Source of the DNA: Microcoleus vaginatus HSN003
Lineage (GTDB): Bacteria; Cyanobacteriota; Cyanobacteriia; Cyanobacteriales; Microcoleaceae
Direction: 5' to 3'
DNA: 64,000 bases
NCBI RefSeq assembly: GCF_022701255.1
Contig: NZ_CP031705.1
Span: 3,472,001-3,536,000, forward strand
Part shown: positions 1-64,000 of the stretch, piece after piece
Numbering within the stretch: position 1 is the stretch's first letter
How the letters are laid out: each line of letters begins with the position of its first letter
Made by a program: the position numbers and the translations under genes
The notes under the pieces: generated by a model
What the model saw: the letters and a program-made list of their open reading frames with translations, nothing else
Told to the model about the DNA's origin: nothing
Databases searched by the model: none

Positions 1-313
1 ATTGCCGAAATTCCCCCCGACCCAATTGTTCCAGAAATCGGCGAAACTCCGACTGCAATATTACCGCCATTGCCACAGCAGAACCGGTCACCAAGCTGTT
101 GAGGGCAACGTGCAACAGCCTCAATCCAGCCCAGTTGCTCACCGCCGCCGCCAGCATCAAAATAATAAATCCCCGTACCATCCACAGCGTTCTGCGCTCG
201 CCAACAATGACGAGCACCAAATACGCAAGGGCAAAAACCAGTCCAATATCGATCCCTTGAATCAATAAGGACTGAACGAGGGCCAAGTCAAAGCCAGATT
301 GTTGATTGTTCAT
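1..313 (-). CDS. cdaA: Diadenylate cyclase CdaA (partial, N-terminal part only)
   Basis: The minus strand from an ATG at 313 runs off the window edge as an open frame of 104 codons. It begins MNNQQSGFDLALVQSLLIQG and continues with hydrophobic segments separated by short charged loops (GERRTLWMVRG), then the motif LQSEFRRFLEQLGRG. That is the typical N-terminus of membrane-anchored CdaA/DacA-type diadenylate cyclases, which make the second messenger c-di-AMP from two ATP. The catalytic DGA and RHR motifs lie outside the window, so activity cannot be checked. It follows lysA in the same direction, an arrangement I recall as common in cyanobacteria. The plus-strand frame over the same bases is a shadow. 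Confidence 0.85.
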   Translation of the reverse strand, partial: MNNQQSGFDLALVQSLLIQGIDIGLVFALAYLVLVIVGERRTLWMVRGFIILMLAAAVSNWAGLRLLHVALNSLVTGSAVAMAVILQSEFRRFLEQLGRGEFRQ

Positions 314-543
314 GGTTCATCGAACGCTACCGCCTGTGAACCGCGAACCGTTATGCACTCGAACCCATGAACCATGAACAGTTGTTATAAGGAATATGCT
401 GAAAATCCCCGTGTTTTTAGACCGGGGAGTGTCAATCCAATCGCGTGACTGAACAAGGCAAAAGTTAAAAGTAAAAAGGCAATCCTCACTAAGTAAACAT
501 GGATTGTCTTTCTTTTAACTTTTAACTTTTAACTTCTAAGTTT
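314..543. other. lysA-cdaA spacer with two inverted repeats
   Basis: This 230-base spacer holds a short hairpin (CCCCGTG / ACCGGGG around 407-427). It also holds a longer imperfect inverted repeat made of GTTAAAAGTAAAAAGGCAATCC (about 464-485) and the opposite-strand equivalent GGATTGTCTTTC-TTTTAAC (about 500-527). The second could act as a terminator or attenuator after lysA. Direct repeats of TTTTAACTTTTAACTT are part of a dispersed family. Confidence 0.4.
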
Positions 544-1962
544 TTACTTTTGAGCTCCGAGTCGTTCAGGAAGGCGGTCAAGCCTCAGCAAATCCTGGTA
601 AGTTTCCCGCTGTATAATCGTGTTAACTTCCCCATTTCTCACTAAAACCGCTGCCGGTCTGGGTACTCGGTTGTAGTTAGAAGCCATACTGTAATTGTAT
701 GCCCCTGTGGCCGGAACGGCGAGGATATCTCCTGCCTGACACTCTGGCAATTTGGCATCTTTAATCAAAACATCGCCTGATTCGCAGTGTTTCCCAGCAA
801 TTGTCACTGTTTCCGTTAAGGGATCACGCATTTTGCCGGCTGCGAGGACTCGATAAACTGATTGATAGGTAATAGGACGCGGATTGTCCGACATCCCGCC
901 ATCGACAGCTAGATACGTCCGCATTTCCGGAATGACTTTTTTAGAGCCAACGGTGTAAGCTGTAACGCAAGCTGTACCGACGAGCGATCGACCCGGTTCG
1001 CAAAGCAATCTAGGCAAGGGCAATTGCTGCCGCTCGCAAGCTGCTACCACTGCGGAGCAAATTGTACGAGCCCAATCTTCAATGCTAGGAGGATCGTCCG
1101 CTTCAGTATAGCGAATGCCCAACCCACCGCCAATATTAATTTCTGTTGCTGGCAAACCATAACTCTGTGCTTTAGTCAAGGCCTGAATTATGACTTCAGC
1201 TAAATCGTCATGGGGTTGCAGTTCAAAAATCTGAGAGCCGATGTGAGCGTGCACTCCCACGCAAAATAACGACGGCTGTTGGCTGATGAATTTAAATACT
1301 CGATCGAGCGAGTTGGGATCGAAGCCAAATTTACTATCGATTTGACCCGTCTGAATGTACTCGTGGGTGTGACACTCAATTCCAGGAGTAAACCGCACCA
1401 TAACTCGTGTTGGCCCACCTGTGAGGCTGCTGACACCCAATTCTCCCAACTCTGCTAGAGTTTCTAAATCCCACCAATTGTCGGCTACGGTAATGCAGCC
1501 GCTTTCGACAGCTAGCTGCAGTTCCTCGCGGGACTTGTTGTTACCGTGGAAGTAGATTTTGTCAGGGCTGACGCCGGCTTTCAGTGCTGTGTGGATTTCT
1601 CCGGCGGATACGACATCTATGCCTAAACCTTCCGAAGCTGCGATCGCGCATATTGCCAAACAACTCCAAGCTTTAGAAGCATAAAGCACTTGAGATTCGC
1701 CCGGGTAGTAACGCTTAAAAGCATCCCGGTACTGCGTGCAAGCTGCCCGCAGCGTTTCTTCGTCTAAAATGTACAACGGCGAGCCAAATTGCTCCACCAA
1801 AGCTGTCACCTCGCAGCCTCCGATTTCCAACCGATCGCTGCTGTTAACACTGGCTGTCAGCGGTAACAGTTCTTGATTGGGCGATCGATTTTGCAGGGCT
1901 TGTTGAGACTCAGACAGATACTTAAGTCCCGATTCGACCCCGATAGATTGAGTTGATACCAT
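544..1962 (-). CDS. lysA: Diaminopimelate decarboxylase
   Basis: LysA makes L-lysine from meso-diaminopimelate, the last step of lysine synthesis, in the cytoplasm with pyridoxal phosphate. The 472-residue frame has the fold-type III landmarks. The PLP lysine is in LYASKAW (K97), HIGSQ is at 240-244, the glycine-rich phosphate loop GGGLG at 278-282, EPGR at 322-325, and the substrate cysteine motif CESGD at 393-397. About 45 extra N-terminal residues precede the conserved part, as often seen in cyanobacterial LysA. The start could therefore be shorter. cdaA follows it on the same strand and the RimI-like gene is divergent. Confidence 0.95.
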   Translation of the reverse strand: MVSTQSIGVESGLKYLSESQQALQNRSPNQELLPLTASVNSSDRLEIGGCEVTALVEQFGSPLYILDEETLRAACTQYRDAFKRYYPGESQVLYASKAWSCLAICAIAASEGLGIDVVSAGEIHTALKAGVSPDKIYFHGNNKSREELQLAVESGCITVADNWWDLETLAELGELGVSSLTGGPTRVMVRFTPGIECHTHEYIQTGQIDSKFGFDPNSLDRVFKFISQQPSLFCVGVHAHIGSQIFELQPHDDLAEVIIQALTKAQSYGLPATEINIGGGLGIRYTEADDPPSIEDWARTICSAVVAACERQQLPLPRLLCEPGRSLVGTACVTAYTVGSKKVIPEMRTYLAVDGGMSDNPRPITYQSVYRVLAAGKMRDPLTETVTIAGKHCESGDVLIKDAKLPECQAGDILAVPATGAYNYSMASNYNRVPRPAAVLVRNGEVNTIIQRETYQDLLRLDRLPERLGAQK

Positions 1963-1983
1963 CGCGCAATAACTATCCTAGGT

Positions 1984-2060
1984 TATTAGTCAGCAGTCAT
2001 TAATCAGCAGTCAGCAGTCGGCAGTCATTAATCAGCAGTCATTGGTCGTTGGCAGTAGAC
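1984..2060. repeat. Short dispersed repeat cluster (CAGCAGTCATTAATCAG)
   Basis: Between the divergent lysA and acetyltransferase genes there are four or so irregular copies of GTCAGCAGTCATTAATCAGCA. This is low-complexity intergenic DNA of the kind seen elsewhere in the window (37.7 kb, 42.28 kb). No protein or RNA is evident. Confidence 0.6.
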
Positions 2061-2120
2061 TAATGTCTGGAGACTTGTGAGTCATGACTCAAAACTAGCA
2101 ACAAACAGCTAATCGCTACT

Positions 2121-2825
2121 GTGTTTTCCAGTGTACAATTTACAGCCGTGCGTTTTCTACAAATTAAACATCTCACCGCCGAAGACCTCAACAGTGCAGT
2201 CGAACTCGATCGGCTCTGTTTTGGCGGACTGTGGACTTTAGAAGGCTATGGGCGCGAGTTAGGCAGTTCTAACAGCGATTTACTGGGTTTGTGGGCATCG
2301 GAAACCGAGGTCAGCGCATCAGAAGGATTCGACAGCGAACTTGAGTCGATCGAGCCCAACAGCATTCTCAACTCAAAACTGCTGAGTGTTGAGAATTCCT
2401 CGCCAGCAACTCCCAACTCAAAACTTACCCCAAACCTGATCGGTTTGGGCTGCCTGTGGGCAATTTTAGAAGAAGCTCACATTACAATTTTGGCAATTCA
2501 TCCTCGCTTTCAAGGTCAGGGTTTAGGACAAGCTCTGCTTTGGGCTTTACTCACAAAGGCTCACTACAGACAATTAGAACGAGCCACTTTAGAAGTGCGG
2601 GGCTCTAATTTAGCCGCAGTGTCTCTGTACAATAAATTTGGTTTTAAAGAGGCAGGACGGCGGAAAAAATACTACAAAGACACCGGAGAAGATGCTCTGG
2701 TAATGTGGCGCAGCGGCATAGATAAACCTGAATTTAAGCAATATTTGACCGTTGAGAAAGTGCAAATTTGCGATCGGCTGCATCAGAAAAACTGGCATTT
2801 AGCGAGCGACAATTTTGAGTTTTAA
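2121..2825 (+). CDS. rimI: GNAT N-acetyltransferase, RimI-like, with an internal linker insertion
   Basis: RimI-type enzymes acetylate the N-terminal residue of ribosomal or other proteins using acetyl-CoA. The C-terminal half carries the GNAT core: ITILAIHPRFQGQGLGQALL (acetyl-CoA binding Q/RxxGxG/A loop, QGQGLG), followed by LEVRGSNLAAVSLYNKFGF and a C-terminal YYKDTGEDALVM. The usual RimI is about 150 residues. Here about 50 polar, repeat-derived residues (roughly 60-112, rich in S, N, E) split the N-terminal strand pair from the core. The listed start is GTG; a second in-frame GTG at 2148 gives MRFLQIKHL and is equally plausible. The substrate is unknown. Confidence 0.8.
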   Translation: MFSSVQFTAVRFLQIKHLTAEDLNSAVELDRLCFGGLWTLEGYGRELGSSNSDLLGLWASETEVSASEGFDSELESIEPNSILNSKLLSVENSSPATPNSKLTPNLIGLGCLWAILEEAHITILAIHPRFQGQGLGQALLWALLTKAHYRQLERATLEVRGSNLAAVSLYNKFGFKEAGRRKKYYKDTGEDALVMWRSGIDKPEFKQYLTVEKVQICDRLHQKNWHLASDNFEF

Positions 2826-2865
2826 ATCTAATTTGTTGCAAATTTAATAAGACTTAGCATGAGGG

Positions 2866-2898
2866 CGCATCACCTTTTTTTTTTACCAAGGTGATGCG
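2866..2898 (+). terminator. Intrinsic-terminator-like hairpin after the acetyltransferase gene
   Basis: CGCATCACCTT and AAGGTGATGCG form a perfect 11-bp stem, with a T-rich loop of ten bases. It lies 40 bases after the stop codon. The T-tract is in the loop rather than after the stem, so it may instead be a member of a dispersed hairpin family. Confidence 0.5.
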
Positions 2899-3225
2899 TT
2901 ACAGCCTGCATATTCAGTAAAAAACCTGGGGGGTGAGCCAAGTCGAAACCCGGTTTCGATGAGTCGGAGTGCGATCGCGAACTGTTTAATAAAAAAACAT
3001 AATACCCAAATCCCCAACTTCTTTAAGAAGTCTGGGGATCTAATATAATTACTGATATTTTCCCAAAATCTAGTTATTTGGGAGCCAAAACTCTAGTAAA
3101 TTTACGGTATATAATACCGCTAGGAAGCTTTAATTTTTATTATTGCAAGATGTTGTTTTCGTTAATTGCTACGCGCCTAAAAAAACTCACTATTGTGGGT
3201 GAACCTTTCAAAGCAGGAATATCTA
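2899..3225. other. Repeat-rich intergenic region
   Basis: No gene is visible. It carries the dispersed AAACCCGGTTTC element (about 2946-2957) and a hairpin ATCCCCA-ACTTCTTTAAGAAGTC-TGGGGAT at about 3010-3040. Relatives of both recur at 6.2, 19.5, 24.3 and 39.2 kb. AGCAGGAAT at 3212-3220 is a plausible ribosome-binding site for the next gene. Confidence 0.5.
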
Positions 3226-3906
3226 ATGAACCTAAAATATGGACTGACCGCTATCGTGGCAACATATTTAATATCCACATTAGCAGGAGAGCCTGTTATG
3301 GCAACAACAATAGGAGGCACAATCAAAGTCAACGTCGTCAAAGTCACAGATCCCAACTTCGCTGGTGTCTACACCGGGGACTTTTCCTACGACGATACAC
3401 ATCTGACCAAAGTCGGCTCGGAGTTCATGACCATCAATGGCGGAAATGGAGATATACCGGGGCTGCTCTCTTTTAACTTTAGATTTCTGGACTTTGCTAC
3501 AGGCTTAACTCCTGTCACCTATACGGCAAGTGATGATTTCAACTTCCCAGACGCTCCTGTTTTGGCTTTTGAGAACGGAATTCCCACTCAATTTGGTATC
3601 CAAGTTTCTCCTGGAAATGATGGCGGAGTTTGGGGTGGAAATAACGGATTTATGTTTGTAGATCCAGGGATATTTAAGTTCGTCTTGCGAAATGGAACTA
3701 TTGGAGGTGAGGGGCTAGTGACCTTAGAAATTAACGAATCTCTTCCTACTCCCGTACCGGAGACTCCCCATTGGCCTCATTGTTGGCTTTTTTGGGGTTG
3801 GGTGCAGCTCACTTGTGGAGAAAGTCCAACAATTAATCATCTTTACCAACTTGACACTCCCCTGCCTAAAGGCGAGGGGATTCTTAATTCAGCGACTGAC
3901 CATTAA
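3226..3906 (+). CDS. PEP-CTERM-type secreted protein with frameshifted sorting tail
   Basis: The ATG at 3226 (MNLKYGLTAIVATYLISTLA...VMA) gives a good signal peptide followed by a roughly 165-residue beta-rich domain of unknown function (DFSYDD, FNFRFLD, GIQVSPGNDGG). It ends in PTPVPE, the hallmark just before a PEP-CTERM anchor, then reads an unrelated tail in this frame (TPHWPHCWLFWGW) to 3906. In the neighbouring frame the exact expected tail is present: SPLASLLAFLGLGAAHLWRK then SNN and a stop at 3836, a hydrophobic helix followed by basic residues. A single-base indel just after PVPE therefore detaches the exosortase sorting signal. The extension beyond 3836 runs through an IS-like hairpin. 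An upstream in-frame start (3193) is less likely. Confidence 0.7.
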   Translation: MNLKYGLTAIVATYLISTLAGEPVMATTIGGTIKVNVVKVTDPNFAGVYTGDFSYDDTHLTKVGSEFMTINGGNGDIPGLLSFNFRFLDFATGLTPVTYTASDDFNFPDAPVLAFENGIPTQFGIQVSPGNDGGVWGGNNGFMFVDPGIFKFVLRNGTIGGEGLVTLEINESLPTPVPETPHWPHCWLFWGWVQLTCGESPTINHLYQLDTPLPKGEGILNSATDH

Positions 3907-4320
3907 GTGTTACGTCCTTTCGGCAATACTCAAACTTTTTAATCGTGGGAATCCCACCAATTAACGAGCCTGATTCGCAGCCACCCCAGAGGGTCTATCT
4001 CCAAAAGCGTACTAGGATATTGACCTAGAGTTCGGGTATGCCCTACCCTACTTAACAAGACTAAATAGTTTTTTTTTCTGGTTTGAGGTTTAGTTTTTTA
4101 GCCTCTAGCTGTTTAGAGAGTTTTCGCCGCTCTTTGTCCCCCGGTTTATGCCTAAAAGTGTGTCTCATATCCTGTTTCACGAGGGCATTGCGAGTTTGAC
4201 CTTGACTATTGCAATATACCACGGTTACTGGATATCTTCGGTGATTTGCAAATGAATTGTAAAAATTAAAGCCGTCCTAGAAGGACGGGGTTTTAAACCC
4301 AATTTTCTGATAACTTGAGA
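3852..4320. mobile_element. Remnant bounded by IS200/IS605-type end hairpins
   Basis: At about 3855-3885 the sequence ACTCCCCTGCCTAAAGGCG followed by AGGGGATTCTT, and at about 4269-4300 GCCGTCCTAGAAGGACGGGG then TTTTAAACCC, match the hairpin style of IS200/IS605 and PATE element ends. No transposase is left between them. On the minus strand an open stretch (4061-4267, no start codon) reads NFYNSFANHRRYPVTVVYCN, later KPGDKERRKLSKQ. This is a very basic gene fragment that I do not recognise. Confidence 0.4.
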
Positions 4321-4330
4321 GGAAGAGGCA

Positions 4331-6049
4331 ATGACAGCGATAGATACTCCGTTTTTGGTAACAGGTGGCGAAACTAACAGACCACCTACCAATGCTTTTA
4401 GTCCTAGTCAACGTCAAATAAATATCCGTGCGCCCTTCGGGGTTCCCTCTGCGGAGCAATGGACTGGTCAAAAAGTATGGTTGCTGCTTCCTGGTTTCAC
4501 AGCATCCAGCGATTCTTTTGATGCAACTGTGGCGACAGCCATCGATGATGCTAACCCAAACGATACAGTTTTAGCCCTTGACTGGACGCAAGTGAGCGGC
4601 ACCCCAACAAATAATGCAGCAGCAGGGATCGCTATAGGAGACCTTTACAGGTCTGGTTCATGGATTACTCCAGTGGCAACAGCAGTCCAAAACAAACTTG
4701 TGGAGTGGGGAATGCCAGCCACAGCACTCAATATTGTTGGTCATAGTCTTGGTGCTAACCTTGCCAGCGAACTTGCCGCGAGTTTCAATACTACCTATGG
4801 GAGTCAAGTTGGTTCGGTTACAGCCCTTGACCCAGCATCAAATAGTGCGAGACTTGTCAGTCCCTACGATAGAATTAATGGCTTCGATACTGACCTATCA
4901 AATGGATATGTAAGGAATGGAGGAATTGCAGACCCAATCGAACGCTTAGACTTTGGTGCTACGGCTTCAAAAAGGAGTTTTAATGGCATCAGTAGTGTAT
5001 CAGGAAATGAACCTCAAGCTGGAACTGCCAGGGAATCTTTCCTGTTTGACTTCGGCACCAATCCGCTTAATCCCGTAGACCAAGCTGCTCAACACAGCCG
5101 TGTCGTGACCGCCTACACAAATTTGGTTAAAACTGATGCAGCCGACAATTCTCGTTTAGCCACAAATATTCTCGGTCTGACTGACACGCAGCCCGATCAT
5201 CAATTTCGACCAAACTTCTATAGAGGGGATTCTCTTAACTCTCTTCAAGTGCATGAAGGAGTGATTCCCGTTGATGCTCAAGATAATCCTTTGTTTCTGG
5301 TTGCTGCTAAGCTTAATGGCGGAACCAACGATCGCTTCATCTATGGGACTAACAGCAACGACGTATTAACAGGAACTGGGATTTTTGGGAAATATTACAA
5401 CAACAACGGCAACCATACTTATTATTTTGGGGATGGAGACGATACTGTCTATGGTGGCACAGGTAGTGACCTCATCTTCGGCGGGGCTGGAGTTGATGCC
5501 CTTGGTGGCTCAGATGGGAATAATGTGATCTTTGGGGAGGCTGGTGGTGATTTGATCGCTGCCGGTACAGGGAATGACACCATTAATGGCGGGGCTGGAA
5601 ATGACGACATTAATGCCGGAAATGGCACAAATACCATTCGCGGTGACGAGGGTAATGATATTCTCACTGGTGGAAACGGCATTAATATCTTGTTTGGTGG
5701 TTTGGGGAACGACACTCTCGGAGGTGGTGCGGGTCAGAACATATTAACAGGTTCAGAAAGCAACGGGCCGTCTGGCGTTGAGGTAGATACTTTAATTGGC
5801 ACCAGCGGTAACTCGGTTAACGCATTTTATATTGGTGATAACACGACAAATTGGTACTCACTCGGTGGTGGAAATGATTACGCCCAAATGGTTAACTTTA
5901 ATGCAACAACTGACATAATTGTAGGTGGCGTCAATATTGAGGCGCAAAACGTCATTACTCAAACCTTTCTCTGGTCTGGAAGTGAATTGATTGCAAAGAT
6001 TGACGGTCTCTGGGCTTCGGAACTACTGTTCCCTGTAAGGATATTTTAG
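4331..6049 (+). CDS. RTX-repeat lipase-like protein (alpha/beta hydrolase plus Ca-binding repeats)
   Basis: The 572-residue protein starts at an ATG preceded by GAGGAAGAGG. The N-terminal half is an alpha/beta hydrolase of the lipase type: [13 protein letters not shown] (oxyanion region, residues 49-61), the nucleophile elbow GHSLG at 137-141 (Ser139), and ALDPAS as a likely acidic-residue region. Residues about 335-480 hold hemolysin-type nonapeptides ([39 protein letters not shown]), which bind calcium and typify type I-secreted proteins. No N-terminal signal peptide is visible, as expected for type I export. Substrate is unknown. It sits downstream of another secreted-type protein, but a remnant element lies between them, so an operon is unlikely. 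Confidence 0.8.
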
Positions 6050-6130
6050 GCTTGACCTTTCTCCGGTTTTGCAGAGACCGCTGTGAGTTGTCAATCCTCA
6101 AAGTTTAGCAACACTACAAGAGATTTTTAG

Positions 6131-6162
6131 GTTTGTAGTTGCGCGATCGCGCAACTACAAAC
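6131..6162. repeat. 32-nt perfect palindrome centred on a HIP1 site
   Basis: GTTTGTAGTTGCGCGA is followed directly by its exact reverse complement, with the octamer GCGATCGC at the centre. Related GTAGTTGCGC arms form the larger hairpin at 34841-34901. Confidence 0.8.
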
Positions 6163-6716
6163 TTTCAGTCTTGGACGCACTCTGACGCTTAGAAACCGGG
6201 TTTCGACTTCGCTCAACCAGCAGGTTTTTTACGCCCGTGTGCGGGCTATAACGCGCCTTTTCGGAAAAAAAACCCGGTTTCTGGGCTCCCATGCCTGAGT
6301 CGTAACTTTTTTTCAATGTGCTAGATCGATCGCACCTAACCAATAAGTTTTGTAAAAAAACAGCCCTATACTTCGAGAATTATCAATTTTGCAGCTAGAT
6401 ACCACCCCAAAAGATTGTGCTAGAATCCTCAATACATAGTCGTAGGTTGGGCACAGACCGAGAAGAGCAATCTTCTTGCAGTCTAGGGGAGGTTGTAGGT
6501 CAGCCACCATTTGGGTCTTCCCAGTTGAAAGCCACCCTGCAACATGAGCCTGGAATCTGCAACCGCAGCCGAGTGCGGCAGATCGGTTGGGAGTGTCGCG
6601 CTAGAATAAGCAGTACGAGTAGGGACAGGGCATTGCCGTGTCCCTACGAGAAAATAAACGCTCGTTGTGCGAGCGTGACCTCGAAACGGGCACATAGCAG
6701 GTGATGGGAATAAATC
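6163..6716. other. Long clpC upstream region with dispersed hairpins
   Basis: No gene is supported. It contains two AAACCGGGTTT elements in inverted orientation (about 6190-6202 and 6268-6282). It also contains the hairpin TAGGGACAGGGCATTGCC / GTGTCCCTA at about 6623-6648, a close relative of the one at 35253-35278. Overlapping open frames on both strands (about 6313-6791) are made of these repeats and lack family features. The clpC promoter should lie here, but I see no convincing -35/-10 pair. Confidence 0.5.
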
Positions 6717-9194
6717 ATGTTTGAACGCTTCACAGAAAAAGCAATAAAAGTAATCATGTTGGCCCAGGAAGAAGCTCGCCGCCTGGGTCACAACTTCGTA
6801 GGGACAGAACAGATCCTCTTGGGTCTGATCGGTGAAGGAACCGGGGTAGCAGCTAAAGTCCTCAAATCAATGGGGGTCAACCTCAAAGACGCTCGGATTG
6901 AGGTCGAAAAAATCATCGGGCGCGGTTCGGGCTTCGTAGCAGTCGAAATTCCGTTCACCCCCCGCGCCAAGAGGGTTCTAGAACTGTCCCTCGAAGAAGC
7001 TCGCCAACTCGGACACAACTACATCGGCACCGAACACCTGCTCCTGGGCCTGATCCGCGAAGGTGAAGGAGTAGCGGCTAGAGTCTTAGAAAACCTGGGA
7101 GTAGACTTGTCGAAAGTCCGCACCCAAGTGATTCGGATGCTGGGAGAAACCGCAGAAGTCGCAGCCACCGGCGGCGGTGCCCGCACCAAAACCCCAACCC
7201 TCGATGAATTCGGCGCCAACCTCACTCAAATGGCGGTCGATGGCAAACTAGACCCAGTAGTCGGACGCCAAAAAGAAATCGAACGGGTAATTCAAATCCT
7301 CGGTCGCCGCACCAAAAATAACCCGGTGCTCATCGGCGAACCCGGAGTCGGCAAAACCGCGATCGCCGAAGGCCTGGCGCAGCGCATCGCTAACAACGAC
7401 ATCCCAGACATCCTGGAAGAAAAGCGCGTCGTTACCCTCGACATCGGCTTGCTCGTCGCTGGTACAAAATACCGGGGCGAATTTGAAGAACGCCTCAAAA
7501 AAATCATGGACGAAATCCGCACTGCGGGTAACGTGATTTTGGTGATTGACGAAGTTCACACTTTGATCGGTGCAGGTGCGGCTGAAGGGGCGATCGACGC
7601 AGCCAACATTCTCAAGCCGGCTTTGGCTAGAGGCGAGCTCCAGTGTATCGGTGCTACCACCCTAGACGAGTACCGCAAGCACATCGAGCGCGACGCAGCC
7701 CTAGAACGGCGCTTCCAGCCCGTCATGGTCGGCGAACCCACCGTTGACGAGACGATCGAGATTCTCTTCGGCTTGCGAGAACGCTACGAACAGCACCACA
7801 AGCTGAAAATCTTGGATACAGCCCTGGAAGCTGCAGCAAAACTCTCACATCGGTACATCTCCGATCGCTTCCTCCCAGACAAAGCAATTGACTTGGTAGA
7901 CGAAGCAGGTTCGAGAGTCCGCCTGATCAACTCCCAACTGCCCCCCGCAGCCAAAGAACTCGACAAAGAACTGCGCCAAGTCCTGAAAGATAAAGACGAA
8001 GCGGTGCGTTCTCAAGACTTTGACAAAGCGGGCGAATTGCGCGATCGAGAAATGACGATCAAAGCCGAAATTCGCGCTATTTCCCAAGCCAAAAAAACCG
8101 ACTCGGCCCGCACCGGCGAAACCGACCCATCGCCAGTAGTCACCGAAGAAGACATTGCTCAAATCGTGGCAAGCTGGACGGGAGTCCCCGTCAACAAACT
8201 GACCGAATCCGAATCCGAAAAGCTGCTGCACATGGAAGATACCTTGCACCAGCGCTTGATCGGTCAAGAAGAAGCAGTGAAAGCGGTTTCCCGCGCCATC
8301 CGCCGTGCCCGCGTCGGTTTGAAAAATCCCAATCGCCCGATCGCCAGTTTCATCTTCTCTGGCCCCACAGGCGTCGGCAAAACCGAACTCACCAAAGCCC
8401 TAGCCGGCTACTTCTTCGGTTCCGAAGACGCCATGATTCGGTTGGATATGTCCGAATACATGGAACGTCACACCGTCTCCAAACTCATCGGTTCCCCTCC
8501 GGGCTACGTCGGCTACAACGAAGGCGGCCAACTCACAGAAGCAGTCCGCCGCCGTCCTTACACAGTCGTGCTGTTCGACGAAATCGAAAAAGCCCACCCC
8601 GATGTCTTCAATATGCTTTTGCAAATATTGGAAGACGGCCGTTTAACTGATGCCAAAGGTCGCACCGTAGACTTCAAAAATACGCTGCTGATCATGACCT
8701 CTAACATCGGTTCTAAGGTGATTGAAAAAGGTGGCGGCGGCCTCGGCTTCGAGTTCAGTGACAACCAAGCCGATGCTAATTACAACCGCATTCGTTCTTT
8801 GGTTAACGAAGAACTCAAAAACTACTTCCGCCCCGAATTCCTCAACCGACTCGACGAAATTATCGTCTTCCGCCAGTTGAACAAGGAAGAAGTCAAGGAA
8901 ATCGCGGTCATCATGCTCAAAGAAGTTTTCGGTCGTTTGACAGAACAGGGAATCACCCTCGAAGTGACCGAAAAATTCAAAGAACGGCTGGTAGAAGAAG
9001 GCTACAACCCCAGCTACGGAGCCAGACCCCTGCGGCGCGCCATCATGCGCTTGCTGGAAGACAGTTTGGCTGAGGAAATCCTTTCTGGCCGCATCAAAGA
9101 CGGCGACACCGCTGTTGTGGATGTAGGCGAGGACGGAATTGTTAAGGTGCTGCAAGGTCAAAAGCGGGAATTGCTGCCCCAAGGCGCTGAGTAA
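6717..9194 (+). CDS. clpC: ATP-dependent Clp protease ATP-binding subunit ClpC
   Basis: ClpC is the Hsp100 unfoldase that feeds substrates to the ClpP/ClpR protease core and is essential in cyanobacteria. The 825 residues show the full order. Two N-domain repeats are at 1-145 ([20 protein letters not shown] and [19 protein letters not shown]). AAA-1 has Walker A GEPGVGKT at 207-214 and Walker [10 protein letters not shown], and a UVR-type coiled segment lies near 420-465 ([12 protein letters not shown]). AAA-2 has GPTGVGKT at 549-556, then [14 protein letters not shown] and a C-terminal D2 domain. Length is normal for the family. The start ATG is supported by the canonical [13 protein letters not shown]. 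It is transcribed alone and followed by a strong terminator. Confidence 0.97.
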
Positions 9195-9269
9195 GTTTGA
9201 GTAAGTGCGATCGCGAGTTAAGTTGGGAAATAACCAATCTCGCAGTCGCAAACCACTCAAAATCCTCAC

Positions 9270-9309
9270 ATAAAAAAGGTAGAGAATCTTATTTCTCTGC
9301 CTTTTTTAT
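9270..9309 (+). terminator. Rho-independent terminator after clpC
   Basis: ATAAAAAAGGTAGAGAA and TTCTCTGCCTTTTTTAT form a 17-bp stem with one mismatch and a short loop. The descending arm ends in a T run. It begins about 75 bases after the clpC stop. Confidence 0.8.
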
Positions 9310-9518
9310 GAGTTAATATCAACAGAATGTACGCTTACTTTTCTAAGTATCTTCGTCTCAAAAAATAGGAGACAGATCGACTCGGTTTCTGTAGAACGGC
9401 GCCCCCGTGTTCGCCCTTCCGGGTTTCTGAATACCCCAACAAAGTTTTACGTTTAATTAGAGCAAGCTACTTCAATGGCCATTAGATAATTAGCAAGAAC
9501 TATATAGTGGAGAAATAA

Positions 9519-10112
9519 ATGACATCTGAAAAAAAGAATTTGGGTACAGAAGTAGCAGAAAATCCGCCTGAAAGCTGGTGGCAAAAAGCGTGGAAGTCGC
9601 AGCGAGAAAATCTTCAGATAGTGATGATTGCTTTGAGTTTAGCAATAGTGATTCGAGCCTTGGTCGCCGAACCGCGCTACATACCCTCAGATTCTATGGT
9701 ACCCACTTTGCACGTGGGCGATCGCGTCGTCGTCGAAAAAATCTCCTACTACCTCGAACCTCCCAAAACTGGCGACATCGTAGTATTTGCCCCGCCCGAA
9801 AAGTTGCAAGAACAAGGCTTTACCCAAGACCAAGCATTCATCAAGCGGGTAATTGGCTTACCGGGTCAAACCGTCGCCGTTAAAAAAGGTTTAGTTTATC
9901 TCAACGACAAACCCCTCGTCGAAAAATATATTGCCGAACCTCCTAAATACCAGTGGGGGCCTTATCGCGTCCCAGAAAATGAATACTTTGTGATGGGAGA
10001 CAACCGCAACAACAGCAACGACTCCAGCAGGTGGGGATTTTTACCTAAGCAGAATATCATCGGCCGTGCTGTAGTGCGGTTTTGGCCTCTAGAACGCATC
10101 GGGGAAGTTTGA
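9519..10112 (+). CDS. lepB: Signal peptidase I
   Basis: LepB cleaves signal peptides of exported and thylakoid-lumen proteins at the membrane. This 197-residue protein has a short cytoplasmic N-terminus and one membrane segment (about 32-50, LQIVMIALSLAIVIRALVA). The catalytic serine is in YIPSDSMVPTL (Ser59) and the general-base lysine in FIKRVIGLPGQ (Lys109). The C-terminal signature GDNRNNSNDSSRWG is present. The single membrane span and length are typical of cyanobacterial/Gram-positive type SPase I. The ATG is preceded by GTGGAGAAATAA, a plausible ribosome site. Confidence 0.96.
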   Translation: MTSEKKNLGTEVAENPPESWWQKAWKSQRENLQIVMIALSLAIVIRALVAEPRYIPSDSMVPTLHVGDRVVVEKISYYLEPPKTGDIVVFAPPEKLQEQGFTQDQAFIKRVIGLPGQTVAVKKGLVYLNDKPLVEKYIAEPPKYQWGPYRVPENEYFVMGDNRNNSNDSSRWGFLPKQNIIGRAVVRFWPLERIGEV

Positions 10113-10115
10113 ACT

Positions 10116-10157
10116 CAGTTGACTGTTGACAGTTGACTGTTGACAGTTGACTGTTGT
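10116..10157. repeat. GTTGACTGTTGACA tandem repeat (family copy 1)
   Basis: Three to four head-to-tail copies of CAGTTGACTGTTGA follow lepB. The same 14-mer family occurs at 10664-10697, 62215-62255 and 62398-62455, always between genes. The inverted halves (CAGT/ACTG, GTTGAC/GTCAAC) let single strands fold. Confidence 0.75.
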
Positions 10158-10336
10158 CATCGCAAGCCCAATGCCCAATGCTCAATGCCCATGCCTTATG
10201 CTGTACGGAAATTTCTACTTATTCTTGTACCTTGAGGGGTAGGGAGTTCCTCGGGCAACTGATAAAATAGTAGAAAAAGCAGCGGGATTTCTCGCCTCGA
10301 TCGAAATTAGTTGAATATTAAAAAATTAGGAAAGCT

Positions 10337-10660
10337 ATGGGATTTTTTGATTCAGAAATTGTTCAGCAAGAAGCCAAGCTGTTGTTTGAAGACTATCAAT
10401 CTCTCATCAAACTAGGTGGCAATTACGGCAAATTCGATCGCGAAGGCAAGAAAATGTTCATCGCTCAGATGGAATCCATGATGGAGCGCTACCGTATTTT
10501 TATGAAGCGCTTTGAGCTGTCTGAGGACTTCATGGCTCAGATGACTGTAGAGCAGTTAAAAACACAGCTCAATCAATTTGGCATCACGCCCCAGCAGATG
10601 TTTGAGCAAATGAACTCAACGCTGGAGCGGATGAAATCTGAGTTGGAAAAACAATCATAA
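10337..10660 (+). CDS. DUF1825 family protein
   Basis: This 107-residue helical, acidic protein (MGFFDSEIVQQEAKLLFEDYQSLIKLG, then YGKFDREGKKMFI and MERYRIFMKRFELSEDFMAQM) matches the DUF1825 family. As far as I know the family is found almost only in cyanobacteria and is near-universal there, and its function is unknown. There is no signal peptide or membrane segment, so it should be cytoplasmic. It is flanked by repeat clusters on both sides and is probably a single-gene unit with a start at the ATG after AGGAAAGCT. Confidence 0.85.
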   Translation: MGFFDSEIVQQEAKLLFEDYQSLIKLGGNYGKFDREGKKMFIAQMESMMERYRIFMKRFELSEDFMAQMTVEQLKTQLNQFGITPQQMFEQMNSTLERMKSELEKQS

Positions 10661-10663
10661 GTT

Positions 10664-10697
10664 CAACTGTTGACAGTTGACAGTTGACAGTTGACTG
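10664..10697. repeat. GTTGACAGTTGACA tandem repeat (family copy 2)
   Basis: CAACTGTTGACAGTTGACAG and further copies lie between the convergent DUF1825 and pbp1A genes. It is the same family as 10116-10157. Confidence 0.7.
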
Positions 10698-10715
10698 ACT
10701 ACTAATGACTGATAA

Positions 10716-12635
10716 TTAAGGCCGCTCAAAAGCTGAAGGAGGTTTGAAACTTTCTGCGGGAACGCCTTCCAAAGCTTGGCTCATAAAATCGCGCCAAACA
10801 GGGGCGACAATAGTACCGCCAGTAGCACCGTAGCTCATCGGTCTATAATTGTCGTTGCCCATCCAAACAGCAACCGACAACTGTGGCACGTAACCCACAA
10901 ACCAGATATCCCGTTCAGAGGAAGTTGTACCAGTTTTCCCAGCAGCCGGTCGCCCAAGTTGAGCAGCCCTTGCCGTTCCGCTGGTAATTACCCCTTGCAG
11001 GGTGCTGTTGACAGATGCCGCAGCCCAGGAATTGAGAACTAATTTGGGTTTGGGCGTATTGTCGAGCAAGACGTTGCCGCTGCTGTCAGTGACTTGCACG
11101 ATAAACGTGGTGTCAGAATGCCATCCGTTGTTGGCGAAGGTAGCAAAAGCTCCGGCCATTTCTAAAGGAGTGAGGTCAACGGCACCCAAGGGCAAAGAAA
11201 CCACTGGTTCCATCGGACTTCTGATGCCGAGCACGCGGCAAATCTCAATCACTTTATTCAATCCGACTTCTTGGCCAAGCTTGACGGCGGGAATGTTCAG
11301 AGATACTTCCAAAGCTCTGCGGATGCTGACTGCACCCGAGAAGCCGCCGCCGTAGTTTTGAGGGTAGTAGTAGCCGTCGCCGTCGCGGTAGCCGACAGGG
11401 GAGTCGTAGACAACTGAATCCGGGGCGTATTTGCCGCTAGCAAAGGCAGCGTAGTAGATAAAAGGCTTAAAAGAAGATCCGGGCTGGCGGCGTGCTTGAA
11501 TGGCGCGGTTGAACTGACTCTTTTCGTAATCGACGCCGCCGACCATTGCTTTGACGAAGTGGGTTCGGGGATCGACGGCGGCTAGGGCAATTTGACCTTC
11601 CTCACGATCGTAAAATAGACCTTGGTAGTAAAGCCGATTGTGCCACGCTTTGACGGTTTCTTCGGCTATGCGCTGCATTTTGAGGTCGATCGTGGTTTGA
11701 ACGCGCATTCCTCCCTTAACCACGGCATCTCGCCCAAAACGCCTTGTCAGTTCTTGGACTACGGCTTGTGTTACGTAAGGAACTTGAGAGCCGCCAAAAG
11801 AGGTGATTTTACCTAGCTTAATTTTTTCCTGGCGGGCAGCAGTTTCTTGGGCCGGCGTAATCCATTTAAGATCCTTCATGCGGTCTAAAACGAGGGTTTG
11901 CCGCTCTTTTGCCAACTTGTAATTGACGAAAGGACTGTATTCTTCAGGGGCAGAAATTAAGCCGGCCAGCATCGCTGCTTCTGAAAGAGTCAAATTACTT
12001 GCTGATTTGTTGAAATAGCTTCGAGAGGCTGTCTCTACGCCATACAAGTTGTGACCTAAGTAGATTTGATTCAGGTATAGTTGCAGAATTTGGTCTTTGT
12101 TGAGAATTTGCTCCAAGCGGATAGACATTACCGCTTCAGCTACCTTGCGACTAAATTTTGATTGGGGAGATAGAAACAAGTTTTTGACTAGCTGCATAGT
12201 CATAGTCGAGCCGCCTTCAACGGTTTTACCTTGTTCTAGGTTGACTATCAGAGCTCGGGCTATCCCGCCGGGGTTGATGCCTTTGTGGGTGAAGAAGCTG
12301 CTATCTTCGATCGCCAGAACAGCTCGTTTCAGGTTCGGGGAGATTTGCTCAAGGGGTACGACATCCCGGTTGGCTTCGTCGTGGATGCTGGCTAGCGGCT
12401 TGCCGTTGATGTCGTAAATGTGGGTAGTTTCTGTGGGAGAGTAGGTTTGCAAGATCCGAACATCTGGCAAATTGCGGAAGCTGATCGCTAAGCCAACCAG
12501 TCCACCAGCGACTACGGAACTGGCAAGCATTGTCATGCTGAGTATGGTTCCGGCGGTCACTTTACTGACTGACTGAACAAACTCGAATACGGGGGCTGAG
12601 TTTTCCGTGTTATTGCGGACTGCGTTGGTTGACAC
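10716..12635 (-). CDS. Class A penicillin-binding protein 1A (transglycosylase/transpeptidase)
   Basis: This bifunctional enzyme polymerises and cross-links peptidoglycan outside the cytoplasmic membrane. In 639 residues it has one N-terminal membrane anchor (about 28-52). A GT51 domain carries the catalytic glutamate in VLAIEDSSFF (Glu110) and GGSTMTMQLVKN. The transpeptidase domain carries the SxxK serine in RQPGSSFKPF (Ser387, Lys390), a likely SxN motif in EVSLNIP, and KTGTTSSERD. The start codon read here is GTG. It is divergent from tyrS with about 126 bases between. Paralogues are common in filamentous cyanobacteria, so I give no gene symbol. Confidence 0.93.
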   Translation of the reverse strand: MSTNAVRNNTENSAPVFEFVQSVSKVTAGTILSMTMLASSVVAGGLVGLAISFRNLPDVRILQTYSPTETTHIYDINGKPLASIHDEANRDVVPLEQISPNLKRAVLAIEDSSFFTHKGINPGGIARALIVNLEQGKTVEGGSTMTMQLVKNLFLSPQSKFSRKVAEAVMSIRLEQILNKDQILQLYLNQIYLGHNLYGVETASRSYFNKSASNLTLSEAAMLAGLISAPEEYSPFVNYKLAKERQTLVLDRMKDLKWITPAQETAARQEKIKLGKITSFGGSQVPYVTQAVVQELTRRFGRDAVVKGGMRVQTTIDLKMQRIAEETVKAWHNRLYYQGLFYDREEGQIALAAVDPRTHFVKAMVGGVDYEKSQFNRAIQARRQPGSSFKPFIYYAAFASGKYAPDSVVYDSPVGYRDGDGYYYPQNYGGGFSGAVSIRRALEVSLNIPAVKLGQEVGLNKVIEICRVLGIRSPMEPVVSLPLGAVDLTPLEMAGAFATFANNGWHSDTTFIVQVTDSSGNVLLDNTPKPKLVLNSWAAASVNSTLQGVITSGTARAAQLGRPAAGKTGTTSSERDIWFVGYVPQLSVAVWMGNDNYRPMSYGATGGTIVAPVWRDFMSQALEGVPAESFKPPSAFERP

Positions 12636-12761
12636 GTGGATTTCACTTCCTCACTCGATTTGGGTTTTAAGACTTTTAATTTTAGATGCGAACCCTAGAG
12701 ACTGTCAGCTAATGAAAGCCGGTCAGCTTTGGGATTATAGTAGCGTGATAGTTATGTTTTT

Positions 12762-14042
12762 ATGCGTCAACCAGTGAGTGTAACTAATTCTGGTGCACTT
12801 TGGCAAAATATGATGGACGATCGCTCCCCGATGATAACTCCTAACCTTTCAGCGCTTTACCGCGGCGTCAGCGAGATTTTTCCAGATCGACCTGATTCTA
12901 GCAACCCTGACGAAAATTTAGCTCAACTGCTGGCAAAAGTCGATCGACCGTTGCGCGTCAAACTCGGAATTGACCCGACAGGGAGTGACATTCACTTGGG
13001 ACACAGCATTTGCGTCCGTAAGCTGCGAGCTTTTCAGGATGCCGGTCACACAGCGGTACTGCTGATCGGAGATTTTACCGCAAGAATTGGCGATCCGACA
13101 GGGAAGTCGGAGATGCGTACCCAGTTGACGGCCGAACAAGTGGCGGAAAATGCCAAGACTTATTTAGACCAAGTGCGTCCGATTCTAGATTTTGACACAC
13201 CCGGACGTTTGGAAATTCGCTACAACTCCGAGTGGTTGTCGAAATTGGACTTGGCGAAGATTTTGGAACTGTTGGGAACGATGACGGTGCAGCAGATGCT
13301 CGCTAAAGAGGGATTTGATAATCGGATGCAGCAGGAGAATGCGATTTATCTGCATGAGTTTCTGTATCCACTAATGCAGGGTTACGACTCCGTGGCTTTG
13401 GAAGCGGATGTGGAGTTGGGGGGAACCGATCAAAAGTTTAATATTGCGGTGGGCAGAGATTTGCAGCGGCATTTTGGGATGAAGCCGCAGTTTGGTTTAC
13501 TGATGCCGATTTTGCTCGGCACTGACGGCGTACAGAAGATGTCGAAATCTTTGGGCAATTATGTGGGTTTGTCGGAAGACCCGCTGACTATGTATTCTAA
13601 GTTGGAGAAAATTTCTGATAGTTCGATCGCCCAGTATTTTGAACTATTGACAGATTTGCCACTTGATGAATTGCCAGAAAATCCGCGAGAAAAACAGAAA
13701 CTTTTGGCTTTGGATGTGGTGCGCCAGTATCGGGGGAAGGAAGCAGCCGATCGCGCACAACAAGATGCAATTGCGCTGGTTAAAGGTGCCGCGGGACAAG
13801 CTGATGCTGTGGCAGAGTTTTCTTTGGCAAACGTGCAGTTTCCGGCTAAGTTGTTTTATATTCTGAGTGCTAGCGGGCTTTGTAAAAGCAGCGGTGATGC
13901 CAGGAAGTTGATGCAGGGCGGCGGGGTGAAGTTGGAGGGCGATAAAGTTTCTGATGTTAACCTCACCTTTGAATCACCTGCTGAATTGGAAGGTAAGGTT
14001 TTGCAGGTTGGGAAGAATAAGTTTGTGCGATTGGTGTCTTGA
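12762..14042 (+). CDS. tyrS: Tyrosyl-tRNA synthetase
   Basis: TyrS charges tRNA-Tyr with tyrosine. The 426-residue frame has class I motifs HLGH (78-81) and KMSKS (259-263). It has the tyrosine pocket and dimer region [33 protein letters not shown], and a C-terminal S4 RNA-binding domain ([21 protein letters not shown]). About 24 residues before [12 protein letters not shown] are not typical, so the real start may be the ATG near 12831 (residue 24). It is followed within about 40 bases by pyrF in the same direction. Confidence 0.95.
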
Positions 14043-14084
14043 ATCTCTTTTTTAACCGCAGATGAATACTGCTGATGAACGCTG

Positions 14085-14795
14085 ATGAACGCTGATAATC
14101 GAATTATTGTGGCTTTGGATGTTTCAAGTCAAGAAGAGGCGATCGCACTTCTTGACAAACTGCCTGATGTATCTTTCTGGAAAGTGGGTTTGGAACTGTT
14201 TGTGAGTTCCGGGCCGGGGATTTTGGAAATTTTAAAACAGCGGGAAAAGCGGATTTTTCTCGATTTAAAGTTTCACGATATCCCGAATACTGTGGCTGGT
14301 GCTTGTCGGGCTGCTGCTAAGTACAATGTGGACTTATTGACTATCCATTCTACTTGTGGTAAAGATGCTTTGAAAGCGGCACAGTTGGCTTTGACTGAAG
14401 GGGCGGCGGCGGTGGATAAACCGAGTCCTAAGTTGATTGCAATTACTCTGTTGACGAGTTTGAATTCGCGACAGTTGGCTTTTGACTTGAAAATACCTTT
14501 GGAGTTGCCGGAATATGCTTTGCACATGGCATTGTTGGCTAAAGAAACGGGTTTAGCTGGTGCTGTTTGTTCTCCGCAAGAAGTGGAACAGTTAAGAATG
14601 AGTTGCGGGGATGATTTTCTGTTAGTTTGTCCCGGTGTGCGTCCGAAATGGGCTGATGGAGGGGATCAAAAACGATCGATGACTCCAAAGGCTGCTTTGA
14701 AAGCTGGTGCGGATTATCTGGTGATTGGGCGGCCAATTACTGCTGCGTCTGATCCAGTGGTGGCTTTTGCGCGTATTTGTGAAGAGTTGGAGTAA
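14085..14795 (+). CDS. pyrF: Orotidine 5'-phosphate decarboxylase
   Basis: PyrF converts OMP to UMP in pyrimidine synthesis. At 236 residues it is a TIM barrel with IIVALDVSS at the N-terminus, the catalytic DxKxxD motif [12 protein letters not shown] (Asp60, Lys62, Asp65), LLTIHSTCG, and the phosphate-binding end VCPGVRP...YLVIGRPI. The start MNADNR lies inside a run of GCTGATGAAC repeats that belong to an intergenic repeat family. Related repeats in inverted orientation follow the gene (14820-14895). Confidence 0.95.
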
Positions 14796-14832
14796 CAATA
14801 GGAATGTTGGTTTTTACCGCCGATAAACGCCG

Positions 14833-15429
14833 ATGAACGCCCATGGAATTTTATCTGCGTTCATCTGTGTTTATCTGCGGATATTTGCGGTTGCAACTCC
14901 GACTTTGGCAGTTAATTTTGTGACAAATCATACTAACAGTATCAATGCAAGTCGGTATGGTTTGTTAGTGCGATCGCCCTGTCCCGCTGATTTAGAAATT
15001 TTGGTCGCTCGCCTGTTGCAAGATTTGCCGAGTTATGCTAATCGCGTAATTGTGCGATCGCACTTTTCTCCTAACAAAAACACACCGTTCGGTTACGCGC
15101 TGCCTCAAATAATTGTAGCCGGTCGCCCAGAGTTTGAACCGCTACCTTTAAATTCTGGGGATGCACTTCCTGAAAATGCCAGTCAAGTTTTCATTACTAC
15201 TTTAGAACGGCAGTATCGCGGGGGAAAACCAGTCGAAATTCAGCAATATCATTGGTTGTTTTTTAGGCAAACTGCGAAGGGGTGGGAATTGGCAAAAATT
15301 GTTTCTCGGTTTGGTACTGCGGCGGATATTCGTCCTTTATTAGGTCAAGATAGTGAAAACGAAATTGCTGAGGCTATTCGTTTGTGGTTGCGCGATTGTC
15401 AGGCAAAAAGTAAGTTGTCCCGCAACTAA
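14833..15429 (+). CDS. Conserved hypothetical protein
   Basis: I do not recognise a named family. The frame is 198 residues, but the first 30 or so (MNAHGILSAFICVYLRIFAV) are encoded by the TCTGCGTTCATCTGTGTTTATCTGCGG intergenic repeat and are probably not translated. A start at GTG 14920 (VTNHTNSINASRYGLLVRS) or a nearby codon fits better. The rest, RSPCPADLEILVARLLQDLPSYANRVIVRS and LERQYRGGKPVEIQQYHWLFF, is a soluble globular domain without a signal peptide. It may be co-transcribed with pyrF. Confidence 0.6.
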   Translation: MNAHGILSAFICVYLRIFAVATPTLAVNFVTNHTNSINASRYGLLVRSPCPADLEILVARLLQDLPSYANRVIVRSHFSPNKNTPFGYALPQIIVAGRPEFEPLPLNSGDALPENASQVFITTLERQYRGGKPVEIQQYHWLFFRQTAKGWELAKIVSRFGTAADIRPLLGQDSENEIAEAIRLWLRDCQAKSKLSRN

Positions 15430-15470
15430 ATTGTATTTTTGGGCGGGCGAGACGCCCACCCCACATGAAA

Positions 15471-15722
15471 TATTGTTTATTGTGCAACAGGCATCTTGCC
15501 TGTTCCTGAGAGAAAATAATTTTATTGTGGAACAGGCATCTTGCCTGTTCCTGACAGAGGTATCAGAAAATCCACGAATTTTCTGTTGAGGGATTTATTG
15601 TTTATTGTGGAACAGGCATCTTGGCTGTTCCTGACAGAAAATAATTTTATTGTGGAACAGGCATCTTGCCTGTTCCTGACAGAGGTATCAGAAAATCCAC
15701 GAATTTTCTGTTGAGGGATTTA
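15471..15722. repeat. 125-bp tandem duplication carrying four GAACAGGCA hairpins
   Basis: Two nearly identical 125-base units (15471-15595 and 15596-15720) lie head to tail. Each contains two copies of GAACAGGCA-TCT-TGCCTGTTC, a 9-bp stem hairpin, and one ATCCACGAATTTTCTG segment. A further copy of the hairpin occurs at about 40356-40377. No coding capacity is evident. Confidence 0.85.
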
Positions 15723-15816
15723 CCGTGGGGGCGGGTTTACGAGATTATCTGTTTTAAGCAATTATGGTGCGTGAAACCCGCCCATACAAAGGACAAACAA
15801 AAAAATATTAGAATTG

Positions 15817-16494
15817 CTATTTTAATTCATCCAATTTAGCCTTGATAGCCTGCATATCTTGCCACATAAACCATTTGGGAGTTTCCGGTTCTCGGGAGGG
15901 GTTTCGCAGCAAGTAAGACGGGTGGAAAATTGGCATACACAAACGATTTTCCCATTCAATCCATTGACCTCTGATTTTACTAATGGGCCGCTTGTCGCTT
16001 AGCAAACCTTTGAGGGCGGTTGCACCGGTTAATAAAATAATTTTGGGGTTTAAGATGCGAATTTGTTCGAGCAAGTATGGTTTGCAAGCTTCGATTTCTT
16101 TTGCTGTCGGAGGGCGGTTGTTGGGAGGGCGACATTTGATGACGTTGGCAATGAATACGTCGGTTTCTGCACTCAATCCCACAGATTCTAAAATCTTATC
16201 TAACAGTTTGCCCGATCGCCCGACGAAGGGCAATCCGGTTTCATCTTCGTTTTGTCCGGGCGCTTCTCCCACAATCAAAATAGAGGCTTGAGGATTGCCA
16301 CGCCCGATGACGGCGTGAGTGCGCGTATTGCCCAATTCGCAGCGGTAGCAGCGGTTGCAGTGCTCGCCGATTTGTTCCATATTTTGATAAGTGCCGGGAG
16401 GAATGGGAATTTTGGCATTTGCTGGTATTGAGTCTGTTTGGAAAGTGGCACTTTGATTGTTGTCAAAAAGGCTGAGTTGCAAGTCGCTGGACAT
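15817..16494 (-). CDS. Uracil-DNA glycosylase, family 4 (iron-sulfur)
   Basis: This enzyme excises uracil from DNA and starts base-excision repair. The 225 residues contain the active-site motif GEAPGQNEDETGLPFVGRSG (77-96). Four cysteines are spaced as in family 4 enzymes, C49-x2-C52 and C121-x15-C137, and would bind a 4Fe-4S cluster. The second motif HPSYLLRN completes the site. The first 35 residues (SDLQLSLFDNNQSATF) are variable in the family. It stands alone on the minus strand between repeat-rich spacers. Confidence 0.92.
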   Translation of the reverse strand: MSSDLQLSLFDNNQSATFQTDSIPANAKIPIPPGTYQNMEQIGEHCNRCYRCELGNTRTHAVIGRGNPQASILIVGEAPGQNEDETGLPFVGRSGKLLDKILESVGLSAETDVFIANVIKCRPPNNRPPTAKEIEACKPYLLEQIRILNPKIILLTGATALKGLLSDKRPISKIRGQWIEWENRLCMPIFHPSYLLRNPSREPETPKWFMWQDMQAIKAKLDELK

Positions 16495-16686
16495 ACATTT
16501 TACAATTAGGGAGATTTTTTTGAGTCTAGAGTTTATAGTTTAGATCGGGTTTGGTGATTTGAGATTGGCTAGATGCTTGTATGGGAGGCTGTCGATTCCC
16601 TACGGGATAGCTACGCTTCACGCAAAATCTCCAATTAACACTGGCAAAATCTCCAATTTTTTGGTTGAGCTCGTACAGGCAAAAAT

Positions 16687-17358
16687 ATGTTCTCTAACCC
16701 GTTTTTTGACGATCGCGCCGATGCAGGCGAAAAACTGGCCGAGGCAGTTGTGGACGAGTTCGGCAAGTTGAGTTTAATGCCACAGAAGGCGGTGCAACCG
16801 ATTGTTTACGCCTTGCCGCGCGGGGGTTTGCCCGTTGCGGTGCCGATTGCGCGCCGCTTGGGCTGTCCTTTGGATGTGGTTGTTGCGAAGAAAATTACTC
16901 GCCCAGATAATTTAGAATTGGCGATCGGGGCTGCAACTGCTGACGGTCACGTCCTCTGGGAAAAGCAAAAGCAGCACAATTTACGCTTGCAAAAATTAGC
17001 GCTGCCCCTAGCCCAAAATAATGCTCAATCTCTGCTGGCAGATTTGTCTCCGGGACGCCCAAATATAAGCGCGGCTGGGGCTTTGGCGATTTTGGTAGAT
17101 GACGGCATTGCTACGGGGATGACGATGGCTGTGGCGGCGAAGGCTTTGCAGTCGCAGCAACCGGCGGCTTTGTGGATTTGCGCGCCTGTCGCCCCGGCAG
17201 ATTTGATGGGATTTTTGGCCGGAATGGGCGATAAGGTAATCGTCTTGGAGACTCCTCACCCTTTTTACAGTGTCAGTCGCTTTTATGGGCAATTTCCGCA
17301 GGTTGAGACGGCGGAGGCTTTAAGGTGTTTGCAGCAACAAACTGAATGGCGATCGTAG
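16687..17358 (+). CDS. Phosphoribosyltransferase family protein
   Basis: The 223-residue protein has a PRTase fold. PIVYALPRGGLPVAVPIARRL and VVVAKKITRPDNLELAIGA come first, then the PRPP-binding signature ILVDDGIATGMTM at about 135-147, then the C-terminal ALWICAPVAP. Such stand-alone proteins (COG1926-like) are often annotated as phosphoribosyltransferases of unknown substrate. The start ATG at 16687 follows a poor ribosome site. The overlapping frame starting at 16559 reads through non-coding sequence and is rejected. Confidence 0.85.
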   Translation: MFSNPFFDDRADAGEKLAEAVVDEFGKLSLMPQKAVQPIVYALPRGGLPVAVPIARRLGCPLDVVVAKKITRPDNLELAIGAATADGHVLWEKQKQHNLRLQKLALPLAQNNAQSLLADLSPGRPNISAAGALAILVDDGIATGMTMAVAAKALQSQQPAALWICAPVAPADLMGFLAGMGDKVIVLETPHPFYSVSRFYGQFPQVETAEALRCLQQQTEWRS

Positions 17359-17400
17359 GTTAAGCTAGAAGGCTAAATCTAAAAGCTCGATCGCTAAAAC

Positions 17401-17691
17401 ATGAGACCTTGGCAATATTGGTTGGACACTTTGATTCTGTCTACTCAGCACAATCCGCCTCGCTTTGTTGAGTTGGTAATGTTAACTTTGGCGATGATTT
17501 TGCTCGGGCTGTGGAGTGTAACATTGCAGTGGCAGTATTTAACGCTGTCTCTGAGTTATATAATTGGTTCGTCTTTTTCAATTTTGGTGCGGGAATCCCT
17601 CGGCCCACGGCCTCAATTTCAGCTAACTCACCTGACAGCCTTGCTGTTATTAATTATTAGTTTTTATAGTTTTGCTGAACTGATGAGATAG
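17401..17691 (+). CDS. Small conserved membrane protein
   Basis: A 96-residue protein with three hydrophobic segments: VELVMLTLAMILLGLWSVTL, LTLSLSYIIGSSFSILV and LTALLLLIISFYSFAEL. A basic-aromatic N-terminus (MRPWQYWLDTLILSTQHNPPRF) precedes them. No catalytic motif is visible and I cannot name a family. It begins 43 bases after the phosphoribosyltransferase gene and may be in the same transcript. Confidence 0.7.
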   Translation: MRPWQYWLDTLILSTQHNPPRFVELVMLTLAMILLGLWSVTLQWQYLTLSLSYIIGSSFSILVRESLGPRPQFQLTHLTALLLLIISFYSFAELMR

Positions 17692-17836
17692 TTAAGGCCG
17701 TTTTGAGTTTTGAATGGTAGGTGCTGGTTTTATACCCAGTCCGCCTTAAATATCCCCTTGATTTCTTAGCCACTCTGAGTTCGGCCGAGAAGCAAATGTA
17801 GTAGCGATTGAAATCGCCCAGTCTCCTCTACAGTCT

Positions 17837-18214
17837 CTACGGCTGATTGGATTGATGTAAAATTATGCGGTTGCCTGCCGGATCGAAGGCATAGATTTCT
17901 AGACCGTGAGAAGCTTTGATAATTTCTCCGTTGGGCGGATAACCTAAAGCCCAAATTCGGGCGATCGCAGTTTCGATATCGCTCACTTCCAAACACAAAC
18001 TCATGCCTGTTTTGGCTCGATTTGCAAATTCCGATTTGTGGGAATCTTTTGGTTTGAATATGCCCAGTCTTAAGCCGGGGAGTTGAAATTCAGCATAAGT
18101 ATTGGGAATGTAAGGGTTTGGTTCTATGTCGAGAAATTTTGTGTAAAATTTAACAAGAACTTCCTTATCAAGGTCGGCTAAAGTCACTAGGGCGGCGCTG
18201 TATTGGAAACTCAT
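17837..18214 (-). CDS. VOC (glyoxalase/bleomycin-resistance fold) protein
   Basis: The 125-residue protein has the paired beta-alpha-beta-beta-beta layout of the vicinal oxygen chelate superfamily. AALVTLADLDKEVLVKFYTKFLDIEP begins the first half, and MSLCLEVSDIETAIARIWALGY followed by LEIYAFDPAGNRIILHQS forms the second. Metal-ligand positions look incomplete and no substrate can be assigned. It is probably a small cytoplasmic enzyme or binding protein. Confidence 0.85.
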   Translation of the reverse strand: MSFQYSAALVTLADLDKEVLVKFYTKFLDIEPNPYIPNTYAEFQLPGLRLGIFKPKDSHKSEFANRAKTGMSLCLEVSDIETAIARIWALGYPPNGEIIKASHGLEIYAFDPAGNRIILHQSNQP

Positions 18215-18263
18215 ATAAATTGGGAATGGGTAATGGGTAATATTATAACAACTTTTTATTTAT

Positions 18264-18884
18264 TTAAAATCCTCCAATTCGTCCGATTATTTGGATTTTA
18301 CCTTGTCGAGATCCTTTGAGAATCACAGCTTCGCCGCTTTGCGGTACAATATCAGTAATCGCGGTAATATTTACTTGATGAGTTACCAGAATAATCGCGC
18401 CTTTTGTGTTGCGATTATCAAGAATTAATTTGCGAATTGTCCCTGTTTGTCTGGCTTCTGTGCTCCTGTCCCTAAAGAACGAGTTCAGTGCTGGGAACGG
18501 TTCGACTTTGCCTAAATTTATCAGTTTTGCTGTTTCCAAACACCGACACCACTGACTCGATAAAACTCTGACCACTTTGATGTTGCGGTTGCGAAATTCG
18601 GCTCCAATTTGCTTGGCTTGGGTTCTTCCCTGTGCTGATAAATTGCGCTGGGTGGAACAGTCACCCAACTTAAAGTTAGCAGGATCTCCCGTACCGGGGG
18701 CGATCGCGTGTCGCATTGCTACCACCAACCCCGTTTCCTCCCGCTGCAACAATTGCCACCCTGCTTGAGTTTGCGCGTTGGTTGCTGCGTCCGAATTTGC
18801 AGTTGCAATCATTAAGCCGATCGACAATACTAAAGCTAGCAACCCGAAAAAGCCTTTCCTGTTGAGGTAAATCCGCGTCGCCAT
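18264..18884 (-). CDS. Exported histidine phosphatase family protein
   Basis: The 206-residue protein has an N-terminal signal or anchor (GFFGLLALVLSIGLMIATA, about 11-29) and a histidine-phosphatase domain. The catalytic motif MRHAIAPG places Arg58-His59 where the RHG pair is expected. The second region SQWCRCLETAKLI and the second histidine in LVTHQVNI are present. These support a phosphatase acting outside the cytoplasm, substrate unknown. It is divergent from the TPR gene at 18940, with only 55 bases between. Confidence 0.85.
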   Translation of the reverse strand: MATRIYLNRKGFFGLLALVLSIGLMIATANSDAATNAQTQAGWQLLQREETGLVVAMRHAIAPGTGDPANFKLGDCSTQRNLSAQGRTQAKQIGAEFRNRNIKVVRVLSSQWCRCLETAKLINLGKVEPFPALNSFFRDRSTEARQTGTIRKLILDNRNTKGAIILVTHQVNITAITDIVPQSGEAVILKGSRQGKIQIIGRIGGF

Positions 18885-18939
18885 TGTTCCAGAAGTTAGA
18901 AATTAACTTATCATATTCTAATACAACAAATATTGTTCT

Positions 18940-19407
18940 ATGGAACTCACCAATTTTATTGCTCTGTCTGTTATTATTGCCCTCGTGCTGGGGATTGGGT
19001 TGGGAACAATGACTTGGGCTTACTTCGGCAAGGGCAGCATTTCTGTACTCTTTAAAGAACCAATTTTAACTTACCCAGAATTTCCAGATACCGACAGTGG
19101 CACCCAAGCTTCCGTTTATTTTCAACAAGGAATTGAGGCTTATCAGTCAGGAAAGTACCGCAAAGCAAAAGATAAATTTACCAGCGCTGTAGAACAAGTT
19201 TCAACTTTGGCAGAAGCTTACCACAATCGCGCCTTGGCTTGTGCGAATTTGCGCTCGGATGAGGAGGCCGTTGCAGATTTGATCCGTGCCAGCGAATTAT
19301 ACCAACAGCAGGGGGCTGGATTTGCGATCGACACGATTAAACAAAATCTTGCCGCGTTGAAGCAGCGCAAATTAGAACGAGAAAAACCAAAAGCTGTAGC
19401 GACATAA
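18940..19407 (+). CDS. Membrane-anchored TPR protein
   Basis: A 155-residue protein with one N-terminal membrane helix (FIALSVIIALVLGIGLGTMTWAYF, about 6-29) and two to three tetratricopeptide motifs (SVYFQQGIEAYQSGKYRKAKDKFTSAVE, AEAYHNRALACANLRSDEEAVADLIRASELY). A basic helical tail follows (LKQRKLEREKPK). TPRs mediate protein-protein contacts. The partner is unknown. Confidence 0.85.
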   Translation: MELTNFIALSVIIALVLGIGLGTMTWAYFGKGSISVLFKEPILTYPEFPDTDSGTQASVYFQQGIEAYQSGKYRKAKDKFTSAVEQVSTLAEAYHNRALACANLRSDEEAVADLIRASELYQQQGAGFAIDTIKQNLAALKQRKLEREKPKAVAT

Positions 19408-19553
19408 ATTATTATGTTCTGCCCGTGTAACTCAGCCCAAACCTAGAGTTGGGGTCTGAAAAACCCGGTTTCTTTAAGGCTTGGGAGAAACCGGGTTTGT
19501 GGACAGAATTTTTATTAAAGTTGAAAATCAAGATTTAACATTCTCCCGATGGA

Positions 19554-19880
19554 CTAAATTTTTCGGGCATCTTCTATTTTGTCGATTTTAGAAATCAGCA
19601 TTTCTCGGCTGGATGCCACAACTCGATAATTAGTAATGGGATCGTAAGCTTCCCACTCTTGGCTCACTTCGATGTCTTGCCACAAAAACCATTCCCGGTA
19701 AATTTCGCCGTCATCAATGTCGCCGCACAAGGGAAGCCAATCATCTCCACCCAAATTATCAAAGTCTCCTCCTACTAAATCAATCCAAGCTGCAACAATA
19801 CAAGATTCAATAGCATTATTGTTAACAGCAAGGGTGTTAGATTCAAGAGAAGTTTCGGGAAAACAAAGTGTGGATTTCAT
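19554..19880 (-). CDS. Hypothetical acidic protein
   Basis: The 108-residue protein is strongly acidic and rich in tryptophan (VAAWIDLVGGDFDNLGGDDWLPLCGD, GEIYREWFLWQDIEVSQEWEAYD). I recognise no family or motif. The ATG at 19880 follows GGTACAGCTT. The 3' end overlaps nothing. Its codon use looks like its neighbours, so it is probably real. Confidence 0.6.
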   Translation of the reverse strand: MKSTLCFPETSLESNTLAVNNNAIESCIVAAWIDLVGGDFDNLGGDDWLPLCGDIDDGEIYREWFLWQDIEVSQEWEAYDPITNYRVVASSREMLISKIDKIEDARKI

Positions 19881-20363
19881 AAGCTGTACCTGAATGTTAT
19901 GTTATTAATTTATAAAAAAATCGTCTACCGCAGTGACAGCAGAATGCCACTATCCAAACCTCCACAGTTCCCACCTCGAAAAACTTGGACACCCAAAGCG
20001 CTCAAATGCCCCTGCTGTATGACTTGAGAGCGCTTTGAGTCAAGTCGCTAGAGAGGCTAAATTGAGCCACTTTGCCAACTGGCCTAGAACAAAGCCCGAT
20101 CGACCAAATATTGCTGGCGAAGGATCTCGCGCATGAAGCAGCGAAGACAGTGCAACTGGCAATTCTATACTGGGTAAGTTGGCAACTTTCAGTACAGTTT
20201 TTGTGATAAAATTAGCAGTAACCGGACTTTCGTACCGACGGCCTAGTTTGGTCAAAAGCTTTCCAACGAGCTTTCCAATCAGCTTTCCAACCGTGGTGCG
20301 ATCGCCCGTTTTGATTTATTGTTAATTTTGCAAAGTCGCGATCGACTGTTAGGGGAAAAAATT
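19881..20363. other. Intergenic region with a hairpin and a 12-bp triple repeat
   Basis: AAAGCGCTC and GAGCGCTTT (about 19996-20038) form a 9-bp stem with a long loop. AGCTTTCCAA is repeated three times at 12-base spacing at about 20259-20293. The minus-strand frame at 20040-20255 has no family features and is not called. Confidence 0.5.
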
Positions 20364-20645
20364 ATGCAAGCAACCAACCAAGAAAGAGTTATCGATCTGA
20401 CAATCCACTATACCAACGGCAAACAGCAACACTTCCAGTTCATTGCGCCAGAGGGAACAGTAGGAGAGCAAGCAACTTTAGGCACTCGCCTGCACAAAAT
20501 GTTGACTGCAGACCCGATAATTCTCGAATTGGCAGATAAACTGGTAGTTATCCCAGTTCACAACATACAAAGTATTGAAATATCGCCGATTCCTTCCAAA
20601 TTGCCAGAGGGTGTCCTTCACCCAATGCGAGAAATCAAGAAATAA
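20364..20645 (+). CDS. Conserved hypothetical protein
   Basis: The ATG at 20364, preceded by AGGGGAAAAAATT, gives 93 residues. The sequence begins MQATNQERVIDLTIHYTNGK and continues FQFIAPEGTVGEQATLGTRLHKMLTADPIILELADKLVVIPVHNIQSIEI. The composition suggests an alpha/beta fold without membrane or signal segments. I cannot name the family. A longer upstream frame from 20319 would add 15 residues without ribosome-site support. Confidence 0.65.
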   Translation: MQATNQERVIDLTIHYTNGKQQHFQFIAPEGTVGEQATLGTRLHKMLTADPIILELADKLVVIPVHNIQSIEISPIPSKLPEGVLHPMREIKK

Positions 20646-20906
20646 GCTGTTCAGCATTTCAATTCAACTCAAAAGGCGGAGATGACGCTCACTCTACGCA
20701 ATTTTTTAATAAATATAAATGTACAAAGTTAAAGCGGCACAACTTATTACAGCTAACAGATTTAAATAACCAAAACAAATTGTTGCTTGCAGTGAAATTA
20801 GTTTCCAAAAACAACAATAATTGTAGACAAGCTCCCCACCCTTATAGCATCACTAATTTCCATCTAAAATCTAAAATCTAAAATCGCATGACGATATCTC
20901 ACATGA

Positions 20907-21782
20907 GTGAGGGGAAGAATTGCAGGTTTAACAGACTTTAACTTACCGAAAAAAATGCTAGAACTCCACTGCCACACTACTTATTCCGACGGCACTCTCA
21001 CCCCTGCCGAACTCGTAGCCGCCGCCGCTTCATCGGGGGTTCGCGCCTTGGCCGTCACGGATCACGATACGATGTCGGGTTGGGATGAAGCCTTCGCCGC
21101 TGCTGCTTTGCACGGTATCGAAATAGTCCCCGGACTCGAACTCAGTACAGTTCACAACGGCCGATCGCTGCACATTTTAGGTTTTTATCCCGATGCCAAT
21201 AAGTTGCGAGTTCCTTTGAACGATCGCCTCGAAGGACGGTTTCGCCGATCGCAGGAAATGGTCGAAAAATTAGCAGCAATGGGATACGCGATCGAACTGC
21301 CAAAAACATCCCCAGGAATGGCACCGGGAAGGCCTCATATTGCCTCTGCACTGGTAAAAGCCGGTCACGCCAAATCATCGCGGGAAGCATTCGATCGCTG
21401 GCTGGGAGATGACGGCCCGGCTTATGTGCATTACGAGAAATTCTCGATCGTCGAAGGCATTGATTTACTGAAGAGTTGTGGCGCAGTACCAGTTTGGGCT
21501 CACCCTTATTTATTTCGCGGCGGCGCTGTTGAGGAAGTCTTAAAAGAATTAGTAGATGCGGGTTTAATGGGTGTTGAAGTATACCATCCCAGCCACAGTT
21601 CTAGCCAAATCCAAAAGTTGAAAGATTTGTGCCTTCATTACGGTTTGCTGGCAACTGGTGGCAGCGATTATCACGGCCCCGATCCGGAAAGGAAAGCAGC
21701 AGATAGCACCCAATTAAATATGCTGCATTTGCCGTTAGAATTACTGGAACCGATTAAAGTTGCTGCGGCGAGTTTGAAATAG
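20907..21782 (+). CDS. PHP-domain phosphoesterase
   Basis: PHP enzymes hydrolyse phosphoester bonds using a multi-metal centre. The family includes RNase AM/TrpH-like 3',5'-nucleotide phosphatases. Metal motifs are clear: LHCHTTYSDGTLTP, VTDHDTMSGWDEA, GLELSTVH, VWAHPYLF, and GSDYHGPDP near the C-terminus. The frame from GTG 20907 gives 291 residues, but ATG 20955 (MLELHCHTTYSDG) is the safer functional start. Length and motif order fit TrpH/YciV-like proteins. The exact substrate is inference. Confidence 0.9.
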   Translation: MRGRIAGLTDFNLPKKMLELHCHTTYSDGTLTPAELVAAAASSGVRALAVTDHDTMSGWDEAFAAAALHGIEIVPGLELSTVHNGRSLHILGFYPDANKLRVPLNDRLEGRFRRSQEMVEKLAAMGYAIELPKTSPGMAPGRPHIASALVKAGHAKSSREAFDRWLGDDGPAYVHYEKFSIVEGIDLLKSCGAVPVWAHPYLFRGGAVEEVLKELVDAGLMGVEVYHPSHSSSQIQKLKDLCLHYGLLATGGSDYHGPDPERKAADSTQLNMLHLPLELLEPIKVAAASLK

Positions 21783-21983
21783 TTTTTTAGAACGAATTTT
21801 GCCGACGTATACATTTGCAAAAAAAAAGGAATCCTTCGCTTTTTGAGGGAGGAATTTGCACGCAGTAAGTCATCAGAAGAAGACCGAGGTCAAGCAGAAT
21901 ATAAATTAATATGAAGTTAAAGACAATTGCAGGCGAGTTGATTTTACAATGTTACTAAAGGAACTTGCCAAACGGAGCTTATT

Positions 21984-22193
21984 ATGAGTGCAGAAGACAG
22001 AGCGAAGGCGATCGGCAAAAATTTAGAAGGCAAAGCTCAGGAAATTTTCGGTAATATCACGGGCAACAGAAAAGACCAGGTTGAAGGCAAAGCCAAACAA
22101 GCGGAAGCCTCCGCCCGCCACGCAGCAGAAGATGCTAAAGATGCTGTGAAAAATCTGACAAATAAAGCCAAAAGGTCGATCGACAAATTGTAG
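21984..22193 (+). CDS. CsbD family stress-response protein
   Basis: A 69-residue, highly charged, alanine-lysine-rich helical protein (AKAIGKNLEGKAQEIFGNITGNRKDQVEGKAKQAEA, then KDAVKNLTNKAKRSIDKL). It matches the CsbD family, which is induced by general stress in many bacteria and has no known activity. The ATG follows GGAGCTTATT. A hairpin follows the gene. Confidence 0.9.
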   Translation: MSAEDRAKAIGKNLEGKAQEIFGNITGNRKDQVEGKAKQAEASARHAAEDAKDAVKNLTNKAKRSIDKL

Positions 22194-22232
22194 AAACCGC
22201 GCTATAGCAAATCCTGGCTAATAGAATTCGCT

Positions 22233-22271
22233 TCATATCAAATCCTGTGTCATCAATTGGGTTTGATATGA
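22233..22271 (+). terminator. Hairpin after csbD-like gene
   Basis: TCATATCAAA and TTTGATATGA form a perfect 10-bp stem around a 19-base loop, followed by TTTATTTTT. It sits 40 bases after the stop codon and is consistent with an intrinsic terminator. Confidence 0.6.
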
Positions 22272-22488
22272 TTTATTTTTGGAATGTGCAGAAAACTGGG
22301 TGACTCCTGCGATATCTCTTCAAAAGCGCAATGGAGAAGTCCCTATGATTGTTAATTTTACACCCGATTAATTTCGTAGTAAGGACTTCAGTCCTTATCG
22401 CATTGCCTTTACGAAAAATTTTTGCTCTATTCTGCATAAAGCCACCAAAACCTGCGATATCAGAGTATCAACACGCAAAAACTGGACT

Positions 22489-23457
22489 ATGACGAGACAT
22501 GATACCCCCGTCGAACCCTTAGCAGGTTTAGTTCCTGTAGCGGCAAGTTTCAACTTGTTGCTTCCACCCACGGGTTGCGAACTCAAACCGATTTCCTTGA
22601 CTTTGTTATTGCTGGCACGTTACAGCGCTATTTTCCCTGGGATAATCGAATTATCTCGATGTCATCCGAACGTGCCTGTGAACACCGACGAACAGTTACG
22701 CCAACTTCTACAACTCTTGAAAGACTCGCAAGAGGGTAGTAAGGAAAAAGAAAGACTCAAAAATCAATTGTGCCAACTCATTCCCCATTTGCCCGGAATT
22801 CGCAAGCATCCTTATCCTAATATTGATTTAGAGGAAATGATGCAGGAAGCTTATTGGGGTTTTATCAAAACGCTTTCGGCATTTTTGCGGGGAATTGACC
22901 TCGACAATCTCGCTGCTGATGTGTTACGAACCCGAGTGGTTCAGCGGTTCAATAAAACTCTCAAGAACAAAGTCTATGACCAATATCGCCGGATGCAGCA
23001 ACAGATTTTTACTGTTAGTTTTGATACTCCGATTACGAGCAACCCAGGTGAAGAATTTGAGGCTCAACAACCGATAGACGATACCACAAAAAATGGGATT
23101 GAGCAACTCATCGAGAGAGAACAAGCTCACAATAAGCAGCGCATCGGCCGCAAACTATGGCAGTGTATTGAAGACGATCCGACGGGAGAACTGCGAAACA
23201 GTTATCCCAATGAAAAAATAGATAAGACTCAGCCAAACACTCCCGAAAATCGTCGCCCTCGACCGGATGCCAATTGTCACATACTGGCAGTGCGATTGCT
23301 GCTGAAAGACCCTCCTGATAAATTATCGGTAATTGCCAGAGAGTTAAATATTGACTATCAAACTCTCAACTCTCACTGGAAAATAACAGGTTTTGAACTC
23401 GTCAAAGAGATTGGCAATAGAATTGCTAAAGAATGTGGATATCAACCGGAGGAATAA
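22489..23457 (+). CDS. Sigma-70-like factor of the cyanobacterial type paired with DUF1822
   Basis: The 322-residue frame has helical segments resembling sigma-70 region 2 (NIDLEEMMQEAYWGFIKTLSAFL) and a C-terminal region-4-like helix-turn-helix (LSVIARELNIDYQTLNSHWKITGFELVKEI). Between them lies a polar linker. It may direct RNA polymerase or act as a regulator. That role is inferred from the fold and from the habitual pairing with DUF1822 genes. The first 60 residues (EPLAGLVPVAASFNLLLPP) are atypical, and a GTG near 22678 may be the true start. The stop codon overlaps the next ATG by one base (TAATG), showing translational coupling. Confidence 0.7.
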   Translation: MTRHDTPVEPLAGLVPVAASFNLLLPPTGCELKPISLTLLLLARYSAIFPGIIELSRCHPNVPVNTDEQLRQLLQLLKDSQEGSKEKERLKNQLCQLIPHLPGIRKHPYPNIDLEEMMQEAYWGFIKTLSAFLRGIDLDNLAADVLRTRVVQRFNKTLKNKVYDQYRRMQQQIFTVSFDTPITSNPGEEFEAQQPIDDTTKNGIEQLIEREQAHNKQRIGRKLWQCIEDDPTGELRNSYPNEKIDKTQPNTPENRRPRPDANCHILAVRLLLKDPPDKLSVIARELNIDYQTLNSHWKITGFELVKEIGNRIAKECGYQPEE

Positions 23458-24311
23458 TGGTGAATAGCATGGATACTTATTTGTTACAAATTCCTCTGGA
23501 GCAAACTGCCCGCAATTTAGCTCTGCAATTTGCTTCACAGCAAGCTAATCCGCAAAAAGGCAAGCGGGTTTATTTCAATACCCTGGCGGTTTGGGCAGTT
23601 AACTATTTTTTGGAATGGATGGAAATGGAAACCGATATTGATGGGGGTGATAGTTGGAATCCAGCAATGCAGGCGGTTTTGGATGTCGGCGATTTGGTTT
23701 TGCCGGGGATTGGCAAGATAGAATGCTGTCCGATTCAGCTTGGAGAATCGGCGATTTCTCTGCCGGAAGTGCGAGGAAACCGCATTGCATATATCGTCGT
23801 TCAGTTTGCCGAACCTTTCGATAAGGTGAAACTTTTGGGCTTTATTCCGGCTGTGGAAATTCATGATGAAATTCAAGAGATTTCTCTAACTAATCTAAAA
23901 CCCCTTGAGGAATTGTGGGATTATTTGGATCGAATTGAGTTGGCGATTCCGCTGTTGCAAGGTGAAATTGAAGAGTTGCTATCTGATTTGGGAGAAGATG
24001 ACCCCGTACAAGCACAAGTTCGGGAGAATTTGCAAAACAAATCTATTTCGGAAATTGTGGCAATTTTGAATAAAGTTTTGCACAGTAGTGAGAAATCTGA
24101 CTGGGGATATGAAGGAGGGAAGGCTTTAGCGGGAAGTGGTTCTAGCAGTGGAGGTTTGGGAAAGAGAGATATATCTTTCTCTCGTGATAAATCTTCACCT
24201 GTTGAGAAAGCTTCAGATATTGAGGAGGATGTGAAAGCGGAACTGAATCTGATTGCTGAAGATTTGCTGGAGAAGTTAGCTGAGATTTGGGGAGATGATG
24301 ATGACTTGTAG
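23457..24311 (+). CDS. DUF1822 family protein
   Basis: The ATG at 23457 has a strong ribosome site (GGAGG at 23448-23452) and gives 284 residues: MVNSMDTYLLQIPLEQTARNLA, KRVYFNTLAVWAVNYFLEWM, and the core IAYIVVQFAEPFDKVKLLGFIPAV. These are DUF1822 hallmarks. The family is restricted to cyanobacteria as far as I know, and its function is unknown. An acidic coiled C-terminus follows (KADLI...GDDDDL-type). It is coupled by TAATG overlap to the sigma-like gene, so both are probably made together. A longer frame starting at 23433 overlaps the upstream gene and lacks a ribosome site. Confidence 0.85.
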   Translation: MVNSMDTYLLQIPLEQTARNLALQFASQQANPQKGKRVYFNTLAVWAVNYFLEWMEMETDIDGGDSWNPAMQAVLDVGDLVLPGIGKIECCPIQLGESAISLPEVRGNRIAYIVVQFAEPFDKVKLLGFIPAVEIHDEIQEISLTNLKPLEELWDYLDRIELAIPLLQGEIEELLSDLGEDDPVQAQVRENLQNKSISEIVAILNKVLHSSEKSDWGYEGGKALAGSGSSSGGLGKRDISFSRDKSSPVEKASDIEEDVKAELNLIAEDLLEKLAEIWGDDDDL

Positions 24312-24312
24312 G

Positions 24313-24490
24313 GGTTCCCATCGACTGAAGAAACCGGGTTTTTGACCACATCTGCGGGTTGAAACGAAATATTTTCGTCCATCAAACCCGGTTTCTGAGT
24401 TCCCACCGACTGAAGAAACCGGGTTTTTGGCCACATCTGCGGGTTGAAACGAAATATTTTCGTCCATCAAACCCGGTTTCTGGGCCCCCA
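24313..24490. repeat. 85-bp tandem duplication bounded by AAACCGGGTTT elements
   Basis: Two 85-base units in tandem (about 24313-24397 and 24398-24485) each begin GACTGAAGAAACCGGGTTTT and end AAACCCGGTTTCTG, so each can fold into a hairpin. Inside is the palindrome CGAAATATTTTCG. The same AAACCGGGTTT ends occur singly at 2.9, 6.2-6.3, 19.5 and 39.2 kb. Confidence 0.85.
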
Positions 24491-24566
24491 CAACTCAACC
24501 CTAAAATTCATTAGAATGAATCAATGGAAAATATCTAATTAAAAAGACATGACTCAAAGTAATTTA

Positions 24567-24797
24567 ATGTCTCGCATCTCAATCGACTAGAATATGTGCT
24601 TTGGCCAACCCTGTATTGGCGGTCATCGCATCTGGGTTTCTCTGATTCTTGACTTTTTCGCTAGTGGAATGACTTTGGAAGAATTGCTTGAGGAATATCC
24701 GGGAATTGAACGAGAAGACGTTTTGGCTTGTATTGCTTATGGGGCTGAGTTGGCAAGAGATTGTTACTCTATTTCTGCTTCATCACCACCAAAGTAA
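24567..24797 (+). pseudogene. DUF433 family gene with early stop codon
   Basis: DUF433 proteins are small, often antitoxin-like, winged-helix proteins usually paired with a PIN-like DUF5615 toxin. From ATG 24567 the frame reads MSRISID, a TAG at 24588, then NMCFGQPCIGGHRIWVSLILDFFASGMTLEELLEEYPGIEREDVLACIAYGAELARD. The family normally reads straight through here (ISIDP-x-ICFGQPCI), so the TAG replaces a codon in a conserved spot. Restart at ATG 24594 would yield a 67-residue protein missing its first strand. No toxin gene follows. The 3' end instead overlaps the end of the convergent giant kinase by 29 bases. Confidence 0.75.
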
Positions 24798-27700
24798 TAT
24801 CATCAAACACCCTCTGAACACCAATATACTGTCGCACATCAGCAATAACAGCTTCCTGAATTTCTGCGGCTGAACGGTGACGATTTTCAACCACCACTTG
24901 CCACAACCTTTTTAATCCGTACTGCGCTTTATTAATATTTTTAGCTTCAGGAATTCCATCAGTATAAAGCACCACCACATCTCCAGGATTCAACTGCACT
25001 TCTGTTTGAGTAATAAAGTCGCCAATCTCTTCTACTAAGCCAATGGGAAAGCCTAAATCCATCGTGTCTAGGCACTCCAATGTTCCATCCGCGCGCACCA
25101 CGATCACTTCCTCATGTTGTCCGCTTAATTTCAGGATACCTCCGGCATAATCTAAGATGGCTAAAGTCATGTTTTTACCCGACTTAATGCGCTGAAGATT
25201 GTCATAAAGTGTTTGGTTTATGATATCTAAAAACTTCACTGGATCTGTTTCGTTCATTTTCTGAAGCGTCCTGACAGCCGTTTGTGCCATAATCATCAAC
25301 ACGCCACTTTCTAGCCCATGTCCAGTGACATCCCCGATACCAATTTTGACTTTACCTTCGTGTTGTAGTACGTCGTAATAGTCGCCACCCACTTCATCGG
25401 CTGGTTCCATAAACCCAGCAATTTCTAACCCTTCAATCGCTTCTAATTCTTCCGGTTTAGGGAGAATCATTTGCTGTAATTGTTTGGTTACTTCTAGCTC
25501 GGCTCTCATCCGCAAATTGTCGGCTTTGAGCTTTTCGTTGAGCGTTATAATTTCCTGGTTGGCAAGAGCGAGTTGGGCGGTACGTTCTTTAACTTGCTCT
25601 TCTAAGGTGCGATTGTATTCGGCTATCAATTTCTCGGCTTGTTTGCGTTGGGTGATGTCTTGAAAGGCTGCGATCGCATAGACAATTTTGCCCGTTTCAT
25701 CCAGAATTGGTGTACTGGAAACTTCCAAGGGGACAATTTTATCCGGTTGGTGAATTTCGATATCGTCTACCTTAACTTGTTCGCCAAAAAGCGATCGCGC
25801 GATGGGTAGTTGCGCGTTGGGGTACAATTGAGCGGTGCCAGCCCGATAAACGTGATATGCCTGTGACAATTGCTCAGTTTTAGCTTCTAGTAAAACGTTT
25901 ACGCCTAACAATTCCTGTGCTAACTGATTGGAATAGTAGGTTTGTCCATTCGGCTCGTGAACGGATACGCCGATGGGCATCGCTTCAAAAAATTGCGTCA
26001 ACTGCTGTTCACGTTCGATAACCTTGGCGTAGAGTTTGGCATTGGTAATCGCGATCGCTGCTTGTCCGGATAATAGTTGCAATACTTCCAATCTCTCAGC
26101 GGTAAAAGCTCCAACTGTCAGATTATTTTCTAGATAAACAATACCACTGAGTTGACCTTGATTGACGAGCGGCGCACACAAAATAGATTTGGTTTGATGC
26201 TGTTTGATGTAGGGGTTATTCGGAAATTTTTCTTCGCGAGTCGCATCGTTCAACACAACAGTTTCCTTGGTGCGGACAACATAATTGATGATGGCGATAG
26301 GCAGGCTATCGTTAATAGGAATTGACTGCAACACGGTAATGTGATCGGATTCTACCTCCCCAAAAGCTTCAATCAGCCATTGACCCTCACTTTCTAAAAT
26401 CAGAGAACCAACTTGCGCCCCGGCATTCTCAATGAGAATTCTCATCAAGGCAGTGAGTAATTTATCCAGTACAATTTCGCCGGAAATGGCTTGAGAGGCT
26501 TTCATCACGGTGGCTAGATCCAAAGCTTCCCCTGACTGAGTGCTAGTTGAGCTACTGCTAGGTACCATGCGCGTGGAAGTAATGCTCTTTCCAGCAGATG
26601 ATTTTGGCAGCAACTGCGGGTATTTTTCCTCCAAATCTTCCACCTTGCGTTTAGCGCCCCAGCGTTGGTAGCCATAGTGGGCTTCCCTCATGTAGACTTT
26701 AGCAATCTTCTCTTTACCTTTACCTAACCAAAACTTAGCTGCTAGTTCCGACGCTAGCGCTTCATTCTGCAAAAATTTATTTTCTCGGGCTGACTCGATC
26801 GCTTGGTCATACAAATCCTGCGCTTCCAGAGTATTGCCTGTAATTCGCGCCAACTCAGCTTCGATTAGCAGACGTTGATGAAGGTAGGTACTCGGACAAT
26901 GTTTACTCCAGAGTTTGAATTTCTCAAGATTCGATTTAATCTTCTCCACATACTGTGCCTGTTTTTCACCATCAGCATAGTCATACCCAACTGATAAGGC
27001 CAGACATTGATGAAAATGGAAAGCCGTATTACTGAAACTTCCCGCCGCGCCTATCAAATATTTTTCGGCAGAGTTAGCATAGTCTATCGCTTTCTCGGAA
27101 TCTGAATACCAGTTGGCTAAAGACAATTTACAGGTTGCTTCTAAAAATACCGTGGTTAAATCATTTTTTTCAAGGCAAGACTTAATGATCTCCTTGGCAT
27201 TCGGCCATAAGGATTCATCAAGAACACTCCAATCCTCAACGGGTTCAATCAAATTATATATGGTCGCTTTAATCGCATAATAATATTGCACCATGTTTGG
27301 ATCGACTTTTTTCAATCCGGGTGTAATCTTATCAATTTTTTCGGATAATTCTTTTAACGAATCAGTCCCCCAAAAACACATAAACAAAAAGTTGGCGGCA
27401 CAATATCCTGCCCATTGATAGGCACCGTTTTCTACACCGCTATAATAACCTCTCATTAAATGATCTTTAGAGCGATCGAGATGTTCAGTGTAATGGGAAA
27501 CAAATCCGCCCCACATATTCAAAATTAATGCTTCATAAGGCTTCATTTGATACTTGTCATCGTTCAATCTCAAGGCTAAAATTCCAAATTTATAGGCGGT
27601 TTCAAAATCTTGCGCTACAAAGGCAAGTGTTAACGAATAATATATATACCCAACTGAAGAGTGAGGATTGTTCCCATAGGCGAGCGATAGTTCAATCATT

Positions 27701-30504
27701 TTTATGCCTAGGATGAACAGCAATCTAGACCCTAAAAAGTAAGAGGGAGGTACGCATTCTCTGAGGAGTACCATAGCAGCAAGTTTTTCAGGGTCTTGCA
27801 TTTCAGGAAGGTCTATAAAATTTTCAATTTTCCTGGCAGCGATTGTCTCATTAGCATGATTCACTTCTGCTATAAGTTCATCTTCTTCAGGAAAAGCTTT
27901 CAAGTTGATTCCCAATAAATCGAGGGTCTGTACTCCCAGATTTAAAGAGGATTCCAGATCATTTTTCATTCGATATAACGTCACTTTATATTCATTGACT
28001 TTACACCGATCCAACAAACTATTGATATGCTCAAGAGCTTCATCAAAAGTTGATAAAGCTTCGTCCCAGCTAGCATTCAAATATTCTATTTCACCTTTTT
28101 CAAGGTGATATGAAAATGTCAGGTGATAGTCTTCTTCCCAGCTATTAGGGGAGAAAAATTTCATCCCGTTCGTTATGTAGAGTAATGCGGGTTGATAGGC
28201 TGAAGAGAATTTAGCTTTTCTTCCAGCGATTAGATTCAATCTAGCTAATTGTTCTTTTTCCGATTTATCACTGAGCAATGATTCTCCTTGGTTGAGGTGA
28301 TTGACTATATCAAAGATTCGTTCTTCTAACTCATATTTTTCAAATTTTTTCAACAGAATGCCACCAATTTTTAAGTGGATTTGTTGTTTATCTTTTTCGT
28401 CAATCAGCGAGTAAGCTGCTTGCTGCACCCGGTCATGCAGGAATTTATAATCTTGAATTAACAGTTCTTCATCTAACTCGGATGTGGGCAAGATTAACCC
28501 GGACTGAACTGCTGCTGTTAGGTCTTTATAAACTTCCGATGTGGATTTTTCACTGATGATAGAAAGGGTGCTTAAGTCGAAATCAGCACCTACACAAGCT
28601 GCTAAGCGTAAAACTTGCTGTGTAACTGGAGGCAGTTTCTTCACCTTACCAATCATCAACTCCACCACATTGTCAGTAATGCCCTGAGCTTCAATGTTTG
28701 AAATATCCCACTGCCAGCCGTGACGTTCAAAATCAAAAGTTATCAGGTTTTCGGTATGTAGGGTTTTGAGAAACTCATAGACAAAGAAAGGATTGCCTCC
28801 AGTTTTATGCACTACCAACTCAGCCAAGGGTTTTACTGAAGAGGCATCACTGTGCAAAGTATCGGCAATTAACTGGCTAATATGCTTGCTATCTAAGGGA
28901 GCTAAGGTAATAAAGTTGATAGTTGCCCCAACATTCCGTAGCCCATCCAGAGTCATCATCAACGGATGAGTGGGGTTGACTTCGTTATCCCGATACGCCC
29001 CAATTAGAAATAGGTATTGTGTATCCGTATCCGTCATCATCAGTTCGATTAACTTGAGCGTTGCCGAGTCTGCCCACTGCAAATCGTCAAGAAAGATAAC
29101 TAAAGGATGCTCTTTTGCACAAAATGCCCGAATGAAGTTTTGGAAAACCAGATTAAAGCGATTCTGGGACTCAGCGGGGCTTAATTCTGGCACGGGTGGT
29201 TGCTTGCCGATAATCAGTTCCACTTCGGGAATCACTTCAATAATCACTTGTCCATTGGAACCAAAAGCAGCCAGGAGTTTTTCTCGCCAAAGGTTTAGTT
29301 GTGCTTCGCTTTCCGTTAACAGTTGGCGCATCAATCCCTGAAAGGCACTGACAACAGCTAAGTAGGGAATATTACGCTGAAACTGGTCAAATTTTCCGGA
29401 GATGAAATAGCCGCGCTTTTGAGTGATGGGTTTATGAACTTCTGCCACCAACACTGATTTACCGATGCCGGAATAACCAGCCACTAGCATCATTTCAGTT
29501 GTGCCTTGACTCACTCGGTCAAATGCTGTTAGTAAGGTTTTAACTTCTGACTCTCGTCCGTAAAGCTTTTGGGGAATTTGAAACTTGTCGGAAATATCCT
29601 TAGAACCGAGCGGGAAATCTGTTATAGTCCCATTAGCTTGTAACTGAAAGAGACATTCTTCTAAATCAGCTTTGAGTCCCCAGGCACTTTGATATCGTTC
29701 CTCTGCCGTTTTCGCCATCAGCTTCATGACAATATCCGAAACAGCTTGAGGGCAAGGTTCTCCCCCTCTGCCTCTCTCCTCCTCTCCTCCTCCTAAAAGA
29801 TGAGGGGGTATTGGCTGTTTGGCGATATGATAATGCACCAGTTCCAACGCATCGGTACTGTCAAAAGGTAATTGTCCCGTCAGTAGTTCATAGAAGGTAA
29901 CGCCGAGAGAGTAAAAATCAGTCCGGTAATCTAAAGAACGATTCATTCGTCCCGTTTGCTCCGGTGACATATAGGCTAATGTGCCTTCTAAAACATTGGG
30001 ATTTTTCAGCGTAGGATTTTCGCGGGTTAATTGAGTGGAGATACCAAAGTCGATGATTTTGATAATTTCTGTTTCTGGGTTAAAGACGATGTTGGCAGGA
30101 TTAATATCTTTATGAATAATATTGGCGGCGTGAATCGCGCCCAATATCTCTGCTGTTTGGATGGCTAACTTGAGGAATTTCGCTAGAGATAAGATATGCC
30201 CTGCATCTACAGAGTCCTTGAATAATTGCCTTAAGGATGATGCGCCAAAATCCTCTAAGATAATGACCAGAGTTCTTTGATAAGTTTCTAAGGTATAAGC
30301 TTTAACCACACCCTCTATGTTCAGATTGCGAGTGATTTCATATTCCTGCTTATATCGAGTTAGTTCAGAGGGGGTGGGATAGTCTTGTTTCAGAACTTTG
30401 AGAATTACTGCTTTGTGGTCTTGTTCTCGAATCCCTCGATAGACAACAGAATTGGCACTTTCATAGATTGGGGCTAAAACTTTAATTCCACGGAGTTTAA
30501 TCAT
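24769..30504 (-). CDS. Trifunctional Ser/Thr kinase - AAA ATPase - GAF/PAS - SpoIIE-type phosphatase
   Basis: This 1911-residue signalling protein belongs to a class common in large cyanobacterial genomes. Order: a protein kinase domain (ATP lysine in VILK Lys36, HKDINPAN with Asp133, DFG Asp152) and an AAA_16-type ATPase with Walker A GYSGIGKS at 343-350 and VIFLDDLQWAD. A long helical repeat region (about 700-1330) follows, then a GAF domain (LMRILIENAGAQVGSLIL, LVNQGQLSGIVYLENN). Next come a PAS domain (FFEAMPIGVSVHEPNGQTYYSN), a coiled coil, and a SpoIIE/PP2C phosphatase (EVGGDYYDV, IGDVTGHGLESG, VVLYTDGIPEA). It probably links ATP-dependent sensing with phosphorylation and dephosphorylation of anti-sigma-type regulators; targets are unknown. 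A low-complexity insertion GGGEEERGRGGEP (238-250) lies inside the kinase domain. Confidence 0.93.
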   Translation of the reverse strand: MIKLRGIKVLAPIYESANSVVYRGIREQDHKAVILKVLKQDYPTPSELTRYKQEYEITRNLNIEGVVKAYTLETYQRTLVIILEDFGASSLRQLFKDSVDAGHILSLAKFLKLAIQTAEILGAIHAANIIHKDINPANIVFNPETEIIKIIDFGISTQLTRENPTLKNPNVLEGTLAYMSPEQTGRMNRSLDYRTDFYSLGVTFYELLTGQLPFDSTDALELVHYHIAKQPIPPHLLGGGEEERGRGGEPCPQAVSDIVMKLMAKTAEERYQSAWGLKADLEECLFQLQANGTITDFPLGSKDISDKFQIPQKLYGRESEVKTLLTAFDRVSQGTTEMMLVAGYSGIGKSVLVAEVHKPITQKRGYFISGKFDQFQRNIPYLAVVSAFQGLMRQLLTESEAQLNLWREKLLAAFGSNGQVIIEVIPEVELIIGKQPPVPELSPAESQNRFNLVFQNFIRAFCAKEHPLVIFLDDLQWADSATLKLIELMMTDTDTQYLFLIGAYRDNEVNPTHPLMMTLDGLRNVGATINFITLAPLDSKHISQLIADTLHSDASSVKPLAELVVHKTGGNPFFVYEFLKTLHTENLITFDFERHGWQWDISNIEAQGITDNVVELMIGKVKKLPPVTQQVLRLAACVGADFDLSTLSIISEKSTSEVYKDLTAAVQSGLILPTSELDEELLIQDYKFLHDRVQQAAYSLIDEKDKQQIHLKIGGILLKKFEKYELEERIFDIVNHLNQGESLLSDKSEKEQLARLNLIAGRKAKFSSAYQPALLYITNGMKFFSPNSWEEDYHLTFSYHLEKGEIEYLNASWDEALSTFDEALEHINSLLDRCKVNEYKVTLYRMKNDLESSLNLGVQTLDLLGINLKAFPEEDELIAEVNHANETIAARKIENFIDLPEMQDPEKLAAMVLLRECVPPSYFLGSRLLFILGIKMIELSLAYGNNPHSSVGYIYYSLTLAFVAQDFETAYKFGILALRLNDDKYQMKPYEALILNMWGGFVSHYTEHLDRSKDHLMRGYYSGVENGAYQWAGYCAANFLFMCFWGTDSLKELSEKIDKITPGLKKVDPNMVQYYYAIKATIYNLIEPVEDWSVLDESLWPNAKEIIKSCLEKNDLTTVFLEATCKLSLANWYSDSEKAIDYANSAEKYLIGAAGSFSNTAFHFHQCLALSVGYDYADGEKQAQYVEKIKSNLEKFKLWSKHCPSTYLHQRLLIEAELARITGNTLEAQDLYDQAIESARENKFLQNEALASELAAKFWLGKGKEKIAKVYMREAHYGYQRWGAKRKVEDLEEKYPQLLPKSSAGKSITSTRMVPSSSSTSTQSGEALDLATVMKASQAISGEIVLDKLLTALMRILIENAGAQVGSLILESEGQWLIEAFGEVESDHITVLQSIPINDSLPIAIINYVVRTKETVVLNDATREEKFPNNPYIKQHQTKSILCAPLVNQGQLSGIVYLENNLTVGAFTAERLEVLQLLSGQAAIAITNAKLYAKVIEREQQLTQFFEAMPIGVSVHEPNGQTYYSNQLAQELLGVNVLLEAKTEQLSQAYHVYRAGTAQLYPNAQLPIARSLFGEQVKVDDIEIHQPDKIVPLEVSSTPILDETGKIVYAIAAFQDITQRKQAEKLIAEYNRTLEEQVKERTAQLALANQEIITLNEKLKADNLRMRAELEVTKQLQQMILPKPEELEAIEGLEIAGFMEPADEVGGDYYDVLQHEGKVKIGIGDVTGHGLESGVLMIMAQTAVRTLQKMNETDPVKFLDIINQTLYDNLQRIKSGKNMTLAILDYAGGILKLSGQHEEVIVVRADGTLECLDTMDLGFPIGLVEEIGDFITQTEVQLNPGDVVVLYTDGIPEAKNINKAQYGLKRLWQVVVENRHRSAAEIQEAVIADVRQYIGVQRVFDDITLVVMKQK

Positions 30505-30690
30505 GTTTGGCTCTCCATCTTTGGCAGTTATGAACGTTACGGGCGATGGTCAACGACTGGTGATGGTACTCAATCGCCTTGGCCGAGTTGCCCAGGGAAG
30601 CGTAAACATTTCGCAGATTACCCAATGCTGACCCCTCACCTTAACGGTCTTTAATCTCTCGCTAGATCATCAAGGTCTGTTGACAAGACT
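30497..30690 (-). pseudogene. Decayed TPR-repeat gene fragment
   Basis: Read on the minus strand, the frame gives REIKDR, a stop, then GEGSALGNLRNVYASLGNSAKAIEYHHQSLTIARNVHNC and a stop at 30497. This is the canonical repeat of cyanobacterial NB-ARC/CHAT TPR proteins (GEG-ALGNLG-AY--LG-Y-KAIEYH-QSL-IAR). A glutamine codon has become TAA and the upstream repeat is frame-broken. Its last bases overlap the start codon of the giant kinase gene. Confidence 0.7.
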
Positions 30691-30891
30691 CAAGGCTTCT
30701 TGAAATTGACTTGTCTGACCCTACTGAATTTGCTCCAACAACTTAGTATCGCAGCCAACAGGCTAGTATTGTTTCTAATATTCGTCTAAGGATAGCCGAG
30801 ACGCTTGCGGATAGTATGGAGACTGACTCCTTCATTAACCAGTTCGGTCGCGTGTGCGTGTCTGTGTTCATGGATGGTACAGCTTAAGTAG

Positions 30892-31005
30892 GTAGGCGGT
30901 GTAAAACCCAACTATGTAAACGATGGTAAAGTATCCTTAGCCCTAAGCGTGGCTGACTGAGCAATCTTTACATACAGTTACATGGTTCAGTTTAATCCCG
31001 CCTAC
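30892..31005. mobile_element. MITE-like element, 114 bp, imperfect terminal inverted repeats
   Basis: The left end GTAGGCGGTGTAAAACCCAA and the right end read inward GTAGGCGGGATTAAACTGAA share the first eight bases. Looser similarity continues for about 35 bases (AAC-ATGTAA, then TAAAG). There is no coding capacity. A target duplication is not clear. Confidence 0.5.
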
Positions 31006-31032
31006 TTATTTAGTATCATGAGTTTAACACTC

Positions 31033-31079
31033 CTCATAGCGAGGACTTTCGCTATGAGACAGGAAATTAATTCCCTGTC
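31033..31079. other. Two adjacent hairpins with GGACTTTCG spacers
   Basis: CTCATAGCGA-GGACTT-TCGCTATGAG is a perfect 10-bp stem (31033-31058). It is followed immediately by GACAGG-AAATTAATTC-CCTGTC (31058-31079). The string GGACTTTCG appears in the first loop and again right after the second stem (31080-31088). It lies about 55 bases after the xseB stop on that gene's strand, so a terminator is possible, but there is no T run. Confidence 0.45.
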
Positions 31080-31133
31080 GGACTTTCGGCAAAACGCGCT
31101 ATTTCATCCACATTAATCCGAGTTTATCTCCGC

Positions 31134-31361
31134 TTAAAAATCGGGTTCTGCGGCCAAAAGCTCGATCGACAAATCCATCTGTTCCTTTCCCCGCGCCAAA
31201 AATTTTTCGCACTCCTGCCAACACTCCACAGCCACCCCAAACTGCTCGAAAACCTCCTCTAGAGGCAACTCTCCCGATTCCACCCGATCGATAATGGCTT
31301 CAATTCGATCGACCGTTTCCTCATAATTCCAGTCAGACTGGCGCAACTGCGAATCAATCAT
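31134..31361 (-). CDS. xseB: Exodeoxyribonuclease VII small subunit
   Basis: XseB binds XseA to form the nuclease that degrades single-stranded DNA. The 75-residue protein has the family's N-terminal pattern: [35 protein letters not shown], two helices with the conserved LE-IV--LE-GELPLEE core. Its start ATG overlaps the xseA stop by four bases (ATGA), which implies translational coupling and matched dosage. Confidence 0.93.
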
Positions 31362-32527
31362 AACTTTTCTTCTGCATCCAATACTTCTACAATCTTAACT
31401 TTCAGCAGGCCCCGACTCAACCTCACAGTCAATTCCTCTCCCAATTCCAAACCGTCAGTTGTGCGGACGATCGTACCGTCACTTTGGATTACCGCCGCAT
31501 AACCCCTTTGCAAAACCGCCGCCGGATTCAGTGCGGATAACTTTTCTTGCAATACTTCCAGTTTACCAGTTGCTTGCCGCAAAGTTCGGGATGTCGCAGG
31601 CAAACGTTTTAATCGATTTTGTAACAGTTGCAAATGCTCTTCTTCTGTCTGAAATCTTGCCCGCACAGCGTTTGCTAAATTGACCATTCGCTGCTGGTGT
31701 TCAAAGTAAAGATCTGCTAAAATTGGTACAGCTTGAGCGGCCGCCGCAGTCGGAGTATGGGCTCGTTTATCTGCTACTAAATCGGCGAGAGATTCGTCTC
31801 TTTCGTGCCCGATACCGGTGATAATTGGAATCGCACAATTCGCGATCGCCCTGACAACTCTCTCATCATTAAAACAAGCCAAATCTTCCGCAGAACCGCC
31901 GCCGCGCCCTAAAATGATCACATCGGCCCTACCGTCCAATTCTACCCGGGCGATCGCCCTAGCAATGGCAGCAGCAGCCAATTCTCCCTGCACTCCTGTG
32001 GGCGACAGCAACACCCGCAAACCGGGATATCTTTGAGCTAGAGTCCGCTGAATGTCTCCCCAAGCAGCGCCAGTATCTGATGTCACCACGGCCACAATTT
32101 GCGGGTGTGCGGGAATCGGGCGCTTTCTGGCGGGATCGAAAAAACCCTCAGCATCCAAGCGCGATCGCAATTGCTGCAACCGCAAAGCCTGCAATCCTGC
32201 CCCAGCCGGTAGCGATTGCACAACCGTCAACTGGTATTCGCCACGATTTTTGTAAACCCGGATGCTTCCCAAAACCAGCAACTGTTCCCCTTTTGCGGGC
32301 ATTTGCACCAATTTTTGCTGCTGAGAATTCCACACCACGCAGCGAATAGCAGCGCTTTTGTCGGTGTCGCACAGAGTGAAAAAGCAGCCGCTGGGGTGGT
32401 GCGAAACGTTCGACACCTCGCCTGTCAGCCAAACTGATTGCAGGTTGCGATCGCCCTCCAACAAGTCTTGCAGGTATGATGTTAGTCCGGCAACAGATAA
32501 AGCTGTATCGGGAAGAATTGAAGTCAT
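31358..32527 (-). CDS. xseA: Exodeoxyribonuclease VII large subunit
   Basis: This is the catalytic subunit of ExoVII. The 389 residues begin with an OB-fold DNA-binding domain ([35 protein letters not shown]). The nuclease domain follows: [52 protein letters not shown], and the catalytic signature [29 protein letters not shown] coiled-coil segment and a C-terminal beta tail ([13 protein letters not shown]) complete it. The length is slightly shorter than E. coli XseA but normal for cyanobacteria. It is operonic with xseB. Confidence 0.95.
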
Positions 32528-32763
32528 CCAATTTTAGATTTTAGATTGTAGATTTTAGATTTAGGCTACTATCAATACTTCGGACAGTGTGTGATTGCCA
32601 AGGGTAAAATAAGGGTTTCAGGGCGATTGTACAATCTCGTTCATAACGGAAAATCAAGGGTTTCCCACTAGGATCTCAAAATAGTCCGGACTATTGTAGT
32701 ATATCTAAGGTAATTTATTTGTAGGCTGAGCGGGCGATCGTAAATTTAACTGCAAACAAACTA

Positions 32764-33498
32764 ATGATATCAGATACAATGACTTCGATGAATGTGCTGC
32801 GCCAAGAGGCGGCGGCGATCGGCATTACTGAGGAAGAAGCCAGAAAATATGGCGACCTCCGACATAAAAGAACTTGGTCTTTGGCGATCGAACATCACCT
32901 CTCAATGCAAGATTTTGCCGATCGCATAGAACAATCCTTCACAACTTCCGAACCCGATTCCTCCAGCGCACTCAACCACTCTCAGACTGCCGAGTCGAAG
33001 GACTATGGTATTCAGCTAACTGCGAACCTAGGCGAATCTAGAGTAACCAGGGACAACCAAACAGCCTCTCTTGCTTCGCCACAACAGCAAGCAGTAGCAA
33101 TCGGGCGATCGCACGGTAATTCCGACCACCGCAGCAACCAAAACCGAGGTTTTAAACAAGTAGTTCAAAATCATATTAAAGCATTAACAATTGCATCCGC
33201 CTCCCGCACAAATCTGCCCAATTCACACCTGGGCAATTGGGTTTGTCCTGAGTGTGGGCCGGAGGGCGAATTGGGCTGTCACCTTTGCGCCGGAGAAGGC
33301 AGTGTAGGGGATATTGCCGCTATTGGGTGGACGCTAGCTTATATGGAAATGTTGGGCTGTTCTCCTCGCGAAATTGAACCGTTGAGAAAAATTTCGCCTT
33401 CCTTAAATATTCTGGAATTGAATTTAAAAGTTTGTGTTGCTATCAAACAAAGTAGCGAAGTTTTAGCCAGGACGGAGAAATGGGTAATTAGTCATTAG
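32764..33498 (+). CDS. Hypothetical protein with a DnaJ-like CxxC zinc motif
   Basis: The 244-residue protein has an N-terminal helical part ([37 protein letters not shown]) and a long disordered, Ser/Gln/Asn-rich middle (about 60-145). A cysteine cluster [21 protein letters not shown] at about 160-180 resembles half of a DnaJ-type zinc finger. A C-terminal helical segment follows ([36 protein letters not shown]). I cannot name a family. It is convergent with gmk, and the two coding ends overlap by four bases. Confidence 0.65.
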
Positions 33499-34088
33499 TT
33501 ACCTGAAAACTCAACCAAATTAAGTATTGATTCTAGCTTTTTCAAAGCAACTTCCAAATCATCATTAACAACTTGGAAATCAAATTCCCCCGCCGCTTCA
33601 ATTTCCTCTTTAGCACGCAGCAACCGACGGGCGATCGCACTTTCGGAATCTTGACCCCGACTCCGCAGGCGCCGTTCCAATTCTTCCCAAGAAGGAGGTA
33701 AAATAAAAATTCGCAGCGCCTGTGGAAAATTATTCCTAATTTGCCTAGCCCCTTCCAACTCAATTTCGAGGATTACCCATTTTCCCTCACCTATTCCTTG
33801 CTTGAGACCAAAATAAGGAGTACCGTAAAAATTACCGGCAAACTCAGCCCATTCCGCCAACTCTCCAGCCTCAACCATTTGTTCAAAGCGGCTGCGGCTG
33901 ACAAAATAGTAGTGCTGTCCCTCAATTTCTCCCTCACGGGGCGATCGAGTTGTCACGGATACCGAAAGATACAATTCGGGATGGCGATTGAGGAGCGATC
34001 GTACTAAGGTGCCTTTCCCCACACCGCTAGGCCCCGTCAGAACAATTAATTTACCGGATTTCATTTTTAGAAGAGAAACGTGTAACAA
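33495..34088 (-). CDS. gmk: Guanylate kinase
   Basis: Gmk phosphorylates GMP to GDP with ATP. Motifs: P-loop [14 protein letters not shown]-binding [21 protein letters not shown], and the lid with [18 protein letters not shown]. The frame is open from 34088, but [14 protein letters not shown] starting at ATG 34064 fits the family better and gives 189 residues. It lies directly downstream of the DUF370/remA gene on the same strand, a pairing also known in Firmicutes. Confidence 0.95.
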
Positions 34089-34142
34089 TTCAAGTTTTCG
34101 CTTACTCTAAACTGTAAGCGCTCAAATTGCAACTGACAAACC

Positions 34143-34409
34143 TCAATCATCCCGACCTTGACCGTCTTTGCTGATCACAAAACGATTAGCAACCGTTTCC
34201 GGCTGAATCGCCGAGAGGATGACGTGACTCGAATCTGTAATAATTACCGCTCTCGTGCGGCGGCCGTAAGTCGCGTCAACCAGTTGTCCCCGCTCCCGCG
34301 CATCAGTAATAATCCGCTTAATTGGCGCTGACTCGGGACTGACAATGGCAATCACTCGATTAGCAGACACAATGTTACCAAAACCGATATTAATTAATTG
34401 AATATCCAT
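34143..34409 (-). CDS. RemA/DUF370 family regulatory protein
   Basis: The 88-residue protein ([68 protein letters not shown]) is a clear DUF370 member. In Bacillus, RemA forms a ring-shaped DNA-binding protein that activates matrix genes, and it sits next to gmk as here. In cyanobacteria the role is unproven. The conserved [11 protein letters not shown] stretch is the DNA-contacting region in RemA. It probably forms an operon with gmk (55-79 bases apart, depending on the gmk start). Confidence 0.9.
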
Positions 34410-34840
34410 GAAAATCTTAATAGGTAGGTGAACGATTGAGTATCAATCCTTACTTTTTATCATATAATATACAAAAATTTTTTATGATAATCCTTTAATT
34501 AATCTCAACTAACTTTTTTAGTTTCTACCTAAAATTTTTACCATTTTGACGCCGAGTACCCCGTTCTTTATCAAAAATTTAAAAAAGACTCGCTGTTGCC
34601 ACTCTATCTTAAAGATTCCGTAAAAGCATCGATTTTTAGTTGCAAATAAAAGCATTAGCTGTATCGAGAAAATAGCCCGTCAATGTTGCGAAATATAAAG
34701 TTAATTTCCGGGAGAGGGAAAGTTAAGTCTAATTAGTGTTAAATGACAACAAATATTTGCAAATGCTGCTTGGATGAGCCTTCAACCTAAACTAAAAGCT
34801 GCTGGCGATCGCACTTTCTGCCCGATTTTCCACAAAAATG

Positions 34841-34901
34841 GTATGTAGTTGCGCTTCAGCGCTCTTTCCTAAGCTAAGAGCGCTAAAGCGCAACTACATA
34901 C
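34841..34901. repeat. Large hairpin with 26-bp arms
   Basis: GTATGTAGTTGCGCTTCAGC then GCTCTT (34841-34866) pairs with AAGAGCGCTAAAGCGC then AACTACATAC (34876-34901) with one mismatch and a nine-base loop. The right arm belongs to the tandem repeat that follows. The same arm sequence core (GTAGTTGCGC) forms the palindrome at 6131-6162. Confidence 0.85.
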
Positions 34902-35094
34902 CTAAAATTTAACCCCTATTTGGGACAGTTGCGTAAGTCCTAAAAAAGATTCGGGATGATGTGCCAAACTACAGATGTTTCTTGTAAGAGCGCTGAAGCG
35001 CAACTACATACCTAAAATTTAACCCCTATTTGTGACAGTGGCGTAAGTCCTAAAAAAAATTCGGGATGATGTGCCAAACTACAGATGTTTATTG
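34875..35094. repeat. 110-bp direct tandem repeat
   Basis: Two almost identical units start at 34875 and 34985. Each reads TAAGAGCGCTnAAGCGCAAC, then CTAAAATTTAACCCCTATTTG, then GCGTAAGTCCTAAAAAA and ATGATGTGCCAAACTACAGA. Only a handful of single-base differences are visible. There are no open frames of note. Confidence 0.85.
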
Positions 35095-35454
35095 CATGAT
35101 GTTCTACAATAAAATGAGTTTGTAGTGATAATTTTAGTTTTATTAATACCACTAAAAAACTGTGGCTTTAATTATCAATTTTATAACATTAAAACTTACG
35201 CAAAAAGTTGTTTTACGCATGAATTATAGCGTATTCCACGTTTATGAAGTGTAGGGACACGGCATTGCCGTGTCCCTGCGGGGAACGAACGATCTGTTGT
35301 GTGCTTCATAAACCTGGAATCGGCTGGTAGCGGTAAGACTTCATCCACGCCGCGCCCTACACATACAGGAGATGTATAAATCTTATTCAACAAAAAACAG
35401 GGATTAATGCAGATAAATTCACCCGCATTAATCCCCAGTTATTCCACACTTAAA

Positions 35455-37557
35455 TTAAGCCGCAACTAAACCGCTGTGTCTCAACAAAGCTTTAGTGCTC
35501 GGTTCGCGTCCCCGGAAAGTTTTAAACACTTCCATCGGGTGCAAACTGCCGCCCAATCCTAACACTGTATCTCGGAAGCGCTTGCCTGTAGAGGCGATCG
35601 CACTTTCATCTTCCAAACCCGCTTCCTCAAACGCCGCAAAAGCATCAGCGCTGAGCACTTCCGCCCATTTATAACTGTAATACCCCGCCGCATACCCGCC
35701 CGCAAAAATGTGTCCGAAAGCGCACAAAAATGCGTCTTCTTCCAGAGGAGGCAAAACAGTCGTAGTTTTAGCGATGCGGTTGCGGACATCGGCCACAGTT
35801 TCGCTGCCACCCGATCGATAGCGGTGGTGCAATTCGATGTCAACGCTGCTAAAATGTACTTGCCTGAGCATGACGCTGCCACTCATGTAGTGGCGCGCTG
35901 CTAGCAGCTTTTGGTAGTAGTGTTCCGGCAAAGTTTCCCCGGTTTCGTAATGCTTTGCCATCCCGAACAAAGTCGCGCGATCATAACACCAATTTTCCAT
36001 AAATTGACTGGGCAATTCCACCGCATCCCACTCAACATTATTGATGCCCGAAGCCCCCGGATAGTCTACCGTTGTCAGCATATGCTGCAAACCGTGACCG
36101 AATTCGTGAAACAAAGTTTCGACTTCCAAAAAAGTCATTAAACTCGGTTTGCCGTCAACCGGAGGACTTTGGTTGCACACCAAATAAGCCACCGGCAACC
36201 GCGTGGTTGTTTTTCCGGCGTCCACAAATTTAGCGCGCACCACGCACTCATCCATCCAAGCACCGCCGCGCTTTTCCTCGGGGCGGCTGTAGGGGTCTAA
36301 ATAGAAATTGGCGATCGTATTTCCTGCTTCATCATCTATTTGGAAATAGCGCACATCTTTGTGCCAGACAGGAGTTTGACCGTCCGCCGCAGTTACTGTC
36401 ACGCCGAACAGCCGCTTTACTAATCCAAATAACCCCTCTAATACCTGTGGCAAAGCAAAGTAAGGTCGCAATTCTTCGGCACTAAAAGCAAACTTTTCTT
36501 CCCGGCGCCGTTCCGACCAAAAACCTACATCCCAGTGCTTTAAATCTCCTGCTTCCGGCGCGCCTTTTTCGGCAGCAAAAGCTTTCAATTCTTCTAAATC
36601 TTTGACAGCAGCATCATAACTAGCCTGGCGCAATTCTTCTAACAAAGCTTCCACTGCTGTCACGTCGGGAGCCATTTTGCTCGCCAAGCTCAATTCGGCA
36701 TAACTGCTAAACCCGAGCAAAGCAGCTTTTTCGTGGCGCAAAGCTAAAATGCGATCGGTCAACGGCCAGTTATTCAATTCTCCGCTACTTGCTCTGCCGA
36801 TAAAAGCTTTGTACAACTTTTCGCGCAAGTCGCGGCGGGTGCTGTGCTGCATGAAAGGGCCGTAACTCGGAAAGTCTAAAGTGATTCGCCAAGGGCCGTT
36901 TTCGGCATCCGCATTTTCTTCGCCGGCGCTGCGAGCGGCTTGAGCTGCTAAACTCAACAAACTCGGCGGCAAACCGTCAATTTCGTCTTTGTTTGTGAGG
37001 GTGATGCTGAATGCTTTGGTAGCGTCGAGGACGTGATTGGAAAATTGGGTAGTAATTTCCGCCAATTCTAATTGAATGGCATTAAAACGCTCTTTTTGCT
37101 CGCCTTCTAAACCCACGCCGGACAGTTGAGCATCTCGGAGAGCGGCTTCGACAATTCGCTTTTGAGCTGATTCTAAGCCGTCCCAATTTTCCCTAGCCCG
37201 CAGCGCTTTAAAAGCTTCATAAAGCGGTTTGCTTTGACTGAGCTTGCTCCAAAATTTTACTACTTCCGGTTGCACTGTTTCGTGAGCCGATCGCAGTTCC
37301 GGGCTATTTCTCACACCCATCAAATGTCCGACAATGCTCCAGCTCCAATTCAAACGCTCTCCGAGTCGCTGCAATGGTTCTACTAAGCCGCTCCAAGTCG
37401 GCTCTACAGACGATTCTAAGTCAGCTAGCGAGGCTTCTAGTTCGGTCAGCAGTTGGGTAACAGCGGGGGCTACGTGTTCTGGTTCGATCGCGTCAAATGG
37501 AGGCAATCCTTGACCGATTAGTAACGGGTTATCAGCAATAGTTACGGTTGCAGTCAT
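35455..37557 (-). CDS. prlC: Oligopeptidase A (M3 family zinc metallopeptidase)
   Basis: This is a thimet-oligopeptidase-type enzyme that degrades peptides, including cleaved signal peptides, in the cytoplasm. The 700-residue protein carries the zinc motif HEFGH at 484-488 (within VETLFHEFGHGLQHML), with the third ligand expected in NVEWDAVELPSQFMENW. GASGINN and the C-terminal YYSYKWAEVLSADAFAAFE are typical of M3A. Length matches bacterial OpdA/PrlC. It is transcribed alone after a long spacer. Confidence 0.94.
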   Translation of the reverse strand: MTATVTIADNPLLIGQGLPPFDAIEPEHVAPAVTQLLTELEASLADLESSVEPTWSGLVEPLQRLGERLNWSWSIVGHLMGVRNSPELRSAHETVQPEVVKFWSKLSQSKPLYEAFKALRARENWDGLESAQKRIVEAALRDAQLSGVGLEGEQKERFNAIQLELAEITTQFSNHVLDATKAFSITLTNKDEIDGLPPSLLSLAAQAARSAGEENADAENGPWRITLDFPSYGPFMQHSTRRDLREKLYKAFIGRASSGELNNWPLTDRILALRHEKAALLGFSSYAELSLASKMAPDVTAVEALLEELRQASYDAAVKDLEELKAFAAEKGAPEAGDLKHWDVGFWSERRREEKFAFSAEELRPYFALPQVLEGLFGLVKRLFGVTVTAADGQTPVWHKDVRYFQIDDEAGNTIANFYLDPYSRPEEKRGGAWMDECVVRAKFVDAGKTTTRLPVAYLVCNQSPPVDGKPSLMTFLEVETLFHEFGHGLQHMLTTVDYPGASGINNVEWDAVELPSQFMENWCYDRATLFGMAKHYETGETLPEHYYQKLLAARHYMSGSVMLRQVHFSSVDIELHHRYRSGGSETVADVRNRIAKTTTVLPPLEEDAFLCAFGHIFAGGYAAGYYSYKWAEVLSADAFAAFEEAGLEDESAIASTGKRFRDTVLGLGGSLHPMEVFKTFRGREPSTKALLRHSGLVAA

Positions 37558-37721
37558 TTAATTTTCTTGTAACAGGTTGAAAACAGGTGAACTAGACAGA
37601 TTAGCTTTTAATCTTTTAACACAGTTGTCGAAAAAGTAGGACTCGATCGGGCGTGAGTCGCAGAATGTCTGAGTCGAAAAATCTTCCTTCTGACTGATGA
37701 CTAATGACTGCTCACTAATGA

Positions 37722-38603
37722 CTAATGACTACTCTCTTGTGTGTGCTGCAACTCCCTGACAACCGAGATTAAGCGCTTGAGGTGAGGTTTGACAACTTCT
37801 TGCTGCTCGTGTTCCAAACGGTGGATTTGAGCTTGGACGATCGACAAATCTGGAGTCGATTGGTGCGCGGGAGCTTGCAGTTGGCTTTGCAAATTGGCCA
37901 TGACTTTCTGGATTTCCAAAAATCGAGTATTTACTACTTCCCAGTCGTCTCGGCTGATAGAAGTTTCTGTCAAGCCTTGCGTGACGCTTTGCAGTTGCTC
38001 TATAGCCTGTTCCACAGCTTGGAGATTCGCCCGTTGGCCAACCGATAAATCTTGCAGTTGTGCGCTCACCTGCTGACGGACATCGATCACAGCAGACGCC
38101 ACGATTTCTTGCAAAGAAGCTACCGACTCTCCTAAACTCAGCAACTGTCGCTGGATGTCGATCGACTCCTCAAAGCCTTCTGCCCTAGGCATGGCAGCCA
38201 TTTGCTGACGCAGCGCTGCAATATCTGCTGACAACTGCTTGCGTAATTTAACAATTACCGTCACCGCCGTTTTTTCGACTTTATTGACAGACTTTTGGAC
38301 TTGGGCCATTTCCGAATTTTGATGCACCCGCACTTGCTGCTCGAAGCGATATCGGTTAGCAACATTCAGCGACAAAGCCAAAGTTAGGGGAGCCACCCCG
38401 TAAAAAGCTTGACCCGACAGTGCCACCGCCAGGGAACCCACACCAGAGGCCGCCAGAGAGGCGTACTCTGCCACCTCCAGCCAGTGCCTTTGAGGAAAAC
38501 TTGGTCTCAAGTGGTTTGCAACAGAGGGTTTTGGCTTCCGCACGGCTCTTTGAGTCATAATATTTTCTCGTTGTTGGTAAGGTTGCGAGATTGGGTGGAG
38601 CAT
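37722..38603 (-). CDS. Hypothetical coiled-coil protein with membrane segments
   Basis: In 293 residues there is a basic N-terminus (MTQRAVRKPKPSVANHLRPSFPQRHW) and a hydrophobic pair of segments (YASLAASGVGSLAVALSGQAFYGVAPLTLALSLNVANRY, about 47-86). More than 180 residues of predicted coiled coil follow, rich in Q, E, A and L (ADIAALRQQMAAM, LSVGQRANLQAVEQAIEQLQSV, IHRLEHEQQEVVKPHLKRLISVVRELQ). The start may be the internal ATG at residue 16. I recognise no family; a membrane-tethered structural role is a guess. Confidence 0.65.
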   Translation of the reverse strand: MLHPISQPYQQRENIMTQRAVRKPKPSVANHLRPSFPQRHWLEVAEYASLAASGVGSLAVALSGQAFYGVAPLTLALSLNVANRYRFEQQVRVHQNSEMAQVQKSVNKVEKTAVTVIVKLRKQLSADIAALRQQMAAMPRAEGFEESIDIQRQLLSLGESVASLQEIVASAVIDVRQQVSAQLQDLSVGQRANLQAVEQAIEQLQSVTQGLTETSISRDDWEVVNTRFLEIQKVMANLQSQLQAPAHQSTPDLSIVQAQIHRLEHEQQEVVKPHLKRLISVVRELQHTQESSH

Positions 38604-38932
38604 CGATTTCTATCCTTTTTTCAGTTATATGTTTTAGATTATTTCCTGAAACTCTTCTATTTTTACCTTTGTGAGTAAGCTAAGGATGATTGACATATTA
38701 TTATGTATTTGGGATCGGACGGCGATCGCCCCCAATTCCGGCTGTTAAAAGGTTCGCCCCAACGCGCTCTCTATTTTACAGGACGCGCGCGCGATCAAGT
38801 TCGGGCGATCGACAAAGCCGGTGCTGTGCCCAACCGAACAATGCCTAATACCATTTTAGATTTTAGATTTGAGATTAAAAGTTAAAAAATGCGACCTACT
38901 GAGGACGATCGTCGTTTGGAGCTGCTCGGGAG
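38604..38932. other. Intergenic region, no convincing gene
   Basis: A plus-strand frame at 38703-38885 (60 residues, rich in R and G) has no family features and ends in the dispersed ATTTTAGATTTTAGATTT repeat, so it is not called. That repeat family also appears at about 20866, 32526 and 40310. Confidence 0.45.
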
Positions 38933-38961
38933 TTGCCTTTTTGTTCGCGCATTGGTATAAT
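38933..38961 (+). promoter_or_regulatory. Sigma-70-type promoter
   Basis: TTGCCT, a 17-base spacer and a perfect TATAAT lie 49 bases before the ATG of the small membrane protein at 39010. It is the best -35/-10 pair I noticed in the window. Confidence 0.6.
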
Positions 38962-39009
38962 CTACTCTTTCTCAATTGCCCCTCTCCAATTTACTGCCAA
39001 AATTAACCA

Positions 39010-39144
39010 ATGAACTCAGAAAAACCCGGAATTGGCGATCGGCTAAAGTCTATTTTCAGTATCGCAATTTTTATCATTCTCGTACTAGCCGTAGGCTTTT
39101 TAAGCATTAATTTTATTTTCGCTCTCTCTGCAAAATTTTATTAA
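39010..39144 (+). CDS. Small single-pass membrane protein (44 residues)
   Basis: The frame reads MNSEKPGIGDRLKSIFSIAI, then FIILVLAVGFLSINFIFALSAKFY and a stop. It has a short charged N-terminus and one long hydrophobic helix (about 15-40). It is supported by a promoter with TATAAT 49 bases upstream and by isolation from other genes. No family is recognised. Short hydrophobic proteins of this form can be photosynthetic or regulatory membrane subunits or type I toxins; the sequence does not decide. Confidence 0.5.
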   Translation: MNSEKPGIGDRLKSIFSIAIFIILVLAVGFLSINFIFALSAKFY

Positions 39145-39358
39145 AATTAAGCCTTAAGCATGGGTTCCAGAAACCTGTTTTTTTTACGATAATAGTTCGT
39201 CGCCCCCCGCCCAATCGGCAAAAGAACCGGTTTCGTTAGTCGGAGTGAGTCCCAGACTGTTTGAGATTCCCAACTTCTTCAAGAAGTCTCGAATCTTAAG
39301 CACGAGATCATTTGTTTGGATTGCATTCTCCTTCTTCCTTCTTCCTTCGCCTATAATT
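39145..39358. other. Spacer with dispersed repeat elements
   Basis: It contains GGTTCCAGAAACCTG / AACCGGTTTCGTTAGTCGG elements and GATTCCCAACTTCTTCAAGAAGTC, a relative of the hairpin at 3010-3040. No gene is seen. Confidence 0.4.
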
Positions 39359-39793
39359 TCAACTATAAAGATTGTGGTCTGGGTCTAGCCAGACAATATA
39401 AAAAACATTTTCACTAAAAAAACCATGCACCCTGCCGTATTCATTAGCAGATATTTGAAACTGGTACGGAACATTTACTAGCTCGTCTTCATTGGGAATT
39501 CCGAAGCCCTTAGGCTCAGTTGTATCTAGCCAGACAATTCCATGACAGCGCAGGCTTTTACTCTGATTATTAAGAATTTATTGAGCGTTCAATTGTGACA
39601 AATCGCGCATCCTTCTCAAGAGAGATGCTAGATACTTAGCATCTCTACCGCTAATTGAAAACTTATCTTTGTCATCCTGATAATACCTGAAAGAAAAACT
39701 AACTCCTTGCGGTATTTTTACATCGAGACGCTTGATGCTAGATAAAGATTGCTGGCGGCGTATATCTGCTTTTTTAATTTTCTTCGATGGCAC
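39359..39793 (-). pseudogene. Partner (toxin-position) gene of the Panacea antitoxin, split by a stop codon
   Basis: The first part, from GTG 39793, gives 71 residues (MPSKKIKKADIRRQQSLSSI, then SFSFRYYQDDKDKFSISGRDAKYLASLLRRMRDLSQLNAQ) and ends at TAA 39578-39580. The same frame continues without further stops for 72 codons: ILNNQSKSLRCHGIVWLDTTEPKGFGIPNEDELVNVPYQF, then GFFSENVFYIVWLDPDHNLYS, ending TGA at 39359. Restoring one sense codon (for example GAA for TAA) gives a single 144-residue protein. It overlaps the antitoxin gene by 20 bases, as in toxin-antitoxin operons. The protein family is not recognised, so toxin is a positional inference. Confidence 0.65.
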
Positions 39794-40250
39794 GGGTTTT
39801 GTAAAATTCTCTCATTGATTCCTTAGTAATAATAGCATGAGAAGGTTCATCTCTTGGCAACTCACCTCTTGCCTTAATCCAAGGGTCTTCGCGGCGCACC
39901 ATCAACTCTAACTCATAAGCGTCCAGGAAGAAATACTCGTCGGATAACTCGTCTAAAAACTCTTGTACTTCCTGTGGAAATTCGGGTTTTTCTATTTCTT
40001 TGAGAATTGGCTTCCAGTCAAATTGTTCTTTGTATTCATAAAATAAAGCCGGGATAGTCGGCCCGTGCATCCAAGCTTCAAAATCTTCATCAAAAAGCGG
40101 TGTATCTTCAAATGCTAAATACCATGCTTGAGCGTAGTACAATAGTTTTTGTAGCTTGTGGTTGCTGAGATAAGAACCTACATCATTCGCGAACCAGATG
40201 TAATAATCAGCGAGCTGGGAGGCTGTTGTAATTGTAGTTTTTGTGGTCAT
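39774..40250 (-). CDS. Panacea/SocA-type (DUF4065) antitoxin domain protein
   Basis: The 158-residue protein contains the Panacea signature: LADYYIWFANDVGSYLSNHKLQKLLYYAQAWYLAFEDTPLFDEDFEAWMHGPTIPALFYEYK. This is the SocA/GepA-like fold used by antitoxins that neutralise many unrelated toxins. The C-terminus (RREDPWIKARGELPRDEPSHAIITKESMREFYKTRA) matches the usual end of the family. It is first in a two-gene operon, with the broken partner gene overlapping its 3' end. It is intact from start to stop, consistent with selection to keep the antidote or with recent loss of the partner. Confidence 0.88.
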   Translation of the reverse strand: MTTKTTITTASQLADYYIWFANDVGSYLSNHKLQKLLYYAQAWYLAFEDTPLFDEDFEAWMHGPTIPALFYEYKEQFDWKPILKEIEKPEFPQEVQEFLDELSDEYFFLDAYELELMVRREDPWIKARGELPRDEPSHAIITKESMREFYKTRAIEEN

Positions 40251-40452
40251 CTAACTCGATTCAATAAGTTTGGTATTCTATGATAGCACAGGGCGATCGT
40301 TCGATTTGGGATTTTAGATTTTGGTCGCAACTCACATCTTGTACCATTTTTAAGAACAGGCAAGATGCCTGTTCCACAAACAATTAATTTTCTTGTGGGT
40401 GGGCATCCTGCCCGCCCATTAAAGGCTTATTGAGCATGGTGCAACATCTCAG
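40251..40452. repeat. Spacer with GAACAGGCA and GGGTGGGCA hairpins
   Basis: GAACAGGCAAGATGCCTGTTC (about 40356-40376) is the inverse-orientation copy of the hairpin in the 15.5-kb repeat. It is followed by TGGGTGGGCATCCTGCCCGCCCA (about 40396-40419), related to the GGGCGGGCGAGACGCCCACCCC at 15441-15462. The two elements thus travel together. Confidence 0.6.
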
Positions 40453-40690
40453 TTACAATCCTTTGATATATTGCTTCATTACAAGTGGCAAAGTGTAAAG
40501 ACTTTCCTGTTTTTCGATTAAGCAGCGCCGCGATAAAGATTGCAATGCGTTTAGCAAATCTGATGATAATAGTTGTCAGTTTTGTAGCAATTGGGCGAAG
40601 TTGACAGGCTGGTTTTCTGTCGTCAACAATGAGATAACTTGTTTTTATAGTTCGGAAGTGGGTAGTCCTGCATAGTCATGAAAAAATAAG
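40453..40690 (-). pseudogene. NB-ARC/WD40-type protein fragment
   Basis: The minus-strand frame gives FFHDYAGLPTSEL, a stop, then KQVISLLTTENQPVNFAQLLQN, a stop, then QLLSSDLLNALQSLSRRCLIEKQ and SLYTLPLVMKQYIKGL ending at TAA 40453. That string is the winged-helix tail of cyanobacterial NB-ARC ATPases (SSELLNALQSLSRRCLIEK...YTLPPVMKQYI). Only this tail remains, with two internal stops, and it is cut on one side by an IS1 remnant. Confidence 0.7.
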
Positions 40691-40917
40691 GCATTCACTC
40701 TATAGATAAACAGGCGTTATACTCATGAATAAAATACCATCTTGCTCCAATATGATTGGAGAGTTTTTTAGAAAAGAAAAGAGTTTTTCTGACTAAACGA
40801 GATATGCTTTGTCTCATCGTATTGTTAAATCTTTCTATATAGGAAGTTTGGCCACTTTCCTTGACTACTGATTGGTGTCTCTTTTTTGGAAAAACTCTCT
40901 GATAAGCACTCCAAAAG

Positions 40918-42191
40918 CTGGGGGGGTGACAACCAGCCTGAAACCCAGAGGTGGTGAGGATTGAGCCAATGTGTGCTAAAAAAAGATAGGCAGCATAATT
41001 GTTACACGCTTGCCTATCCAAAAAATAATGATACCAACATTTTACCAGACTCATTTAAAAAAACAACTGACCAAAGCTCAGTTTCTTGTAATGACAACTT
41101 TGCTATCTGTGATGCAATCAGAAAAACAAGTGAGATTAGAACGACTGGCACGGGTATTTCCTTACCCAATTACAACGGAAAGTCGGCGTAGAAAACTACA
41201 AAGATTTCTGGATTTACCAAACTTAACTATCTCATTAATTTGGTTCCCCTTAATTACTTATTGGTTGACCACTTATTGCCGCATTGGTACTCGTTTATCA
41301 ATTGCAATCGACCGCAGTCAATGGGGGTGCATTAATCTCTTTATGGTTAGCCTGATCTGGGAGCGAAGAGCAATTCCATTATACTGGTCGTTGTTGCCCA
41401 AATTAGGAAATAGTAACTTCGAGTCACAAACTACCAATTTAGAGCAAGTTTTACCATTATTTTCAGAATATAAAGTCATCGTTTTAGGAGACCGTGAATT
41501 TTGTTCTGTTGATTTGGGAAACTGGCTTAAGGAAAAGGGTGTGTCTTTTTGCTTAAGACTGAAAAAGAATCTTTGTATCGAAACAGAACATTTAGTTTGG
41601 CAACGGTTGGATGAATTAGGAATAGTACCCGGAACTTCTTTGTATGTTCAAGGGAAAAAAGTGAGGAAAACTCTACCTACTACCGGATTTGAGCTTGCTT
41701 GTAAGTGGAAAAGGAACTATGGGAAATATCAAGTTAAAGAAGCCTGGTTTATTCTCACGGACTTAGGCTCATTGCGAGCAGCGCTCAATGCTTATAAGCA
41801 GCGGATGGGCATTGAAGAAATGTTCCGAGACTGTAAAACAGGAGGCTACGATCTTGAAGGAACAAGCCTCAAAGGGAACCGACTTATTAACATGATTCTG
41901 CTCATGACACTTGCGTACAGTTCAGCAATATTTCAAGGTAATGAACTGAAGAAAAAGCAGGTACAAGAATATGTATCTCGTCGCACAGAACCAAAGAAAA
42001 AATATCGCAGACGGAGTACATTTGGTGTTGGATTAGATGGAGAAAAGTGGGTTAATTATCTAGAACAATATTCTTTGGAGGTGGAACAGTTAATGAAGTT
42101 AACTCCTTCTAAACGCCGCTTTTATCAACAAGGTATGCGGGCTGCAACCCTTATACAGTCTATCTCGTAGACCTCTTTGTCACCCCCCCAG
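40918..42191 (+). mobile_element. IS4-family insertion sequence, complete, 1274 bp
   Basis: Both ends carry the perfect inverted repeat CTGGGGGGGTGACAA (left 40918-40932, right 42177-42191 as its complement). The 9-bp direct repeat CTCCAAAAG flanks it at 40909-40917 and 42192-42200 and is the target duplication. One intact transposase gene fills the interior. Clean ends and an intact gene point to a recent insertion. Confidence 0.92.
41010..42170 (+). CDS. IS4-family DDE transposase
   Basis: The 386-residue enzyme catalyses cut-and-paste movement of the IS. DDE features are the first acidic site in IAIDRSQWG, the second in VIVLGDREFCSVDL, and the IS4 YREK signature YKQRMGIEEMFRDCK with the exact Y-2-R-3-E-6-K spacing. 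The N-terminus includes RLERLARVFPYPITTESRRRKLQRFLDLP, seen in IS4 groups of cyanobacteria. The start could be ATG 41010 or the in-frame ATG at 41028. There are no internal stops, so it is probably functional. Confidence 0.9.
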   Translation: MPIQKIMIPTFYQTHLKKQLTKAQFLVMTTLLSVMQSEKQVRLERLARVFPYPITTESRRRKLQRFLDLPNLTISLIWFPLITYWLTTYCRIGTRLSIAIDRSQWGCINLFMVSLIWERRAIPLYWSLLPKLGNSNFESQTTNLEQVLPLFSEYKVIVLGDREFCSVDLGNWLKEKGVSFCLRLKKNLCIETEHLVWQRLDELGIVPGTSLYVQGKKVRKTLPTTGFELACKWKRNYGKYQVKEAWFILTDLGSLRAALNAYKQRMGIEEMFRDCKTGGYDLEGTSLKGNRLINMILLMTLAYSSAIFQGNELKKKQVQEYVSRRTEPKKKYRRRSTFGVGLDGEKWVNYLEQYSLEVEQLMKLTPSKRRFYQQGMRAATLIQSIS

Positions 42192-42297
42192 CTCCAAAAG
42201 TCGCTCAAAAAACAAGCACATTGACTCTGGAACTGTCGGTAGAGAATCCCACAATCCTTGAGCTACTAAATGGTGACTAATGGCTGATGACTGATGA

Positions 42298-42591
42298 CTA
42301 ATGCAAAAACGTGGGAACTTGATATTCGCGACTTTCGGCGATCGCAATTTGCAAATCGCCCATTTGGGCATCCAACTCATCGATTGTGCTTTGTGGCACC
42401 GACTTCCACTTCTCCTTAGTTTCCCAGCGAATCAACATCACCACCTCATTTTCCACCGGATCTACCCAAATTTCTTTGCCTAAAAAACCGTCCCAACTTT
42501 TTAGGCCCGCCGTCCAAACTTCCTGATCTCGCTGAATAAACTGCTCCCACTTTTCTTGAGGTACTTTAAATTTGAGCCACTCAATTACCAT
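42298..42591 (-). CDS. TIGR03792 family protein (antibiotic-biosynthesis-monooxygenase-like fold)
   Basis: The 97-residue protein starts MVIEWLKFKVPQEKWEQFIQ and continues WTAGLKSWDGFLGKEIWVDPVENEVVMLIRWETKEKWKSVPQ. It matches the small ferredoxin-like ABM-fold family named TIGR03792, known mainly from cyanobacteria and without an assigned reaction. It forms a small unit downstream of the histidine kinase at 42618, only 27 bases away on the same strand, so co-transcription is likely. Confidence 0.85.
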   Translation of the reverse strand: MVIEWLKFKVPQEKWEQFIQRDQEVWTAGLKSWDGFLGKEIWVDPVENEVVMLIRWETKEKWKSVPQSTIDELDAQMGDLQIAIAESREYQVPTFLH

Positions 42592-42617
42592 ATTATTTTC
42601 TATGGGTAAATAGCTAA

Positions 42618-44828
42618 TTAATCGTTGCCGATCGCAATTTTAATTATCAACTCAGTTCCCTCTCCCGGACGCGAAACACAGTGCAACTTACCGCCGTGCT
42701 TTTCTACTACTAAATGCTGAGATATTGCTAGACCCAAACCTGTACTCGTGTCCTGACATTTAGTGGTAAACAAAGGGTCAAAGATGCAGCCGAGGACTTC
42801 TTCAGTCATGCCAGGGCCGTTGTCACTAATGGCGATCGCAACTTCGTTTTCCCCTACCACAGAAGTCCGAATCCGAATTTCGGGATTGAATACTTCAGCT
42901 CTCGATTTGGCTGAAGACAACAAAGACTGACTTTGCATTTTACCATACTTTTCAGGATTTCTCCCCCCTTCTTCTAAAGCGTCGATCGCATTTGTCAACA
43001 AGTGCATGAACACTTGGTTTAAGTGTCCCGCATAGCAGTGAACTCGCGGCAAATCTCCGTACTCTTTAACTAGAGAAATCCCCGGTCGTCCCCCTTTAGC
43101 TTGCAGGCGATTTTGCAAGATCAGCAAAGTGCTGTCCAAACCTTCGTGGATATCAGCCGGCTTCATTTGGGCTTCGTCGGTACGCGAGAACAAGCGGAGC
43201 GATCGCACGACATCGCGAATCCTTTCGGAACCGATTTTCATGGAATTTAGCAGTTTTGGCAAGTCTTTTTTGATGAAGTCTAAGTCTAATTCTTCCATCA
43301 AATCTTGAATTTCCCGCACGGGATGGGGATAATATTTTTGGTAAAGGTCGATCGATCGCAGCAGTTCTTGAATGTAGCCAGTGGCGTGGCTGACATTCCC
43401 AGAAATAAAACTAACTGGATTGTTGATTTCGTGCGCTATTCCTGCTACCAACTGCCCCAGAGATGACATCTTTTCTGTTTGAATCAGTTGAGTTTGAGTT
43501 TGCTGCAAAATTAACAGCGTATGCTCTAATTTAGCTGCTTGTTGTCGCAGGCGTTCTTCTGATTCTTGCAAAGCAAAAAGAGACTGTTTGCTTTCTGTAA
43601 TATCCAATCCCACAAATACCGCCGCCCTATTGTGATGGTATTTTTGAGCCACTATTAAATAAGTTTTATTTTCTCCTCTGATGCTCGCTGTTACTTCTTG
43701 AGATGTTTTCTTTTTATGGTTGGCAAAGAAATCGTATACTAAATCGTTAAATTTGGGACTTGTCTCTAAAAAACCTACTTTTTGACCGATAAATAGTTCG
43801 GCCGGCATTTTGTAAGCGCTAGCTAAATGTCGGTTTACTCCCAAGTAGCGCAAATCGGAACTTACCCAAGAAACTAATCCGGGCACGGCGTCCAAAACGG
43901 CTTGAAGTTGCTCTTTTGCCTCTACGAGCGCTGATTCTGCTGTGAGGCGAGCGGAAATGTCGCGGGCGATCGCGCAGCGGTATTCGCAGCCGCCGTATTC
44001 TAAATAATTGACTTTAACTTCGACGGAAAAACTGGCGCCGTCTTTGGTTTTGTAACTGGTTTCAAAAGTGAGGTTGGTTTGCTGCTTCAGTTGAGCCCAG
44101 TGTTCTCGCCAACCCGATGCTGGCAACTGCGAATCGATGTCGCTAACCCTCATGTTTAGCAGTTCCGATTCCGAGTAGCCGAAAAGATGGCAAGCGGCTT
44201 TGTTCGCGTAGCAAATTTGACCGTCTGAGGTACTAAAAAAGATTGTATCAGCCGCATTTTCGAGGGCAATTTGAGTTAGTTGTGGTATTGTTTCTAACTG
44301 CTTGCTTTTGACCTCGGACTGAAATTTATTAGAGCAATTGGTGTGAGCGGGAGCCTCAGCTATCTTAGATGCAAACAAAATCAAACCGCCGATCGCACCT
44401 TCGCTATTTGTCCAAGGCTGAAATACCCATCTTATCGACTCGCTGACAGAGCAGCTTGCGGTTTTTCCTGATACAGATGCGATCGCTCGCCCTGCCACAA
44501 ACTCGCTGTATTCCAAAATTCCAGCCAAACAGGCCTGGGCATTTTGCTCCCAATATTCCGGGAGATTCGGGAACAGTTCCCAATGAGATCGGCCGATCGC
44601 CTCGCCCTCTCCCAAACCGCAATCTGTTTCCCAGCGACGAGAAACCGACAGATAGCGCATTTCACAATCTACCATTGCCACGGCCTCGGCGGAGCGCTCG
44701 ACAAACCGCCGAAATCTGTCTTTACTTTCGGACACGGCTGCCTCTGCGGGTTGTTGGGCGAGCGGGACATTCCCGTCAACGTACCTTCCCAGTCCCTGAC
44801 TTTTTTGCTGAACTGGCTTAGTTTGCAC
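42618..44828 (-). CDS. PAS-domain sensor histidine kinase
   Basis: The 736-residue cytoplasmic kinase has at least three PAS modules. The first is RFVERSAEAVAMVDCEMRYLSVSRRWETD, the second ALENAADTIFFSTSDGQICYANKAACHLFGYSESELL with a PAC segment, and the third LQAVLDAVPGLVSWVSSDLRYLGVNRHLA. A coiled linker follows. The H-box is GIAHEINNPVSF (His466), with the N, G1 and G2 ATP-binding boxes near the C-terminus (HLLTNAIDAL, ISDNGPGM, STGLGLAISQHLVVEKHGG). There is no receiver domain and no membrane segment. The input signal and partner regulator are unknown. Confidence 0.93.
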   Translation of the reverse strand: MQTKPVQQKSQGLGRYVDGNVPLAQQPAEAAVSESKDRFRRFVERSAEAVAMVDCEMRYLSVSRRWETDCGLGEGEAIGRSHWELFPNLPEYWEQNAQACLAGILEYSEFVAGRAIASVSGKTASCSVSESIRWVFQPWTNSEGAIGGLILFASKIAEAPAHTNCSNKFQSEVKSKQLETIPQLTQIALENAADTIFFSTSDGQICYANKAACHLFGYSESELLNMRVSDIDSQLPASGWREHWAQLKQQTNLTFETSYKTKDGASFSVEVKVNYLEYGGCEYRCAIARDISARLTAESALVEAKEQLQAVLDAVPGLVSWVSSDLRYLGVNRHLASAYKMPAELFIGQKVGFLETSPKFNDLVYDFFANHKKKTSQEVTASIRGENKTYLIVAQKYHHNRAAVFVGLDITESKQSLFALQESEERLRQQAAKLEHTLLILQQTQTQLIQTEKMSSLGQLVAGIAHEINNPVSFISGNVSHATGYIQELLRSIDLYQKYYPHPVREIQDLMEELDLDFIKKDLPKLLNSMKIGSERIRDVVRSLRLFSRTDEAQMKPADIHEGLDSTLLILQNRLQAKGGRPGISLVKEYGDLPRVHCYAGHLNQVFMHLLTNAIDALEEGGRNPEKYGKMQSQSLLSSAKSRAEVFNPEIRIRTSVVGENEVAIAISDNGPGMTEEVLGCIFDPLFTTKCQDTSTGLGLAISQHLVVEKHGGKLHCVSRPGEGTELIIKIAIGND

Positions 44829-45158
44829 GGTTTGGGATTTCCTCCATAGCTGTCAAGTTTGAAAAACTCTATTTGAGACGAAAAATGCTGTTTTCCCCTG
44901 ATGTGCTCTCTCGGACGATCTCCTTAGAGGGTATCACCCATCATTGATATCATTTTTGATGGCGATATGTCTATAGGCCTTTGTATCATATTAAGACCAA
45001 AGCTAGTGTCCGCTTGCTGTTTGACGATTCGCCATAGAGCGCGCGCGCGCGCCGAATAATAATAGTCGCAGGGGACTGGAGTGCTCTGTTTTGTCCCCCG
45101 ACTATGAGATCGTGTAGCAAGTGCGATCGCCAGATAGCTTTAGAATGCAAGAGAGCGC
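44829..45158. other. Intergenic region with a (GC)7 tract
   Basis: No gene is evident. GCGCGCGCGCGCGC at 45039-45052 is an alternating purine-pyrimidine run that could adopt Z-DNA. It lies between the promoter side of the sensor kinase and the 3' end of the AAA ATPase gene. Confidence 0.5.
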
Positions 45159-46367
45159 TCAAACAAATTTGTGCGTAAATTCACTGGTAAAATCCACTCT
45201 CCCTTTCCGCAACATTGCTGGATCTAATCTTTCAGTGGTGTTGCAAGTCATCAAAACTACGAGTTTTTGCTGAAATTGAATGCCGTGTTCGTCAATGACG
45301 CTTTGATACAAAGTTCCATCCAGCAAACTCAAAATATGTTCAGTTTTGTTAGTGCGTTGGGCCTCTGCAGTCGATCGATCTTGAGCCAAGTTATCAGCCT
45401 CATTGATAATAATACAAATCCGCTCTAAATAACTCGGTGGCACAAAATTTTCCACAGCATCGTGGTCTAAGATAAAAATTACATAACCCAGCGGCACTAA
45501 AATTTCCTTTGCTACCGCTTGCGTCCAAGCAGTTTTGCCCGTACCCGGTTCGCCACTAACCAAAACAGCCAACTGATTTTTATCCAAAATTGCCTGCTGA
45601 ACTGTATCGGTAAAACTTTGAACCTCCGCAGAAAACGTGCGAATTGGGAACTGGCTGTGAACCTGTCCGACGCGGCTTTTGTACCCCCCCAGAATCACCG
45701 CTAAATTATAAGTTGCCTTGCTAACGAGCGGCGCAATATCTTGGCAAATCAGAGTGTAGCAGCGTCTTCCCCTGTCGTAGCTGTCAATTTGCAGCCAGCA
45801 GCCGAATCGAGCCCAAGAAGCATAAACAGTACCCAAAACTTCTAAGCGTTCCCAGCTAACAAACCGCTCCGGAGGATAAGAAAAATGTCGCTCCATAAAA
45901 GACTGGGTAATTGCATCCGGTTTCCCTAGCAAAGCCAGAACTTTGAAAACAGTAATCTCTTGGAGTTTATTGAGAACGTAGTCGATGGGAATGCTAGCGC
46001 GGCTGACCAATTGCACCACAGGCGTTTCGGTAACTAAAACGTCTTTGTAGCGGTAATCCGGGTAAACTGGCTGCGGAGTAATGTAATCCCAAAAATCATC
46101 AATTTCGTAGCGAGTATTTTCCGAAAATACATTTAACATATTTGCCCACCAAGTATATTGGTGTCGTCCCATTGCGTCGGCAATGTCGCTAGCTGCACCT
46201 AAAGTTTTTTGAGCTAGTTCTAAGGGATCGCTAGAGGCTAAATGTAGCACGTGTTCCCAATCAAATTGACGGTAAAAAGGTCGCCAACCAGAGCCTAGCA
46301 GACCTCTATTTGGAGAATTGTTTTGATGAAAATTGTTTTCGCGATCACCCATATCTTCCGCACTCAT
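45159..46367 (-). CDS. AAA-family ATPase, cyanobacterial
   Basis: The 402-residue protein has an unrecognised N-terminal half (WRPFYRQFDWEHVLHLASSDPLELAQKTLG, SMERHFSYPPERFVSWERLEVLGTVYASWARFG). A C-terminal AAA module follows: Walker A SGEPGTGKT (about 271-279), a Walker-B-like IIINEADNLAQD, sensor 1 LVVLMTCNTTERLDPAMLRKGRVD and a C-terminal arginine. It may remodel or load a partner protein. The target is unknown. kptA is upstream on the same strand. Confidence 0.8.
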   Translation of the reverse strand: MSAEDMGDRENNFHQNNSPNRGLLGSGWRPFYRQFDWEHVLHLASSDPLELAQKTLGAASDIADAMGRHQYTWWANMLNVFSENTRYEIDDFWDYITPQPVYPDYRYKDVLVTETPVVQLVSRASIPIDYVLNKLQEITVFKVLALLGKPDAITQSFMERHFSYPPERFVSWERLEVLGTVYASWARFGCWLQIDSYDRGRRCYTLICQDIAPLVSKATYNLAVILGGYKSRVGQVHSQFPIRTFSAEVQSFTDTVQQAILDKNQLAVLVSGEPGTGKTAWTQAVAKEILVPLGYVIFILDHDAVENFVPPSYLERICIIINEADNLAQDRSTAEAQRTNKTEHILSLLDGTLYQSVIDEHGIQFQQKLVVLMTCNTTERLDPAMLRKGRVDFTSEFTHKFV

Positions 46368-46438
46368 TTTGCAAAACTCCTACTTCCTATTATTTTACAG
46401 TTTTTGTGCTACACATTCTACAAAAAAACTGAAAATTA

Positions 46439-46984
46439 TCAACTTATTTTGAGATAAGCGGGCGGCACAAAATCTACTAACCAAACTTTGTTTGCCGAGC
46501 AGTAAAATGTATGACCATCACGTTGCATGGCTGCGGCATCTACAGTAAAGACCGCCGGGATGCCATGTCTTGCACCTACTTGGCGCGCCGTCTGTATATT
46601 CACCGACAAATGAACATGATGCCGCGACATTTTCCTAATTCCTTGACTGAGAATAGACTCCACAGCAGTGCTACCTGTTCCATGATATAAAATATCTGGG
46701 GGAACAGCCGGTTCTAACTGCAAGTCAACCTCTACGCTGTGTCCTTGGTTAGCACGAATTAGAGTGCCTGTGGAGTCAAATGAAAAGCGCTGCTTGTCAT
46801 TTTGCGCGACTACTTCCTTGAGTTCTGCAAGCTGAAGTGGAAAGTTATTTTTTTGGCACGCATCGAGTAATTTGCTAACAGGAACCCAGCCACCTGGAGC
46901 TAGTTCAATGCCGAGGCGCGAGGGCGCGTGACGCAGGTGTTTGCTGAGATATCGGCTGATTTTTACTAATCGAGAATCGTTCAT
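46439..46984 (-). CDS. kptA: RNA 2'-phosphotransferase (KptA/Tpt1 family)
   Basis: KptA transfers a 2'-phosphate from RNA to NAD. The 181 residues fit the family: VKISRYLSKHLRHAPSRLGIELAPGGWVPVSKLLDAC (N-terminal winged part), KQRFSFD, then LYHGTGSTAVESILSQGI (NAD-binding), RHHVHLSVNIQTARQVGARHG and the C-terminal NKVWLVDFVPPAYL. Conserved catalytic-type residues (Arg in KHLRH, His in LYHGT, RHHVHLS) are present. Bacteria lack the tRNA-splicing pathway that uses Tpt1 in yeast, so the physiological role is unclear. Confidence 0.93.
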   Translation of the reverse strand: MNDSRLVKISRYLSKHLRHAPSRLGIELAPGGWVPVSKLLDACQKNNFPLQLAELKEVVAQNDKQRFSFDSTGTLIRANQGHSVEVDLQLEPAVPPDILYHGTGSTAVESILSQGIRKMSRHHVHLSVNIQTARQVGARHGIPAVFTVDAAAMQRDGHTFYCSANKVWLVDFVPPAYLKIS

Positions 46985-47307
46985 CGTTTTACTTTATTTA
47001 TTGAGCTTTTAAATCACCTTTTACAAAATGTCATTAGCGGGTTATATCGTTGATGGGAGGCGGGTTTGTGGAATCTGTTTGCACTGCCAGAGGGCGCTTG
47101 AGTGAACCCGCTTCTACAGGTTTTGGGAAAATGATTCCCGGACATAAAAAAATTGTCTTGCGCGCGAATTAGATCGGTAAGGTGCGCCCTTAAGTACCTA
47201 CAGAATTAGGTTCTGCGCCCGCGAATAAAAAAGTGTTCGCCGTGCCAGTTTTTCGGAGCTTTATCTTTTGATAATTATCAAATACTTGGCCTCCTGCCGA
47301 ATCCCTT
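46985..47307. other. Intergenic region, nothing distinctive
   Basis: The sequence has G-rich stretches (GGCGGGTTTGTGG) resembling the end of the 15.7-kb spacer. The minus-strand frame 47190-47459 overlaps the methyltransferase gene in another frame and is not supported. Confidence 0.4.
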
Positions 47308-47991
47308 CTACCTTGGGATAACTCCGCCAAAGATTGCAAAATTGAGATAGCGCCAGTGACATCCAGCCTCTGCAAAACCCGCTTCTGCAAGCCACTTTGT
47401 CTGCTCTTCCACAGAGGAAGGAATATCTTCTTCTCGATATTTTTGAAACCAGGCTGCATCGTCTTCTCCGTTAGCTTTCATGTACTGCCGCCACAATTCT
47501 TCGTATTGCTCAGTCAGCCGGGGAGTAGCACCTGTCACAATATCTCGAATTAGCAATATTCCCCCTGGATTCATCGAGTGGAAAAGTTTGTGAAATAGCT
47601 GTTGTTTGCCTGCGCTGTCGAGGTGGTGAATTGCTAAGCCTGAAACTACCAAATCGTAACCGCTGCCGAAATCATCTTCGGCAAAGTTTCCTTGCTGCAA
47701 GGTCAGCCGTTCTCGGAAAGCGAACAAGTTTGTTTCGCAAATTTTCAGCATATTTTCCGCCATGTCAAAGGCTAGGACATTTGCTTGAGGAAATGCGGAC
47801 AAAATCGTTGCCGACAGTATGCCTGTCCCCGCCCCTAAATCCAGAACTTTTATGTTAGCATTAGTTTGAAAAGGGATTAACTGCAATATTAAATCGTGTT
47901 GTTCGCGATAGCGCGGAATGAGGCGAGGAATTAAGCCGTCATAATCAAATGCTCTTTGTTCAAATTGCTCGCGTATAGTGTCTAAATTCAC
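47308..47991 (-). CDS. Class I SAM-dependent methyltransferase
   Basis: The 227-residue protein has the Rossmann signature VLDLGAGTGILS (motif I, 49-60), AFDMAENML (motif II), FGSGYDLVVSGLAIHHL (motif IV/post) and GGILLIRDIV. IPRYREQHDLILQLIP in the N-terminus and EELWRQYMKANGEDDAAWFQKYREEDIPSSVEEQTKWLAEAGF in the C-terminal half resemble small-molecule methyltransferases of the UbiE/tellurite-resistance-like group. The substrate cannot be assigned. Confidence 0.85.
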   Translation of the reverse strand: MNLDTIREQFEQRAFDYDGLIPRLIPRYREQHDLILQLIPFQTNANIKVLDLGAGTGILSATILSAFPQANVLAFDMAENMLKICETNLFAFRERLTLQQGNFAEDDFGSGYDLVVSGLAIHHLDSAGKQQLFHKLFHSMNPGGILLIRDIVTGATPRLTEQYEELWRQYMKANGEDDAAWFQKYREEDIPSSVEEQTKWLAEAGFAEAGCHWRYLNFAIFGGVIPR

Positions 47992-48522
47992 AGACTACTT
48001 TCCTGAAGTTGTTAATAGTTGAGTGCGCCAATGCAGTTCGGCTGTTCTATCGTTTGAGTTTATATTACATCTTATAATACAAAAAAGGTACAGACCTGTC
48101 AAGATGTATAAGAAAATAATTTAAAAGAAGTTACGGACGATCGCCAGATACGGACTTCGTGCACCCAAACCCTCCCCTGATTTGGGAACTGTCTAGCCCT
48201 GCACATATTGTCTTTCAGTGCAGATGAGACAGAATGCCACAGACCCGAAAGCCAGCCTAAGAGGAGACTTTGTACCAGCTACCAGGAGTCATTGTGAGAA
48301 AAAAGTTGACCGTTATGATACCCGTTTAAAACAAGAATGCAACTCTAGGTGCGTGCTCCCCACCCTAAATTTATCAGTAATTCCACATAGAAAAATATAA
48401 AATATAAAATATAAAAGGGAATTAGCAAGCAGCCGATGATGGGCTAGATAGGAAAAAAATCAGTCCTCAGATTGACAAAATTTAGCCCCCTATAAACAAA
48501 AATTGAGGTTACTCCCGAGTGG
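47992..48522. other. Intergenic region upstream of the hybrid kinase
   Basis: No coding or RNA feature is supported. There are direct repeats of AAAATATAAAATATAAAAG near 48393-48416, and an AT-rich stretch at 48440-48510 probably holds the promoter of the downstream kinase gene. Confidence 0.4.
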
Positions 48523-51378
48523 ATGTGGTGTCTGCTAATTTTTCCGGAAGATAAAGAGATGCAAAATATTGCACCCGCAGGCGCGGGAAAGAAAATAGTG
48601 ATAATGAATCAGGATGCGAGTAGATTAGGTGTCAGCCGTCAGGGGAAGATAGAAGCAATGGAAATCCAACAACGGAGTAAGGATAAGCCCGATCGCCAGC
48701 AACAAAACGCGCCCGATCGCTCAGGTCAAATTTCTACGACAAAAGAACTAGATTCGTCGCTACAAGAATGTTTAGATTTTAAAATAGCGATCGACCGATG
48801 GGCACTGGCCGTGAGGACTGACGCGCGAGGAATTATCAACTATGTCAGCGAACGAGTTTGCAGCATCTCCAACTATTCCCAGGTCGAACTAATTGGCAGC
48901 CACTTTGGCATCCTCCATTCGGAATATAAATCTTCGGAATTAATCAAAAATCTGCTATCAACTGTTGCCAAAGGTGATGTTTGGCAAGGAGACATTAAGA
49001 ATAAAGCCAAGAATGGAAGTGATTATTGGGTGTACTCAACAGTAGTTCCGCTGTTGGACTGCAAGGGAAAACCCTGTCAGTATTTGGCGATCGGATTCGA
49101 CATCACCGATCGCAAAGCTGTTGAAGCCGCCCAAATCGAAGCCAACCGGGCAAAAGACGAATTTCTGGCGATCGCCTCCCACGAACTGCGATCGCCCCTG
49201 AGCGCGATTTTGGGATGGGCGCAGCTAGCTCGATCGCGCAATTTCAACGAAGCCACCAGCCGCCGCGCTTTGGAAATCATCGAGCGCAACGCCAAATTAC
49301 AAAACCGACAAATAGACAATCTCCTCGACCTCTCGCGGCTGCTGCGGGGGAAAGTGTGCCTGAACCTCAGCCGAGTTCACCTCCCGTCGATCGTAGAATC
49401 TGCGATCGATACCCTCCGTCCCGAGGCCGAGGCTAAAAACATCCGCGTAGAAAAACATTTCGACCCCGCCGTAGACTACATTTTGGCAGATGCAGAACGC
49501 TTGCAGCAAGTAGTCTGGAACCTCCTTGCCAACGCCATCAAATTCACCCCAGAATCGACACCAAACCCAGTTCAAGTGAGGATCGAGCCTAGTCCATCCG
49601 GCGTCTTGATTCGGGTCAGCGACAGCGGTTGCGGTATCGACCCCAAATTTCAGCCACACCTCTTTGACTACTTCCGCCCCGCAGACAGCTTCCAGAGCAA
49701 GGAACAGCACCGGCTGGGGCTGGGGCTCTCAATTGTGCAGCAGTTGGTGGAACTTCACGGGGGAAGTGTTTGGGCTTCGAGTCCCGGTATCGGTCAGGGG
49801 GCGACCTTTGGGGTGCTGCTACCGATTGCCAACAAAAATGCACCCGATGATCGCACTTCTGCGATCGCCCAAAGTGAAAGCAGACCCGGATCGGTTTCCA
49901 AACCCCTAGCGGGAAAGCAAGTCCTGGTGGTGGAAAGCAGCGCCGAGATCCGGAAATTTCTCAAAACAGGCCTCGAAGCATTTGGAGCCAAGGTAACAGC
50001 GGTGGGTAGCGCCTGCGAAGCGATGGCCGAGTTGCAAAAGTCGCGGCCCGACGTGTTGGTGAGCGATATGACGGTATCGGGAGCCGACGGCTGCGATTTG
50101 ATCCGCCGCATCAGAGCAATGGAAATGTCCGAGCACAGGGAACTTCTGCCGGCCGTGGCGCTGACGGAAGGCATCGAGGAAGAAGATTCGGCATCGGCGC
50201 TGGAGGCGGGGTTTCAGAGGCATTTGTCGAAGCCGGTGGAAGCAAATCAGTTGGTGAGCGCGATCGCCCAATTGGCTGGACTGACTGGATTCGGCGCCGG
50301 AGAGTGGGGTTCGGGAAATGTCGGCGCCAGCGGATCCCAGACCCCGCTGCGGGAACCTAACAGTTCTGACGACAAAAATAATGGGGAACTATTAACAACT
50401 GACACCAGAGAATTACCGCTGTTGCTGGTAGTAGAAGACAACAATTTTTTGGTGGCTTACCTCCAAACTTTATTAACTACGTACTATCGAGTCGCCGTGG
50501 CAAGTGACGGAGTTGAAGGTTTAGAAAAAGCCAAAAGTTTGCAGCCAAATTTGATTGTGAGCGACCAAATCATGCCCAGACAAAACGGGCTGGATTTGCT
50601 TAAGGAGATTCGGAACACGCCAGAATTGAAATCGACTCCGGTAATCTTTTTGACAGCGCGATCGGGGATGGAAGCTCGGATCGAAAGTTTGGATGCGGGT
50701 GCTGATGATTATATTTCCAAGCCTTTTGACGAGAGGGAATTGCTGGCGAGGGTGAGAAATTTGTTGCGATCGCACTCAGCCGAACAGCAGTTGGCGGAGC
50801 TCAACCGTCAGTTGCAGCAGCAGAAAAAGCAGTTAGAAACGGTGAATCGAGCCTTGCACTATTTGGCAACTTACGACAGTTTGACTGAGGTAAGAAACCG
50901 TCACTCTTTTAATGAATACCTCGATACGGAATGGCGGCGTTTGGCGAGGGAAGAAGCACCGCTGTCTTTAATTATGTGCGACATTGATTATTTCAAACTT
51001 TACAACGACACTTACGGTCATCAAGCGGGAGATGAATGTTTGCGGCAAGTGGCGGGGGTTATCCAGCATTCGGTAAAGCGACCAGCAGATTTAGTAGCGC
51101 GTTACGGTGGAGAAGAATTTGTAGTAGTTTTGCCGAATACGGATATTGAAGGTGCGAGTTGCGTAGCTGAAATGATCGCACAACAGGTGCGGGGTTTGCA
51201 AATAGCTCACGCTAAGTCTGCTGTCAGCGAATACGTCACGCTGAGTTTGGGTGTAGCTTGCTGCATTCCGGGGGTGAGGTCGCAGCCGGGCGAGCTAATT
51301 GCGATCGCCGATGAGTCGCTTTATCGGGCAAAAGAAGCAGGGCGCGATCGAGTTTCGGTTGCCGCATTTGAAGGATAA
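48523..51378 (+). CDS. Hybrid histidine kinase with two receiver domains and GGDEF output
   Basis: Domain order in 951 residues: a PAS domain (about 90-190, LAVRTDARGIINYVSERVCSISNYS and YLAIGFDITDRK) and a HisKA with phospho-histidine in ASHELRSPLSAILGW (His220). HATPase_c follows (WNLLANAIKFTP, SDSGCGIDP, GLGLSIVQQLVELHGG). The first receiver has the acceptor in DVLVSDM (Asp515), but its acidic pair reads VVESS. The second is canonical, VVEDNN with Asp681 in LIVSDQIMP and a SKP lysine. A diguanylate cyclase follows with GGEEF at 862-866. It therefore couples phosphorelay to c-di-GMP synthesis. The exact start is uncertain; ATGs at 48559 and 48604 are alternatives. Confidence 0.93.
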   Translation: MWCLLIFPEDKEMQNIAPAGAGKKIVIMNQDASRLGVSRQGKIEAMEIQQRSKDKPDRQQQNAPDRSGQISTTKELDSSLQECLDFKIAIDRWALAVRTDARGIINYVSERVCSISNYSQVELIGSHFGILHSEYKSSELIKNLLSTVAKGDVWQGDIKNKAKNGSDYWVYSTVVPLLDCKGKPCQYLAIGFDITDRKAVEAAQIEANRAKDEFLAIASHELRSPLSAILGWAQLARSRNFNEATSRRALEIIERNAKLQNRQIDNLLDLSRLLRGKVCLNLSRVHLPSIVESAIDTLRPEAEAKNIRVEKHFDPAVDYILADAERLQQVVWNLLANAIKFTPESTPNPVQVRIEPSPSGVLIRVSDSGCGIDPKFQPHLFDYFRPADSFQSKEQHRLGLGLSIVQQLVELHGGSVWASSPGIGQGATFGVLLPIANKNAPDDRTSAIAQSESRPGSVSKPLAGKQVLVVESSAEIRKFLKTGLEAFGAKVTAVGSACEAMAELQKSRPDVLVSDMTVSGADGCDLIRRIRAMEMSEHRELLPAVALTEGIEEEDSASALEAGFQRHLSKPVEANQLVSAIAQLAGLTGFGAGEWGSGNVGASGSQTPLREPNSSDDKNNGELLTTDTRELPLLLVVEDNNFLVAYLQTLLTTYYRVAVASDGVEGLEKAKSLQPNLIVSDQIMPRQNGLDLLKEIRNTPELKSTPVIFLTARSGMEARIESLDAGADDYISKPFDERELLARVRNLLRSHSAEQQLAELNRQLQQQKKQLETVNRALHYLATYDSLTEVRNRHSFNEYLDTEWRRLAREEAPLSLIMCDIDYFKLYNDTYGHQAGDECLRQVAGVIQHSVKRPADLVARYGGEEFVVVLPNTDIEGASCVAEMIAQQVRGLQIAHAKSAVSEYVTLSLGVACCIPGVRSQPGELIAIADESLYRAKEAGRDRVSVAAFEG

Positions 51379-51524
51379 TTTAATAGTTAAATCAACTTCT
51401 ATGGTGCGCCTGACATCGCTCGTTTCGATTTAAACAAGTTTTTTGGATCGGACGCACCATACAAATGTGCTTGCCAACTTGTGCGAATTCAAATGGCTAT
51501 AAAATAGTTAAAGGAGGTCGTACC

Positions 51525-52106
51525 ATGACAGCAACCTTAGACAAACCAAAAGACCAGCGCCTAATTCACTCCGGGATTGATTGGCAACAATTCAAGCTAA
51601 TCGAGCAGGGGTTTTCTGACTCCCCCGGCATCCGACTTTTTTATTTCAAAGGTGAGGTAGAAATCTTGGCAGTTTCGGAAGAACATGAAGTCTTCAGCGG
51701 TGTCATCGCCCTGTTGCTGGGTACGTATTTGGTAGAAAAAGAAATCGATTTTACTCCCACAGGAAGCTTTACCCAGGAAAAAGAAGGAAAAGCCTCCGCA
51801 CAAGCAGACCAATCTTACTTAATTGGCAAAGCATCGGGAGGCATTGCAGACCTCTCGATCGAAGTTGTATTTACTAGCGGCAACGAAAGCAAGTTGAATC
51901 GTTACCAAGCCTTGGGAGTCCCCGAAGTTTGGTTTTGGGAGGATGGAGTATTTGGTCTGTATCATTTGCGATCGTACGGATATGAAAAAATTGACCAAAG
52001 CGAAGTTCTGCCCGGTTTAGACATCAACCTGCTGTCTCGCTGCTTGCTGATGGCTTCTAGGGTTGAAGCAGTTAAGGAGTTTCGGCGCGGGATTTCGGCG
52101 GTTTAG
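51525..52106 (+). CDS. Uma2 family (DUF820) putative endonuclease
   Basis: The ATG at 51525 with AAAGGAGGTCGTACC before it gives 193 residues. The DUF820/Uma2 fold is a PD-(D/E)XK-like nuclease expanded in cyanobacteria. Landmarks here are RLFYFKGEVEILAVSEEHE, the VADLSIEVV-like stretch IADLSIEVVFTSG (acidic site) and KLNRYQALGVPEVWFWEDGVFGLYHL. The cellular target is unknown. A longer frame from 51465 lacks a ribosome site. It lies at the left edge of the accessory island. Confidence 0.85.
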   Translation: MTATLDKPKDQRLIHSGIDWQQFKLIEQGFSDSPGIRLFYFKGEVEILAVSEEHEVFSGVIALLLGTYLVEKEIDFTPTGSFTQEKEGKASAQADQSYLIGKASGGIADLSIEVVFTSGNESKLNRYQALGVPEVWFWEDGVFGLYHLRSYGYEKIDQSEVLPGLDINLLSRCLLMASRVEAVKEFRRGISAV

Positions 52107-52165
52107 AGAAAACGTGGTTTGGGCGATCGCTCCCGCATTTATAAATATATTGTTAGGATGCAAGA

Positions 52166-52348
52166 CTAACCTTTATATTCTTTCATTTGCTGGCGAATGG
52201 CTGCTTCAATCTTAGTATCGAAATCCGAATCTCCCACTTTCGTTATGATTAAATTCGAGCGCTTTTTCCGCCTGTCTAAGTAGGCTTGCAGTGCTGCTTT
52301 ATCCGCTCAATTTTTAATAAAATAACGCTTCACTTCTCCATCTGACAT
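52166..52348 (-). pseudogene. DUF6887-like small protein with internal stop
   Basis: From ATG 52348 the frame reads MSDGEVKRYFIKN, a TGA at 52307-52309, then ADKAALQAYLDRRKKRSNLIITKVGDSDFDTKIEAAIRQQMKEYKG and TAG at 52166. The pattern (MSD-E-KRYFL-NR-DKAAL-AYLDR) matches the small cyanobacterial family I recall as DUF6887, in which the stop position should be an arginine-like codon. It follows the DUF6888-like gene on the same strand. The family name is from memory. Confidence 0.6.
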
Positions 52349-52371
52349 TGCAGTATAATCTACTTTGCTGA

Positions 52372-52548
52372 TTAAAATACATCCCCATTTCGAGCAATTT
52401 CAATCTCAATTTCCTCGTCATATCTAGCCAATACGAACAAGTTTTTGCTTCTCTTGTCAACACAGACCAGGTGAATAGGTTGCAATGCCAAATAGGTCAA
52501 GTAATAACTGATTCGATACAAACCCTCTAGCTGCGCGTAGGTAGGCAT
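52372..52548 (-). CDS. DUF6888-like small protein
   Basis: A 58-residue frame begins MPTYAQLEGLYRISYYLTYLALQPIHLVCVDKRSKNLFVLARYDEEIEIEIARNGDVF and ends at TAA. It fits the small family I recall as DUF6888 (LFQPI-L--LD-R--NIFILAGDEIEIEI), normally encoded next to DUF6887, as here. The gene is intact. Its start codon lies only 8 bases from the end of the IS630 copy at 52556, so its native promoter, and possibly its ribosome site, has been displaced. Confidence 0.6.
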   Translation of the reverse strand: MPTYAQLEGLYRISYYLTYLALQPIHLVCVDKRSKNLFVLARYDEEIEIEIARNGDVF

Positions 52549-52555
52549 TCAAACC

Positions 52556-53730
52556 TATAGCCTTTCTCAGAAAGATGAGGTATGATGTTACTGACACTCA
52601 CTCGTGAGGGTCAAACAGAGAAGATAAGATCAAATGAACTATAATTACATGGTTGAGTAAAGCCACGCGAAAGCGATACCACACATAATAGCATTTTTTT
52701 GAAAGCACACGATGCTTGACTCACAACACGTTTACTTGTACCAAACTTCATACATTGTTAAAAATGAAAGCTTATTCGATTGATGTTAGGCAAAAAATCC
52801 TTGATACTTATCATACTGAACCCATTTCACAAAAAGCAATAGCTAAGCGTTTTTCTGTAGCCCTGAGTTTTGTACAAAAATTGCTTAAACAATATCGTGA
52901 AACAAAAAACATTACTCCGAGAACTGACCGATGTGGAGTCAAAGGCAAACTGAATGCGGAGCAACTACTCATCTTGGCGGAATTGATTGAAGGAAATAAT
53001 GATGCAACTCTTGAAGAACTCCGTTATTTACTTTATGGGAGAATTGGATTTTCTGTTAGTAGAGCAACAATAGGAAGAATGATAAAACTCTTAGACATTA
53101 CTGTCAAAAAAAACTCTCTTCCCTTCAGGGAAAGGGACAGAGCGAGTTCAAATCCTGCGATGTGAGTTCTGGAAAACAATTAAAGAGATTAGTTTGAAAG
53201 ACTTAATATTCATTGACGAATCGGGAGTTAATTTGGCAATGGTTAGGTTATATGCTAGGTATGCAAAAAGGTGAAAGAGCCAAGGGGTCAAAACCAACTA
53301 AACGTGGCAAAAATGTCTCAATAATTGGAGCAAGGTCAGTCAATGAGATTTTGACATCGGTTAATCTAATAGGCGGAACTGATGCAATTACATTTGAAGC
53401 TTTTATTATCAGAAAACTTGTGCCAAAACTCTGGAAAGGTGCTTGTGTAGTGATGGATAATTGTCCCATTCACTTGGGAGAAGAAGTGAAAAAAGCGATC
53501 GAAAAAACAGGGGCAAAATTAATATACTTATCACCTTATTCACCAGATTTTTCACCAATTGAAAATCTGTGGTCAAAACTTAAAATCATTCTCCGTTCTA
53601 TCAAGACTACTAATTATCAAGAATTAGGAAAAGCCATAGATTTTGCGTTCGGACAAGTTACATCGTCAAATATTTTTAACTGGTTTACACACTGCTGTTA
53701 TTGTACCTCATCTTTTTGAGAAAGGCTATA
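52556..53730 (+). mobile_element. IS630-family element A (inactive)
   Basis: Terminal inverted repeats are TATAGCCTTTCTCAGAAAGA at the left and, at the right, TCTTTTTGAGAAAGGCTATA, a near-exact inverse, with TA at the outermost positions as expected for IS630. The transposase inside is split by two single-base insertions. Left and right host flanks are the DUF6888-like gene and an unassigned stretch before 53934. Confidence 0.8.
52764..53719 (+). pseudogene. IS630-family transposase, two frameshifts
   Basis: The frame starts MKAYSIDVRQKILDTYHTEP at 52764 (helix-turn-helix domain, SFVQKLLKQYRETKNI). It breaks at the A8 run 53106-53113; removing one A continues as KTLFPSGKGTERVQ, then FWKTIKEISLKDLIFIDESGVNLAMVRLYARYA. 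It breaks again at the A5 run near 53265-53269; removing one A continues as KGERAKGSKPTKRGKNVSIIGA to the DDE end (VMDNCPIH, SPYSPDFSPIENLWSK). All three catalytic acidic sites survive. Both lesions are +1 A in homopolymers. Confidence 0.85.
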
Positions 53731-53933
53731 AAACTTTCTCGAAACTAACATCTACTGTAGCATTTCTGTCTGCGATCGCACTTTCAGCTTCCAAGATAAC
53801 GTCTGTCAGTGCAGCAAAGAGTTATGGAATTTGGTTTGTGGCTCTTGACAGCCATGTATTACGAATGTAGTATTGAGTTACGGTAGAAAAGCTCGATCGA
53901 CCGACACCAGTAAACAAAATTTAGAAAAAACCT
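53731..53933. other. Unassigned flank right of IS630 A
   Basis: On the minus strand a stretch reads LFAALTDVILEAESAIADRNATVDVSFEKVL before a stop at the element border, without a start codon. It may be the end of a gene cut by the insertion. No family is recognised. Confidence 0.3.
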
Positions 53934-54227
53934 ATGCAGCCCATCCGACAAGGCGACGTAATTCTCACCCCAGTACAGCAAATCGAAGGAGAAAAAAAAT
54001 CTCACCTAACTCTCGCCGAAGGTGAAGTCACCGGACATTCTCACCAGATTATTGAGGGACAAGCAGAACTGTACGAAAAAGACGGGACTCTGTACTTGCG
54101 GGTGCTTTCACCGACAGCTTTATTGAGTCACGAAGAACACCATGCGATCGCAATTCCCGAAGGTAATTGGATGGTGCGAATTCAGCGCGAATATGAGCCG
54201 CAAGGTTGGAGGTATGTCGCAGACTAA
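53934..54227 (+). CDS. Conserved hypothetical protein paired with DUF6745
   Basis: The 97-residue protein (MQPIRQGDVILTPVQQIEGE, SHLTLAEGEVTGHSHQIIEGQAELYE, TALLSHEEHHAIAIPEGNWMVRIQREYEP, GWRYVAD) is a beta-rich soluble domain. The histidines in TGHSHQ and EEHHAI could bind a metal or act in catalysis. The name of the family is unknown to me. The DUF6745 gene starts inside its 3' end (14-base overlap, ATG 54214), so the two are translationally coupled and probably act together. Confidence 0.7.
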   Translation: MQPIRQGDVILTPVQQIEGEKKSHLTLAEGEVTGHSHQIIEGQAELYEKDGTLYLRVLSPTALLSHEEHHAIAIPEGNWMVRIQREYEPQGWRYVAD

Positions 54228-55357
54228 GGTTAAAAAACTAACGCCTGAACAAGCAGCTTTGATTCCAGTTTATCGGGAAAAGTGGAGAGCGATATCGCTT
54301 TCCACTTTTCCCGATAAATCGCTCGCAAGCTGCGGAAACAATAAAATCGGCTTACAGTGCGATCCGCAAAAAAGCACCAGCAATCATTTTTGTCGATCGT
54401 CCCTACGAAGCGGCCGATATAATCGTCAGTCGAGTTGATAATCCCAGCAGCCAACTGCGGAGCGAATTCGAGAGAAAACTTCGCAGCCAGCTAGAAAAAC
54501 AACTGCGAGGTTATTTGGGGAGCCAACTAGAAACCGAACTGCAAAGCCAACTGCCAACTCAACGGTCAGCTCGACTTTATACTCAACTGCAAACGCAAAT
54601 GTGGGAGGCGCACCGCAATTATTTAGCTGGCTTCATAGCAAGCCAATTGCCACCGGAAGAGGTGTTCAATGAGCCGAGTCGAGACTTTTACTGGCAAAGA
54701 TTAGGAACAGAACTATTCAGTAATTGCATTCAACCAGTATTGTGGGCTGCTTATGGCAGTTTCTTGGATTTTTGCATTTCGGTTCTTAATTTACCTCATT
54801 CCTACGGCAGAAATTGGATAGTTTTTCAATCGATTGTCCGGGATTGTGGCTTGATTTATCCCTATGACAAAGTTTGCATTGTCTGTGAAAAGCCGAGCGC
54901 ACTTTCCGCAGACAGCAACTACCGCTTGCACGCCGAAGGAAAACCAGCGGTACAGTTTGCCGACGGTGTTTCGATTTACGCCTATCACGGCGTGATTTTG
55001 CCCGAATGGTACGGCAGGCTGCACCCGCACCAGTGGCAGTCTAAGTGGGTGTTGAAGGAACAGAATGCAGAAGTTCGGCGCGCCTTAATTCAGGGAATTA
55101 CTTACGATCGCATTTGTCAAGAATTAGAGGTGACAGAATTAGATAGTTGGCAGGAATACAGTCTATTAAGCATCGAGTTTGACGATGATTTGGATTGGGT
55201 GGGTAATGCAAAGCCAGTTTATTTGTTAAAAATGACTTGTCCAAGTACGGGACACATTCACGCTTTGCGAGTGCCGCCTGATGTGCGATCGGCTCAAGAA
55301 GCAATTCGCTGGGTAAATTGGGGAACCGACCCAGAGGAATTTAGCGTGCAAACTTGA
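54214..55357 (+). pseudogene. DUF6745 protein gene, frameshifted at a 46-nt palindrome
   Basis: ATG 54214 begins MSQTKVKKLTPEQAALIPVYREKWRAISLST and then leaves frame. From CGC 54320 the true frame resumes: RSQAAETIKSAYSAIRKKAPAIIFVDRPYEAADIIVSRVDN. A Q/L-rich repeat segment follows (QLRSEFERKLRSQLEKQLRGYLGSQLETELQSQL), then the DUF6745 core NYRLHAEGKPAVQFADGVSIYAYHGVILPEWYGRLHP and the tail ending EEFSVQT. The frames meet in the palindrome 54271-54316. The function of DUF6745 is unknown; cysteines VCIVCEKPSAL precede the core. The intact equivalent of the junction is seen in the paralogue near 57670 (LSTTPIDAKKATETVKN). Confidence 0.8.
54271..54316. repeat. 46-nt near-perfect palindrome inside DUF6745 gene
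   Basis: TATCGGGAAAAGTGGAGAGC then GAT (54271-54293) is followed directly by its inverse ATCGCTTTCCACTTTTCCCG then ATA (54294-54316), with a single G/T mismatched pair. It coincides exactly with the place where the reading frame is lost. Confidence 0.9.
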
Positions 55358-55375
55358 AGATTTTTCATTGCCACA

Positions 55376-55409
55376 CAGGCCGGCAGGGGTTTAAACCCCT
55401 GCCGGCCTG
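55376..55409. terminator. 34-nt perfect palindrome between the DUF6745 genes
   Basis: CAGGCCGGCAGGGGTTT is followed by its exact inverse. It lies 18 bases after the first DUF6745 stop codon and is GC-rich, with AAATTTTACC after it. It could be a terminator or a mobile-repeat remnant. Confidence 0.55.
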
Positions 55410-56282
55410 AAATTTTACCAAACTCAAGTCAGAATTTATCATGTCAGAACCACAAACAAACCAACCAATTAATCTCAGTAGCTTTGCTGAATGGTGAAAA
55501 CACAAAGATAGTCTTTCAGAAGAGGCAATATATACAGTTGAAGTGCTGTTAAACAAGGCTGGCACTTCTGACTGCAATGAAGCCGATCGGATACTTTCAA
55601 ACCTCACTGAACTGAATCTTAACTGGAAGGAAATTACCGATATTACTCCGCTTTCGGCACTCACTAACCTGACATCTCTGAATCTCGGCAGCAATCAAAT
55701 TACCGATATTACTCCGCTTTCGGCACTCACTAACCTGACATCTCTGAATCTCTACTGCAATCACATTACCGACATCACTGGGCTGTCGGCACTCACTAAC
55801 CTGACCAAACTGGATCTCTCGGAAAATCAAATTACCGACATCACTGGGCTGTCGGCACTCACCAACCTGACACACCTGAATCTCTACCAAAATGAAATTA
55901 CCGACATCACTGGGCTGTCGGCACTCACAAACCTGACCTACCTGAATCTCTACAACAATCAAATTACCGACATCACTGGGCTGTTGGGACTCACCAACCT
56001 GACATACCTGGCTATCAGCGACAATCAAATTATCGATATAACTGGGTTGTCTAGACTCACCAACCTGACATACCTGGCGCTCGGCCAAAATCAAATTATC
56101 GATATAACTGGGCTGTCTGGACTCACCAACCTGACAAAACTGGAACTCGGTTGCAATCAAATTATCGATATAATTCCGCTGTCAACACTCACCAACCTGA
56201 CCGAACTGTGGCTCAGCCAAAATCAAATTACCGACATCACTCCGCTGTCAGGACTCACCAACCTAACCAAATTGAGTCTCTA

Positions 56283-57459
56283 TAGCAATCCTAAATCATT
56301 ATCATGATTGTGATACAATTATATGCAATACTCGATCGTGACCATAAAAAAATGAATAACTTACAACTGCAACAAAAAGATAGGCAAAAAGAAATAGATT
56401 GTTTAGAATCTTTCATTAAAAGCGATATAGATGCCAGAGAACTAAAACGAGCAATAGCTGTAAGGATGGCGCTCTCAGGTAATATCTACCATGAGATCAG
56501 CAAAATTTTAGGTGTAAGTAATTTTTTTATTGGTTATTGGAAAAAACAATTTAAAACCAAAGGCATCGCCGGAATCAAACTAGGACATAAAGGGTCAAAA
56601 GGGTATTTAACAGCTCTACAAAATACTGAAGTAATCGAGTGGTTAAGAAATAAAGAATATGGGAATTTAGATGAGCTAGTTACTTATTTAGAACAAGAAT
56701 TTGGTGTGATATATAAATCAAAACAGAGTTACTATGAACTTTTTGACCGGGCGAAAATTAGTTGGAAAAAAACTCAAAAAATTAATCCTAAATTTGATAA
56801 AGAACTGGTAAAAAAAAAGACGGAAGAAATTAACGATATTTTATTTAAAAACAAGGCTGGTATAGAGTCTGGGGAAATAATAGTATTGTTTTTAGATGAA
56901 TGTCATCTACTTCATGGTGATCTGACTGGTTATGTTTGGGGTCAATCCCAAATCCGAATTGAAGTCCCAATTACCAATGAAAAAGATAGACAAACTTATT
57001 TTGGCGCACTCAATTATCAAAGCAAAGAATTCCATGTTCAGAGCCATCCATCTGGTGATGGAAAATCAACAGTTAAATTCATAAAATACTTACAAGATAA
57101 ATATAAAAATCGCAAGATTATCTTGATTTGGGATGGAGCTAGTTATCATAAATATGGAGAATTTAGAGACTTTTTATTAGAACTCAATGCTGCCAAAGAA
57201 CCTGCTAATTGGTCAATTACTTGTATTTTATTTGCTCCCAATGCTCCCCAACAGAACCCCGTTGAAGATATTTGGTTACAAGCTAAAAACTTTTTAAGAA
57301 AGTATTGGTATTTATGTAGGTCTTTTAAGATTGTCAAGTTTCTGTTTGAGTTTTTTACTAACGAACATAAATTTGATTTCCCCAAAATACGTCAATATAC
57401 TTACACACAGAAAATCATTTAGGATTGCTCTAGATATAGAAAATCATTTAGGATTGCTA
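56283..57459 (+). mobile_element. IS630-family element B, apparently intact, 1177 bp
   Basis: The left end TAGCAATCCTAAATCATT and the right end, read inward, TAGCAATCCTAAATGATT are inverted repeats. TA duplications flank them (56281-56282 and 57460-57461). The right end carries a 20-nt GAAAATCATTTAGGATTGCT twice, 29 bases apart (57410 and 57439). Removing the element plus one TA restores the host reading frame exactly. Confidence 0.92.
56352..57422 (+). CDS. IS630-family transposase (element B)
   Basis: ATG 56352 (MNNLQLQQKDRQKEIDCLESF) gives 356 residues; an upstream ATG at 56304 is possible. It has an N-terminal helix-turn-helix (AIAVRMALSGNIYHEISKILGVSNFFIGYWKKQFK) and a winged linker. 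The DDE catalytic core is VLFLDECHLLHGD, IILIWDGASYHKYG, and NAPQQNPVEDIWLQAK. No internal stops occur, so it may be active. It is AT-richer than its neighbours and differs strongly from the transposase of element A. Confidence 0.9.
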   Translation: MNNLQLQQKDRQKEIDCLESFIKSDIDARELKRAIAVRMALSGNIYHEISKILGVSNFFIGYWKKQFKTKGIAGIKLGHKGSKGYLTALQNTEVIEWLRNKEYGNLDELVTYLEQEFGVIYKSKQSYYELFDRAKISWKKTQKINPKFDKELVKKKTEEINDILFKNKAGIESGEIIVLFLDECHLLHGDLTGYVWGQSQIRIEVPITNEKDRQTYFGALNYQSKEFHVQSHPSGDGKSTVKFIKYLQDKYKNRKIILIWDGASYHKYGEFRDFLLELNAAKEPANWSITCILFAPNAPQQNPVEDIWLQAKNFLRKYWYLCRSFKIVKFLFEFFTNEHKFDFPKIRQYTYTQKII

Positions 57460-58683
57460 TACGACAATCCAATTACCGATATAACTGGGCTGTCAGGACT
57501 CACCAACCTGACAGACCTGAATCTTCAATGCAATCAAATTACCGACATCACTCCGCTGTCAGGACTCACCAACCTGACCATACTGCGTCTCTACAACAAT
57601 CCAATTACTGACTTAAATCTGTCGATCGAACTTACACAGAAGTACCTGACGCTCTCCACGACGCCAATTGATGCTAAAAAAGCTACAGAAACCGTGAAAA
57701 ATATTTATGTAGCTATTGGTCACAAAGCACCCCAAGTTATTGTTTGCAGCAGCCCGCCGGTAGCTGATTTAAATTTTCTCAAACAACTCAAAATTGACTG
57801 TATGTCGCAAAATCAAATATCGCCAAAGGCGACTGGTAATTTAGGATGGGGAAAGTCGTTGCTTAAGGAGTTATTTCAATCGGTGGATGTAGGATTAAGT
57901 CGGAGGTTTTGGAAGGAGCTGTGCCATCAAATAATACTAGAGCCGGATACCGATTGCACACTCGTGTCAGAATTTCAGGAATTGGCAAAAAATTACCCTG
58001 AATCGCGCAAATCTGAGTCTGGATCGTATTCTAACTATCTACAGCCACTAACCCCTACGGATTTGTTGAAGGAAATCCATTTGACTGAATTTGCGATCTC
58101 GAAATTTGGTATCACTCTCGACCAAAAAGCCCAAGAATTACTTGGCTGCAAGCAACAGTTGTTCGAGGATTGCGGGTGGATATTTCCGTTTGAGAACATT
58201 TGCTTAGTTTGCGATCGCCCCCTGCACCTTCGCTTTGACGCTGAAAATCGGCTACACGCTGAAGGAGAACCGGCGATCGCATTTGCCGACGGCTACAGTT
58301 TATACTTTCACCACGGCGTTAAATTACCCGAAAAATACGGAAGAGTACACCCCGATCGGTGGCAACCAGAATGGCTTTTATCTGAAGAAAATGCCGAACT
58401 TCGTCGATTGTTAATTCAGAGAATTGGTTACGATCGCATTTGTCAAGAATTAGCGGTGACAGAATTAGATAGTTGGCAGGAATACACTTTATTAAGCATC
58501 GAGTTTGACGATGATTTTGATAACGAGGGCAATGCAAAGCCAGTTTATTTGTTAAAAATGACTTGTCCGAGCACGGGACACATTCACGCTTTGCGAGTGC
58601 CGCCTGATGTGCGATCGGCTAAAGAAGCAATTCGTTGGGTAAATTGGGATATCGATCCAGAGGAATTTAGCGTGCAAACTTAA

Positions 58684-59143
58684 AGATTTTCAATCGCCTA
58701 ATCCATCCAACACAAATCAATGCCCCGCAGTGTGCCAGTTCAAAGGGTGGAATGCACAAACCAGCGATCGCCCAAAAACAGTTAATAACATGAAGAAGAA
58801 GCCCACCCTCGATCGAAGGTGGGCTCTGTTCATGCCAGCTTACCGACAGCTAGGCAATCGGGTCTCTTCGCTGGTAGACGTAAAATATCCGAAAAAGATC
58901 CGAACGTCCGAAAAAACTTATCGCCCACCATTAAGCTTCAGTTTACCCAACCGGATTGGGAAAATTGCCCCCGTAGCGATGTTCCCCTGAAATTGGGGAA
59001 CACTGGGGCTTCAACTTTTCAATAGACTTCTGCAAAAAAGCTCGTCTTGAGCCGACAGGATGCCCAACCCCTACTCCGCACAAGAATTAAAATTTTTCGA
59101 GAAGTCTCCTAATTCTCCTCTTTAACTTTGATTTCCCAGCCGG
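58684..59143. other. Spacer between the accessory island and nrtD
   Basis: The region holds a near-perfect hairpin AGCCCACCCTCGATCG / AAGGTGGGCT at about 58800-58825 between the convergent LRR-DUF6745 and nrtD genes, a candidate bidirectional terminator without a clear T run. Short frames at 58730-59025 carry no family features. No narB gene is found after nrtD. Confidence 0.5.
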
Positions 59144-60043
59144 TTAGGCATCGTGATCATGTGCAAAGCGACGGAACAGGAAATCTAGGGCGTAGTTCCG
59201 CAAATTGTAGTATTCCGGATCTTCCATCATTTGAACCCGATCGCGCGGACGCGGAAAAGGAATCTCCAACACTTCGCCAATTGTCGCTGATGGGCCATTA
59301 GTCATCATCACCAGTCGATCGGCCAAAAACAGCGCTTCGTCAATATCGTGAGTAATCATCAACACCGTACAGCGGTGATCGTTCCAGATTTTCAGCAATT
59401 CTTCCTGCAATTCCTCCTTAGTAATTGCGTCCAGAGCACCAAAAGGTTCGTCTAAAATCAGCACTTTCGGGCGAATTGCCAAGGCGCGGGCGATCGAAAC
59501 CCGCTGCTTCATCCCCCCCGAAATTTGCGGCGGTCTTTTCTCAGCAGCTTCCGTCAATCCCACCATCGCCAAATGCTCTTTGACGATCGCATTTTTTTCC
59601 ACCTTCGACTTATTCGGAAATACAGCATTAACCGCAAGGTAAACATTTTCAAACACCGTCCGCCAAGGCAGCAAAGCGTAACCCTGAAACACCACCATGC
59701 GATCGGGGCCCGGCTTCGTAATCCGCTGCCCGTTAATCGACACGGTGCCCTGGCTGGGATGACTAAAACCCGACACCATATTTAACAGTGTTGATTTGCC
59801 GCACCCCGAGTGTCCGATCAGAGCAATAAACTCTCCCTCAGCTACATTCAGATTGACGTTTTCTAAAGCCCTGTAACCGTTTGGATATACTTTATAAACA
59901 TTGTCCATCACCAAAAAAGGTTGGCGGCGGTCTTTTCCTCGCTGGATCTGAGTTTTGGTGTTCGTCTGGTTCTTAGTGGTGTTGAGCATGGGTTTAGGAA
60001 ATGGTGAATGGGTGATTCGCAAAGAAAGAAGGAAGTTCTGCAA
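59144..60043 (-). CDS. nrtD: Nitrate ABC transporter ATP-binding protein NrtD
   Basis: NrtD is one of two ATPases energising nitrate/nitrite uptake. The ABC motifs are Walker A GHSGCGKST, Q-loop VVFQGYALLPW, signature ISGGMKQR and Walker B VLILDEPFGALD, with the switch THDIDEAL. The first 18 residues (MQNFLLSLRITHSPFPKP) look like read-through upstream sequence. MLNTTKNQTNTKTQIQRG starting at ATG 59989 is a better start. It is the last gene of the nrtABCD set on the minus strand. Confidence 0.94.
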   Translation of the reverse strand: MQNFLLSLRITHSPFPKPMLNTTKNQTNTKTQIQRGKDRRQPFLVMDNVYKVYPNGYRALENVNLNVAEGEFIALIGHSGCGKSTLLNMVSGFSHPSQGTVSINGQRITKPGPDRMVVFQGYALLPWRTVFENVYLAVNAVFPNKSKVEKNAIVKEHLAMVGLTEAAEKRPPQISGGMKQRVSIARALAIRPKVLILDEPFGALDAITKEELQEELLKIWNDHRCTVLMITHDIDEALFLADRLVMMTNGPSATIGEVLEIPFPRPRDRVQMMEDPEYYNLRNYALDFLFRRFAHDHDA

Positions 60044-60182
60044 CTGATTTAACGGATCTCACGGAGGTCATAAAGAGGGAATTACTAACTAGCAATTAGC
60101 AGTTTAAAATTAACAACTAACCGCTAAAAACCAACAACTAACAATTAGCAATTACCCTGTTTTTGTCGAACTAAAAAGCGCT

Positions 60183-62183
60183 CTAAGCAGCTCGGCGGCC
60201 GGAATCGAGTATAACTTCAGCCATCGTGAAATCGCGTTTAATCGCCAGATTGTTGAGATAGCCGATCGGATCGTCAGCATTAAACACCGAGCCGTCAAAC
60301 AAGCTGAGAGAACCGCGAGTGTAAGTAATATCAGCCATCCCCAGCTCTCGCGCCGCCGTGCTGAACGCACCCACTTTTACCACCCGCTCCAGAATTTCCA
60401 CCCAGTTGCGCGGGAACACAGTATCGCCCCAGCGCGCCATCTGCACCATGTGCCACAGTTGTTCGGTGCGGCTTGGGCGATTCACCCCCTCTCCAGAAAA
60501 CAAGTGGTGGGCGTATTCCCGCATCGGAGTATCGAGGTTGCAAGCAACAGATTTCGGGTCGCCTAGTTGGATGTAACTCTTATCAGTAGCGACGTATTCC
60601 CTTCCCGCGACAATTTCCGAAACCTCGGCGGCGTGATTTGGATCGGCGCAATAGTGGCAAGCTTCCAGCAAAGCTTTGACTAGAGCAATGTGAGTGTTGG
60701 GATAAGCATTTGCCCAGTCTTCCCGCACCCCGAGAATTTTCGCGGGGTGTCCCGGCCACAGTTCCAAATCTGTCGCCACCGTAAAGCCGACTCCTTCCAT
60801 CGAGGCGCGCAAATTCCAAGGTTCGCCGACGCAGAAACCGTCAATAGTGCCGCCCTGCAAGTCAACGATCATCTGAGCCGGTGGGATATTTTTCAGCAAC
60901 ACATCGCGATCTGGGTCAATGCCACCGGAAGCCAGCCAGTAACGCAGCAACAGGTTGTGCATCGAAGAAGGGTGAACGATGCCCATACGGTGCGTTTGCG
61001 CGGGCGTTCTCTGGAGCATTTTTTTGAAATCGGCCAGAGTGTAGATTCCTTGGTCGTAAAAGCGCCTCGCGAGGGTAATTCCGTTGCCATTGCGGCTCAT
61101 GGTGAGGGCTGTAACCGTCGGAATCGGCTTCTCTTGGTGGCCTCCCAAGCTCAACCACATCGCCATCCCAGAGGGCATTTGAGCTGCGTCTAAGTAACCT
61201 GCGGCGATGCCGTCTACAATGCCGCGCCAGCTTGTTTCCCGCACGAGGTGGACTTCATCGAGGCCGTGCTTGGCAAAAAAGCCTTTTTCTTTGGCGATCG
61301 CGAGAGGAGCGCAGGCTGCGAGGGGAATAAAGCCGAGTTCGAGGTTGACTTTTTCCAGGCCGTGGCGGGCGATCGCGGGTACTTTCCGTGCCCGCAGTTT
61401 TTTCACCCGCTTCTGCTGGTTGAGGAAGTAAATCATTTCGCTACGTAGAGCGTAGTAGCTGGGGTGTGAGACGACTTCCATACGCTTGCGGGGGCGGGGG
61501 ATGTCTACTTCGAGAATCCCGCCAATCTTCGATTCTGGGCCGTTGGTGAGCATGACGATGCGATCGCTCAGCAACACGGCCTCATCCACGTCGTGCGTTA
61601 CCATCAGGGCGCTGATTTCGTACTCTTGGCAAATTTCCATCAACTTTTCTTGCAAGTTGCCGCGAGTCAAAGCATCCAAAGCGCCGAAGGGTTCGTCTAA
61701 GAGTAACAGTTTGGGGCGCAGGGCCAGAGCACGGGCGATCGCCACGCGCTGTTTTTGTCCGCCTGATAGCAGTGCGGGTTGTTTCTCGGCGTGGGGAGTT
61801 AAGCCCACCATATCGATGTGTTTTTGAATGATTTCGAGGCGTTCCGCCTTGGGTAAGCCGCTCATTACCGAGTCTACGGCTAGGGTAATGTTTTCTCTGA
61901 CCGTCCGCCAAGGTAGCAGCGAATAATTTTGGAATACTACCATGCGATCGGGGCCTGGCTGGGTGATTCTTTGCCCTTCAATTGTCACCAATCCGGATGT
62001 CGGCAAATCCAAACCTGCCACCATATTGAGCAGCGTAGATTTGCCGCAGCCCGAGTGTCCAATTAATGATATAAATTCGCCTTTTTTTATTTCCAGATCG
62101 ATGCCTTTGAGAGCAATGTATGTGCCACCGTCTGATAAATTAAAAACTTTTTCGACTTGTTCTACTGCAATCAAAACAGACAT
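60183..62183 (-). CDS. nrtC: Nitrate ABC transporter ATPase fused to NrtA-like domain, NrtC
   Basis: The N-terminal 260 residues form an ABC ATPase ([51 protein letters not shown]). From about 275 on lies a periplasmic-binding-protein-like domain homologous to NrtA (LELGFIPLAACAPLAIAKEKGFFAKHGL, GIVHPSSMHNLLLRYWLASGGIDPD, GFCVGEPWNLRA). In studied cyanobacteria this domain senses cytoplasmic ammonium/nitrogen status and inhibits uptake. The 666-residue length is standard for NrtC. Its start follows a repeat-rich 281-base spacer after nrtB, unusual within an operon. Confidence 0.96.
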   Translation of the reverse strand: MSVLIAVEQVEKVFNLSDGGTYIALKGIDLEIKKGEFISLIGHSGCGKSTLLNMVAGLDLPTSGLVTIEGQRITQPGPDRMVVFQNYSLLPWRTVRENITLAVDSVMSGLPKAERLEIIQKHIDMVGLTPHAEKQPALLSGGQKQRVAIARALALRPKLLLLDEPFGALDALTRGNLQEKLMEICQEYEISALMVTHDVDEAVLLSDRIVMLTNGPESKIGGILEVDIPRPRKRMEVVSHPSYYALRSEMIYFLNQQKRVKKLRARKVPAIARHGLEKVNLELGFIPLAACAPLAIAKEKGFFAKHGLDEVHLVRETSWRGIVDGIAAGYLDAAQMPSGMAMWLSLGGHQEKPIPTVTALTMSRNGNGITLARRFYDQGIYTLADFKKMLQRTPAQTHRMGIVHPSSMHNLLLRYWLASGGIDPDRDVLLKNIPPAQMIVDLQGGTIDGFCVGEPWNLRASMEGVGFTVATDLELWPGHPAKILGVREDWANAYPNTHIALVKALLEACHYCADPNHAAEVSEIVAGREYVATDKSYIQLGDPKSVACNLDTPMREYAHHLFSGEGVNRPSRTEQLWHMVQMARWGDTVFPRNWVEILERVVKVGAFSTAARELGMADITYTRGSLSLFDGSVFNADDPIGYLNNLAIKRDFTMAEVILDSGRRAA

Positions 62184-62464
62184 GATTTTCTTGCCTTTTG
62201 TGTAGGGGTGTTATTTGACCGTTGACTGTTGACTGTTGACTGTTCGCTGTTCGTTGTTGATATATAACAGCTAATAGTTAATACATGACTGGATACAACA
62301 ACCTGTTTCTTAAACCAACCAAAAAACTTTTTTTAATCCATTAACAAGAGTTTAAAAAAAAGGTTTGTCAGCCTGGGAGTTCGTAATTCCTGTAACAGTC
62401 AACCGTCAACCGTCAACAGTCAACCGTCAACAGTCAACAGTCAACAGTCAACATATCTAATTAG
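62184..62464. repeat. nrtB-nrtC spacer with opposed GTTGACTGTTGA repeat arrays
   Basis: At 62215-62255 GTTGACTGTTGACTG repeats run in one orientation. At 62398-62455 GTCAACCGTCAACAGTCAAC repeats run in the inverse orientation. The arms could pair over a 150-base loop. They lie inside the nrt operon, between the stop of nrtB and the start of nrtC on the minus strand, and so would be part of the transcript. Confidence 0.75.
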
Positions 62465-63310
62465 CTACTTTCCTTGACTAGGAGCAATCTTTTGCTGCAA
62501 CCAAGCCATCATGCGATCGAGCAACAAACCAACAGCCCCAATGTAGAACACCGCTAATAGAATTTCGCTGATGTAGTTTTGCTGGTAAGCATTCCAAATA
62601 AAGAAGCCGATACCCGTAATCCCAGACATCACAATTTCCGCAGCAATAATCGCCAGCCAAGCCAAACCGATCGCAATTCTCAATCCTGTGAAGATATAAG
62701 GAAGCGCTGAGGGAAACAAGATGTTGATGTAATATTCCTTCCGAGAAAGTTGCAGAACTTTCGCCACGTTGTTATAGTCGTCGGGAATTTGGCGAACACC
62801 TTCAGCCGTGTTGATTAAAATCGGCCAAACTGAAGTGATAAAAATCACGAACAAAGCAGCAGGTTCGTTTTGTTGCAGTGCAGCCAGGGCAATGGGCACC
62901 CAAGCCAAAGGTGCAACCATCCGCAAAAACTGAAAAATTGGGTCTAAAGCCTTGTTCAGAATGGGATTTGTACCTACCACAACTCCCATGCTAATTCCCA
63001 CAGCGGCCGCGAGAGTGTAGCCTTTTGCCACCCGTTCCAAACTAGCCAAAGTTTGCCAAAATAAGCCGACTCCGTAGGTTTTGGAGTTCATGAAAGGATA
63101 CAGCAACAAAATCCGCGTCCGTTCGTCAGTCCAAACGCTGATCGGCCCGGGCAGTTTGATCAGTCCGGTGCTCGACAGGAATTGCCAAACTAACAGAAAT
63201 CCAATTACTCCCAAAATTGGCGGCAAGATATTCGAGGAATTCTTCTTCCAAAACTCGCCAAATGCTCCTTGGACATCGACTCCGCCTCTCCGACTTGTAC
63301 TTACAGCCAT
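62465..63310 (-). CDS. nrtB: Nitrate ABC transporter permease NrtB
   Basis: NrtB forms the membrane channel of the nitrate/nitrite transporter. The 281 residues contain about six membrane helices (ILPPILGVIGFLLVWQFL, GYTLAAAVGISMGVVVG, AALFVIFITSVWPILI, IFTGLRIAIGLAWLAIIAAEIVMSG, ILLAVFYIGAVGLLL). The ABC permease EAA-like loop reads KVLQLSRKEYYINILFPSALPYIFTGLRI. The N-terminus (MAVSTSRRGGVDVQGAFGEFWKKN) is cytoplasmic. It is 79 bases downstream of nrtA. Confidence 0.95.
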   Translation of the reverse strand: MAVSTSRRGGVDVQGAFGEFWKKNSSNILPPILGVIGFLLVWQFLSSTGLIKLPGPISVWTDERTRILLLYPFMNSKTYGVGLFWQTLASLERVAKGYTLAAAVGISMGVVVGTNPILNKALDPIFQFLRMVAPLAWVPIALAALQQNEPAALFVIFITSVWPILINTAEGVRQIPDDYNNVAKVLQLSRKEYYINILFPSALPYIFTGLRIAIGLAWLAIIAAEIVMSGITGIGFFIWNAYQQNYISEILLAVFYIGAVGLLLDRMMAWLQQKIAPSQGK

Positions 63311-63389
63311 GCTGCTAATCTCCTATCTCTGGTGCTGTGTATTTTCTAGACTAAATTTCGAGACTAAATTATGGGAAGCTAAGACCCCA

Positions 63390-64000
63390 TCACACTTTTT
63401 TAATTGCCAAACTCTTGAGATAAGCTTCGGGATTTTCCGGGTTGAATTCTTTGCCGTCAAAGAACTTTTCAACGCCGCGAGACGTAGTTTTTGGAATGTC
63501 AGCATCAGCAACTCCGGCTAATTGAGCTGCTTTTTTCCAGATATCTTCGCGGTTGACTCGATCGATGAGTGTCTTTTTGTCTGCCAAGGTTTTTGTCGGC
63601 AGGAAACCCCAGCGCACGCTTTCGGTAATGAACCACAAATCGTGACTCTTGTAGGGATAGGAAACGTTGCCGAGGTCGTCTTTCCAGTACAGCGGACTGC
63701 TCTTGAAGTCGTTGATGTCTGGTTTGCCGTCGCCCATAACATAATTGCCTTGATAAGGAGGCGTCAAAACCGTCGGAGATACGTCAAAGAAGTTTCTTCC
63801 AGAAACAATGGCGACTAATTCGGCTCGATGTTCGGGCTTGTCGCACCACTGCTGGGCCTCAATTAGTCCTGCGAGTAAGGCTTCGGTGGCTTTGGGGTGT
63901 TTGTCTACCCAGTCGCCGCGAATTGCTAGATATTCCTCTGGGTGATCTTTCCAGATTTCGGAGGTGAGGGCGCACATGAAGCCGATGTTTTCTTTGACAA
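63390..64000 (-). CDS. nrtA: Nitrate ABC transporter substrate-binding protein NrtA (partial, C-terminal part)
   Basis: The frame runs in from the window edge ([45 protein letters not shown]) and ends SLAIKKV. It matches the C-terminal 200 residues of NrtA, the lipoprotein that binds nitrate or nitrite in the periplasm. [15 protein letters not shown] and [36 protein letters not shown] are characteristic. The lipoprotein signal and the promoter, where an NtcA site would be expected, are outside the window. Confidence 0.93.

Follow-up and report, generated by a model that had tools for sequence, protein, structure and literature searches.

Background

Template-switch mutation at quasipalindromes is established in Escherichia coli, based on lacZ reporters and a hot spot in thyA (PMC7202029), and in genes of Saccharomyces cerevisiae template switching between the arms of inverted repeats has been described together with parallel events and inversion of the spacer (PMC8604942). 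In Pseudomonas fluorescens a mutational hot spot in ntrB was built and broken by silent changes (PMC8526746), and template switching can also create and maintain RNA hairpins (PMC8794818). In the literature surveyed by title no such event in cyanobacteria was met, which is a weak statement of absence.

Here we describe a gene of the DUF6745 family that loses its reading frame inside a palindrome, in a stretch of 64 kb (the window) belonging to a 6.76-Mb single-contig genome (G000). We propose, with a probability of roughly 0.85, that it was inactivated by a recent loss-of-function mutation arising from template switching at a quasi-palindrome. This is a known kind of mutation, encountered here in an unusually well-resolved natural series.

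The broken gene and its palindrome

Read from its ATG at 54214, the DUF6745 ORF encodes YREKWRAISLSTFPDK and leaves its original frame inside the palindrome; one base out of phase the coding sequence resumes as RSQAAETIKSAY and is open up to 55357 (Table 1). The DUF6745 domain (PF20530) scores 83.9 bits in this shifted part, against a curated Pfam cut-off of 27, and NCBIfam gave no match for either the shifted part or the open orthologue. The ORF upstream matched no entry in Pfam or NCBIfam, AlphaFold2 applied to the open orthologue with six sequences returned a mean pLDDT of 39, and the term DUF6745 was not found in the literature searched. The frameshift at the palindrome is the sole frame lesion of the window gene. 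In the codons downstream of it the changes private to G000 comprise 7 synonymous and 10 nonsynonymous ones, compared with 12 and 17 in G028, 5 and 6 in G013, and 6 and 8 in G014; given that the amino-acid changes fall within the range of these sisters the lesion is probably recent, and relaxed selection is not clearly visible in these codons.

The inverted repeat at 54269-54318 spans 50 nt and consists of two 25-nt arms without a spacer, which are 96% complementary with a single mismatch; an earlier note on this DNA had the mismatch count right and the length, at 46 nt, too short. By score it ranks first among the five short-loop inverted repeats of the window (score at least 14, loop at most 8), and five first-order Markov copies of the window yielded no short-loop inverted repeat of score at least 14. 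As single-stranded DNA the 81-nt stretch around it folds with -27.3 kcal/mol (z -7.4), a value equalled by 0 of 200 shuffles. The palindrome reported at the frameshift is thus real, being the top-scoring inverted repeat of the window with the DUF6745 frame lost inside it.

Table 1. Coordinates of the features of the DUF6745 locus within the window
Feature	Position	Strand	Basis or remark
Upstream 97-aa ORF, open, 14-nt overlap with the DUF6745 start	53934..54227	+	
DUF6745 gene, 5' part in the original frame, 74 codons then stop	54214..54438	+	Start common to the 18 other aligned loci
Left arm of the palindrome, putative template	54269..54293	+	Inverted-repeat search
AAAA in the left arm, putative source of the copied tract	54278..54281	+	Alignment with sisters
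Right arm of the palindrome	54294..54318	+	Inverted-repeat search; most of the arm already in sister species
TTTT, the rewritten tract, frame-shifting, 4 nt against 3 nt (TGG/CGG) in three sister species	54306..54309	+	
DUF6745 gene, remainder in the shifted frame, 345 codons open	54320..55357	+	Pfam DUF6745 domain

Other palindromic sequences were also observed. Two more strong inverted repeats of the window lie at 6131-6162, centred on GCGATCGC, and at 34840-34902, and a perfect 34-nt palindrome is found at 55376-55409, 18 nt past the DUF6745 stop, with a shorter 26-nt form after the gene in G013. The motif GCGATCGC, which we take to be HIP1, was rejected as a general seed of hairpins: when 400 kb of each genome was examined, it centred 1 of 23 short-loop inverted repeats of score at least 12 in G000 and 0 of 19 in G028. 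A dispersed palindromic element was likewise rejected, as a 601-nt query against its own genome recovered, apart from itself and its reverse match at the palindrome, nothing but a single partial match of 82%. Viral contigs had 0 exact matches to the 31-nt stem pattern.

The site in sister species and a model for the change

Of 29 genomes searched, G000 included and one genome per species, 22 match the region at E <=0.001. The alignment holds 19 loci fetched from 18 genomes (again with G000), in which the match begins at the upstream gene; G001, G015, G019 and G025, having partial or paralogous matches only, were dropped. The gene is full-length and open, with 378-385 codons, at 7 of these 19 loci (G028, G013, G014, G012, G007, G027 and G022) and broken at the other 12. 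The nine named loci with an open orthologue come from Microcoleus and other filamentous or uncultured cyanobacteria, and six of the nine are MAGs.

In three sister species, G028, G013 and G014, the gene is open over 379-380 codons and the site reads CCAC-NGG-CCCG, that is TTTCCAC, then TGG or CGG, then CCCGATAAATC, with LSTGPINRSQAAE as the protein across it. The window reads CCACTTTTCCCG at the same place, the aligned stretch being TTTCCACTTTTCCCGATAAATC. Here TTTT (54306-54309) replaces the three sister bases and pairs without mismatch with AAAA of the left arm (54278-54281), and at the tract the window differs from G028 by two substitutions and one inserted base and by nothing else. The unswitched genes of all three sisters already hold an imperfect inverted repeat, folding with -17.3 to -20.5 kcal/mol, which the derived TTTT improves. 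Furthermore, the right-arm parts CGCTTTCCAC and CCCGATAAA pre-exist in sister species whose gene is open; the suggestion that the right arm had been rewritten as a copy of the left one therefore holds for 54306-54309 and one central base and fails for the remainder of the arm.

The replacement of three bases by four inside an older imperfect palindrome is the signature of template switching. This mechanism, already proposed in the earlier note, is strongly supported by the unswitched state in three sisters and by complement-building changes in several lineages. We posit that the ancestor of the G000 clade would have carried a strong imperfect hairpin spanning roughly codons 19-35 of the DUF6745 gene. 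As this DNA was replicated, the new strand probably folded back on itself or switched to the opposite strand, so that the AAAA of one arm would have been copied as TTTT into the other, displacing three bases, before the strand returned. The outcome of what was presumably a single event would be the near-perfect palindrome and the frameshift, and with them the probable loss of function. Among random 4-nt tracts placed at 54306-54309, 12 of 3000 made an equally good palindrome; the window tract by itself has a chance of about 1 in 250, so that the series of lineages carries the case, and this series was found by inspecting a place where one event was already known.

Changes at or near the site in other lineages

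Among the loci that retain the site, TTTT occurs beyond the window only in G003 and in the group of G021, G024, G017 and G026, and is absent at the site in G023, G006, G012, G007, G027, G022, G011 and the second copy of G027. In G003 the right arm carries TTTT, and a further change at the left arm and the centre has produced a perfect 52-nt palindrome; the net shift is +3 and the frame is open over the site, with the gene deleted further on and a stop after 80 codons. The earlier note had set against its own reading any orthologue with the same palindrome in an open frame, and G003 presents this in part, as its perfect palindrome does stand in an open frame but its gene is deleted downstream.

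In G021, G024 and G026 TTTT is followed by CGC, and in G017 by GGC, opposite a left arm that reads CGAAAAGTGG. All four genes stop after codon 6. They carry a second hairpin within the first 36 nt of the gene (positions 6-36), which grows between loci L015-L018 from 11 pairs in G021 and G024 to 14 pairs in G017 and G026. The second copy of G027 (L026) has the same early stop with only a small GTTT-AAC-AAAC stem, so that the stop predates the growth of the hairpin. The centre of the site reads GCG-AGAT-CGC in G014, G024, G017 and G026 and GCG-ATCT-CGC in G028 only, an exact four-base inversion as predicted for inversion of a spacer. In G011 a perfect 26-nt palindrome lies just downstream of the site and the frame is lost at that palindrome.

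Homopolymer runs are slippage-prone in general, and with just two substitutions and one insertion between the tracts of the window and G028, separate point substitutions combined with slippage in the T run might have sufficed without any template switch. We regard this as quite unlikely in view of the like complement-building changes in G003 (in both arms), in the G021 group (in two hairpins) and in G011, and of the mere 0 to 13 random tracts per 3000 that reached the observed palindromes (12, 13, 1, 2, 0, 0 and 0 for seven tracts at five loci).

The remaining five broken loci (G023, G006, the second copy of G027, G004 and G009) have no ungapped inverted repeat of score at least 9 at the site. 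This measure is blind to the bulged stems of the three sisters as well, and folding alone reveals those. The site folds with -10.5 in G023, where two bases are missing at the hairpin centre, -11.6 in G006, -13.4 in the second copy of G027, -16.2 in G004 (an unrelated insert) and -2.5 in G009. Unrelated DNA, in which AGAAACCGGGTTTTT and its complement make up a long inverted repeat, splits the gene in G004 (L020). L011 (G007), L015 and L016 share a short GC-rich insert, CCCCGCTTCGCTACGG, in this region of the gene, and in L011 it is in frame.

With respect to INDEPENDENCE, a clade uniting G000 and G003 was rejected on rpoB+gyrB+uvrA (7155 columns, AU p 0.0017), a result in favour of TTTT having been gained independently; in this core-gene tree four of five nodes have support values of 48-79, G023 was omitted from uvrA (fragment only), and rho, with no usable gene, was left out. 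Within the first 330 nt of the locus the identity of G003 is 98.5% to G014, 97.6% to G013, 97.3% to G028 and 96.1% to G000, and the TTTT tract may have passed between G003 and G000 by transfer. The locus may indeed move, because the G026 locus (L018) groups with G017, the rpoB of G026 falls in with the G000 clade, and in the three-gene tree the partner of G026 is G024, a discord that reflects either a transferred locus or a mixed assembly.

Strength of the hairpin in open genes

An 85-nt fold at the site gives -9.9 to -14.6 for the four outgroups with open genes, -17.3 to -20.5 for the three sisters, -27.3 for the window and -32.5 for G003. When the 19-codon site of the sisters was recoded synonymously, 0 of 1000 recodings folded equally well in each (z -6.4, -3.5 and -5.8); in G012, G007, G027 and G006 the site is at chance, with 204-284 of 1000 recodings as good (z -0.5 to -0.8), and G022 is intermediate (16 of 1000, z -2.6). 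As the sisters surpass their recodings and the outgroups are at chance, it was apparently within still-open genes of the G000 clade that the imperfect stem grew. Strong as it is, the stem has equals: 784 kb of G028 contain 75 places, the DUF6745 site among them, with a 70-nt window that folds at least equally well.

Based on the changes at the same gene end in several Microcoleus lineages, we propose that this end acts as a mutation hot spot. It would go considerably further to regard it as a maintained one, at which inactivation and occasional in-frame return, of the kind seen in the +3 state of G003, are frequent and predictable and which makes the gene an on/off contingency locus at the level of lineages; we consider this very doubtful. 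If it were true, near-silent changes in the open sister genes would have built the quasi-palindrome behind the later inactivation.

Genome-wide background

We then compared G000 with G028 over 531 kb of aligned sequence (mean identity 94.5%), testing 5270 of 5461 difference clusters for a reverse-complement match whose length differed between the two genomes by at least 4 nt. Such clusters numbered 13 at a length of at least 10 nt, 10 at 12 nt, 5 at 14 nt and 4 at 16 nt, against 13, 8, 6 and 2 for a mirror control, whose matches by eye are mostly simple repeats; at the same lengths a complement control gave 3, 2, 1 and 1 and direct repeats 76, 66, 60 and 54. By count, then, these 531 kb hold no general excess of reverse-complement clusters over the mirror control. 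Among the 10 clusters of at least 12 nt the DUF6745 site alone lies under an ORF of at least 100 codons, and this only in G028 (403 codons, against 98 in G000). The other nine include none under such an ORF in G000, the G028 state being resolved for one of them, and random G000 positions are so covered in 81.5% of cases (n=400). Such changes are thus rare and, as far as this small sample goes, seldom fall in genes.

Decay of the gene or a reversible switch

The next gene, at 55441-58683, codes for an LRR-DUF6745 paralogue, the 3' part of which is the paralogue cited in the earlier note. Two lesions interrupt it, namely a stop codon at 55495-55497 and, at about 56283-57459, an inserted transposase, which has DDE_3 and helix-turn-helix domains and TA at both ends and is presumably an IS630-like element. 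The relative in G013 is a single open frame of more than 640 codons, and in the 6.1 kb examined of G028 only short pieces of it were found. A transposase in two ORFs, one with the HTH_Tnp_IS630 part and the other with the DDE_3 part, was also observed at 52716-53719.

The earlier note had raised the possibility of a reversible on/off switch, a contingency locus whose palindrome is made and unmade at a high rate, which is compatible with an origin by template switching. The intact remainder of the window gene, with its 345 open codons, no second frame lesion and no clear relaxation of selection, would accord with such a switch, as would the sharing of TTTT with G003 and the G021 group and the ability of hairpin changes to restore a frame, illustrated by the net +3 that the left-arm and central change yields in G003. 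However, the arms are now matched except for one pair, and homogenised arms should hold no copy of the former right-arm sequence, so that a templated return would be unavailable, although a short T4 run remains. Furthermore, of the six loci with TTTT five are damaged elsewhere in the gene, a stop and an IS disrupt the neighbouring paralogue, and the joining of quasipalindromes with phase variation is almost absent from the literature searched. Both states were not seen in otherwise intact alleles, all 7 of the 7 full-length open loci being without TTTT, a weak test with one genome per species. We accordingly find the switch unsupported and judge it highly improbable; the findings are better read as decay of a dispensable gene, one often lost in the genus.

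Programmed -1 ribosomal frameshifting at the hairpin would rejoin the two frames and leave the gene unbroken. The strong RNA hairpin (-38.1 kcal/mol), a second frame open from 54263 and the T TTT at 54306-54309, one of the four tetramers of this kind that 54214-54438 contains in the original frame, could be cited for it; yet in that frame the stretch lacks a canonical X XXY YYZ heptamer, the 54306 tetramer lies within the stem instead of ahead of it, and the sister genes need no shift, making this explanation extremely unlikely. Some sequencing methods tend to make errors at hairpins and homopolymers, and the window sequence is that of an assembly, but a sequencing or assembly artefact at the palindrome is hardly credible for a change that replaces bases, beyond altering homopolymer length, and that recurs as TTTT at the same place in five other genomes.

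Comparison with known systems

One end of the DUF6745 gene can be seen in several stages within one free-living bacterial genus: from no stem, to an imperfect stem in an open gene, to a near-perfect stem with a frameshift, and in a further stage to a perfect stem in a gene deleted further on. Such a series offers a natural test of whether a hairpin in a coding region predicts the place and manner of gene loss, and the case cautions against taking palindromes at frameshifts for switches.

As in E. coli, an imperfect inverted repeat is perfected in one clustered change that may include an indel and a frameshift; there mutation rates are obtained with a laboratory reporter, whereas here a natural gene is compared across species from sequence (PMC7202029). 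The homogenised arms, the inverted spacer and the parallel events at one site recall the yeast genes, in which, however, the described outcome is amino-acid replacement, as opposed to the mainly frameshifting outcome in an often-lost gene seen here (PMC8604942). In common with the RNA hairpins, the stem grows by reverse-complement copying, but it lies in a coding region with no indication of an RNA function, and its latest change breaks the frame (PMC8794818). Finally, as in ntrB of P. fluorescens, the presence of a hot spot in a gene may hinge on silent or near-silent differences between relatives, the distinction being that a single-nucleotide change recurs there in selection experiments, whereas the change in the DUF6745 gene is a templated one from three nucleotides to four (PMC8526746).
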